Positions 1 through 40,372 of a DNA stretch of 40,372 nt are shown one piece after another. The notes below the pieces were generated by a model. That model was not told the origin of the DNA. It saw only the letters and a list, made by a program, of their open reading frames with translations, and ran no database searches. This DNA is from Opitutia bacterium Tous-C8FEB (GTDB taxonomy: Bacteria; Verrucomicrobiota; Verrucomicrobiia; Opitutales; Opitutaceae): assembly GCA_002304435.1 (NCBI GenBank), contig NEUZ01000009.1:1-40372 (forward strand). The letters are read 5' to 3'. The position numbers and the translations under genes were made by a program. The first letter of the stretch is position 1. Every line of letters starts with the position of its first letter.

Positions 1-261
1 GATGAACAACTCCACTTGGCTAGGGGCGATCCCGGACCGGGCGAGGGCCGCGCGGCCGGCGGCCGCGCTGGCGGCGGACGCCCGGGTGCCCGGGGGCCAC
101 ATCCGCCGGCTGCGGATGCCCGTCATCAGCTCCAGCCGCCCCGCGGGCAGTCGGAGGCGGGTGTAAAGCGGCTCCAGCCGGCGCTCGATCTCGGCGGAGG
201 TGAGTTCCTCCTCCGGCAGCGCGGTCGCGAGCGACTCAAGGCAGACGTCCCTGAAGTGCAT
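1..261 (-). CDS. KAS-III-like 3-oxoacyl-ACP synthase, N-terminal part (runs off the window)
   Basis: Reading the minus strand from the ATG at 261 gives 87 codons open to the window edge. The protein starts MHFRDVCLESLATALPEEEL and continues with segments such as LRLPAGRLELMTGIRSRR and a PGTRASAASAAAGRAAL stretch. This is the N-terminal pattern of FabH/KAS-III-type condensing enzymes of the thiolase fold, which join an acyl-CoA or acyl-ACP primer to malonyl-ACP. The catalytic Cys, His and Asn would lie beyond the edge, so activity cannot be judged. The start lies 8 bp after the stop of the FabI-like gene, so it is the seventh gene of the operon. It could instead be an OleA-like or specialised KAS-III. 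The family call is fairly sure; the substrate is unknown. Confidence 0.8.
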   Translation of the reverse strand, partial: MHFRDVCLESLATALPEEELTSAEIERRLEPLYTRLRLPAGRLELMTGIRSRRMWPPGTRASAASAAAGRAALARSGIAPSQVELFI

Positions 262-269
262 CCCGGGAA

Positions 270-1076
270 TCACGGCCGCATCGCGAGGCGGACCACCTCC
301 TGGTCGAACGTGTTGCAGGCGAGGCCGGCGTCGACGACCACGGTCGTGCCATTGAGGCCGCTGCTGCGGGGACTGAGCAGGAACGCAGCCACGTCGGCGA
401 CCTCCTGCGTAGCGAGACTGCGCTTCCGAAAGGTCAGCTTCTCGGCGTAGAGGTAGCTCTCGAGATAACCGGGGATGCCGGCGGAGGAGCTGGTGCGGAG
501 CGGGCCGGCGCCCACGACATTGAAGCGGACGGCGGAGTCGGCACTGAAGGACTTGGCGAGGAAACGCGCGCAGGACGCTAGCGCGGCCTTGATCGGCCCC
601 ATATACCCGTAGTTGTCCGGAGTGACCTGCAGCGAGGAAATGCCGATCGTGACCACGGACGCGTCTGCGGCGAGGAGCGGCTTGAGCGCGCGGGACAACT
701 CCACCAGTGAGAACGCGGAGATGGTGGTCGCCTGCAGGAAATCGGCCCGGCTGGTCTCGTGGAAGGGCTTCAGGCCCTCGCGGTAGTTGGCGAACGCGAT
801 CGAGTGGACCACGCCGTGTAACGGACCAAGGCCGGCGGCCTGCAGTTCTGCCGCGAGCCGCGCCGGCGCGCCCTCCTCCTCCACGTCGCAGACAAAAGCC
901 GTGCGGTCACCGAGGAGCGCCGCGAGCGATTGCCGGCGCGCGGCCGAGCGTACACTGTACACGACCCTCGCCCCCTGCTCCTCAAGCGTGCGCGCGATGT
1001 GCCAAGCGACACTGCGCCGGTTGGCGATGCCGGTCACCAGCACCGTGCGGCCGGCCAGCTGCAGGAAATCGCTCAT
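270..1076 (-). CDS. fabI: FabI-like enoyl-ACP reductase (SDR family)
   Basis: 268 aa. It is predicted to reduce trans-2-enoyl-ACP with NAD(P)H in the last step of a type II fatty-acid elongation round. The N-terminal cofactor loop TGIANRRSVAWHIA (from residue 15) is characteristic of FabI. The catalytic Tyr-x6-Lys pair is Y156 and K163 in PDNYGYMGPIKAAL, followed by GPLRTSSSAGI at 191-201. By position counting, the place of the second FabI tyrosine (Y146 in E. coli) is Ile here. Length is normal for FabI (about 260). The ATG overlaps the stop of the FabZ-like gene by 4 bp (ATGA), which suggests translational coupling. Given the operon, it may be a pathway-specific reductase and not the housekeeping one. 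Confidence 0.9.
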   Translation of the reverse strand: MSDFLQLAGRTVLVTGIANRRSVAWHIARTLEEQGARVVYSVRSAARRQSLAALLGDRTAFVCDVEEEGAPARLAAELQAAGLGPLHGVVHSIAFANYREGLKPFHETSRADFLQATTISAFSLVELSRALKPLLAADASVVTIGISSLQVTPDNYGYMGPIKAALASCARFLAKSFSADSAVRFNVVGAGPLRTSSSAGIPGYLESYLYAEKLTFRKRSLATQEVADVAAFLLSPRSSGLNGTTVVVDAGLACNTFDQEVVRLAMRP

Positions 1077-1525
1077 TGGGCGGCGGTACCGGCCGGGGCC
1101 TTCCAGGCGACGGCGAACTCGAGCGACAGGATGCGCACGCCGTCCTCGCGCCGGATCGAGCCCGCGAGCATCGTGAATCCACCAAGGGCATCCTTCTCCT
1201 TCACCTCGAGGAGCACGCGGTCGCCCGGGTAGACGGGATGGCGGAAGCGAACCTCGGAGATCTTCGCGATCAGGGGCAGCCCCTCGCCGGGGGCGGCGCC
1301 GGCCTCCCGCGCCTTGAGGGCCATATGGCACGCGGCCGCCTGGAACACGGCCTCGCAGAGCAGCACGCCGGGAGTAATGGGCGCGCCCGGGTAGTGCCCC
1401 TTGTAGAAGTCCTCCTCCGCCCGCCAGGTGCGGCGGGCCACCAGCGTGCCAGGACCGCGGCTGACGATCTCGTCGACGAACAGGAAGGGCGGCCGGTGCG
1501 GGATCAGGTCGGTGACGGCGGTCAT
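1073..1525 (-). CDS. fabZ: FabZ-like 3-hydroxyacyl-ACP dehydratase
   Basis: 150 aa, a single hot-dog-fold domain. It is expected to dehydrate 3-hydroxyacyl-ACP to the enoyl-ACP. The opening [14 protein letters not shown] (7-20) is the FabZ signature. The catalytic His44 lies in [13 protein letters not shown] and the catalytic Glu58 in GVLLCEA, with the usual 14-residue spacing. It overlaps both neighbours by 4 bp (the CrtI-like gene upstream and the FabI-like gene downstream), so all three are probably translated in series. No ketoreductase (FabG) is seen in the visible part of the operon; it would lie past the left edge or be supplied by primary metabolism. The family is sure; the symbol is by homology only. 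Confidence 0.9.
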
Positions 1526-2967
1526 AGGGCGGCGGCACGCTTTTCGGCGTGGAGGGCCTTGTCGATCCTGTTCGCGACGATGACCCCGTAGTTGATGGTC
1601 CCAAGCCAGCCGGACATAATGATGCCGACGGAGCCGGCGTGGAAGAGGCCGGGCAGCTGGTCCGGCAGGTCCATCGAGACCTTGAGTCCCTCGAACTTGG
1701 TGCCGAACGAGGTGCCCGCCCAGTGGGTCGTGTACCGCTCGATCGTCCGCGGCGTGGCGGCCTCGCGCCAGTCGATCTTGGTCCGCACGTCCGGGATGTA
1801 GCGTTCGAGCGCGACGATCGACTCTTCAATGAGCCGCTCCTTCGCGCGGGCGTACTCCTCCTCAGAGAGCCCCTGCCAGTCCTCGTGGCGGGCGTTGAGG
1901 GAAACCACGATCGCGTAACGGTCCGAACCAGGGCGGGTGTCCGGGTAATAGACCGAGAAGGTGCGGCTGGTGGTGTCGAAGGCGGTCAGCTCGCCGCTGC
2001 TGAAGCGGGGCGCGGCCGAGGTGAACACAAGGTCGCCGATGTGCGGGATCGACTCCCCGCGGCGGATGCCGAGATAGACTTGGCAGGAGCTGGAGTTGAC
2101 CCGCACCGCGCGCGCGGCCGCGAGGTAGTCGGGCGCAAGGTGCTCCTCGCCGGCAAGGCGGAACAGGGTAGTTTTAAGGTTGGCGTTGGAGAGCACGGCC
2201 TTGGCGCGGATCACACGCCCCCCCTTGGCGACGATGCCGGCCGCGACCTTCCGCCCGCCACGCTCCTCCACCAGAATACGCTCGACCAGAACCTTCTTCC
2301 GCAGCTCGACCCCATTGCGGCGGAGCTCGTCCACCATCTTCGCGATCAGCTGGTCGGAACCGCCCCGGAAGGTGTAGACGCCGGAGCCCATGAAGTTCGA
2401 GAAGACGATCCCGTAGGTGATCGCGGGGTCCTCGGTGGTCGAGCCGTTGGCGTAGGCGATGGGCTCCATCAGCAGCCGCTGCACATCGTCCCGGCCGGGG
2501 AAGAAGCGGTTGAACATCTCCCCCGTGGTCTCGCGGTGATCGTCGTAGAAGTTCATCCCCCGCAGGTGCTCGTAGAAGGCTTCCACCTGCTCCCGCGGCA
2601 GCCCGAAGGACTCCACCAGCACGCGGGTATAGTCCTCGCGGGTGAAAGTGGTGCGGACGTCCATCTGGGGATTGACGAAGCGGATGTCCCGCAGCGGCAC
2701 GATCGCGTCGGCGATCTCGCGGGTCCAGTACTTGCGGCAGCTCTTGATCATCCCGCTGGGGAAGCCGTGGAGCGAAATGTCGAAGATGTGCCCGCCGCGG
2801 CGCGTGAACCAAGTGGCGAGCCCGCCGAACTGGTAGTGGTGCTCGAGCAGCAGCACCCGGTGGCCGGCCTTGGCGAGGACGTTCGCCCCGGTGAGGCCGC
2901 CCAGGCCGCTGCCAATGACGATCACGTCGTATTCGTCCGCCACCCCCTTGAGCCAGTCGTAAGCCAT
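1522..2967 (-). CDS. CrtI/phytoene-desaturase-like FAD oxidoreductase 1
   Basis: 481 aa. It has an N-terminal FAD dinucleotide-binding fold, [20 protein letters not shown], with GxGxxG at residues 19-24, the ribose-binding acidic residue near E42 and a QFGG motif at 46-49. The C-terminal end, [20 protein letters not shown], matches the second FAD/substrate region of CrtI and CrtO/COG1233 enzymes. The family carries out desaturations, isomerisations or saturations of long hydrophobic chains, usually membrane-associated. No phytoene synthase or other carotenoid gene is nearby; the neighbours are fatty-acid enzymes, so an acyl-ACP or polyene substrate is more likely than phytoene. The gene starts 65 bp after the second CrtI-like gene and overlaps fabZ by 4 bp. 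The reaction cannot be stated from sequence. Confidence 0.9.
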
Positions 2968-2977
2968 TTAAGCAGCA

Positions 2978-3023
2978 GAGCGTGGGCGCTCGGGGGCGGC
3001 TTGCCAATCCCGCGCTAGGGATT
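2978..3023 (-). promoter_or_regulatory. Two small hairpins in the leader of CrtI-like gene 1
   Basis: The 65-bp gap between the two CrtI-like genes holds two perfect inverted repeats: a 5-bp stem with a 4-nt loop (2978-2991) and a 6-bp stem AATCCC/GGGATT with a 6-nt loop (3006-3023). Neither has a U-run after it, so they are not terminators. They could mark an mRNA processing or stability site between the operon halves. The role is inferred. Confidence 0.3.
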
Positions 3024-3032
3024 TCGCACGGC

Positions 3033-4463
3033 TCACCCGCGCTGCAGGATGTGATGGTTGGCCATCGATATCCCGCTCAGCATCGCCCCGACAATCCCGA
3101 GGAAACCCTGGTCCGTGCCGCAAAGGTAGACGTTGGGCGCGGCGGTGAGGCCCCGGCGGTGCTTCACCCCGGAACCGTAGACGGCGCCGCGCTGGTGACC
3201 GGTGAATCGCGTGATGGTGCGCGGGGTGAACATATCGGTGGCGACCGTCGCGGCGGCCAGCTCCGCGTCCGGCACCGGGGGCAGGAACCGCCGGGCGCTG
3301 GCCTGCACCGCGCCAAACCACTCCTGCTTCCGCGCGCGGTATTCCGGCTCCGGCCACGCCATCCAATCCTCGGGTCGCGCGAGGGAGGTCACGCGGAACC
3401 AGCCCTCGGCCAGCGCCTCGCCCGGGTCGTAGGCGAAGTTGTTCGGAAAACAAATCACGCCGCTGCGGACGTCCACGGGCGCCGCCGGGCACGCGTAGTC
3501 GAAGTTCCGGCCCTCGCTGAAGAAAACAATGGTGTCCCCGGACCAGCCCAACGCGGCCGGGGCGCGGTCGAGCACCGTGATAGTCTCGACGAATGAGAGC
3601 CGCCCTGACTCCGTGGGCCGCGGGGTGGGCAGGCCGCCGGCGGAGAGCAGGGCCTCGGTTTCGGGCGCGCCGACTGACGAGAGGACGTGGTCCGCCGTGA
3701 TCACGGCGCCGTCATCGAGCTCGACCCCGGCGGCGCGGCCCTCCCGGAGCAGGATGCGGCGCACGCCACATTTCATCCGCCGCTCGCCGCCAGCCTCCCG
3801 GTACTTGGCGAGCAGCACGCGCAGGATGCGGCGCACCCCCTCCGCGGGGCGGGCGAAACCCTCGAGGAAGAGGGCCTTGAAGAGGATCACGAACTGGCTG
3901 AAGTCCATATCCCGCTCGGTCGGACTCCCGTAGAACATCACCGGGCAGAACAGCATATCCTCCAGCAGCGGGTCGGAAAGGTGGCGGCGGACCACTTCCC
4001 GGGCGGAGGCGGGGGCGGCATCGAGGGAGACCTCGTCGTGGGCCCGGACCGCGGCGACGAGCGCGCGGAACCCATCGATCTGCGCCGGGAAAGCGCGCGC
4101 AACCTCGGCCTCGAGCACCTGGAAATCATTCGTGAAGCGCAAATCCGCCGCCCCGGGACCAAACGCGATCCGCGAACCGAGTTGCCCGCGGAGGGCGAGC
4201 TCGTCGCGGTCGATGCGGAGCTGGCGCAGCAGCTTGGTGAGCGGCGTCCCTTTAACGCCCGGCGGCACGTAGTTGGTCAGCGCGTGGAGACCAACATCAT
4301 AGCGGCGCCCCTCGCGGCTGTAAAAGCCGTTGAGGCCGCCGACGGCGTTGTGGCGCTCGAAGATGCAGACTTGGCGTCCAAAGTGGGCGAGCCGGATCCC
4401 GGCGGCGAGGCCGGCCATCCCCGCGCCAATGATGACCACGTCGTAGTGCGAGCGGGAGTTCAT
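3033..4463 (-). CDS. CrtI/phytoene-desaturase-like FAD oxidoreductase 2
   Basis: 476 aa, the same broad family as the 1522-2967 product but clearly divergent from it. The N-terminal FAD motif is YDVVIIGAGMAGLAAGIRLA (GxGxxG at 13-18, acidic residue E36), followed by AVGGLNGFYSREGRRYDVGLH. The C-terminal FAD region is YLCGTDQGFLGIVGAMLSG. Length is typical of CrtI-type enzymes (about 480-520). Two different CrtI-type genes in series next to ACP and FAS genes suggest consecutive redox steps on a chain carried by ACP. The start codon lies 15 nt after the T-run of an intrinsic terminator (4479-4502), so this gene and those after it may be transcribed less than the ACP and ketosynthase. Substrate unknown. 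Confidence 0.9.
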   Translation of the reverse strand: MNSRSHYDVVIIGAGMAGLAAGIRLAHFGRQVCIFERHNAVGGLNGFYSREGRRYDVGLHALTNYVPPGVKGTPLTKLLRQLRIDRDELALRGQLGSRIAFGPGAADLRFTNDFQVLEAEVARAFPAQIDGFRALVAAVRAHDEVSLDAAPASAREVVRRHLSDPLLEDMLFCPVMFYGSPTERDMDFSQFVILFKALFLEGFARPAEGVRRILRVLLAKYREAGGERRMKCGVRRILLREGRAAGVELDDGAVITADHVLSSVGAPETEALLSAGGLPTPRPTESGRLSFVETITVLDRAPAALGWSGDTIVFFSEGRNFDYACPAAPVDVRSGVICFPNNFAYDPGEALAEGWFRVTSLARPEDWMAWPEPEYRARKQEWFGAVQASARRFLPPVPDAELAAATVATDMFTPRTITRFTGHQRGAVYGSGVKHRRGLTAAPNVYLCGTDQGFLGIVGAMLSGISMANHHILQRG

Positions 4464-4478
4464 CGGCGGGCGGGCAGC

Positions 4479-4502
4479 AAAAAGCCGGGCCTGCGGCCCG
4501 GC
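4479..4502 (-). terminator. Intrinsic terminator inside the lipid operon
   Basis: On the minus strand, an 8-bp perfect GC stem (4502-4495 with 4491-4484, loop GCA) is followed at once by five T residues (4483-4479). This is the classic layout of a Rho-independent terminator. It lies in the 64-bp gap between the ACP gene and CrtI-like gene 2, so it would make the first two genes more abundant than the remaining five, or act as a regulated attenuator. Confidence 0.65.
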
Positions 4503-4527
4503 CGGAGGGAGAGGAGGAGGCGGCGGT

Positions 4528-4791
4528 TCAACCCTTGGCGGGCAACGCGTTAAACTTCGGGGTCAGGTACTCCGCGCAGCTGTCGAGCGAGGCGAGTTGG
4601 AGGTAGTCCGCCTCCGGGACCTCGATGCCGTGCCGCTTCCGCAGCTCCATCACGATGTCGAGGAAGTCCATGCTATCGAGCTGGAGCTGGTCGCGGAGCC
4701 GCACGTCGGATTTGACGTTGGTCAGATCCTCGTCCGGGGCGATGTCGGCGATGATGTCGAGCACCAGCTTCTTGCAGTCGTCTTTGGTCAT
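4528..4791 (-). CDS. Acyl carrier protein
   Basis: 87 aa, acidic and helical. The phosphopantetheine attachment serine is S40 in LQLDSMDFLDIV, matching the DSL/DSM-type motif of ACPs. The C-terminal part is IEVPEADYLQLASLDSCAEYL, as in helix III and IV of the fold. It would carry the growing chain between the ketosynthase, dehydratase, reductases and possibly the two FAD enzymes of the same operon. It starts 18 bp after the ketosynthase stop. It differs from typical housekeeping AcpP in having a basic patch (MELRKRHG) after the modified serine and a longer tail (TPKFNALPAKG), so it is probably a dedicated carrier. Confidence 0.92.
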   Translation of the reverse strand: MTKDDCKKLVLDIIADIAPDEDLTNVKSDVRLRDQLQLDSMDFLDIVMELRKRHGIEVPEADYLQLASLDSCAEYLTPKFNALPAKG

Positions 4792-4809
4792 GGGCGCAGG
4801 GGCAGCGGA

Positions 4810-6048
4810 TTAGGGGACAAAGCGACGAACAATCAACGTGGAATTTATCCCCAGCATGCCGAACGAGTTATTGAGGATGGTATCGACGCGGGCCGCCTGG
4901 CGGGGCTGGTTCAGGACGAGCCCGGGGATGGCGCACTGGGGGTCGAGATCGTCGACATTGATGGTGGGGTGGACGGTCAGGTCGTCGAAGCTGGGCAGGT
5001 TGCCGGCCAGTTCGAGGGCACCCGCCGCCCCCATCGTGTGGCCGATGAAGCTCTTGGTGTTGTTGATGTGCGTGTCGGGGCAGCCTTCCCCGAAGACGGC
5101 ACGGATGGCCTCACACTCCTGGATGTCACCCAAGGGGGTGGCGGTGGCGTGCGTGTTAACAATATGAATCCCGGCGGGGGCGAGGCCGGCGCGAGCCAAG
5201 GCGGCGCGGACGCACTCGGCCTGGCGCTGGGGATTCGGCAGCACGTAGTCGCTGGCGTCGCTATTCACGTGGTAACCAGCGATTTCCGCGTAAATGCGGG
5301 CGCCGCGGGCGCGGGCATCCTCGAGGCGTTCCAAGGTGTAGAGGCAGCCCCCCTCCGAAATCACGATGCCATTGCGGGCTTTGTCGAAGGGCCGGGAGGC
5401 CCGGGCGGGCTCGGCGTGCGTGGCGAGGGCGTTCTGGGACTTGAAGCCCGCAAAGATCCCAAAAGTGTGAATGCTCTCGCTCACCCCGCCGCAGAGAGCG
5501 AAGTCGACCTCCCCGAGCCGGAGCATCTGCGTGGCGTGGATTAGACCCATATTCCCCGCCGCGCAGGCGGCGCCGATGGTGTACGCGGGGCCCGTGGTCC
5601 CGAGGTTTAGCGAGGTTTCCCCGGCGGGGTTGTTCGCGACCGTCCGAGGGTTGTGGTAATGGGACCAGAACTTAGTGTCGTAGTTGAACTTGGAGATGTT
5701 GTAGACCTCGTTCTCGGTCTCGACATTGCCGTGCTCGGTGCAGCCGATGTAAATGCCGACGCGATCCCGCGGCAGGGTGTCGAGGCTCACCCCCGCATCC
5801 GCGAGCGCTTCCCGAGCGCAATAGATCGAGATGCTGCCGGCGCGGGTGCCGACCCGCAGTTCCTTCTTCTTCTGGTAGCGCAGCGGGTCGTGATGGCAGA
5901 CCCCAGCCAGTTGGCTGCCCATATAGCGGACGTCGATCCGCTCGATCCCGGCGACGCCCGTCAGCAGGTGCCGGCGGAATTCCGCCAGGGAGTTGCCGTT
6001 CGGGGCGGTCAGACCGACGCCGGTGATGACGATGCGGGAGGGCTGCAT
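4810..6048 (-). CDS. FabF-like beta-ketoacyl-ACP synthase (KAS I/II type)
   Basis: 412 aa, the usual length for FabF. It performs decarboxylative condensation of malonyl-ACP with an acyl-ACP. The thiolase-fold triad is complete: C162 in TIGAACAAGN, H300 in VNTHATATPLGD and H337 in SFIGHTMGAAGALE. The C-terminal NNSFGMLGINSTLIV is the conserved glycine-rich end. Because Cys is retained, this is an elongating enzyme and not a chain-length-factor homologue. It is the first gene of a minus-strand operon. Its ATG at 6048 is preceded by ACTCTTCGTCCGC with no Shine-Dalgarno sequence. The promoter must lie in 6049-6314, shared with the divergent small membrane-protein gene. Specific product unknown. 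Confidence 0.93.
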   Translation of the reverse strand: MQPSRIVITGVGLTAPNGNSLAEFRRHLLTGVAGIERIDVRYMGSQLAGVCHHDPLRYQKKKELRVGTRAGSISIYCAREALADAGVSLDTLPRDRVGIYIGCTEHGNVETENEVYNISKFNYDTKFWSHYHNPRTVANNPAGETSLNLGTTGPAYTIGAACAAGNMGLIHATQMLRLGEVDFALCGGVSESIHTFGIFAGFKSQNALATHAEPARASRPFDKARNGIVISEGGCLYTLERLEDARARGARIYAEIAGYHVNSDASDYVLPNPQRQAECVRAALARAGLAPAGIHIVNTHATATPLGDIQECEAIRAVFGEGCPDTHINNTKSFIGHTMGAAGALELAGNLPSFDDLTVHPTINVDDLDPQCAIPGLVLNQPRQAARVDTILNNSFGMLGINSTLIVRRFVP

Positions 6049-6172
6049 GCGGACGAAGAGTCAGCCGTACCCAAGCCGACGGCGAACGCAACCCCAGCCT
6101 GCCTCGCGGGCCCGAATTCCGGGGATAAGCCGGGGTCGCGCACGCCCCTTGGGGCACCCAGCCTCTTCCGCG

Positions 6173-6251
6173 AAGGGTCGGGCCAACGAAGCCGCCGGGC
6201 GGCACCGGGATCACACCCGGCGCCGGCATCCCCCGGCGTGGCCCGACCCTT
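6173..6251. promoter_or_regulatory. Cloverleaf-like structured element between divergent genes
   Basis: A perfect 13-bp inverted repeat (6173-6185 with 6239-6251; AAGGGTCGGGCCA) encloses three smaller perfect hairpins in a row: 6191-6203 (GCCGC/GCGGC), 6205-6220 (CCGGG/CCCGG, loop ATCACA) and 6221-6238 (CGCCGG/CCGGCG). Together they fold as a four-way junction. On the plus strand a pyrimidine-rich TCCTTTTCC follows. I recognise no known riboswitch or tRNA motif in it. It lies 63 bp before the small membrane-protein gene and 124 bp before the ketosynthase gene, so it could act in either leader, be a small RNA, or be a genomic repeat. Confidence 0.4.
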
Positions 6252-6314
6252 TCCTTTTCCCCGGCGCTGAATTTTCCGTGGACAACCCGGCGCGCCCCAC
6301 TTCACCGTCCAGGA

Positions 6315-6566
6315 ATGGCCCAGCAGGAACCGCAGGAACAGAAGTTCACCACTCCCGGCAGCCTCGCCGTCGACGCCGTGCTGACGCTCGGCTGCTTCGC
6401 CTTCCTTTACAACGTGGTCTCGCCCCACGTGCCCTCGAACGACAAGGCGATGATCGTGCTTTGGTCGGTCCTGACGTCGGCCTGCATGACCGGTACGTTC
6501 TGGCTCTGCGTCCAAATGTTCCGCGTCGTCCTCCGCGCCCAGCGCGAGGCGAAGCGCGGCCGCTGA
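6315..6566 (+). CDS. Small two-helix membrane protein, function unknown
   Basis: 83 aa. A polar head (MAQQEPQEQKFTTPG) is followed by a hydrophobic stretch at about 17-36, a short polar loop (SPHVPSNDK) and a second hydrophobic stretch at about 45-72, ending in a basic tail (RAQREAKRGR). By the positive-inside rule the C-terminus should be cytoplasmic, and with two helices so should the N-terminus. I do not recognise a family. It is supported as a real gene by the clean membrane topology, a purine-rich AGGA just before the ATG (closer than a normal Shine-Dalgarno), and its place 65 bp before a lipoprotein gene in the same direction. It could also be linked to the divergent lipid operon. Confidence 0.65.
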   Translation: MAQQEPQEQKFTTPGSLAVDAVLTLGCFAFLYNVVSPHVPSNDKAMIVLWSVLTSACMTGTFWLCVQMFRVVLRAQREAKRGR

Positions 6567-6600
6567 GACGCGCCTGCGGGCCCGGTTCGAGTTGCGCGCG

Positions 6601-6629
6601 GGACGGACTCCATTACGGTCCGACCGTCC
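6601..6629 (+). promoter_or_regulatory. Start-proximal hairpin before the lipoprotein gene
   Basis: Two alternative pairings share bases 6604-6606: CGGAC (6604-6608) with GTCCG (6618-6622), or GGACGG (6601-6606) with CCGTCC (6624-6629). The second ends two bases before the proposed ATG at 6632. Such a structure would limit ribosome access. A regulatory role is speculative. Confidence 0.25.
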
Positions 6630-6631
6630 AG

Positions 6632-7378
6632 ATGAACGCCGCCGCTCAGATGCCTGCCCGTTCTCGGCCGCGACCAGCTCCGGTCGCCTGCCTCGCGCTG
6701 GTTTGCTCCCTGTTCGCGGCGGGTTGCGCCACGACCCACGAGTTAAAGGTCGACGCAATCGCGAAGCCAAAGGCGGAAAACGCGATCTCCTACGAGATCC
6801 GCAACAAGAACCCTTTGGTGGCCGATGATTCGCTGCGCTACAAGGAAGCGGCGAATCTGGTTAAGACCGGCCTCTCCGGCCGCGGGCTCTATGAGGCCCC
6901 GGGGAACGTGAAGGCCGATATGGTGATCGACCTCGACTACGGCGTGGGCCCGCCGCAGGTGCGCCGCGAGACGGTGTCCGAGCCGGTCTACATCACGCTG
7001 CCGGGCCAGATCCGTACCGAGCGCGTGCAGGTGGGCACGGACTCGCAGGGCCGCCCCGTCTACCAGACCATCACAGTGCAGGATCCGCCCACGACGGAGT
7101 TCGCGGGGTTCCGCGAGTATATGGTGACCGTGGTGGTGTACGAGAAGTACCTCCGGCTCACCGCCCGCGAGAACAAGGAACCGGTCGAGGGGCAGCCCCC
7201 GGTCGAGGTCTGGACCCTCGACATTACCAGCGAGGGCGAGAGCAAGGACATCCGTAAACACCTGCCCATCCTCGTGGCCGCCAGCATCGACTTCGTCGGC
7301 AAGGACACCCAGGGCCAGAAGACCATCCGCATTAAGGACAACGCCAGCGACATCGCCTTTGTGAAGAAGGGGATGTGA
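6632..7378 (+). CDS. Predicted outer-membrane or periplasmic lipoprotein
   Basis: 248 aa from the ATG at 6632; a second in-frame ATG at 6650 would give 242 aa. A basic N-region is followed by a hydrophobic core and LVCSLFAAGCATTH, where Cys32 is a plausible lipidation site (lipobox AAGC; Ala at -3 is weaker than Leu). The mature part is soluble, beta-rich in appearance, with segments such as YEIRNKNPLVADDSLRYKEA and a VTVVVYEKYLRLTA stretch. It loosely resembles DUF4136-type lipoproteins of Bacteroidetes and Verrucomicrobia, but I cannot name the family with certainty. No Shine-Dalgarno sequence is present. Function unknown; secretion and lipid anchoring are the supported parts. Confidence 0.8.
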   Translation: MNAAAQMPARSRPRPAPVACLALVCSLFAAGCATTHELKVDAIAKPKAENAISYEIRNKNPLVADDSLRYKEAANLVKTGLSGRGLYEAPGNVKADMVIDLDYGVGPPQVRRETVSEPVYITLPGQIRTERVQVGTDSQGRPVYQTITVQDPPTTEFAGFREYMVTVVVYEKYLRLTARENKEPVEGQPPVEVWTLDITSEGESKDIRKHLPILVAASIDFVGKDTQGQKTIRIKDNASDIAFVKKGM

Positions 7379-7398
7379 GGCTGCCACCCGAGACGGTC

Positions 7399-7409
7399 GC
7401 TTGACAAGC
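7399..7409 (+). promoter_or_regulatory. Palindrome containing a TTGACA box before TonB receptor 1
   Basis: GCTTGACAAGC is an 11-bp palindrome (5-1-5) that contains a perfect -35 hexamer, TTGACA, at 7401-7406, 35 bp before the receptor ATG. No convincing -10 hexamer follows at 16-18 bp (the sequence there is CGCGCT-like). It could be an operator. The reverse complement of its 9-bp core occurs upstream of the sigma-factor gene at 25248-25256. Confidence 0.25.
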
Positions 7410-7443
7410 CTCGCCTCCTGCGGCGCGCTGCTGGAACCCCGAT

Positions 7444-10404
7444 ATGCCCCTCCTCCGCTGCCCCCTGTCCAAGTTCCTCGCCGCCCTCCTCCTGCCCCTC
7501 GCCCTCGCCGCGGCCCAAAACCCCGCCGCCCGTATCACCGGCCGCGTCCTCAACCCCATCACGCAGGAATATGTCCGTAATGCGGAGGTCTCCATCCCCG
7601 GGAAGAATCTCACGACTTACACGGCGAACGATGGCACCTACGTCCTTACCGGCGTGCCGGCCGGCGAGATCACGCTCCAAGTCACCTACACCGGTTACCA
7701 AACCGGAACCGCGCGCCTGAGCGTGGGCACCGGCACCTCCGCCACGCAGGACTTTGAGCTCCAGCCCACCGCCACCGGAACCGCTCCCGGGGCGGTGGTG
7801 CGGCTGGACCAATTCATCGTCTCCTCCGAGCGCGAGGGCAACGCGAAGGCCATTATGGAACAGCGCGCGGCGCTGAACGTAAAAAGCGTAGTCGCCTCCG
7901 ATAACTTCGGCGATGTGACCGGCGGCAACATCGGGGAGTTTATCAAGTACCTTCCCGGCGTGGTGATGGACTACGTGGACTCGGACGCGCGCACGGCCCG
8001 GATCGGCGGCCTCAGCCCGGTCTATACTGGCGTCAGCGTCGATGGGATGTCGATGGCCAGCGCCCCCTCGGCGAGCTTCGGCGGCTCCTCGCGGCAATTC
8101 GAGTTCGAACAGGCCTCGATCAACGGCATCGAGTCCATCGAGATCAGCAAGACGACCACCGCGAGTATGGACGCCGATGCCCCAGCCGGCCGCATCAATC
8201 TGCGTAGCCGCTCCGCCTTCGACCGCAAGAGCCGCGAGGTCACGGCCACCCTGTCCCTGACTGGCAACGAGTACTCGTGGGCCCTCGGGAAGACCCCCGG
8301 CCCCTACGATCGCGATGACTACAAGGTCCGCCCCGGATTCGTCTTCTCCTACGCCGAAGCTTTCCAGGGCCGGTTCGGCGTTCAGCTGAGCCTTGCCGGC
8401 AACACCGTGGGCACGGAGCAGGCCGGGGTGACGCACACCTACGCCCAAGTCGCCAACCGCGGTCCAGTAATCAACCAGATCGCTTTCCGCGACGCGCCCA
8501 AACTCTCCAATCGCGCCTCGTTCACTCTCAATACCGACTACAAGGTCTCCCCGCGTCTGTCGGTGGGCCTGCGTACCTCAGGTTCGCACTTCGACGACGG
8601 CACCAACCTCCGGCAAATCGCCTTTCTCGTAAACCCGGCCCAAGTCACCCCCGAGTCGTCCGTCACCGCCTTCACCGCCCTGCCGACCACCAACGCCAAC
8701 ACCCGCGTCCAGTACACGACTAGCCGGCGCAACAAGGTCAACACGACCGTCACCTATGTGCCCAAGCTAGAGTACAAGCGCGACGACCTGACGCTCACTC
8801 TCGGCGGCGGCTATTCGCGGTCTCGCACCTCTTACGAACAGATGACGGAGGGTTATTTCCAGGCGGTGACGCACCGCCTGACCCGGATGGGCTTCACCGC
8901 GAGCCGGAGCGCCCCAACCGCCACCGACTGGATGCTCGCGCAGACGTCCGGACTCCCGTGGAACGACGTGGCCAACTACAACCGGGGAGACGCCTTCACG
9001 AATAACATCTCCGCCACACCCCAGTCTGCCCGCCATCAGGTGTGGGTGGGATACGTCGACTTCAAGCGTCAGTTGCAACTGGCGGGCCTACCGGTGCAGT
9101 TGCTCGCCGGAATGAAGCGTAAGCTTTCGGTATATGATCTGGAAAAGAACGGGGCCCTGCAGTGGACCTACGTCGGCGCCGCCGGCTCGATGACGGATCC
9201 GGGCACCCGACTCCCGGTCAGCGCCCGAGTGCCGTACGACGCCCGCACTGGCGGCAACGTGGTGTTCCTCAACATCCCTATGGCCGACCCCTACGAGACG
9301 TTCCGCCGTTTCCAGACCAATTCCGGCCATTTCCTGCCGAATCTTCAGCAGAATCACGTCAATCAGTACTACAGCTCGCGCTCCGTGAAGGAGCGGATCG
9401 ATGCCGGCTACGTGGAAGGCAATGGCCGGATTGGCGCCCTCCGGCTCAACCTCGGGGCCCGCGTCGAGCGCACCACGACGATCGGCAAGACCATCGACCT
9501 TCTCCCCCCCGCGCAGGTGCGCGCCGCCGGCTACACTCCGGGCACAACCGCGTTCCTCGACCACCAGTACCGGTACGGAAGCCGCGGCGAAAACGAAGGG
9601 GACTACGAGAACCTGTTCCTGAGCGGGGGCGCCAAGTACGCGTTCACCCGCAACCTGCACCTGCAGCTTGCCGCTAGCCAGTCCATCGGCCGGCCCAGCT
9701 ACGGCAACGTGGCCGGGGTCATCACCATCGACGAGGCGAACCAGACCGTGCGGGTGCCCAACCCGGACCTGCAACCCGAAACCTCGGACAAGTTCTTCGC
9801 CAGCGTTCAATATTATTTGGAGCCCGCGGGCACACTCAGCGTCTCCGGCTTCCGGCTCGCCGTGCGCAATATGGGCACCGCCAACCGGCCGGTCACCGCC
9901 GCGGAGGCTGGTTACGGGGACGACCCCGAGTACGCAGCCTTCACCTTCCTCCGCCCCGCCAATGCCACCGGCACCATCGAGCTCGACGGGGTGGAGATCG
10001 AATACAGCCAGCAACTGGTCTTCCTGCCCCGCGCCTTCCAGGGGCTGAGCATCTTCGGCTCGCTCAGCCGCACCGCCGCCAGCCAACGCCTCGAGGGTCA
10101 CGTGCCCAAGTCCGCCAATGGCGGCCTCCGCTACGGCACCCAGCGCTGGAACGCCCAACTGCGCTGCACGTGGCAGGCTCCACGCTTCAACTCCGCCACT
10201 GCAACCGAGGAACTGTGGCAGTACGAACGCATTATGTTCGATTTCAGCGGCGGCTACCGGTTCAATCGCAACTACGAGCTCACGATCAGCGGTCGCAACC
10301 TCCTCAACGAGCCGATCCGTACCTACTCCAACACCCCGGGCCTGCTCCGCGCCTATAACCGCTACGGCGCCTCGTGGACGATGGGGATCCGCGGCCGCTG
10401 GTGA
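7444..10404 (+). CDS. TonB-dependent receptor 1 with carboxypeptidase-regulatory-like domain
   Basis: 986 aa outer-membrane active transporter. A signal peptide (about 1-24, FLAALLLPLALAAAQ) is followed by a CarboxypepD_reg-like beta sandwich (about 28-108: ITGRVLNPITQEYVRNAEVS, NDGTYVLTGVPAG), a linker VVRLDQFIVSSEREGN, a plug domain (about 140-255: DVTGGNIGEFIKYLPGV, VSVDGMSMASAP) and a long beta-barrel to a terminal Trp. The PNPDLQPETSDKFF segment is a conserved barrel landmark. The architecture is that of the large SusC-like or Opitutaceae receptors that import oligosaccharides or metal chelates; no SusD partner is present. It lies 65 bp after the lipoprotein gene and is convergent with the PSD1/DUF1501 set. 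Substrate unknown. Confidence 0.95.
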   Translation: MPLLRCPLSKFLAALLLPLALAAAQNPAARITGRVLNPITQEYVRNAEVSIPGKNLTTYTANDGTYVLTGVPAGEITLQVTYTGYQTGTARLSVGTGTSATQDFELQPTATGTAPGAVVRLDQFIVSSEREGNAKAIMEQRAALNVKSVVASDNFGDVTGGNIGEFIKYLPGVVMDYVDSDARTARIGGLSPVYTGVSVDGMSMASAPSASFGGSSRQFEFEQASINGIESIEISKTTTASMDADAPAGRINLRSRSAFDRKSREVTATLSLTGNEYSWALGKTPGPYDRDDYKVRPGFVFSYAEAFQGRFGVQLSLAGNTVGTEQAGVTHTYAQVANRGPVINQIAFRDAPKLSNRASFTLNTDYKVSPRLSVGLRTSGSHFDDGTNLRQIAFLVNPAQVTPESSVTAFTALPTTNANTRVQYTTSRRNKVNTTVTYVPKLEYKRDDLTLTLGGGYSRSRTSYEQMTEGYFQAVTHRLTRMGFTASRSAPTATDWMLAQTSGLPWNDVANYNRGDAFTNNISATPQSARHQVWVGYVDFKRQLQLAGLPVQLLAGMKRKLSVYDLEKNGALQWTYVGAAGSMTDPGTRLPVSARVPYDARTGGNVVFLNIPMADPYETFRRFQTNSGHFLPNLQQNHVNQYYSSRSVKERIDAGYVEGNGRIGALRLNLGARVERTTTIGKTIDLLPPAQVRAAGYTPGTTAFLDHQYRYGSRGENEGDYENLFLSGGAKYAFTRNLHLQLAASQSIGRPSYGNVAGVITIDEANQTVRVPNPDLQPETSDKFFASVQYYLEPAGTLSVSGFRLAVRNMGTANRPVTAAEAGYGDDPEYAAFTFLRPANATGTIELDGVEIEYSQQLVFLPRAFQGLSIFGSLSRTAASQRLEGHVPKSANGGLRYGTQRWNAQLRCTWQAPRFNSATATEELWQYERIMFDFSGGYRFNRNYELTISGRNLLNEPIRTYSNTPGLLRAYNRYGASWTMGIRGRW

Positions 10405-10509
10405 GGCACACCCCCGATCCAAGCAGTTAAGGGAATCGCCACGTGGAGGCGCCGGTCCACCCCGCCACCCGGGAAATCGCTGCACCTTGCGCCCGCCCGC
10501 CGGGCGGCA

Positions 10510-11403
10510 TCAAGGGCGCGCCTCGGCGGCCGCCATCCCCGGCGCCCCAAAGGCCCACAGCCGGCGCAGGGCGGGCAACGCCCGGGCCCGCTCGATGCCC
10601 CCCGCATCCACCGCGGAATCCGTGAGATTTAGGGCCTCGAGGCGGCTCAGGCCGGCCAGCGCCGCGATCCCTGAGCCGGAAACCTTGGCGCGGCTCAGGT
10701 CCAGGGAACGCAGGTTGGTCCAGCGCCCCACGGCCGCCAGACCCGCGTCCGTGACCGGCGTGCGGGCAAGCTCCGCCTCCACAATCAGCTCCGCGACCGG
10801 ATCAAGCCGGGCCAAGGCGGCGTCATCGGCCCGCCGCGGGCTGCCGGCCGTGCGGAGGATCAGGCCGTCCCCGGGTTGCTGGGAGCGCGGGACCAGCCGC
10901 ACGCCCAGCTCTGCCTCCAGCCGGCGGATCTCGTCCGCGCGGGGCCGCCAGTCAGGCGCCAGGGCGACGGCCGCGGCCTTGGGCCGGCCGATCGCCGGGG
11001 CGCCGGGGAACTCCGCCACCAACTTGGTCGCCGAGGCGCCCCCGAGGATCCAAAGCTCGACGTTACGGATCTCCTCGCGCGAGAGCAGCGGCTTGCCCTC
11101 GGAGGGCATCACTTCCTCGTCGGTCGCCGGGAGGGTGATGCGGCGGTGGAGCTCGCTGCCGGCCGCGTTGCCCGGCAGCACCATCGCGCCCGACTCGGCG
11201 CCCTTCATCACCCACGCGAAGCTGTCGAGCCGGAGTCCGGCCTTCTGCTTTTCCGGCCCGTGACAGACCACGCAGTGGCGCTCGAGGATCGGACCGATAC
11301 GGTCCTGGTAGAAGGTCGTCTCCGCACCGAGCGGTGCGGTCGCCAGCAGCAACGCCAGCGCCAGACGCCGGCGGACCCGGGAGAGTTCAGGCGAGGATGG
11401 CAT
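10510..11403 (-). CDS. Secreted cytochrome-c-like protein with LRR-like C-terminus
   Basis: 297 aa from the ATG at 11403, chosen because a signal peptide follows (RRRLALALLLATAPLGAET) and because an earlier in-frame ATG would add a polar, unconserved head. The planctomycete-type cytochrome-c domain has one haem site, C44-V-V-C47-H48 (ERHCVVCHG), followed by KQKAGLRLDS and a possible distal Met in EEVMPSEGKPLL. Residues about 205-290 contain LRR-like repeats (LRSLDLSRAKVSGSGIAALA, LEALNLTDSAVDAGG). It overlaps the upstream DUF1501 gene by 17 bp and is the last gene of the set. Likely a periplasmic electron-transfer or partner-binding component for the PSD1/DUF1501 proteins; the actual role is unknown. 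Confidence 0.85.
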   Translation of the reverse strand: MPSSPELSRVRRRLALALLLATAPLGAETTFYQDRIGPILERHCVVCHGPEKQKAGLRLDSFAWVMKGAESGAMVLPGNAAGSELHRRITLPATDEEVMPSEGKPLLSREEIRNVELWILGGASATKLVAEFPGAPAIGRPKAAAVALAPDWRPRADEIRRLEAELGVRLVPRSQQPGDGLILRTAGSPRRADDAALARLDPVAELIVEAELARTPVTDAGLAAVGRWTNLRSLDLSRAKVSGSGIAALAGLSRLEALNLTDSAVDAGGIERARALPALRRLWAFGAPGMAAAEARP

Positions 11404-12934
11404 CGATGACCTTGGCGGGAAGCACCCCGGTGAGACGCTGGTCGAGCCCCTGGAAGCGGAACGAGAGGCGATTGTGATCCAGGCCAAACAGGTGGAGCAT
11501 CGTGGCGTGGAGGTCCCGGATGTGCACCGGGTCCTTCACGATGTTGTAGGAGAAGTCGTCCGTCTCGCCGAAGCTGAGGCCCGGCTTCACGCCGCCGCCG
11601 GCCATCCACATACTGAAGCAGCGCGGGTGGTGGTCGCGGCCGTAATTCTCAGCCGTCAGCACGCCCTGCGAATAGCAAGTGCGGCCGAACTCCCCGCCCC
11701 ACACCACGAGGGTGTCGTCGAGCAGCCCGCGGCGCTTGAGGTCGGTGACCAGCGCGGCCGTGGGCTGGTCGGACTCCTCGGCCATCAGCTTGATGTTGCG
11801 CGGCAGGTTGCTGTGCTGGTCCCAGCTGCGGAGGAAGATTTGCGTGAAACGGACGCCCCGCTCCGCCAAGCGGCGGGCCATCAGGCAGTTGTAGGCGTAG
11901 GTGCCCGGCTCCTTGGCCTTTTCGCCGTAAAGGTCCCAGGTCGACTGCGGTTCGGACGAGAGGTCAGCCAGCTCGGGCACCGATGATTGCATCCGGAACG
12001 CCATCTCGTACTGGGCGATGCGGGCGTTGGTCTCCGCGTCGCCGACCCGCTCGAAAAGCTGCCGGTTCAGGGCGTTGACGCCGTCGATCATCGCCCGGCG
12101 CACGTCGCCGCTCACCCCGGGCGGATTGTTGAGGTGCAGCACGGGATCCCCGGCGGAACGCAGCGCGACGGCGGCATGCTCGGGAGAGAGGAACCCGGAC
12201 GACCACAGGCGGTTCGAGAGGGCCTGCACGTTGGTGCGGTGCGGCATCTTCGAGGTCATCACCACGAAGGTCGGAAGCTCGTCGTTGACGGCCCCCAGCC
12301 CGTACGAAAGCCAGGAACCAAGGGAGGGCCGGCCGGGGAACATATTGCCCGTCGTCAGCTGCAGGATCGCGGGCTCGTGGTTGATCGCCTCGGTGTGGAG
12401 CGACTTCAGCACGCAGAGCTCGTCGGCGATGCGCGCGGTATGGGGAAACAGTTCCGAGACCCAGTGCCCGGCCTGGCCGTGCTGCGCGAACTTGTAGACG
12501 CTCGGCGCGATGGGAAAGCGGGCCTGGCTCGCGGTCATCCCGGTCAGCACCTGCCCGCCGCGCACCGACTCGGGCAGATCCTGGTCGAACATCCGCTGGA
12601 GGACCGGCTTGTGGTCCCAGGTCTCGAACTGGGACGGCGAGCCGGCCATAAAGAGGTAGATCGCGCGCTTGGCGCGGGGCGCGTAATGGGGAGCGAGCAC
12701 CGCAGGGCTGGCGGCAGTCTGGGCGGCCAGCGGGCGGCCCAGGAGGCTGGCGAGCCCGGCCCAACCGAAGGCCTGCATCCCGCGCCCGAGGAAGTGCCGC
12801 CGCGTCTCGAGGGCCAGCCACTCCCGGCGCAAGGCGTCGGGCAGACCAGGCAGGCTCCAGATGGAGGGCCCCTCCCCCGCGTGGTCGGAGCAGAGGTGGG
12901 GATCGCGGGCGAAGGGATTTTCCGGGGAGTGCAT
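11387..12934 (-). CDS. DUF1501 protein, Tat-exported (copy b)
   Basis: 515 aa from the ATG at 12934; the frame is open further upstream, but that extension overlaps the PSD1 gene and is low-complexity. A twin-arginine signal starts at R45-R46 (ETRRHFLGRGMQAFGWAG). The body has DUF1501/alkaline-phosphatase-superfamily landmarks: AIYLFMAGSPSQFETWDHKP, EAINHEPAI, SWDQHSNLP, GGEFGRTCYSQG and YGRDHHPRCFSMWMAGGG, several of which supply His/Asp for metal binding. The end, GLDQRLTGVLPAKV, is nearly identical to copy a. DUF1501 proteins are common in Planctomycetes and Verrucomicrobia next to PSD1 genes and are related to sulfatases/phosphatases; no reaction is established. It starts 10 bp after the PSD1 copy b stop. 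Confidence 0.92.
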   Translation of the reverse strand: MHSPENPFARDPHLCSDHAGEGPSIWSLPGLPDALRREWLALETRRHFLGRGMQAFGWAGLASLLGRPLAAQTAASPAVLAPHYAPRAKRAIYLFMAGSPSQFETWDHKPVLQRMFDQDLPESVRGGQVLTGMTASQARFPIAPSVYKFAQHGQAGHWVSELFPHTARIADELCVLKSLHTEAINHEPAILQLTTGNMFPGRPSLGSWLSYGLGAVNDELPTFVVMTSKMPHRTNVQALSNRLWSSGFLSPEHAAVALRSAGDPVLHLNNPPGVSGDVRRAMIDGVNALNRQLFERVGDAETNARIAQYEMAFRMQSSVPELADLSSEPQSTWDLYGEKAKEPGTYAYNCLMARRLAERGVRFTQIFLRSWDQHSNLPRNIKLMAEESDQPTAALVTDLKRRGLLDDTLVVWGGEFGRTCYSQGVLTAENYGRDHHPRCFSMWMAGGGVKPGLSFGETDDFSYNIVKDPVHIRDLHATMLHLFGLDHNRLSFRFQGLDQRLTGVLPAKVIDAILA

Positions 12935-12944
12935 CGGAAGGCCG

Positions 12945-15900
12945 CTATTTGTTGAGGAACTCGTCGAGATTGAGGAACTGACTGGCCGCCATCGTCCAAA
13001 CCGCGCGCTCCGTCGCGGACCAGTCCCCAAGTCCGACCGGCGAGGCACCCACCTTCAGGAGGGCGGCCGCCTGCTCCGGCTGGGCGGCGAACAGGGACTG
13101 CAGCCGCGCGAGGGAATCCAGCAGCACCTTTTCCTCCGTGGGCGCGAGGGGGCGCGCCAGGGTGGCCAGAGCCAGGAAGCGGAGCCGCTCCTCGCTGCGG
13201 GCCGCGGCGTCGAGCGCGCGTTCGCCGAGCTTGCGGGCGGCCTCGACCCATTGCGGGTCGTTGAGCGTCACAAAGGCCTGCAGCGGCGTGTTGGTGCGGG
13301 CCCGGCGGGAGCAGACGACCTCGCGCGAGGTGGCGTCAAAGGTCTCGAGGCTGGCCGGCGGGGAAGCCCGTTTCCAGAAGGTGTACAGGCTGCGCCGGTA
13401 GAGCCCTTCGCCCTCGGACGGCACGTAAGTCCGGGTGTTCGACTCCGGCATCGCGACCTCCTCCCAGATGCCCGGCGGCTGGTAGGGTTTGACCGGCGGC
13501 CCGCCGAGGCGCTCGACCAGCAGCCCGGCCGACAGCAGGGCGCTGTCCCGGAGCATCTCGCCATCCATCCGGAAGCGCGGCCCACGCCCCAGCCATTTGT
13601 TGCCGGGATCGCGCGCCAGGACCGGCGCCGGCGCGGCCACAGCCTGGCGGTAAGTCGCCGAAGTGACCAGGATGCGGTACAGGCGCTTCACGTCCCAGCC
13701 GCTCTCGCGGAACTCCACCGCCAGCCAGTCGAGCAGTTCCGGGTGCGTCGGGCGATCGCCCATCACGCCGAACTCCCCGCTCGACTCCACCAGCCCCCGT
13801 CCAAAGACCTCCTGCCACATCCGGTTCACCGCCACGCGGGCGAACAGCGGGTGTTCCGCGGTAAGGAGCCACTCGGCCAGCCCCCGGCGATCGACGGGCG
13901 CGCCCGCGGGCAGGGCGGGCAGGAAGTGCGGCACGGAGGGCCCGACCCGCTCACCCCGGGCGAAGTAGTCCCCGCGCTTCAGTACATCGGAATACGCAGG
14001 GGTGGTTTTCTCGACGGCGACCAGCGTCGCGTCGCCGTCGCGCGTCAGGGTCTCCAGCGCGGCGTCGTGGGCCGCGGCCAGCGCCGCGAGGCTGCGATGC
14101 TCGGGATCCTTCTCGCCGAGGAAGAACCGGTCGGCGACCACGAAGGCCTCATCCGTGGTCCAGCGCCGCGGGTCGGGTTCCCGGGCCGTGATCTCGGCTG
14201 CGACATCCTCAAAGGGCAGGCGCTGCACCTCCTCGACGGCCAAGGCCCGGCGGTAAAAACGGAAATCCTGGTAACGGGTCTCCCGCATCGGGTTGTAGTC
14301 GTCCCGCCGCCCCACGTGCATCGCGGCGTCCGTGCGGATGGAGCCCCCTGCGGGCAGCTGATCGAGCCGGATCTCGGTCTCCGCCGGCCGGCCGTTGAGG
14401 AAGATGCGCATCCCGGAAGCCCGGCGCGAACCGTCGTAGGTGACAAACACGTGGACCCACTCGTCGCGGGTGATGAGACCCGGCCGGGTGGCGACCAGCA
14501 GTCCGGAGCGCACGGGCGGAGGCGGGATCACGAGCCGCCGCGAAGGCGCCTTCGCCTTGGGTGCCGGGGCTTCCACAACCTCTTCCGCGGACGGGGGCGG
14601 CACGTCGGGAACAAGGGCGAAGTAGATCTGCAACCCCTCCTGGTAAACATCCCAACCCGCGCCCCCGCGGCGCTTCTCGTCGCCCATCCGCGCGAAGAGC
14701 GACCCGTTGCCCGTGCCAGTGCGGACGCCGCCGCCGGGCTTCGCGCGGAGCAAAATCCAGCCGCCGGTGGAGAACTTGTCCCCGGCGTCGACATCCCCCT
14801 CCGCGCCGAGGCTGAGCCGCGTGTGGATGTCCATCCGCATCGAGGGCCAGAACCAGCTGCTCTCGCCCCAGATCAGCGGGTTGGTGTCCGCCTTGAACTC
14901 CTTCGTGCGCGGGTGCGGCGCGGCATTGCGCACCACTTCGCCCTTGCCCTCGTCCAGCCGCAGCCGCACCTCGAGGGCCTCCGTCGAGACCGGCTGGGGG
15001 CAGTTGCCGGCCCCCAGCCAGCCGCCAGCCAATTCCCGCGCTTGGGCGCGGCGGCGCTGCAGCCGTTCCTGCACGTCAGCCCTCGCCTGAAGGAGGAAGG
15101 CGGCCGCCGCGGACTGCTCGGGCCGGGGCACGCGGATCACGGGTGCCGGCTCCGCGATGTTCAGGTCCCACGGCTTCTCCGCCGTGTTCCCCAGGAAGGC
15201 CGCCAGCCCGTAGAAGTCCTTCGTCGTGATGGGATCAAACTTGTGGTCGTGGCACGCGGCGCAACCGGTGCTGAGCCCGAGGAAGGTCGCGCCGAAGGCT
15301 TCCACGCGGTCGCGGGTCTGGTTGACGAAGACCTCCTCCGGGATGGTGCCGCCCTCGTTGGTCGTGAGATTGCACCGCATCAGGCCGGTCGCGACCAGCT
15401 GGTCAATCGTGCGCGCGGGGAGCAGGTCCCCCGCCAGCTGGTCCCGGACGAAGGCGTCGAAACGCTGGTTCGCATTGAAGGAGCGCACCACGTAGTCTCG
15501 ATACGGCCAGATGGCGCGGTAATTGTCGAAATGGATGCCGTGCGTGTCCGCGTAACGGACATAGTCCAGCCACTGCCGCGCCCGGTGTTCCCCGTAGCGC
15601 GGGCTCGCCAGCAGTCGGTCGACCGCCCGCTCATAAGCGCCCGGGGCCGCATCCGCGACGAACGCCTCGACCTCGGCCGGCGCGGGGATCAGCCCGGTGA
15701 GATCTAGGGCGGCCCGCCGGAGGAGGCTGCGCCGGTCGGCCTCCGGCACGGGCGCCAGCCCTTCGCGGGCGAGGCGGGCCCGGATGAACGCGTCAACGGG
15801 GTTGCTGCCCCCGGCTACCGCGGGCACCGCCGGCCGGCGGGGGGCGATGAACGCCCAGTGTTCCTCGTAGCGCGCCCCCTCCGCGATCCAGCGGCGCAGC

Positions 15901-16259
15901 AGGGCCCGCTGCTCCGCGGAGACCGTCTTGTGGGCCTCGGGCGGCGGCATCGCCTTCCGCGGGTCCGTCGACTCGATGCGCTGGATCAGCGGGCTGTCGT
16001 CGGGCCGGCCCGGGACAATGGCGGGCGGACCATCGGGCCGCTGCGCCGTCGCGTGCTCAAAACGGTCCAGGCGCAGGCCCGCCTTGCGCGAGCCGGCGTC
16101 CAGCCCGTGACAGGCGAGGCAGGAGTCCGCGAGGATCGGCTGGATGTGCTCGTTGAACGACAGCTCCGCCGGGCCGGCCGCGGCGGCGACGAGCCTGCCG
16201 GGCGCGAAGGTCACGAGGGCAAACGAGGAAACGATCAGGCCGCGAAGAGGGGTGGGCAT
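12945..16259 (-). CDS. PSD1 protein: cytochrome c, DUF1549, LamG-like, DUF1553 (copy b)
   Basis: 1104 aa from the ATG at 16259 (signal peptide MPTPLRGLIVSSFALVTF). Order: planctomycete cytochrome-c domain with C47-L-A-C50-H51 and a likely distal Met104 (KAMPPPEAHK); DUF1549 at about 150-345 with a second haem motif C333-A-A-C336-H337 in CAACHDHKFDP; a middle LamG/concanavalin-like region at about 480-740 (WVHVFVTYDGSRRASGMRIF); DUF1553 to the end (RRGLAEWLLTAEHPLFARVA, DWLAVEFRESGWDVKRLYRI). It should be a periplasmic or surface di-haem protein with a possible glycan-binding module. It precedes a DUF1501 gene by 10 bp, as in copy a. Function unknown; electron transfer is inferred from the CXXCH motifs. 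Confidence 0.93.
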   Translation of the reverse strand: MPTPLRGLIVSSFALVTFAPGRLVAAAAGPAELSFNEHIQPILADSCLACHGLDAGSRKAGLRLDRFEHATAQRPDGPPAIVPGRPDDSPLIQRIESTDPRKAMPPPEAHKTVSAEQRALLRRWIAEGARYEEHWAFIAPRRPAVPAVAGGSNPVDAFIRARLAREGLAPVPEADRRSLLRRAALDLTGLIPAPAEVEAFVADAAPGAYERAVDRLLASPRYGEHRARQWLDYVRYADTHGIHFDNYRAIWPYRDYVVRSFNANQRFDAFVRDQLAGDLLPARTIDQLVATGLMRCNLTTNEGGTIPEEVFVNQTRDRVEAFGATFLGLSTGCAACHDHKFDPITTKDFYGLAAFLGNTAEKPWDLNIAEPAPVIRVPRPEQSAAAAFLLQARADVQERLQRRRAQARELAGGWLGAGNCPQPVSTEALEVRLRLDEGKGEVVRNAAPHPRTKEFKADTNPLIWGESSWFWPSMRMDIHTRLSLGAEGDVDAGDKFSTGGWILLRAKPGGGVRTGTGNGSLFARMGDEKRRGGAGWDVYQEGLQIYFALVPDVPPPSAEEVVEAPAPKAKAPSRRLVIPPPPVRSGLLVATRPGLITRDEWVHVFVTYDGSRRASGMRIFLNGRPAETEIRLDQLPAGGSIRTDAAMHVGRRDDYNPMRETRYQDFRFYRRALAVEEVQRLPFEDVAAEITAREPDPRRWTTDEAFVVADRFFLGEKDPEHRSLAALAAAHDAALETLTRDGDATLVAVEKTTPAYSDVLKRGDYFARGERVGPSVPHFLPALPAGAPVDRRGLAEWLLTAEHPLFARVAVNRMWQEVFGRGLVESSGEFGVMGDRPTHPELLDWLAVEFRESGWDVKRLYRILVTSATYRQAVAAPAPVLARDPGNKWLGRGPRFRMDGEMLRDSALLSAGLLVERLGGPPVKPYQPPGIWEEVAMPESNTRTYVPSEGEGLYRRSLYTFWKRASPPASLETFDATSREVVCSRRARTNTPLQAFVTLNDPQWVEAARKLGERALDAAARSEERLRFLALATLARPLAPTEEKVLLDSLARLQSLFAAQPEQAAALLKVGASPVGLGDWSATERAVWTMAASQFLNLDEFLNK

Positions 16260-16326
16260 ACGAGGACGCGGAGGGTAACGCCAGTGTCGAATACCAAGCG
16301 GAGGGCGGCGGGTTCCGCAACCGCGG

Positions 16327-17799
16327 TCAGGCCAGAATCCCCCGGACCACCTTCGCCGGCACCACGCCGGTGAGGCGCTGGTCCAGCCCCTGGAACCGGA
16401 AGCCAAAGCGCTCGTGGTCGATGCCCATCAGGTGGAGGATCGTCGCGTGCAGGTCGCGGATGTGCACCGGGTCGCGGACCACATTGTAGGACATCTCGTC
16501 CGTCTCGCCGTGGACTGTGCCGCCCTTGATGCCACCCCCGGCCAGCCAGAGCGAGAAGCAGCGCGGGTGATGGTCGCGGCCGTAATTGGTCTCGGTGAGC
16601 GTGCCCTGGCAATAGACGGTGCGACCGAACTCCCCGCCGAAGATGACCAGCGTGTCCTCGAGCATCCCGCGCTGCTTGAGGTCCTGCACCAGTCCCCAGC
16701 AGGCCTGGTCGACGTCCTTGCACTGCGCGGCGAGGTCGCGGGGTAGGCTGGCGTGCTGGTCCCAGCCGCGGTGGAAGATCTGGACGAAGCGGACGCCCCG
16801 CTCGACCAGGCGGCGCGCCATCAGCGCGGAGGACGCGAAGGTGCCGCGCACGCGCGCCTCCTCCCCGTAAAGGGCATAGGTCGCCTCGGGCTCGCGCGCG
16901 AGATCGGCCAGTTCGGGGATGCTCGCCTGCATCCGGAACGCCATCTCGTACTGCTGGGTGCGGGTCTGGATCTCGGGATCGCCGATCGCCTCGTAGCTGC
17001 GCCGGTTGAGCTGCTCAAGGCCGTCCAGCATCTCGCGGCGCAGTTCACGGGGAATGCCGGGGGCGTCGTTGAGGTAGAGCACCGGATCGCCCGCCGAACG
17101 GAAGGACACGCCGGCGTGGCGGCCCGGCAGAAAACCGGAACCCCAGAGGCGGGCCGAGATCGCCTGCACATTAGAGAACGGACTGGAGTGCTTCGCGTGC
17201 AGGACAACAAAGGAGGGCAGGTCCTGATTGAGCGAGCCGAGCCCGTAGGAGAGCCAAGAACCGAGCGAGGCCTTCCCGTTCTGCATCGACCCGGTGTAGA
17301 CCAGCTGGTTGGCCGGCTCGTGGTTGATCGCGTCGGTCTGCATCGAACGGATGATGCAAAGGTCGTCCGTCATCCGCGCGGTGTAGGGCAGCAGTTCGCT
17401 GATCCAGGCTCCGCCCTGGCCGTGCTGGGCGAACTTGAACCGCGAGGGCGCCAGCGGGAACGCGGCCTGCCGGGCGGTCATCCCCGTCAGCCGCTCGCCC
17501 TGGGTCGCGAGCCAGTCCTTAAGGTCCTCCTTGAAGCGCGCCTCGAGGCCGGGCTTGTAATCGAAAAGATCCAGCTGGGAAGGTGCCCCGATCAGCGAGA
17601 TGTAGATCGCCCGCTTGGCCCGCGGGGCGAGCCGCCAGGGTTCGCTCGCGGACGGGGCGGCGCCCAGCCGGGAACCCAGCAGAGAGGAAAGAGCCGCCAC
17701 GCCGAGCCCGGTGCCGGAACGGCGGAAGAACTGCCGGCGGGTGACCGCCGCGTTGTAAGCGGAGAAAGCATCGTGCCAGGCGGAAGGGAGGAGGGTCAT
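16327..17799 (-). CDS. DUF1501 protein, Tat-exported (copy a)
   Basis: 490 aa from the ATG at 17799. The frame is open upstream to 18054, but that part lies within the PSD1 gene and is Pro/Arg-rich, so it was rejected. The twin-arginine signal is R21-R22 in TRRQFFRRSGTGLGVAALSS. The same landmarks as copy b are present: AIYISLIGAPSQLDLFDYKP, DAINHEPAN, WDQHASLPRD, GGEFGRTVYCQG and YGRDHHPRCFSLWLAGGG. The two copies differ in the N-terminal region (copy b has a longer head before the RR) and at many other sites, so the duplication is not recent. It is 10 bp downstream of PSD1 copy a and 67 bp upstream of PSD1 copy b. Probably a folded metalloprotein exported by Tat to the periplasm. Confidence 0.93.
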   Translation of the reverse strand: MTLLPSAWHDAFSAYNAAVTRRQFFRRSGTGLGVAALSSLLGSRLGAAPSASEPWRLAPRAKRAIYISLIGAPSQLDLFDYKPGLEARFKEDLKDWLATQGERLTGMTARQAAFPLAPSRFKFAQHGQGGAWISELLPYTARMTDDLCIIRSMQTDAINHEPANQLVYTGSMQNGKASLGSWLSYGLGSLNQDLPSFVVLHAKHSSPFSNVQAISARLWGSGFLPGRHAGVSFRSAGDPVLYLNDAPGIPRELRREMLDGLEQLNRRSYEAIGDPEIQTRTQQYEMAFRMQASIPELADLAREPEATYALYGEEARVRGTFASSALMARRLVERGVRFVQIFHRGWDQHASLPRDLAAQCKDVDQACWGLVQDLKQRGMLEDTLVIFGGEFGRTVYCQGTLTETNYGRDHHPRCFSLWLAGGGIKGGTVHGETDEMSYNVVRDPVHIRDLHATILHLMGIDHERFGFRFQGLDQRLTGVVPAKVVRGILA

Positions 17800-17809
17800 G
17801 GCGCGGGGA

Positions 17810-20800
17810 TCACTTGCAGAGGGATTCGTCGAGATTGAGGACCTGGCTGGCCACCAGGGTCCAAGCGGCCAGCTCGGCCGCGGCGACGCCGGCGGGAACC
17901 GGCGAGGAACCGACCGCCAGCAGGGCCGCCGCGGCGGCGGGTTCACGGGCGTAGCGCGCGAGGGCGGCCTCCAAGGTGCGGCGGACGATCCCGCGCTCCT
18001 CGGCGGCCAGCCGGCGCGCCAGCAGGCGCAAGGTGATCTCGTCCAGCCGGGCATCGAAGGAGCCCGTCCCGGTGAGCGCGCGCGCCGCCAGTTGCCGGGA
18101 AGCCTCGATGAACAACGGGTCGTTCAGGGTCACGAGGGCCTGCAAGGGCGTGTTCGTGCGGTCACGGCGGACGCAGGTCACCTCGCGGCTCGGGGCGTTG
18201 AGGATGTCCATCGCCGGCGGCGGCGCGGTGCGTTTCCACAGAGTGTACAACGACCGCCGATATAGGCCGTCGCCCGTGTCCGCCTGATAATAGCGAGTGG
18301 TCGACTCCTTCATCGCCACCTCCTCCCAGATCCCCTCGGGCTGGTACGGGCGCACGGGCGGACCACCCAGCCGGGAGACCAGCAGGCCGGAGGCCGCGAG
18401 GGCCTGGTCGCGGATCTGCTCGGCATCGAGCCGGAAGCGGGGCCCGCGCGCCAGCAGCCGGTTGCCCGGATCACGCTCCAGCAGGGCCGGCGTGACCGCG
18501 GCGGATTGGCGGTAAGCGGCGCTCGTCACCAGGAGCCGCACCATCGCGCGGTGGTCCCAGCCGGACTCGATGAAGCGCCGCGCCAGCCAATCGAGCAACT
18601 CCGGGTGCGAGGGCCGCGCTCCGGTGACGCCGAAGTCGCCGGCCGACTCGACCAGCCCCGTGCCAAAAAGGTGCTGCCACAGCCGGTTCATCGTGACGCG
18701 GGCCGTCAGGGGATTCACCGGATCCACCAGCCACCGGGCCAGGCCCAGACGGTTGCGCGGCGCGTCCGCCGCCAGCGGGGGCAGCACCGCCGGGGTGTTG
18801 GCTCCTACCTTCTCCCCGGGCTGGCTGTACTCGCCCCGGTTCAGGATATGCGCGAAGGGCTCAGAGTCCTTCTTCTCCTCCATCACCAGCGTGAGGCCGC
18901 CGCGGGAGCGCAGCCCATCCACCTCGGCCAGCACGGGCCGCAGCCGCGCGGCGATGGCCAACGCCGGCCCGTCGACGGCGGCGAGGTAATGACGCCGCAG
19001 AGACCTACGGTGCGCGGCGGTACGCTCCGCCAGGGCCACCTCTAGGGCCGCAAAGGCCTCCAGTTCCTCCGTGAATTCCTTCAGGTCCGCCGCGAGATAC
19101 CCCCGCCGGGAGACGCGGAGGTCCTGCGCCCAGACGCGCCCGCCGGTGATGCCCTCCCACGCGCTAACGCCCGCGCGCGTCCCGAGCCGCAGCCCCTCAG
19201 TGGGGCGGATATCGGTGGGCAGGAACGCCGAGACGCTGGAGTTCACCACCATCTTGCCATCGACGAACACCTCCACCGTCCGGCTGCGCAGCGCCGTGGT
19301 GTCAAAGCTCACCAGCACGTGCCGCCACGCCCCGGGAGCAAGCGCGCCCCCGACGTTGCGGACCTGAACGCGTCCGGTCCCATCCGCGATGAATAGGCCC
19401 ACCTTGCCCTCCTCGAGAAACACTTCCCAGCCCGGGCCCTTTTCCCCGGCGGAACGGCTGGAGAACAACGGACCGGAGGGCTTCCCCTCCACGCGCACGA
19501 AAGCCCCGGTGCTGCTGGATTCGCCCCTCAGCCAGGGCACCGGCGGGCCAGCCAGCCGGTCCGCCCGTCCAATCTCCGGCGCGAGGCCGTAGGGCCCCGC
19601 CACGGCGTCCGGGGTGCCCTCAGCGGCGACCAGCGGCTCGTGCCGCCGCACCGCGTGATCGGCGGGCGGGACGGCGAGACGCGGGGATTGATCGAGCCAA
19701 GCCTTGAAGTCCGCCTCCGCGGCCGTCGCCCGGCTCTTCTCCTCCTCGCGCATTCCCTTTAGCAGCGCCTGCAGCTCCGACCAGCGGGCCTCGTCCCCGG
19801 CCGCGGGCACGAACAGGGTCGGCGGCGTATCGTAGCGGTTGCCGTCCATCGCCGGCATCGTATTGTTCCGGAAGAAGGCCGCGAAGGCGTAGAAGTCCTT
19901 GGCCGAGACCGGGTCGAACTTGTGGTCGTGGCAGGCGGCGCACCCGAGGGTCAGCCCCAGCCAGACCGTCGCAACGGTCTCCACCCGGTCCTTCGCGTAG
20001 ATCGCCTCGTACTCCTCCGCGATAGCCCCACCCTCGCTCGTGGTAGGAAGACACCGGTTGAAGCCGGAGGCGACCTGCTGCGCGAGCGTGGCGCCGGGCA
20101 GCAGATCCCCCGCCACCTGCTCCACCGTGAACCGGTCAAAGGGCATATTGTCGCGGAAGGCCCGGATCACCCAATCGCGGTACGGCCAGATGGACCGGTA
20201 GTTGTCGATGTGGATGCCGTGGGTGTCCGCGTAGCGCACGGCGTCGAGCCACTGCCGCGCGAAATGCTCCGCGGACGGCTCGGAGGCGAGCATCCGGTCC
20301 ACCGCGCGCTCATAGGCCCCGGGCGCCTGGTCGGCGGCGAACGCCGCGAGCTCGGCCGGGGTCGGCGGCAGCCCGGTCAGATCAAGGGCCGCGCGACGCA
20401 GCAGACGGGCCGGAGTTTCCTCCGCGGAGGGACGCAGCCCCTCCCGCTCCAGCCGCTGGGCAATGAAGGCGTCGATGGGATTCCGGCCCCCAACCGCCGC
20501 CGCGGGCGCCGCGGCGGTCCGCACCGGCAGGAAGCTCCAGTGCTCCTCGTAACGGGCGCCCTCGGCAATCCACCGCTCCAGCAGGGCCACCTCCTCCGGC
20601 CGCACCGTCTTGTGGGACTCCGGGGGCGGCATCACCTCCTCGGGATCCTTCGACTTCAAACGCTCGATGAGCGGACTCCGAGCCGGGTCGCCCGGCACAA
20701 TCGCAGGTTCCAAGTCACCATCCCCGCGTGGCTTGGTGGCAAACTCCGCCCGATCGAGGCGCAGCTTGGCCTTGCGCGTGGAAGAGTCCGGGCCGTGGCA

Positions 20801-20929
20801 GAGAAAACAGTTCTCCGCCAAAATCGGCTGGATCTGGTCGTTGTAACTGACCGGCGGCGCGGAGGCAGCCCAGACGCTCAGGGGAAAAAATGCGGCCGCA
20901 GCCGCCAGGGGACGGAGGGGGAAAGCCAT
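17810..20929 (-). CDS. PSD1 protein: cytochrome c, DUF1549, LamG-like, DUF1553 (copy a)
   Basis: 1039 aa from the ATG at 20929, which opens a signal peptide (MAFPLRPLAAAAAFFPLSVW). Cytochrome-c domain with C41-F-L-C44-H45 and likely distal Met100 (EEVMPPPESHK); DUF1549 from about 150 to 345 with the second haem motif C330-A-A-C333-H334 (CAACHDHKFDP); LamG-like region at about 465-640 (WRHVLVSFDTTALRSRTVEV, FVDGKMVVNSSVSAFL); DUF1553 from about 730 to the end (RLGLARWLVDPVNPLTARVT, ESAGDFGVTGARPSHPELLD). It is the first of the five-gene set, so its promoter should lie in the 144 bp before it, or it could be read through from the NHL gene. Expected location is the periplasm or outer surface. 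Reaction unknown. Confidence 0.93.
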   Translation of the reverse strand: MAFPLRPLAAAAAFFPLSVWAASAPPVSYNDQIQPILAENCFLCHGPDSSTRKAKLRLDRAEFATKPRGDGDLEPAIVPGDPARSPLIERLKSKDPEEVMPPPESHKTVRPEEVALLERWIAEGARYEEHWSFLPVRTAAAPAAAVGGRNPIDAFIAQRLEREGLRPSAEETPARLLRRAALDLTGLPPTPAELAAFAADQAPGAYERAVDRMLASEPSAEHFARQWLDAVRYADTHGIHIDNYRSIWPYRDWVIRAFRDNMPFDRFTVEQVAGDLLPGATLAQQVASGFNRCLPTTSEGGAIAEEYEAIYAKDRVETVATVWLGLTLGCAACHDHKFDPVSAKDFYAFAAFFRNNTMPAMDGNRYDTPPTLFVPAAGDEARWSELQALLKGMREEEKSRATAAEADFKAWLDQSPRLAVPPADHAVRRHEPLVAAEGTPDAVAGPYGLAPEIGRADRLAGPPVPWLRGESSSTGAFVRVEGKPSGPLFSSRSAGEKGPGWEVFLEEGKVGLFIADGTGRVQVRNVGGALAPGAWRHVLVSFDTTALRSRTVEVFVDGKMVVNSSVSAFLPTDIRPTEGLRLGTRAGVSAWEGITGGRVWAQDLRVSRRGYLAADLKEFTEELEAFAALEVALAERTAAHRRSLRRHYLAAVDGPALAIAARLRPVLAEVDGLRSRGGLTLVMEEKKDSEPFAHILNRGEYSQPGEKVGANTPAVLPPLAADAPRNRLGLARWLVDPVNPLTARVTMNRLWQHLFGTGLVESAGDFGVTGARPSHPELLDWLARRFIESGWDHRAMVRLLVTSAAYRQSAAVTPALLERDPGNRLLARGPRFRLDAEQIRDQALAASGLLVSRLGGPPVRPYQPEGIWEEVAMKESTTRYYQADTGDGLYRRSLYTLWKRTAPPPAMDILNAPSREVTCVRRDRTNTPLQALVTLNDPLFIEASRQLAARALTGTGSFDARLDEITLRLLARRLAAEERGIVRRTLEAALARYAREPAAAAALLAVGSSPVPAGVAAAELAAWTLVASQVLNLDESLCK

Positions 20930-20969
20930 CGGGGACCCCCAATGGAGCGCCGCCCCCGCGGCGCGCCAA

Positions 20970-20980
20970 GCCAAATTGGC
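20970..20980. promoter_or_regulatory. Palindrome upstream of the PSD1/DUF1501 set
   Basis: GCCAAATTGGC (5-1-5 perfect inverted repeat) lies 40 bp before the PSD1 copy a start, in the only gap where a promoter for the five genes can be placed. It could be an operator. No clear -35/-10 pair was found nearby. Confidence 0.25.
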
Positions 20981-21024
20981 CGGAATCTGCTCCCGGTTAT
21001 CCAGCGCAGCCCCAAATGCTTGCG

Positions 21025-21041
21025 CCCGGGCCGCGAACGCG
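21025..21041. repeat. 17-bp motif, copy 1 (shared with 33098-33114)
   Basis: CCCGGGCCGCGAACGCG occurs exactly twice in the window, both times in an intergenic region: here, between the NHL gene and PSD1 copy a, and just before TonB receptor 3. It contains the palindromic core CGCG-AA-CGCG. Meaning unknown. Confidence 0.6.
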
Positions 21042-21062
21042 GCTCACGGGGGCGAATGAGCC
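21030..21062 (-). terminator. Hairpin pair after the NHL gene, possible terminator
   Basis: Reading the minus strand just past the NHL stop codon, a 6-bp stem GGCTCA/TGAGCC (21041-21046 with 21057-21062, 10-nt loop) abuts a 14-nt perfect palindrome GCCGCG-AA-CGCGGC (21030-21043). There is no T-run, so termination is only suggested. If real, it separates the NHL gene from the PSD1 set. Confidence 0.3.
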
Positions 21063-21073
21063 CGCGCCGCGCC

Positions 21074-22129
21074 TCAACGGCCGGCCAGTCGCGCGAGCTT
21101 GGTTACCCGGCCGGCGAAATTCCAGTCTTGGACGAACAGGTTACCCGCGGCGTCAAACGAAACCCCGTGCGGCGCGATGAAGATGCCGTCGCGCCAGTGC
21201 TCGGGGGCCAGCTTGAACTGGGCCCACTGCTTCTGGTCCGGGTTGTCACCGAGGGTAGCCACGACCTTGCCAGCCTTGTCCACGATCGCGACCCGGCCCT
21301 CCAACTCGGCCACCGCAACATAGTCCCCGTGGATGGAGGCCGCGCAGGGCCGGCGCAGGCCAGTGGTGACCACGCCGAGCCACTTGCCCTCCAGGTCCGT
21401 GTGGACCAGCCGGCGGTTCTCCCGGTCGGAGATCAGCAGGCGAGGCGCGCCAAACCGGGTGTCGAGGGCAATCCCGTGGCAGGTTTTGAACTGATTCTCC
21501 CCTTCCCCGCGCGTGCCGATGGTCTTAAGGTACCGGCGCTCCGGGCTGTAGACGTGGACGACGCTGGCGCCGTACCCGTCCGCCACATAGATCCGCCCGT
21601 CCGGCCCGACGGTGACCGCCGTGGGACGGAAGGCGGTGGCCTTGCCCTTCGGGTCAGCCGGCTGGTTGTAGAACCCGCTCTCCTTGGGCATCCCGAGGGT
21701 CCACTGCGCCTTGCCGTCCAGATCGAGTTTCACGATCTGCGGGCCCTTAACGTGCGCGGCGTAGATAAACTCCCGCCCGCCCTCGCTCCGGATCATCATC
21801 CCGTGAATCCCGCTGAACTCGGGCGCGATCGAACGCAGGTAGCGGCCGGACGGATCGAAGACCAAAAGGCCCGTCTTCTCCGCATCGGTGGAAACATAGA
21901 TCCTTCCCGCCGCATCGACGACGATGCCGCCGTGCGTCGGCCCGAGCGAGACCCCGGACGGCACCTGGGCCCAGCCGCCGGCAACCTGAAAGCGCCAGTT
22001 GCCGGAGCCCAGCGGGGCGGACGGTAGCGGGGTCGCGCTCACCTGCCCGAGGGGCAGCGCGAGATCGACGTGGGCATGGACGGCCGCGGGCAGCGCCACG
22101 GCAAGCAGGAGGAGGGAGCGGGGGTACAC
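21074..22129 (-). CDS. Secreted NHL-repeat beta-propeller protein
   Basis: 351 aa if the GTG at 22129 is the start (a TTG at 22141 would add four residues); no ATG is available near the signal peptide VYPRSLLLLAVALPAAVHA. The mature protein has repeated NHL-type blades, visible as THGGIVVDAAGRIYVSTDAE, PTAVTVGPDGRIYVADGYG, CHGIALDTRFGAPRLLISD and APHGVSFDAAGNLFVQDWN, consistent with a six-bladed propeller. NHL proteins of this kind in PVC bacteria resemble peptidylglycine alpha-amidating lyase in fold but are mostly of unknown function. It is transcribed towards the PSD1 set, 144 bp upstream of it, and divergently from hflX. A periplasmic scaffold or enzyme partner of that set is possible. 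Confidence 0.85.
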   Translation of the reverse strand: MYPRSLLLLAVALPAAVHAHVDLALPLGQVSATPLPSAPLGSGNWRFQVAGGWAQVPSGVSLGPTHGGIVVDAAGRIYVSTDAEKTGLLVFDPSGRYLRSIAPEFSGIHGMMIRSEGGREFIYAAHVKGPQIVKLDLDGKAQWTLGMPKESGFYNQPADPKGKATAFRPTAVTVGPDGRIYVADGYGASVVHVYSPERRYLKTIGTRGEGENQFKTCHGIALDTRFGAPRLLISDRENRRLVHTDLEGKWLGVVTTGLRRPCAASIHGDYVAVAELEGRVAIVDKAGKVVATLGDNPDQKQWAQFKLAPEHWRDGIFIAPHGVSFDAAGNLFVQDWNFAGRVTKLARLAGR

Positions 22130-22172
22130 GCGCCGACCCAAACGGCCACCACCGCGGGCGTCAAGCGGCGGG

Positions 22173-22188
22173 CGGTTGACCGGTTGAC
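22173..22188. repeat. Perfect tandem 8-bp repeat before hflX
   Basis: CGGTTGAC occurs twice without a spacer in the 97-bp divergent gap between the NHL gene and hflX. Each unit holds a TTGAC -35-like core (TTGACC at 22176, TTGACG at 22184). The -10 region after the second is poor (CACGTT, 17-bp spacer). Possibly overlapping -35 boxes or a regulator half-site pair. Confidence 0.35.
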
Positions 22189-22226
22189 GCGCCCCCGAAG
22201 CGGGCCCACGTTGGCCCACCCGCCCG

Positions 22227-23501
22227 ATGGCCGACTTCCTCACCGATAAACCCGCGAAGCTCGAACGCGCCTTCCTCGTGGGCGTGCAAACACCGGAGAT
22301 GCCCGCGGGCGAGGCGGCCGAACTGCTGGCCGAACTCCGGGAACTGGTCGAGAACCTCCGCATCCAGGTCGCCCGCGCCGAGCTGGTGAACCTGCGCCGC
22401 CCTACCCCTGCCCTGCTCCTCGGCTCCGGCAAGGCGGAGGAACTCGTCGCCCTGGCCAAGGCGGAGGGGGCCGACGTGATCGTTTTCGACGAGGAGCTCT
22501 CCCCGGCCCAGCAGCGCAACTGGGAGGAGCTTTCCGGGCTCGCTGTGATCGATCGCCAGGAGGTCATCCTCGAGATCTTCGCCGACCGCGCGCATACGAG
22601 GGAGGCCATCCTGCAGGTGGCCCTTGCGCGGATGGAATATTCCCTGCCGCGGCTCACCCGCGCCTGGACCCACCTTTCCCGGCAACGCGGCAAGGGCGCG
22701 ATGGGCGGTGAGGGCGAAACCCAGCTGGAGCAGGACCGCCGCATCGTGCGCGACCGCATTACCCACCTGAAGGCGGAACTGGCCGCCGTCGTCCGCCAGC
22801 GCGATGTGCAGCGCCGCCGGCGGCAGCGCGTGCCCGTCCCGACCTGCGCCATCGTCGGCTACACGAATGCCGGTAAATCTACCCTGCTGAACACTTTGAC
22901 TGGAGCCCACGTCCTCGCGGCCGACAAGCTCTTCGCGACTCTCGATCCCACCACCCGCCAGCTAGCGCTCCGCGGCAACCAGAAGCTGCTCGTCACCGAT
23001 ACCGTCGGGTTCATCCGTCGCCTGCCCCACGGCCTCATCGAAGCCTTCAAGGCGACCCTCGAGGAGGTCGTGATCGCCGACTTCCTGATCCACGTCCTAG
23101 ACGTGACCAGCCCGCACTTCGAGCACCACCACGCGACCACCCTCGGGGTCCTCGCGGAACTGGGCGCAGCCGGGCGGCCGATCATCACCGTGTTCAACAA
23201 GGTCGACGCCGCCACCCCGGCGATGCTCGCTCGCGCCCGGCAACTGGAGCCAGGCGCCCTGCGGGTGAGCGCCCGCTCCCGGGAAGGCCTCGAGGCCCTC
23301 GAGGAACGCTGCCTCGAACGCATCGCCGAGGCGCACGCCGTTACCGAGCTGATGGTCCCCCACTCCCGCTACGACGTCATCGCGCGCCTCCACGCAGTGG
23401 GCCACGTGCAGAGCGAGGATCAACTGGAGGACGGCGTACGCCTCATCGGCCGCTATCCGCCGGCGCAGGCCGCATTCTTCGCCCCCTTCGTCGTGCCTTA
23501 A
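22227..23501 (+). CDS. hflX: GTPase HflX (ribosome-associated)
   Basis: 424 aa, the usual length. HflX binds the 50S/70S ribosome and can split or rescue stalled ribosomes under stress. The N-terminal HflX domain (about 1-180) contains LLLGSGKAEEL and the family signature GGEGETQLEQDRRIVRDRI (161-179). The G domain has G1 GYTNAGKS (211-218), switch I LFATLDPTTR, G3 DTVG (258-261) and G4 FNKVD. The C-terminal part (about 355-424) fits the HflX C-terminal extension. It is divergent from the NHL gene, and its stop lies only 7 bp from the stop of the convergent transporter gene. The usual hfq neighbour is absent. Cytoplasmic. Confidence 0.97.
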   Translation: MADFLTDKPAKLERAFLVGVQTPEMPAGEAAELLAELRELVENLRIQVARAELVNLRRPTPALLLGSGKAEELVALAKAEGADVIVFDEELSPAQQRNWEELSGLAVIDRQEVILEIFADRAHTREAILQVALARMEYSLPRLTRAWTHLSRQRGKGAMGGEGETQLEQDRRIVRDRITHLKAELAAVVRQRDVQRRRRQRVPVPTCAIVGYTNAGKSTLLNTLTGAHVLAADKLFATLDPTTRQLALRGNQKLLVTDTVGFIRRLPHGLIEAFKATLEEVVIADFLIHVLDVTSPHFEHHHATTLGVLAELGAAGRPIITVFNKVDAATPAMLARARQLEPGALRVSARSREGLEALEERCLERIAEAHAVTELMVPHSRYDVIARLHAVGHVQSEDQLEDGVRLIGRYPPAQAAFFAPFVVP

Positions 23502-23508
23502 GGGTCGC

Positions 23509-25113
23509 TCACTCCGCCCCCGCCGTCCCGTCCTCGGCCAGCCGGCGAAGCAGCCAAAGGCACTTCTCGAAGTGGAGCGTAGCGTCAACCAGGTGCTCGG
23601 CACTGACCCTCCGGCCGTCCGGCTCAAGCAAGGACTGCCGGACTTGCTCCATCAAGGCCCCCCGCTCCGCGGTGATCGACCGTAGGGTGCGCCGGTCCTC
23701 CTCCGTGGCCCGCGGGCCCAGCGCCTCTGCGGCGACGCCAAGGACCGCGTGCAGGCCGTGCACCAACCGCTCGACCCGCGCCGGTCGCTCCATCGCCGGC
23801 AGGGCGCCCACGTCTTGGGCGAAGCCGTGTAGCGACGCCTGCAGGGCGCGCAGAAGCGAAACGCGGGTGCGAAGGCGCACCAGCGCCTCGAGGTCGCCTG
23901 CCGATGGCTCCGCCCGCAGCGCCCCGACCAAGTAGCTCTCCAGCGCGGAAAGGATCGTCGTGCTACCGACGTGCCGGCGCGCCAGACTGAACGCTTCCGC
24001 CGACCGTTCTTCCGGAGCGAGCAGGTCGTCGAGGTAATGCGGCAGAAAGGCCGCCAACCGGGTCCACTCGAGTTGGCACAGCAGGTAGGCGCCAGCTGGA
24101 TCCCGCACCTCACCCGTCGGCAAGTGCGCGGGTCGTAGCGCAGCTGGCTCCCTCGCTTGCGGATCCGGTAACCAGCGGACGGCCCGCGCCGCCAGAGCCG
24201 GACCCACCGCCTCCCCGGCGAGCGCGATCATCACCTGGGAAATAAGGTACAGCAGTCCAACCTGCAGGCCGAGATCCACCGGAGCACGCTGCACCAACGC
24301 CAGCAAGAGCGGCACTCCTGCGTGGACCTCGACCAAGTGGAGCAAAATGAGGAGCACCGTCCCGACCACCCGAACCAAGGCTCCAGCCAAGGTCAGCCGG
24401 CGACTGGCCAGATCCATCGAACCCGCGACAAAGAGCCGGCCAAAACCCGTGCCGAGGCAGGCGCCATAAATCACGGCCGCCACCGGCGGCAGATCCAACA
24501 GGCCGGTCTGCACGAGGGGCAAGAGCAGCACCGTGGCGACCTGGGCGGATTGCAGGAGTCCACCAGAAACCACGCCAAGAAGAAGGGCTAAGCTAAAGCT
24601 GCCTCCCGCTACCACCAGCACCGCCACCACCTGGGGATCCGCCTTGAGGCCGTTTACCGCCGTCTTCAGCAAGCCCACCCCGAAAAGCAAGAGTCCGAGC
24701 CCCAGCAGCCCGTAAAGCGCGGGCCGCAGTCGAGCGCGCCGGTCGACTTGAAGCAACAACGCGCAGCCCACAGAGCCAAAAAGCACGAACGCCATCAGGC
24801 GCAGGTCGATCGCCGCCGCCAGCACCAACAGGGACGTGCCCACGCTAGACCACGGCAGCAGGGGCAGCGCCTGACCCAGCGTCGCCGCCCCGGCGGCCAC
24901 TAACCCCGCCGCCGCGAAGGTCACCGCGCCCGCCGATTGGGAGCAGGCCCCCGATATCATCCCCACCACCTGAGGAGCCACCGGCCGCAGCAACGTCGCC
25001 GCGATCCACGCGCGCGCGCGACCACCCGCCAGCTGTTGCACCTCCGCGCCAACCATCCGCAGACCGATGAACAAGAGGCCCAGTCCGGCAAAGCCAGTGA
25101 TCCAGTCCTGCAT
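23509..25113 (-). CDS. Na/Pi-cotransporter-family membrane protein with PhoU-like C-terminus
   Basis: 534 aa from the ATG at 25113 (a TTG three codons earlier is possible). The N-terminal 300 or so residues hold many hydrophobic helices and the two inverted QS-type motifs of the family: MISGACSQSAGAVT and SGGLLQSAQVATVLLLP. The last 200 residues are soluble and helical (LEWTRLAAFLPHYLDDLLAP, LHFEKCLWLLRRLAEDGTA), as in NptA/YjbB-like proteins with a PhoU-type domain. The family moves phosphate with sodium, often outward, and may control internal phosphate. There is no pst or pho gene alongside. It is convergent with hflX (7-bp gap), with no visible terminator there. It is divergent from the sigma-factor gene. 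Confidence 0.9.
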   Translation of the reverse strand: MQDWITGFAGLGLLFIGLRMVGAEVQQLAGGRARAWIAATLLRPVAPQVVGMISGACSQSAGAVTFAAAGLVAAGAATLGQALPLLPWSSVGTSLLVLAAAIDLRLMAFVLFGSVGCALLLQVDRRARLRPALYGLLGLGLLLFGVGLLKTAVNGLKADPQVVAVLVVAGGSFSLALLLGVVSGGLLQSAQVATVLLLPLVQTGLLDLPPVAAVIYGACLGTGFGRLFVAGSMDLASRRLTLAGALVRVVGTVLLILLHLVEVHAGVPLLLALVQRAPVDLGLQVGLLYLISQVMIALAGEAVGPALAARAVRWLPDPQAREPAALRPAHLPTGEVRDPAGAYLLCQLEWTRLAAFLPHYLDDLLAPEERSAEAFSLARRHVGSTTILSALESYLVGALRAEPSAGDLEALVRLRTRVSLLRALQASLHGFAQDVGALPAMERPARVERLVHGLHAVLGVAAEALGPRATEEDRRTLRSITAERGALMEQVRQSLLEPDGRRVSAEHLVDATLHFEKCLWLLRRLAEDGTAGAE

Positions 25114-25439
25114 CCGCAGCAACTTTTAAGGCGCCCCGACAGGCGTCGAGCCTATTGAAGGCGAATAGGTTACAAGTGCGTGACAGAATTCGCGCCGCCG
25201 CTACTGGTCGCCGCCGTTCACCGAATTCGCCTCCGGGCGCAGGCAAACTTGTCAAGTGCGACAGATTGCCCGGTGTCGCCCGCTCCCCGGCACACCGCAC
25301 GCGCCAAACTGTCCCGAAATATCGAGCCCCGCGCGCATCCTACCCGGGAATTGGCCCGTAGCAGAATGGAACGCAGCTTGCTGAGCACGGTAAACCCACC
25401 GCTCCCCGCTCCTTCTGTCTCTCAACCTCCATTCCCGCT
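25114..25439. promoter_or_regulatory. Divergent regulatory region between transporter and sigma-factor genes
   Basis: About 325 bp without a credible gene. It holds an inverted repeat CCTATT-N7-AATAGG (25151-25169), a spaced direct repeat in which CAAGTGCG at 25173 and again at 25253 is followed by (TG)ACAGA, two GAATTCG-type sites (25186 and 25223), and an 11-bp palindrome ACTTGTCAAGT (25247-25257) whose core is the reverse complement of the one before TonB receptor 1. The final 40 bp before the sigma-factor ATG are pyrimidine-rich (CTTCTGTCTCTCAACC) with no Shine-Dalgarno sequence. No confident promoter hexamers could be set. Confidence 0.45.
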
Positions 25440-26528
25440 ATGCCCACGAAGCACAAGACGTCCCGTTCTCTCGGTGCCACGGATGATTCGGCCGGCACTG
25501 ATTCCTCGACCGCGACCACCGTTCTCGCCGCTCCGGCGCAGGACGCGCCGCCCTCCTTCCTCGAACGCAACGAAAGCGCGCCTGCCGCCCCGATCCCCCA
25601 CGGCGAACGCAGCAACCTCCAGCTCTACCTGCAGGAGATCGCCAAGACCCCCCTGCTGACGATCGAGGAGGAAGTTACCCTAGCTCGCCGGATCCGGCGC
25701 GGGGACAAGGCCGCCCGCGACCATATGATCTCCGCGAACCTTCGCCTCGTGGTGAAGATCGCGATGGACTACAAGGACTTCGGCCTGCCCCTCCTTGACC
25801 TGATCAGCGAAGGCAACATCGGCCTCGTGAAGGCTGTGGAGCGCTTTGACCCCCGCAAGGGCGGCAAGCTCTCGACGTACGCTGCCTGGTGGATCAAACA
25901 ATCGATCAAGCGCGCGCTCGCCAATCAGGGAAAGACCATCCGACTGCCCGTCCACCTGGTCGACAAGATCTCCAAGATGCGGCGCACGGCGATGCAGCTG
26001 ACCGAACAGTTGGGCCGCGAGCCCAGCGACGAGGAGTTGGCGATCGAGCTGCAGGTGCCCACCGCCAAGGTGGCCCACCTCAAGTCGGTCAGCGTACGTC
26101 CGGCCTCGCTCGACGCCCCCGTGGGCGACGAGAGTGATTCCGCTACTTTCGGGGAGATCGTCGGCGACGAGAACGCCCTCGACCCGCACGAAGGGCTCCG
26201 CGAGAAGAACCTCAATCAAGACCTCCACGCGATGATCAACTCGCTCGATCCCCGCGAGGCCGAGATCATCCGGCTTCGCTTTGGGCTCGAAGGTCGGGAC
26301 GAGCTTACGCTGGAGGAGGTCGGCCGCCGCTTCAAGGTGACCCGGGAGCGGATCCGCCAGCTCGAATACCTAGCCCTCAACAAAATGCGCCGCGCGATGG
26401 CCCGCCACGAGTCCATCCGCACCGTCGACGAAATCGAACAGGAGCACCGGCAGCGGGAGCGGATGGCCGTGATCCGCGAATTCGTCGAAAGCCGCTCCGG
26501 CAAGACGCTCAAGCCGGGACGGAACTGA
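25440..26528 (+). CDS. RNA polymerase sigma factor, sigma-70 family (RpoD/RpoS-like)
   Basis: 362 aa. Region 1.2 at about 58-90 (NLQLYLQEIAKTPLLTIEEE), region 2 at 94-164 with the core-binding and -10-recognition helix (RFDPRKGGKLSTYAAWWIKQ), region 3 at about 172-250, and region 4 at about 262-320 with the -35-recognition helix-turn-helix (LEEVGRRFKVTRERIRQLEY). Region 1.1 is missing; in its place is a 55-residue Ser/Thr/Ala-rich head. A 40-residue charged tail (IRTVDEIEQEHRQRERMAVI) follows region 4, where most sigma factors end. This is a group 1 or group 2 sigma factor; which one cannot be told without knowing whether another rpoD exists. A terminator follows directly. Confidence 0.95.
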   Translation: MPTKHKTSRSLGATDDSAGTDSSTATTVLAAPAQDAPPSFLERNESAPAAPIPHGERSNLQLYLQEIAKTPLLTIEEEVTLARRIRRGDKAARDHMISANLRLVVKIAMDYKDFGLPLLDLISEGNIGLVKAVERFDPRKGGKLSTYAAWWIKQSIKRALANQGKTIRLPVHLVDKISKMRRTAMQLTEQLGREPSDEELAIELQVPTAKVAHLKSVSVRPASLDAPVGDESDSATFGEIVGDENALDPHEGLREKNLNQDLHAMINSLDPREAEIIRLRFGLEGRDELTLEEVGRRFKVTRERIRQLEYLALNKMRRAMARHESIRTVDEIEQEHRQRERMAVIREFVESRSGKTLKPGRN

Positions 26529-26537
26529 TCCGATTCC

Positions 26538-26570
26538 GACGCCGCGGTCCCGTAGCGGGGCCGCGGCGTC
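26538..26570 (+). terminator. Strong hairpin terminator after the sigma-factor gene
   Basis: A 14-bp stem (26538-26551 with 26557-26570, one G-T wobble, loop GTAGC) begins 9 bp after the stop codon. The T-rich tail is weak (CTGCTTTCC). It sits between convergent genes and could stop transcription from both sides. Confidence 0.7.
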
Positions 26571-26595
26571 CTGCTTTCCGGCTCCCTCCGCCCGA

Positions 26596-27396
26596 TCAGG
26601 GCAGCGGACGCACCCAGATATTACGCAGGCGCACGGGAGGTTCGTTCTTGTGGTCCTGAAACCGCAGGGAGGCCTTCTCGGGGAACATCCCCGTCCAAGA
26701 CGTAGCCTTCTTGTGGAGCGTCGGGCCCATAATGGTGGTGTTGTTCTGCACCAAGATTCCATTGAGGAACGTCGTGATCCGCGCCGGCTCGACCACCTTG
26801 CCGTCCTTCAGCTTCGGAGCCGTGAAGACGATGTCATAGGTCTGCCACTCGCCCGCCTTGCGCACCGCGTTCACCATAGGGGGCGTCTGGCCATAGACTG
26901 AACCCGCCATCCCGTCCGCATAGGTGGGGTTATTGTCACAATCCAAGATCTGACTCTCGTAGCGGTCCATAAAGAAGACGCCGCCGTTGCCCTTCTTCTG
27001 GGAATTGCCCTTGGTGTGCGGCTCGCTCTTCCACTCGAGGTGCAGCTGGCAGCTCGCGAACTCCAAGTGGGTCCAGCAATCGCCGCCCTCGACCAGCAAT
27101 TCCCCATTCTCGATCTTCCACGGGGAGGGGTGCTTGCCCGGGACGTCCTTCTTCTTGGCGTAAAACTGCGCCGTGCTGGTGCCATCGAACAAGATGATCG
27201 CGTCGGAAGGCGCGCCGCCCGGACGACCCGACGGGGTGACGACCGGCGGAGCCGGACGCGCGATGTCGTGGACCTTCCACTGGGTGCCGGGGATCAGCGG
27301 GGTGTCGTCATAACCGACCGGATGGGGCTTGTTGTCGGCGGCGGCCCCGAAGGCGGCCAGCGGGAGGCAGAGGGCAAGGAGCAGGTGGGTCTTCAT
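26596..27396 (-). CDS. Secreted DUF1080 (3-keto-disaccharide hydrolase-type) protein
   Basis: 266 aa from the ATG at 27396, chosen because MKTHLLLALCLPLAAFGAAA is a clean signal peptide; upstream in-frame sequence is Pro/Arg-rich and overlaps uxuA. The rest is a concanavalin-like beta sandwich: SDAIILFDGTSTAQFYAKKK, WKIENGELLVEGGDCWTHLE, FASCQLHLEWKSEP, VFFMDRYESQILDCDNNPTY and GEWQTYDIVFTAPKL are DUF1080 landmarks. Some DUF1080 members hydrolyse 3-keto-glycosides; the domain also occurs as a carbohydrate-binding-like module. It lies 50 bp downstream of uxuA on the same strand, so it is probably part of a sugar-breakdown operon, acting in the periplasm or outside the cell. Confidence 0.9.
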   Translation of the reverse strand: MKTHLLLALCLPLAAFGAAADNKPHPVGYDDTPLIPGTQWKVHDIARPAPPVVTPSGRPGGAPSDAIILFDGTSTAQFYAKKKDVPGKHPSPWKIENGELLVEGGDCWTHLEFASCQLHLEWKSEPHTKGNSQKKGNGGVFFMDRYESQILDCDNNPTYADGMAGSVYGQTPPMVNAVRKAGEWQTYDIVFTAPKLKDGKVVEPARITTFLNGILVQNNTTIMGPTLHKKATSWTGMFPEKASLRFQDHKNEPPVRLRNIWVRPLP

Positions 27397-27446
27397 AAGC
27401 AACGGCGGGAGCACGGACGGGATTGACGCATTTTGCACGACGGAAA

Positions 27447-28646
27447 TCAGCCGCCCGCCGCGTGGGCCAGTCCCGTTTGCAGGCCCCGCAACTCCGCCAG
27501 TCCCCGGAGCCGGCCGATCAATGGGTAACCGGGGCAGGCCGGCGCCGGGCGCCGGAAGTCGTCGAGCATCCGGTGCCCGTGGTCCGGCCGGAACGAGATC
27601 CGCCAATCCGGCCGGCCCTCGGCGCGCCGCCGCGCCTGCTCCGCCAGCAGGGCGGCCACGACCGGGGGCAGGGCCACATCCCCTTCCAGATGGCCGGACT
27701 CGTGGAACGCCCCGCCCGGCTCCCGCGTCACGCTCCGCAGGTGGGCCGCGTGAATCCGCGGACCCAGCTGGCGCACCAGATCCGGCAGCTCCGTCTCCGG
27801 CCGCACCCCCAGCGAGCCGGTGCAGAAGCAGACGCCATTGGCCGGGGAAGCCGACAGGCCGAGGATCGCGTTCAGGTCGGCCGCCGTGGACACGATCCGC
27901 GGCAGGCCCAGGACCGGAAAGGGCGGGTCATCCGGATGGATCGCCAGGCGCACCCCCGCCGCCTCCGCCGCCGGCAGCACGGCCGCCAGAAAAGCCGCCA
28001 GATGCCGCCGCAGCCCTTCCGGTCCCACCCCCGCGTGCCGCGCCAGCATCGCGCGGAGGTCGTCGAGGGTCAGCCCCAGCCGGACCCCCGGAAAGAGGTC
28101 CAAGGTCTGGCGGGTCAGCTCCTCCTGACCCGCGGGGCCCAGTTCACGCCAACCGCGGGCCGCGGCCGCCAGCACCGCCGGGCTCCAGTCCCGCTCCGCG
28201 CCCGCACGTCGCAGGGCGTGGACATCGAAAGCGCAGAATCGCCACGGCTCGTAGCGCAGGGCCTCCCGCCCATCCGGAAGCAGATAGGCCAGATCGGTGC
28301 GCACCCAGTCGAGCACCGGCATAAAATTGTACACGACGACCCGGATGCCCGCCGCCCCCAGGCGCGCGAGCGTCGTGCGGTAGTTCTCCAGATGCCGCGA
28401 ATACTCCCCCGTGCCCGTCTTGATCGCTTCCGAGACCGGCACGGACTCCACGACGTCCCAGCTCAGCCCGGCGGCCGCGATAAGCTCCTGCCGCGCCCGG
28501 ATGGCTTCGACTGGCCAGGCCTCGCCGGCCGGAATGTCGTGCAACGCGGAGTAGACCACCGTGGCGCCGGTCTGGCGAATCTCCGCGAGGGAGACCGAAT
28601 CGCCGGGTCCAAACCACCGCATCGCCTCCGCCATCAGGGTGTTCAT
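27447..28646 (-). CDS. uxuA: Mannonate dehydratase UxuA
   Basis: 399 aa, normal length. It dehydrates D-mannonate to 2-keto-3-deoxygluconate in the glucuronate (hexuronate) pathway, in the cytoplasm, with a divalent metal. The N-terminal MRWFGPGDSVSLAEIRQTGA (9-28) is diagnostic. The metal ligands are visible as H237 (IHPDDPP), C275 (CTGSLG), H302 (AHLR) and D355 (FRPDHGH). It precedes the DUF1080 gene by 50 bp and is divergent from TonB receptor 2 across 143 bp, so the three may serve uptake and use of a uronate-containing glycan. The other pathway enzymes (uxaC, uxuB, kdgK, kdgA) are not in the window. Confidence 0.97.
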   Translation of the reverse strand: MNTLMAEAMRWFGPGDSVSLAEIRQTGATVVYSALHDIPAGEAWPVEAIRARQELIAAAGLSWDVVESVPVSEAIKTGTGEYSRHLENYRTTLARLGAAGIRVVVYNFMPVLDWVRTDLAYLLPDGREALRYEPWRFCAFDVHALRRAGAERDWSPAVLAAAARGWRELGPAGQEELTRQTLDLFPGVRLGLTLDDLRAMLARHAGVGPEGLRRHLAAFLAAVLPAAEAAGVRLAIHPDDPPFPVLGLPRIVSTAADLNAILGLSASPANGVCFCTGSLGVRPETELPDLVRQLGPRIHAAHLRSVTREPGGAFHESGHLEGDVALPPVVAALLAEQARRRAEGRPDWRISFRPDHGHRMLDDFRRPAPACPGYPLIGRLRGLAELRGLQTGLAHAAGG

Positions 28647-28675
28647 CGCGGGATGCCCTGCCCGAGTGCAGGAGC

Positions 28676-28737
28676 GGATTCAATCCCGGACGGCGCTGAC
28701 CGCCCGGACAGCGAAAGGCGCTTTGCAAAACGGGATT
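28676..28737. promoter_or_regulatory. Inverted-repeat cluster in the uxuA / receptor 2 divergent gap
   Basis: GGATTCAATCC (28676-28686) is a 5-1-5 palindrome. Overlapping it, AATCCCG (28682-28688) pairs with CGGGATT (28731-28737), 42 bp apart. Two facing copies of the same half-site in a short divergent promoter region suggest a regulator that controls both transcripts, as GntR- or LacI-type uronate regulators often do. No regulator gene is nearby. Inference only. Confidence 0.3.
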
Positions 28738-28789
28738 ACAGGTTCTTGATCGCACCGCACCCAACTCCCGACACCCTGATCCCCACCGT

Positions 28790-31540
28790 ATGCCCTTTGC
28801 CACCTTTCGCCCGATACCCGCGCTGCTGGGCGCGGCTCTATTCCTCCCTTCGGCCCCCGGTCTGGCCCAGACCCGGCCAGCCGCGCCGGCGACCCCTCCC
28901 GCGCGCGAGGAGACCGTGACCCTGTCCCCGTTCATCATCGCGACGGAGCGGGAGACCGGCTGGTCCGCCAACGAGACGCTCTCCGCGACCCGCACCAAGC
29001 AGGCGCTCAAGGATGTGCCGGTGAACATCGACGCCATCACGGCCGACTTCATCGAGGACCTGGGCCTGTATACGGCGGATGAGGTGGCGAACTTCGTGGC
29101 CAACGCCTATGCGCCGCCGACCCTGGAGAACGACAACCAGGGCGGGGCGATCGCCTTCCGCGGCCTGTCGGGCTCCACCGCCACCCGCAACTACTTCCGG
29201 TGGTACGTGCCCAGCGACACCTACAACGTTGAGCGGATCGATTTCGGCAAGGGCTCCAATTCGCTGATCTTCGGTGACGTCGAGCCCGGCGGCCAGGCCT
29301 CCGTCTTCACCAAGCGGGCCATGATGAAGACCTTCGGCACGCTGTTCGCGGCCTACAACAGCGACGGCGCCTACCGCTTCCAGCTCGATTACAACCGGAA
29401 GCTGCGCGACGGGCTCGCCCTCCGTTTGAACGCCGTGCGCCGGCAGGAGCGGACCTTCCAGGATGCCTCGACTTACCAATTGGAGGGCGAGACCCTCACC
29501 ACCACCTGGCAGCCGCTGCCGCAGACCCTCATCCGGCTCGAGTACGAGCGCGGGGACTTTGCGAACGTCCGCGGCTTCGGCGGCGTGACCATCCGCGAGA
29601 TCTCCGCCCGCTCCCGCGCCTACACCTCGGACCGCCTCTACTACACCTCCGACGGCCAATGGATCGTGCGCGCCAACCTTCCCGCCGCGGACCGCTCCAA
29701 TGGTCCGATCGGCGGCTCCCCGTCCCTCGTCGAGGGCGGCTACTTTGATGTGACGATGCGCAACGCCGCGGGCGCGGTGATCGGGACGCGGCGCTTCGCC
29801 GGGTATCCGAAGCATTACAACTTGCGCGGCTCCTTTGACCGCCAGAACCGGCCCTTCCACACTTACACCGCGACCCTCGAGCAGCGCGTCGGTCCCGTCG
29901 GCTTGGAACTGGCCTACAATCACCAGAAGCAGACGGCCATCCGGAACGACAATTTCTTCTCCAGCACCATCAGCATCGACGTCGACGGCCGCCCCTACGT
30001 CGAGTCGGAGCTCGATGAGAAGCGCTTCGGCAACATCGTGGATTCCTTCCGCGGCACGGCGGTGTATAAGTTCGACCGCTGGAAGTGGATGCAACAGCTG
30101 TTCGTCGCCAGCGCGGAGTACCGGGAGGACCAGGTAATCAACTGGCGCTTCAACACCTTCAACACCCGCAACGTCGACCGGGGCACGGCCGCAGGTCTGA
30201 ACACCAATCTGGACCGCGTTCGCCTGCGCCTGTTCTTCGATGATCCGCGCTTCTATTCGCGCGCCCTGTTCGACGCGATGAAGCCGGCCAACCTGCCGAC
30301 CACGCCCGACATCACCCCCAAGACCCTCGCCTTCTTCCCCTCGGGCACCAGCGCCACCGATGGCACCCAATGGCGCCAGGCCTCCGCCGTCGCCTTCTCG
30401 GCCAGTGGTCGCTACTTCAATGGCCGCCTCCAGTCGCTGATCGGGGCCCGCCACGACTGGAACCGGAACTACGAGTACGAGGGTACGCGCAAGTTCGGGC
30501 CCTACCGCGAGGATATTGAGCCGCCCGTGCGCGCCAAGGCGCTCCCTGGCGAATACGTCCAAAACCAGCAACTGCGACTGGAAAACACCAGTGTCACCGC
30601 TGGCCTAACCCTAATGCTGACGCGGGACCTGAACCTGTACGGGGTCTATTCGGAGTCCTTCCGCTTCCAAGGCCTCCGCACCTTCGATCGCGAACGCTTC
30701 CCGCCCATCACCGGCGTCAATCAGGAGGTCGGAATCAAGGGGAGCTTCTGGCAGGATCGCGCCAGCGTGAACCTCGGGATCTTCAATATTGATCGCCAAA
30801 ATGTGGCCCTGAGCTGGAACAACATCGTCGACTTTAACACGGCGGAGATCGAGGACCTGATGAATCCGAACGACATCCTGCCCGGTGATCCCCGCTACAA
30901 GTACGGCGAGGAAGGCACCGCCAGCGCCGCCCGCTACTACAAGTCGACCGAAAATTCCCGCGGCGCTGACCTCACCCTCAACCTGCGCCCCGTCCGCGGG
31001 CTCCAACTGCGGTTCACCCTCGCTCGCACGCAAGTGACTGGCCAGCCGGACCTCGACCGCTTCCGCGGCTATTATCAGGCAGCGGTGCAACGGGGCAACG
31101 AACTCCCCACCCTCCTCACGGAAGCCAAACTCCTCCTCGACACCCTCGACATCGACACCAAACCCTCCGGACCCCGCGCGTCCCCGTGGTCCGCCAGCTG
31201 GGTTGCCGATTACGCCTTCTCCCGCGACACGTGGGCCCCGCTGCGCGGCGTGCGCGTTGGTCTTAACGGCAGCTGGCGCGACGACTACCTCTTCGGGATC
31301 CCGAATGGACAGGAGATGGTTGGCGGCTCCACCCACCTCGTGCACGGCTACGTGATGCGCGACCAGAAGGTCTGGAACCAGCAGGTGCGCGTGCGCCTCG
31401 GCTTCCGCAACCTGACCGACTTGGAGAACGGTAAACTGCGCAAGACCAGCTTCACGACGATGAACGACGGCCGGAACGTCTATCGCTTCAGCTACGTCGT
31501 CCCCCTGCAGACGGAACTGAACGTCACCGTCCGCTTCTAA
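28790..31540 (+). CDS. TonB-dependent receptor 2 (FhuE/FpvA-like plug)
   Basis: 916 aa. Signal peptide about 1-26 (LLGAALFLPSAPGLAQ), then a short linker (TVTLSPFIIATERETGW) and directly the plug domain (about 55-180): ALKDVPVNIDAITADFIEDL, FRGLSGSTATRNYFRW, SDTYNVERIDFGKGSNSLIF and GDVEPGGQASVFTKRA. There is no carboxypeptidase-like domain, unlike receptors 1 and 3. The barrel ends in the typical aromatic residue (NVTVRF). The plug resembles siderophore receptors of the FhuE/FpvA group, but Opitutaceae have many such receptors next to sugar genes, and this one is divergent from uxuA-DUF1080. A uronate-oligosaccharide or a metal chelate are both possible. The ATG is preceded by a C-rich leader without a Shine-Dalgarno sequence. 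Confidence 0.95.
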   Translation: MPFATFRPIPALLGAALFLPSAPGLAQTRPAAPATPPAREETVTLSPFIIATERETGWSANETLSATRTKQALKDVPVNIDAITADFIEDLGLYTADEVANFVANAYAPPTLENDNQGGAIAFRGLSGSTATRNYFRWYVPSDTYNVERIDFGKGSNSLIFGDVEPGGQASVFTKRAMMKTFGTLFAAYNSDGAYRFQLDYNRKLRDGLALRLNAVRRQERTFQDASTYQLEGETLTTTWQPLPQTLIRLEYERGDFANVRGFGGVTIREISARSRAYTSDRLYYTSDGQWIVRANLPAADRSNGPIGGSPSLVEGGYFDVTMRNAAGAVIGTRRFAGYPKHYNLRGSFDRQNRPFHTYTATLEQRVGPVGLELAYNHQKQTAIRNDNFFSSTISIDVDGRPYVESELDEKRFGNIVDSFRGTAVYKFDRWKWMQQLFVASAEYREDQVINWRFNTFNTRNVDRGTAAGLNTNLDRVRLRLFFDDPRFYSRALFDAMKPANLPTTPDITPKTLAFFPSGTSATDGTQWRQASAVAFSASGRYFNGRLQSLIGARHDWNRNYEYEGTRKFGPYREDIEPPVRAKALPGEYVQNQQLRLENTSVTAGLTLMLTRDLNLYGVYSESFRFQGLRTFDRERFPPITGVNQEVGIKGSFWQDRASVNLGIFNIDRQNVALSWNNIVDFNTAEIEDLMNPNDILPGDPRYKYGEEGTASAARYYKSTENSRGADLTLNLRPVRGLQLRFTLARTQVTGQPDLDRFRGYYQAAVQRGNELPTLLTEAKLLLDTLDIDTKPSGPRASPWSASWVADYAFSRDTWAPLRGVRVGLNGSWRDDYLFGIPNGQEMVGGSTHLVHGYVMRDQKVWNQQVRVRLGFRNLTDLENGKLRKTSFTTMNDGRNVYRFSYVVPLQTELNVTVRF

Positions 31541-31555
31541 GCCGGGCTCCTTCAG

Positions 31556-31612
31556 TTGGCGGGGGCGCCCCGAGGCTCCGCCGCCAATCGCATGGGACCG
31601 GATCCCTGGTCC
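31556..31612. terminator. Hairpins between convergent genes, possible two-way terminator
   Basis: The 93-bp gap between receptor 2 and the ceramidase-like gene holds a 7-bp stem TTGGCGG/CCGCCAA (31556-31562 with 31581-31587) and a 5-bp stem GGACC/GGTCC (31595-31599 with 31608-31612). No T-run follows on either strand, so termination is only likely from position. Confidence 0.35.
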
Positions 31613-31633
31613 GGCCAAGCCCGGCCCCTCCGG

Positions 31634-33007
31634 TCAGCGCCGGGGGTAGCCGGACTCGTCGTATACCTGCCGCAGGAGCCGCGTCGCCGCCCCGACCAGC
31701 AGCGCCCCGCACTCGTCCGTGCCGGCGCCCGCCACGCCCATCTCGTAGCCTCCCCGCGCCTTCTCACCCGGCATTCCCACGTAGTGGACGCCGTTGCCGT
31801 TGCTGTAGCCGAGCACGAGGGTCTGCGGGAACGGGGACTTATCGCGGATGGCCACGCCCAAGTCCGTCAGGGGCTCCCCGGGCAGGGTGACGAAGGCCAG
31901 CGGGCCACAGGCGATGACTTGCACTTCCGCGGCCACGGTATCGGTGCCGGTGCGCTCCTTGGCGGCGGGTTGCAGGGGCAAATCGACGCTGACCTGTCCA
32001 AACCGGAGCGGCCAAGTCTCCAAGGGCACCGCGAAACGCACCGCCGCCGCGGCCTTCCGGGCCAATCCCCCCGCCATCTCCTGCACGGCCGCCGCCCCCC
32101 GCAGCCAAGGGGTGATGTCGCCCGAGCAACCTTGAAGGAAGAGGCTTTCCCCCCCGAACGCCGCCGTCAGCGCGGCCGCGGCCGGGGCGGGCCAGTCCGC
32201 CGAGATGCCCGGCTGGAACGGATAGATGGAGACGGAATGGCAGGCGGCGTGAAACGCGGTCGCCACCGTCTTGCCCCCCGCGGACCGGAAGGCCACCACC
32301 GCGAGGGTGCGGTCCACCGGGCCGAAGCTGGCCCCGCCCTGCAGGACGTGCGCGTCCCAGCCCTCCTGCGTGTAGCCGATCGCGGCCGGCGGCTTGCCCG
32401 CCACACCCCACGCCGGGGCCCGGGGCCGCCGATTGTACAGGTACTCCTGGATCCCGACCCGGCCGATCCACGGCTGCGCCGGCTCGGCGGCCGCCGCGGC
32501 GGCACGTGAGGCTTCCTCAGCCGCCGCCAGCAACCGCTCCATCCACGCCCGGTAGGGCGGATAGTCGTTCTGCGCCGGCATATGGCGGATCGCCCACCAA
32601 GTATCCCGCTCCCGGCCGCGGTGCCCCCCTTGGTACACCGGCGCCCAAGGCGCGGAGTGGGTATGGCTCGCATTGAGCAAGATGTGTCCGCTCGGAATGC
32701 TCAGGGCCCGCCCCACCCGCGCCCGCACCTCATCGCGCAGCGACTCCGAGATGTCCGTCAGATCCCACCGCAGCAGTACCGCCTTCGTGCGCCCGTCGTC
32801 CAGCACCAGCGCCTGCACCAGCAGCGGATCGTGGACCACGGCATAGGGCTTGCCGCTGACCCAGTTCCGGACCTCGACCGAGGGCGTGATGTCGGCCCGG
32901 GCGGCGCCCACGCGGAGCGTGACGGCGGTCGCGCCCTCCCCTGGTTGACCGGCACAAGCGAGGCCGAGTGGGAGAAGCAGCAGGGAGGAAAGGAGCAGGA
33001 AACGCAT
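31634..33007 (-). CDS. Secreted neutral/alkaline ceramidase-like protein
   Basis: 457 aa from the ATG at 33007, which starts a signal sequence (MRFLLLSSLLLLPLGLACAG; Cys18 could be a lipidation site). It matches the N-terminal domain of neutral/alkaline non-lysosomal ceramidases: VGAARADITPSVEVRNWVSG, the zinc-type motif NASHTHSAPW (H115, H117), a second His region FHAACHSVSIYPF, and FLQGCSGDITPWLRG. The C-terminal Ig-like domain of true ceramidases seems to be missing, so this is the shorter form common in PVC bacteria, often found with glycan-degradation genes and of unproven substrate. An amidase acting on a lipid or sugar amide is possible. It is divergent from TonB receptor 3 (120 bp gap) and convergent with receptor 2. 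Confidence 0.88.
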   Translation of the reverse strand: MRFLLLSSLLLLPLGLACAGQPGEGATAVTLRVGAARADITPSVEVRNWVSGKPYAVVHDPLLVQALVLDDGRTKAVLLRWDLTDISESLRDEVRARVGRALSIPSGHILLNASHTHSAPWAPVYQGGHRGRERDTWWAIRHMPAQNDYPPYRAWMERLLAAAEEASRAAAAAAEPAQPWIGRVGIQEYLYNRRPRAPAWGVAGKPPAAIGYTQEGWDAHVLQGGASFGPVDRTLAVVAFRSAGGKTVATAFHAACHSVSIYPFQPGISADWPAPAAAALTAAFGGESLFLQGCSGDITPWLRGAAAVQEMAGGLARKAAAAVRFAVPLETWPLRFGQVSVDLPLQPAAKERTGTDTVAAEVQVIACGPLAFVTLPGEPLTDLGVAIRDKSPFPQTLVLGYSNGNGVHYVGMPGEKARGGYEMGVAGAGTDECGALLVGAATRLLRQVYDESGYPRR

Positions 33008-33097
33008 AGGGGCGGAAAGCGGCGACGTGATCCCTAGCCCCAAGCCCCGAGGGCGGGCAAGGGCCATCGCGCCTTGGACCCCGCATCGCGCTGGACT

Positions 33098-33114
33098 CCC
33101 GGGCCGCGAACGCG
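33098..33114. repeat. 17-bp motif, copy 2 (shared with 21025-21041)
   Basis: An exact second copy of CCCGGGCCGCGAACGCG, ending 13 bp before the ATG of TonB receptor 3. If bound by a protein, it would block translation or transcription start of the receptor gene. Confidence 0.6.
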
Positions 33115-33127
33115 TTCTTCTTGCCGG

Positions 33128-36100
33128 ATGACCACCCTACCCCCGGACGGCTTGCCCATCTCTGCGCGCGCCTGGGGGCGCCGCCTGATCGCCACGTTCC
33201 TCCTGCTCACCGGCGCCTTGCTGGCGCAGGCCCCGGGCGGCACCGCCGCGCTGAGCGGACGCGTCCAGAACGAGGTTACGGGCCAGTTCCTGAACAATGC
33301 GCGGGTGAGCGTGCGCGGGACCGACCAGACCACCTTCACGGACGAGACGGGAACCTTCCGCTTCCCCGCCCTGCCGGCGGGCCGCGTGACCGTGGAGGCG
33401 TTCTATTCGGGACTGGACCCGGTCACCGCCACCGTGGAGTTGCGGGCGGGCGAGTCAGCGCGGCGCGACTTCAACCTGACCAACCAGGCCGCCTACGGCG
33501 CGGCCGCCGGCGGGGTGGTCAAGCTCGACGCCTTCGTCCTCTCGTCCTCCAAGCTGAACGAGGGTGAGGCGCTGGCCACCAACGAGCAGCGCTTCGCCCC
33601 GAACATCAAGAACGTGGTCGCGACTGACGCCTTCGGCGACGTGGCCGAGGGCAACGTGGCCGAGTTTATGAAGTTCCTGCCCGGCGTGACCATCGAGTAT
33701 TCGGATGCCTCGCCCAATGCGGTCGCCATCCGCGGCTTCGATCCGAACCTGACCGCGGTCACGATGGACGGTTCCCAGTTGGCCAACGCCTCGGGCAGCG
33801 CCGCCAACCGCTCCTTCCTGTTCACCCAGGTCTCGATCAACAACACCTCCCGCATCGAGGTGACCAAGGTCCCCACCCCGGCCAACCCGGCCGACGGCAT
33901 CTCCGGCACCGTGAATATGGTGAGCAAGAGCGCCTTCGAGCGCAGCCGGGCCCAGTTCAATTACCGCGTGACGATGACGGCCAGCAGCGACGGCCTGCAA
34001 TGGAAGCGCCAGCCCTTCCCCTTCGACACGCGCGAGCGCCGGATCAAGCCCGGCTTCGACTTCGATTACACCCTCCCCATTTCCAAGGACTTCGGCATCG
34101 TCTTCACCGGCCTGTCCTCGCAGCAGTGGAACGAACAGAACATCTCGGGCCGGACCTGGAACGCCACGGCCGCGAACACGGGCGCCTCGCCCTCCCGGCC
34201 GTTCCTGCAGACGCACCAGATCATCGATGCCCCCAAGTGGTACACCCGCGATTCGACGAGCCTGAAGGCAGATTGGCGCGTGACTCCGAACTCGGTCCTC
34301 TCCCTCGGTGGCCAAGCCACCTATTACCGGGACAAGAACGGCAATGTGAACCGCTCGGCCACGACCGGTACCAACCCCACCCCCACCGTGGCGGGGGGCA
34401 CTGCTCTGAGCTTCAGCCCCGACACCACGATCGGCGCCACGGGCCGCGGCGGGGTGACCTTCTCCGGCAACGCCATCCACATCGCCGCCCGGACGCTGGG
34501 CACCAATGCCCGCTACCGGTTCGACAACGGCACCTGGCGCTTTGATTCCGGCGCCCACCTTTCGACCTCCAAGACCTGGCGGCGCTACCACGAGAAGGGC
34601 AGCTTCAACCAGCTGAACATCTCGATGCTCAATCCCGTGCGGGTGACCTTCGAGGGCATCGCGCCCGACCATCCGGCGCGCATCCGCGCCTTCGATAACA
34701 ACAACCGGGAACTGGATCTGAACGACATCAATAATTACCGGCTGACCACCGCCACCTCCAACGCCTACCGGGATCATAAGGAGAACCTCTGGGGCGGCGA
34801 CGCCCTCCTGCGGCGCAACCTGACGATTCTGGGCATCAACTCGTCCCTGCAGGCGGGCGGCCTGTTCCGCTCGCAGGAGCGCGACCGGCGCGAGTGGAAC
34901 CGCCAATGGACCTACAATCCGGCCACCCCGGGTAATTTCTCCCCCGCCCCCTTCCTCGCCCAAGTCTACAAGAACCGCCCGAACTACTTCGGCTTCGATA
35001 ACATTCCCTGGACCTCGACCAACGTCGCGGTCGAAGCCTGGAAGAAGAATCCCAGCCTGTTTGTGCAGACCCCCGCCCAGGTGGTGGCCCAGGAACAGAG
35101 CCGGATCGTGGCTTCGGAATGGCTGCGGGAACAGGTCAAGGCCCTCTACCTGCAGGCGGAGGCGCGGCTGCTCAGCAACCGCCTGATCGTGCTCGGCGGC
35201 GTGCGTTACGAGGAGACCACCGACCTCGGCCAGGGCCCGGTCTTCGAGCCAGCCAATGTCTGGCAGCGCACCGCCTCCGGCGCCTTCGTCCGCAACGCGG
35301 CCGGTCAGCGCGTGCGTCGCCCTGAAGCCGGCGCCGTCGGCTCGATGGAGGAACTGCGCCTGATCCGCCAAGAGCGGGCCAACCGCGCCGAGCGCTCCTA
35401 TGACGGCTACTATCCGAGCCTTCACTTCACCTTCAACGCGACCCCCAACCTCCTCTTCCGGGCCGCCTACGCCCAGACCTACGGTCGACCAGACTTCACC
35501 AACATCGTCCCCAACGCGACCATCAACGAGGCCGATCTCGATGAAAACGCGGACCCCAGCGCGATCCGCGGCAATATTACCGTCCGCAACACCGGCCTGA
35601 AGCCTTGGACCGCCCAGAACTACGACCTCTCCGCCGAATACTACACCGATAGCGGCGGGATGTTCACGGCGGGCGCCTTCCGCAAGGACATCGCCGACTT
35701 CTTCGGCACCCGACAGACCTTCGCCACCGCGGAGGATTTGGAGAACTTCGGCCTCGATCCCCGCTACGTCGGCTGGCAGCTCAACACCACCATCAACTCG
35801 GGTGACGCTGAGGTCTCCGGCTACGAACTCAATGTCCGCCAAGCCCTCGCCCCGTTGGGCTCCTTCGGGCGACACTTCACGGTCTTCGCCAATTACACCA
35901 AGCTGCGGCTCGCCGGCAGCCGCACCGCGGACTTTAACCGCTTCATCCCCGAGAGCATGAACTGGGGCGTCACCATCTCCCGCAACCCAATCACCCTGAT
36001 GGCGAAGTGGCATCACCGCGGCGAACAGAAGCGCGGCCTCGCCACGGCCCAAGGCCCCCTCGCCTTCGTCTACCAGGACGCCCGGACCACCTTGGATCTC

Positions 36101-36274
36101 AACCTGACCTACCAGGCCTCCAAGCGCATCTCCCTGTTCATCAATTGCCGCAACGTGGCCAACGTGCACTTCAACCAGTCCCGCTACCAAGCGGACACCC
36201 CCGCCTACGCGCGGCGGTCCTCGACCAACTCCTACGGCGCCCTCGGCTCCTTCGGCCTGCGGGGCACCTTCTGA
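33128..36274 (+). CDS. TonB-dependent receptor 3 with carboxypeptidase-regulatory-like domain
   Basis: 1048 aa from the ATG at 33128; a TTG 18 codons earlier would overlap the 17-bp motif and add a polar head before the signal peptide. Signal peptide about 15-35 (AWGRRLIATFLLLTGALLAQ), CarboxypepD_reg-like domain about 40-118 (ALSGRVQNEVTGQFLNNARV, DETGTFRFPALPAG), linker VVKLDAFVLSSSKLNEGEAL, plug about 155-280 (DVAEGNVAEFMKFLPGVTIE, VAIRGFDPNLTAVTMDGSQL, PADGISGTVNMVSK) and barrel to a terminal Phe (GLRGTF). It has the same architecture as receptor 1 and similar linker motifs. It is divergent from the ceramidase-like gene, which may release its ligand. Substrate unknown. Confidence 0.95.
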   Translation: MTTLPPDGLPISARAWGRRLIATFLLLTGALLAQAPGGTAALSGRVQNEVTGQFLNNARVSVRGTDQTTFTDETGTFRFPALPAGRVTVEAFYSGLDPVTATVELRAGESARRDFNLTNQAAYGAAAGGVVKLDAFVLSSSKLNEGEALATNEQRFAPNIKNVVATDAFGDVAEGNVAEFMKFLPGVTIEYSDASPNAVAIRGFDPNLTAVTMDGSQLANASGSAANRSFLFTQVSINNTSRIEVTKVPTPANPADGISGTVNMVSKSAFERSRAQFNYRVTMTASSDGLQWKRQPFPFDTRERRIKPGFDFDYTLPISKDFGIVFTGLSSQQWNEQNISGRTWNATAANTGASPSRPFLQTHQIIDAPKWYTRDSTSLKADWRVTPNSVLSLGGQATYYRDKNGNVNRSATTGTNPTPTVAGGTALSFSPDTTIGATGRGGVTFSGNAIHIAARTLGTNARYRFDNGTWRFDSGAHLSTSKTWRRYHEKGSFNQLNISMLNPVRVTFEGIAPDHPARIRAFDNNNRELDLNDINNYRLTTATSNAYRDHKENLWGGDALLRRNLTILGINSSLQAGGLFRSQERDRREWNRQWTYNPATPGNFSPAPFLAQVYKNRPNYFGFDNIPWTSTNVAVEAWKKNPSLFVQTPAQVVAQEQSRIVASEWLREQVKALYLQAEARLLSNRLIVLGGVRYEETTDLGQGPVFEPANVWQRTASGAFVRNAAGQRVRRPEAGAVGSMEELRLIRQERANRAERSYDGYYPSLHFTFNATPNLLFRAAYAQTYGRPDFTNIVPNATINEADLDENADPSAIRGNITVRNTGLKPWTAQNYDLSAEYYTDSGGMFTAGAFRKDIADFFGTRQTFATAEDLENFGLDPRYVGWQLNTTINSGDAEVSGYELNVRQALAPLGSFGRHFTVFANYTKLRLAGSRTADFNRFIPESMNWGVTISRNPITLMAKWHHRGEQKRGLATAQGPLAFVYQDARTTLDLNLTYQASKRISLFINCRNVANVHFNQSRYQADTPAYARRSSTNSYGALGSFGLRGTF

Positions 36275-36348
36275 GCCCCGTTGGAGGCATCGCGGGGCCA
36301 CGCGGGACGTCCGGGATCCACCTGGGCGTCCCTCCGGCGGACCGCGCC

Positions 36349-37164
36349 TCAGCTGGCGCGGGCGGCGGCCTTGCGCTTCTCGACCCGGGAGGAGACCAGA
36401 ATCGAGATCTCGAAGAGGGCGTACAGAGGGCCGGCGAAAAGGCTCTGCGTCAGCGGATCCGGGGTGGGCGTGACGATCGCGGCGATGACGAAGATCAGCA
36501 CGATCGCGTGCCGCCGGTACTTGCGCAGGAAGGCGGTCGTCAGGACGCCCAGCCAGACCAGCAGGACGATGACCAAGGGGAACTCGAACACGGCGCCGGA
36601 GCCGAGGACCAGCCAGCTCATTGTCGAGAAGTAGTTCCCGGCCGTCCAGCGGGTCTCCAAGCCGAAGGCCTGGTTGAGTTCGATCGCGATCCGAACCGTG
36701 CTGGGCATCAGCAGGAAGAAACTGAAGCTCGCGCCAATCAGGAAGAGGAACAGGGCCGAGAGGCACATCGGCTTGACCGCGCGCAATTCGCGATCCGTGA
36801 GGGCCGGGGAGACGAACTGGCTGATGAAGAAGAGGATGAGCGGGCTGGCGAGGAGGAGTCCCCCGAACACGCACATTTGGATGATCATATTGAACACCTC
36901 TAGGATCGAGAGAGTGCCGAGGTTAGTGTCTAAGGCAGGGTAATCCTTAGCCACCGTCATCAGGGGCCACTTCAGCCACTCCATAAAGTTGGTGGCGAAG
37001 CTGCCCACGATGACCGCGCAGATCACGAATGCGACCACGCTCTTGATCAGCACCCCCCGCAGTTCGTCGAGGTGCTGCCAAAATCCCATCGGCTTCTCGC
37101 GCGTGGACGGCAGGGCCTCGGCGGGAACGTAGGGATCGTCAGGAACTGGGTTGGGTGAAGTCAC
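36349..37164 (-). CDS. tatC: Sec-independent (twin-arginine) translocase subunit TatC
   Basis: 271 aa from a GTG at 37164; an ATG at 37089 would give 246 aa, closer to the family mean, and the choice is open because neither has a Shine-Dalgarno sequence. The polytopic membrane protein has six hydrophobic segments. Landmarks: [17 protein letters not shown] (the N-terminal HLxELR motif that takes part in RR-signal recognition), [20 protein letters not shown], and [15 protein letters not shown] with the conserved FE-type residue. TatC binds the twin-arginine signal and forms the Tat receptor. No tatA/B is adjacent. The two DUF1501 proteins in this window carry RR signals and are likely clients. 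It is divergent from ppdK and convergent with receptor 3. Confidence 0.95.
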
Positions 37165-37262
37165 AGCAGTCGAAAGGTGCGCCACGCTGGCGGAATTCCC
37201 GGAAAACGGAAGCGCGATGTGCGGGATCCGTCCGGGAACGCACCGCGGGGCCTGCTGCACCG

Positions 37263-37290
37263 TTGACACTCCGGGGTGCCCCCGTATTGC
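37263..37290 (+). promoter_or_regulatory. Candidate sigma-70 promoter of ppdK
   Basis: A perfect -35 TTGACA (37263-37268), 16-bp spacer, and a partial -10 TATTGC (37285-37290). Transcription would start near 37297 and give a leader of about 53 nt, C-rich and without a Shine-Dalgarno sequence. Confidence 0.45.
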
Positions 37291-37349
37291 GTCTGGCGCC
37301 CGTGCGTCCGCGCGGGCGCGACCCTTTCCCAATCCTCAACCCAACCACG

Positions 37350-40142
37350 ATGGCTGCCAAAAAAACCGCCCGCAAAACCGCGACGAAGGCCAAGGCCTCC
37401 GCCAAGCAACCCGCCTCCAAAGGCCCGAAGTACGTCTACACCTGGGGGGCCGGCCGCGCTGACGGCGACGGCTCGATGAAGGCCCTCCTCGGCGGCAAGG
37501 GCGCCAACCTCGCGGAGATGACCCGCATCGGCCTGCCGGTGCCCCCGGGCTTCACCATCACCACGGAGGTCTGCACCTACTTCTACGCCAACCGGAAGAC
37601 CTACCCGCAGCAGCTCCAGGCCCAGATGGAGGCCGGCGTCGCCAATATGGAGCGCATTATGGGCACCCGCTTCGGCGCGACCAATGGGATGCCCCTCCTT
37701 GTCGCCGTCCGCTCCGGCGCCCGCGACTCGATGCCCGGGATGATGGACACCATCCTCAACCTCGGCCTCAACGAGGCCTCGGTGCTCGCGCTGGTGCGCG
37801 CCACCCAGAACGAGCGCTTCGCCTGGGACTGCTACCGCCGGTTCATCCAGATGTACGGGGACGTCGTCCTCGGCGTGCAGAAGCGCGAGAACGAGGACCA
37901 CGAGCCGTTCGAGACCGTCATTCACGCCTACAAGCACGAGGTCTACCACGCCGACCTCGAGGACTCGAAGCTGACCGCCGCGGACCAGCAGGAGCTGGTG
38001 CGCCGCTTCAAGAAGCTGGTCAAGGAGCGCACCGGCAAGGTGTTCCCGGACAATCCCTGGGACCAACTGCGGGGCGCCGCCGGGGCCGTCTTCAGCTCCT
38101 GGATGAACGACCGCGCCAAGGTCTACCGCCGCAAGTACAATATCCCGGAGGCCTGGGGCACCGCGGTGAACGTGCAGGCGATGGTCTTCGGCAACACCGG
38201 GGACACCTCCGGTTCCGGCGTGGCCTTCACCCGCAACCCCGCCAACGGCGCCAACGAGTTCTACGGTGAATTCCTGATCAATGCGCAGGGCGAGGACGTC
38301 GTCGCCGGCGTTCGCACCCCTGAGCCCGTCCTGAAGCTCAAGGACCAGATGCCCAAGACCTACGCGGAACTCCTGAAGGTCCGCCAGATCCTGGAAAAGC
38401 ACTTCAAGGACGTGCAGGACGTCGAGTTCACGATTCAGGAAGGCAAGCTGTTTATGCTGCAGACCCGCAACGGGAAGCGCACCGCGGCCGCCGCCCTCAA
38501 GTTCTCCATCGATATGGTGAAGGAGAAGCTGATCGACTGGCAGACCGCCATCCTGCGCAACCCGGCCGACCAGTTGGAGCAACTCCTCGCCCCGATCTTC
38601 GATCCCGCCGAGGTCAAGAAGGCCAAGGTGATCGCCACCGGCCTCCCCGCCGGCCCGGGCGCCGCCACCGGCAAGGTGTACTTCAATGCCGACCGCGCCG
38701 TCCAGGCCGCGGGCCGCAATGAGAAGGTGCTCCTCGTCCGCGTCGAGACCTCCCCCGAGGACCTGCGCGGGATGATCGCCGCGGAGGGCATCCTGACCGC
38801 CCGCGGGGGCGTCTCCTCGCACGCCGCCCTCGTCGCCCGCCAAATGGGCAAGGTCTGCGTCTGCGGCGCCTCCTCCGTCCACATCGACTACGAGGCCAAG
38901 ACCGCCACCATCGCCGGCCAGGTCTTCAAGGAGGGGGATCACCTCTCCATCGATGGCACCTCCGGCACCGTCTACGCCGGCCAGATCAAGACCGCCCCGT
39001 CGGAGATCATCTCCGGCCTGCTGAACGGCGACAAGGCCGCCCAGTCGACCGAGAAGTTCCGCAGCTATGCCCAGCTGATGAAGTGGTGCGCCCAGGTCAC
39101 CAAGCTCCAGGTCCGCACCAATGCGGACACCCCGGAGCAGACCGCCAACGCCATCGCCTTCGGCGCCACCGGCATCGGCCTCACCCGCACGGAACATATG
39201 TTCTTCGAGGGCGACCGGATTGACGCGATGCGCGAGATGATCCTCGCCGACTCGCTCGAGGCCCGCCAGACGGCCCTCGGCAAGCTCCTGCCCTACCAGC
39301 GGGCGGACTTCTTCGGGATCTTCAAGGCCCTCAAGGGCTTCCCGGCCACCATCCGGTTCCTCGATCCGCCGCTGCACGAGTTCCTGCCCCACTCCAAGGA
39401 GCAGCAGATGGACCTGTCCCGGAAACTCGGCATCAGCGTCGAGAAGATTATGGGCCGCGTCCACGAGCTCCACGAGTTCAACCCGATGCTCGGCTTCCGC
39501 GGCTGCCGCCTCGGCATCCGCTACCCGGAGATCACCGCGATGCAGACGCGCGCGATCTTCGAGGCCGCCGCCGACGCCAACAAGCAGGGCTACAAGGCCA
39601 AGCCGGAGATTATGATCCCGCTGGTCGGCTTCAAGAAGGAGCTCGATCTGCAGGTCGCGATCGTCCACGACGTCGCCAAGGCCGTGATGGCCGAGCGCAA
39701 GACGAAGATCGCGTACTCCGTGGGCACGATGATCGAGATCCCGCGCGGCGCCCTCACCGCCGACGAGATCGCCGAGACCGCCGAGTTCTTCAGCTTCGGC
39801 ACCAATGACCTGACGCAGACCTGCCTCGGGATGTCTCGCGACGACTCCGGCTCGTTCCTCCCGCCCTACCAGGAGGCCGAGATCGTGACGAAGAACCCCT
39901 TCGCCTCGATCGATCAGACCGGCGTCGGCCAGCTGATGAAGATCGCGGTCGAGAAGGGCCGCAGCAAGAACCCGGGCATCAAGCTGGGTATCTGTGGCGA
40001 GCACGGCGGCGACCCGGACTCGGTGAAGTTCTGCCACCGCCTCGGGCTCACCTACGTCAGCTGCTCCCCCTACCGCGTCCCCGTGGCGCGGCTGGCGGCG
40101 GCGCAGGCGGCGGTGGCCGACCTGAAGGCCACCCGCAAGTAA
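37350..40142 (+). CDS. ppdK: Pyruvate, phosphate dikinase
   Basis: 930 aa from the ATG at 37350; upstream in-frame sequence lies over the promoter and was rejected. It interconverts ATP, Pi and pyruvate with AMP, PPi and phosphoenolpyruvate, in glycolysis or gluconeogenesis. The ATP-grasp domain starts with [20 protein letters not shown] and [10 protein letters not shown]. The swivelling His domain has the phospho-His H491 in [14 protein letters not shown]. The PEP/pyruvate TIM barrel has [21 protein letters not shown] and the catalytic C882 in [10 protein letters not shown]. An extra head of about 25 residues rich in Lys and Ala ([20 protein letters not shown]) precedes the conserved core. 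The residue two before the His is Ser where Thr is usual. It is followed by a strong terminator and transcribed alone. Confidence 0.97.
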
Positions 40143-40163
40143 TCGCGCCTGGCGCGACCACGA

Positions 40164-40195
40164 GGCCCCGCGTCCCTCCCGGGACGCGGGGCCTT
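40164..40195 (+). terminator. Strong intrinsic terminator of ppdK
   Basis: A perfect 14-bp GC-rich stem (40164-40177 with 40182-40195, loop TCCC) followed by TTGCTTTT. It begins 21 bp after the ppdK stop. Confidence 0.88.
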
Positions 40196-40372
40196 TGCTT
40201 TTCCGGCCTCCGCCGGGCGCGGCCCGAGGGTCAGCGGCAGGACTGGAGCAGGATTGGATCAGGATTGGAGGCAGAACGAAGGATGCCCATCGGCGCGGCG
40301 GAAAACCCGCCGAAGGCGATCGAGAGCACTAAAAAAACTGCCAACCTACTACGCCCAAATTACTTCCGGAAA
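40196..40372. other. Non-coding tail of the window
   Basis: 177 bp after the ppdK terminator. Apart from the 11-bp tandem repeats it holds a short inverted repeat (GGCGG-N5-CCGCC near 40297), an A-run (AAAAAAA near 40331) and an AT-richer stretch at the end with a TTCCGGAA palindrome (40364-40371). No credible gene; the drop in GC suggests a promoter region of the next gene. Confidence 0.5.
40238..40270. repeat. Three tandem 11-bp repeats
   Basis: CAGGACTGGAG, CAGGATTGGAT and CAGGATTGGAG follow one another without spacers (consensus CAGGAYTGGAK). An 11-bp period puts each unit on about the same face of the helix. Could be a slippage repeat or a cooperative protein-binding array. Confidence 0.85.

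Follow-up and report, generated by a model that had tools for sequence, protein, structure and literature searches.

A conserved structured element between a lipid operon and a small membrane-protein-like gene in five Opitutaceae genomes

The locus and its upstream blocks

The window, that is, the whole stretch of 40,372 nucleotides that was analysed, is contig C89 of the 2.17-Mb, 70% complete assembly of Opitutia bacterium Tous-C8FEB. A lipid operon on the minus strand (270-6048) encodes a FabF-like beta-ketoacyl synthase (KAS), an acyl carrier protein, two CrtI/carotenoid-isomerase-like FAD oxidoreductases, a FabZ-like dehydratase and, as judged by eye, a FabI-like SDR. In combining FASII with phytoene-desaturase-like enzymes, the operon is reminiscent of the fatty-acid clusters that have been discussed for ladderanes (PMC2649909). 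The KAS gene is the first of the operon, and is followed across an intergenic region by a gene for an 83-aa protein on the plus strand (Table 1). A structured element lies between the two. Since all of the family-named genes from 1073 to 6048 are on the minus strand, there is no recognised plus-strand gene just upstream of the element that would need a terminator.

Table 1. Features of the element and its surroundings (positions in the window)
Feature	Position	Strand	Remarks
FabF-like beta-ketoacyl synthase (KAS), first gene of lipid operon	4810..6048	-	PF00109/PF02801
Promoter-like block of KAS gene, between element and KAS	6068..6094	-	putative; from comparing 25 genomes upstream of KAS by eye
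Whole conserved element, 81 nt	6172..6252	+	67/81 columns invariant in five genomes; strand from T-rich tail, not fold energy
5' arm of 13-bp outer stem	6173..6185	+	13/13 pairs unchanged in 5/5 sequences
7-nt 5' bulge ACGAAGC (rod fold)	6186..6192	+	invariant in 5/5
Rod middle helix, 5' arm	6193..6199	+	pairs with 6232-6238; in the cloverleaf alternative, within hairpin 1 (6191-6203)
Apical helix and variable loop	6200..6225	+	both partners changed in two pairs; A-C mismatch at one pair in G007
6-nt 3' bulge GCATCC (rod fold)	6226..6231	+	invariant in 5/5
3' arm of 13-bp outer stem	6239..6251	+	13/13 pairs unchanged in 5/5 sequences
Cloverleaf hairpin 1	6191-6203		GCCGC/CGG/GCGGC; direct reading
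Cloverleaf hairpin 2	6205-6220		CCGGG/ATCACA/CCCGG; direct reading
Cloverleaf hairpin 3	6221-6238		CGCCGG/CATCCC/CCGGCG; direct reading
T-rich terminator-like tail TTTCCTTTTCCC	6250..6261	+	7 T of 12 (6-8 in five homologues)
AATTTTCCGTGGACAA block of 83-aa gene, between element and gene	6270..6285	+	conserved in genus and other genera
83-aa membrane-protein-like gene	6315..6566	+	no Pfam or NCBIfam match; membrane character by eye

The 83-aa gene was found in 71 of 80 genomes of the family and in 24 of 27 of the genus. Among 27 KAS loci from 26 genomes, some of them partial, it stands beside KAS in five only, and at about 17 of 20 other KAS loci the opposite-strand upstream neighbour begins like a sugar epimerase, as judged by eye. 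In all five genomes the element lies between the KAS gene on the minus strand and the 83-aa gene on the plus strand, and an element at this locus is present exactly where the two genes are seen as neighbours.

Each gene appears to have a conserved upstream block of its own. Most of 25 KAS upstream regions share, by eye, a TTGC.TTCG - spacer - GG.TA block, and a AATTTTCCRTGGACAA block (6270-6285) shortly before the 83-aa gene recurs, allowing up to two mismatches, in 22 of 24 loci of the genus and in 16 of 28 loci of other genera, these counts referring to the best match anywhere in a locus, whatever its position. Between the latter block and the start codon there is often TTGTCC-n-CTCCTTTT, and TTTTCCRTGGACAA has four sites within two mismatches, one of them exact, in 436 kb of the same genome. 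No sigma-70-type site was found in 5900-6700, and the promoter-like block of KAS is also without a match to that consensus. The block at 6270-6285 is probably a promoter or operator of the 83-aa gene that lacks the sigma-70 consensus. A near-palindromic block, GGCCCGAATTCCGGGG (6109-6124), is almost invariant in the five species; it is situated upstream of the KAS promoter-like block and may be an operator.

As read from these blocks, the element probably lies outside both presumed transcripts. The original prediction had proposed a leader either of the lipid operon or of the small membrane protein. Since the promoter-like block common to most of the genus (by eye) is located between the element and KAS, the first of these is unlikely. 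The second is weakened, because the 83-aa gene has its own conserved block between the element and the gene, also in genera without the element, and the element is thus probably not the usual leader of this gene.

Structure, distribution and conservation of the element

The element had been described as a perfect 13-bp stem enclosing three perfect hairpins in a cloverleaf-like outline. Direct reading of the sequence bears out both the stem and the hairpins, i.e. an inverted repeat of 13 perfect pairs encloses three short hairpins, and the unpaired bases between stems are ACGAA (6186-6190) and A6204. Perfect inverted repeats of at least 13 bp with a gap of at most 70 occur twice in the window, against a mean of 0.2 per shuffled window (20 block shuffles); by themselves, the 13-bp arms are a modest surprise. 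The region 6160-6270 folds with a z-score of -3.48 on the plus strand (none of 200 shuffles as good) and of -3.33 on the minus strand (one of 200), and the fold is also strong on both strands with DNA parameters. The cloverleaf exists as a fold, but the predicted optimum is instead a bulged rod, with an energy of -58.9 kcal/mol against -55.7 for the cloverleaf (3.2 kcal/mol weaker), and the pairs of cloverleaf hairpin 1 have an ensemble probability of about 0.02. In the rod the outer stem, which is common to both folds, is kept, and is followed by the 5' bulge ACGAAGC, the 3' bulge GCATCC and an apical hairpin. On the plus strand, all five homologues are predicted to fold in this way. The cloverleaf, in which one pair is also broken in the G015 homologue, was rejected as the working fold.

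A BLAST search with the region in 57 genomes, the source genome included, gave E < 1e-50 in four relatives from the genus (VHCY01000297, VHCI01000042, JAIXQE010000026 from a pond and CAIOTK010000506, 'ErkenSummer'), of which the record titles name two as 'Verrucomicrobia bacterium', one as 'Opitutaceae bacterium' and one as 'uncultured Opitutae bacterium'. A covariance model (R1) was built from the five homologues, and the best 150, 18 and 12 candidates per genome were scored for the genus, family and phylum, respectively. This structure-model search, a check that had been suggested at the outset, found the element kept in the four relatives, and the same five genomes account for its presence in 5 of 27 genomes of the genus and 5 of 252 of the family. 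In the family genomes no further homologue was found at E <= 1e-3 among the best 18 candidates per genome, under stricter filters, and in a draw of 387 genomes of the phylum none was found at E <= 1e-4 except in the source genome, among the best 12 candidates per genome and the matches listed.

Exact word matches were also considered. A 19-mer of the element recurs in 23 stretches of named genomes, but at E <= 0.05 the model is matched only by L150, L155, L161 and L165, which belong to the four relatives already known; the remaining stretches, among them L172 of an Opitutae genome, gave no match at that threshold and were read as chance words. Viral contigs have seven stretches with an exact 17-mer and none that matches the model at E <= 0.05. 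A weak model match (E = 0.0065) in G002, one of the 27 genus genomes, has the style of the outer stem and GGGCCA..GAAGCC in common with the element. It is an intergenic hairpin with a 13-bp stem and a similar outline (L127, 1501-1578), situated after an ORF resembling a sigma-54-type response regulator. It was rejected as a homologue and ascribed to chance, as the pattern matches five times outside the true five (G002 included) in 252 genomes, against eight times for a reversed control.

REP/BIME-type repeats are intergenic GC-rich palindromes with many dispersed copies. The element is likewise an intergenic GC-rich palindrome, but differs in that each genome yielded a single copy, always in the same place. 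Neither the source genome (70% complete) nor the four relatives gave a second copy among the best 150 candidates per genome. The proposal of a mobile REP-like repeat is not supported by this pattern of one copy per genome, always at the same locus and with no scattered copies among the candidates scored. Of the refuting outcomes named at the outset, the two that were checked, lack of conservation in close relatives and scattered copies, were thus not observed.

In the alignment of the five sequences, all but one of the 63 columns outside the tip are invariant (62 of 63), whereas the flanks have 115 invariant columns in 185 (70 of 123 on the left, 45 of 62 on the right; Fisher p = 5e-10, with the tip boundary drawn after viewing the alignment). 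For the whole element the comparison with the flanks gives p = 9e-4. Across the two bulges and the inner helices a single column varies, and no other invariant run in the 2.1 kb aligned across all five is as long as the 32 bases of 6172-6203; the stretch just before this run, 6140-6171, is poorly conserved by eye. With coding sequence included, 375 of 2018 windows of 81 bases from the alignment of all five match the whole element in invariance, and taken in full it is not exceptional beside coding sequence. A coding role is itself unlikely, as a 1-nt length difference in the tip would break the frame through the element. In the tip, two pairs are changed on both sides (17 of 500 shuffles as good), one further pair is G-C or G-U and one is an A-C mismatch in G007. 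With two such pairs in five sequences, the covariation is thin.

Three ordinary terminator-like hairpins of the same genome served as controls. One (L204, 12430-12456) has 25 of 27 columns invariant in the same five species, a second (L207, 14979-15003) has 18 of 25 invariant in three genomes and is present in two of the four relatives, and the third (26538-26570) is eroded, only 12 of its 33 columns being invariant in four species. Given the first two, a terminator cannot be dismissed on invariance alone; constant interior bulges and inner helices are, however, not something that a terminator requires. The L204 hairpin, nearly unchanged across the five species, carries a TTTTTCTTGCCCGCC tail. 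G009 and G015 have related hairpins with a tail of this kind at a second locus (L219-L224), and the hairpin may be a spreading terminator module.

The T-rich tail and comparison with known classes

The T-rich stretch noted after the stem on the plus strand is conserved in all five homologues, with 7, 8, 7, 6 and 6 T in 12 positions, whereas the corresponding counts on the minus strand are 2, 2, 2, 2 and 3. In 436 kb of the same genome, at least six T in 12 occur at a background of 0.7% and at least seven at 0.13%. The tract is interrupted by C. Terminator-like hairpins of the genome have similar tails, e.g. TTTCTTTTCC and TTGCTTTTCC, and 9 of 25 short-loop hairpins (loops of 3-9 only) have at least six T on one side. 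Folding shows no preference for the plus strand: the consensus energies are -57.1 (plus) and -60.5 (minus), and non-standard cells number three on plus and two on minus, counting the pair at columns 33/50 and leaving out the terminal pair 1/81, which in all five is G-T on plus and non-standard on minus. The strand was therefore assigned as plus from the T-rich tail, which is found on plus only, as folding energies do not decide.

Two features of intrinsic terminators, a stable GC-rich stem and a U-rich tract, are present, and the short loop is absent. A simple terminator scan, restricted to loops of 3-8, found none here; the element has 53 nt between its arms. The intrinsic (Rho-independent) terminators of the same genome resemble it in that a tail such as TTTCTTTTCC or TTGCTTTTCC comes directly after a GC-rich stem, but those surveyed have loops of 3-9 nt, in contrast to the structured and conserved interior of the element.

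The earlier statement that the element matches no known class holds at curated thresholds. None of 4227 Rfam models reached its gathering score in the window or in the four homologous loci, and no tRNA gene was found in the window by ARAGORN. The lowest E in permissive scans was that of mir-564 (RF03285), a microRNA hairpin model, which scored 30.3 bits (E = 0.0029) in the G010 homologue, on its minus strand; in the window this model was also the best, with 21.1 bits (E = 0.64). Its gathering score of 80 bits is far above the scores reached here, and the match is read as reflecting only the shape and composition of a long GC-rich hairpin model. The tRNA-Sec model (RF01852) shares a cloverleaf-like outline and a long stem, and scored 20.2 bits (E = 0.081) in the G010 homologue; its gathering score is 47 bits, ARAGORN gave no tRNA in the window, and the rod is the fold preferred here. 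No published report of the element was found by title or abstract start.

Stand-alone small RNAs are a general class in bacteria, and may end in a terminator. The element resembles them in being intergenic, structured and confined to one locus, with a terminator-like 3' end and a narrow phylogenetic range. It differs in being known from sequence alone and in belonging to no Rfam family at gathering score.

Possible functions

Rather than a repeat, a known riboswitch or a transfer RNA, the element is probably a regulatory or terminator element of minor importance that is specific to its lineage. Of the options originally offered, a small RNA appears the best candidate. The element is tentatively regarded as the body or 3' end of a short non-coding transcript of the plus strand, closed by an intrinsic terminator. 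Such a transcript would start somewhere in 6049-6171 and fold into the bulged rod, and the long outer stem and T-rich tail would act as an intrinsic terminator near 6255-6262. The RNA would then act via the conserved unpaired ACGAAGC and GCAUCC, which might base-pair with a target in trans or be bound by a protein, and in the predicted rod the two bulges are candidate contact sites. The predicted structure and its conservation, the single locus, the position between two conserved upstream blocks and the tail on plus only are observed; transcription, its strand, termination and any target are inferred. Against this reading, 5900-6700 has no sigma-70-type site that could serve as a plus-strand promoter, though the promoter-like block of KAS does not match that consensus either.

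The main rival is a plain intrinsic terminator acting as an insulator, which would stop antisense or bidirectional plus-strand transcripts from the KAS promoter before they reach the 83-aa gene and would have no other RNA function. It takes this place because two of the three control hairpins are also largely conserved (25/27 and 18/25), showing that ordinary terminator-like hairpins here can be highly conserved, and the terminator-like tail on plus and the position between two upstream blocks are what would be expected of it. For such a role, however, stem and tail would suffice, yet the bulges and inner helices are invariant but for one column, and a structured interior of 53 nt sets the element apart from the short-loop hairpins examined in this genome (loops of 3-9 only). 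On balance an insulator of this kind is the less likely of the two, and the small-RNA reading is preferred to it.

Below it stand two readings of equal rank, both improbable. In the first, the 83-aa gene would have a longer leader, transcribed from a second promoter further upstream, and the element would be an attenuator within it. The form resembling a terminator on the plus strand, 62 nt ahead of the start codon, and the two competing folds 3.2 kcal/mol apart speak for this. The outer stem is kept in both folds, so that switching between them would not change termination. Moreover, the 83-aa gene and its upstream block are widespread in the genus, the gene in 24 of 27 genomes and the block (at most two mismatches) in 22 of 24 loci, with 16 of 28 in other genera, and in most loci without the element the z-scores of hairpins upstream of the block are near zero; the exceptions are G003 (-3.87), L103 (-2.7), L119 (-2.89) and L108 (-4.17), the last without a good block. 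The second is an element acting as DNA, namely a cruciform-forming or protein-bound inverted repeat between divergent promoters that acts on supercoiling or serves as an operator. Strong folding on both strands, also with DNA parameters, and the position between divergent promoters are consistent with this, but neither a cruciform nor an operator would need bulges that are asymmetric or a T tail conserved on one side.

Lastly, the element might be what is left of a mobile or REP-like element inserted when KAS and the 83-aa gene came together in the clade. In favour of this, it was seen only at loci whose gene neighbours are not those usual in the genus. The reading is very improbable, given that no second copy was found in the source genome (70% complete) or its four relatives (best 150 candidates per genome), that plasmid and phage records gave no match at E <= 0.01, and that the element is nearly invariant rather than decaying.

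A fuller version of the small-RNA reading, held with less confidence than the transcript itself, is that of a new small-RNA family of one aquatic Opitutaceae clade. It could have been born as the lipid operon came to lie beside the membrane-protein-like gene, and might regulate one or both of these, or targets elsewhere, via its two invariant bulges. General principles would be unchanged by the element. To our knowledge few regulatory RNAs have been described in the Verrucomicrobiota, and a young structured element at a single locus, with five orthologues and a visible birth context, offers a tractable case of a non-coding RNA or an insulator arising at a new gene junction.
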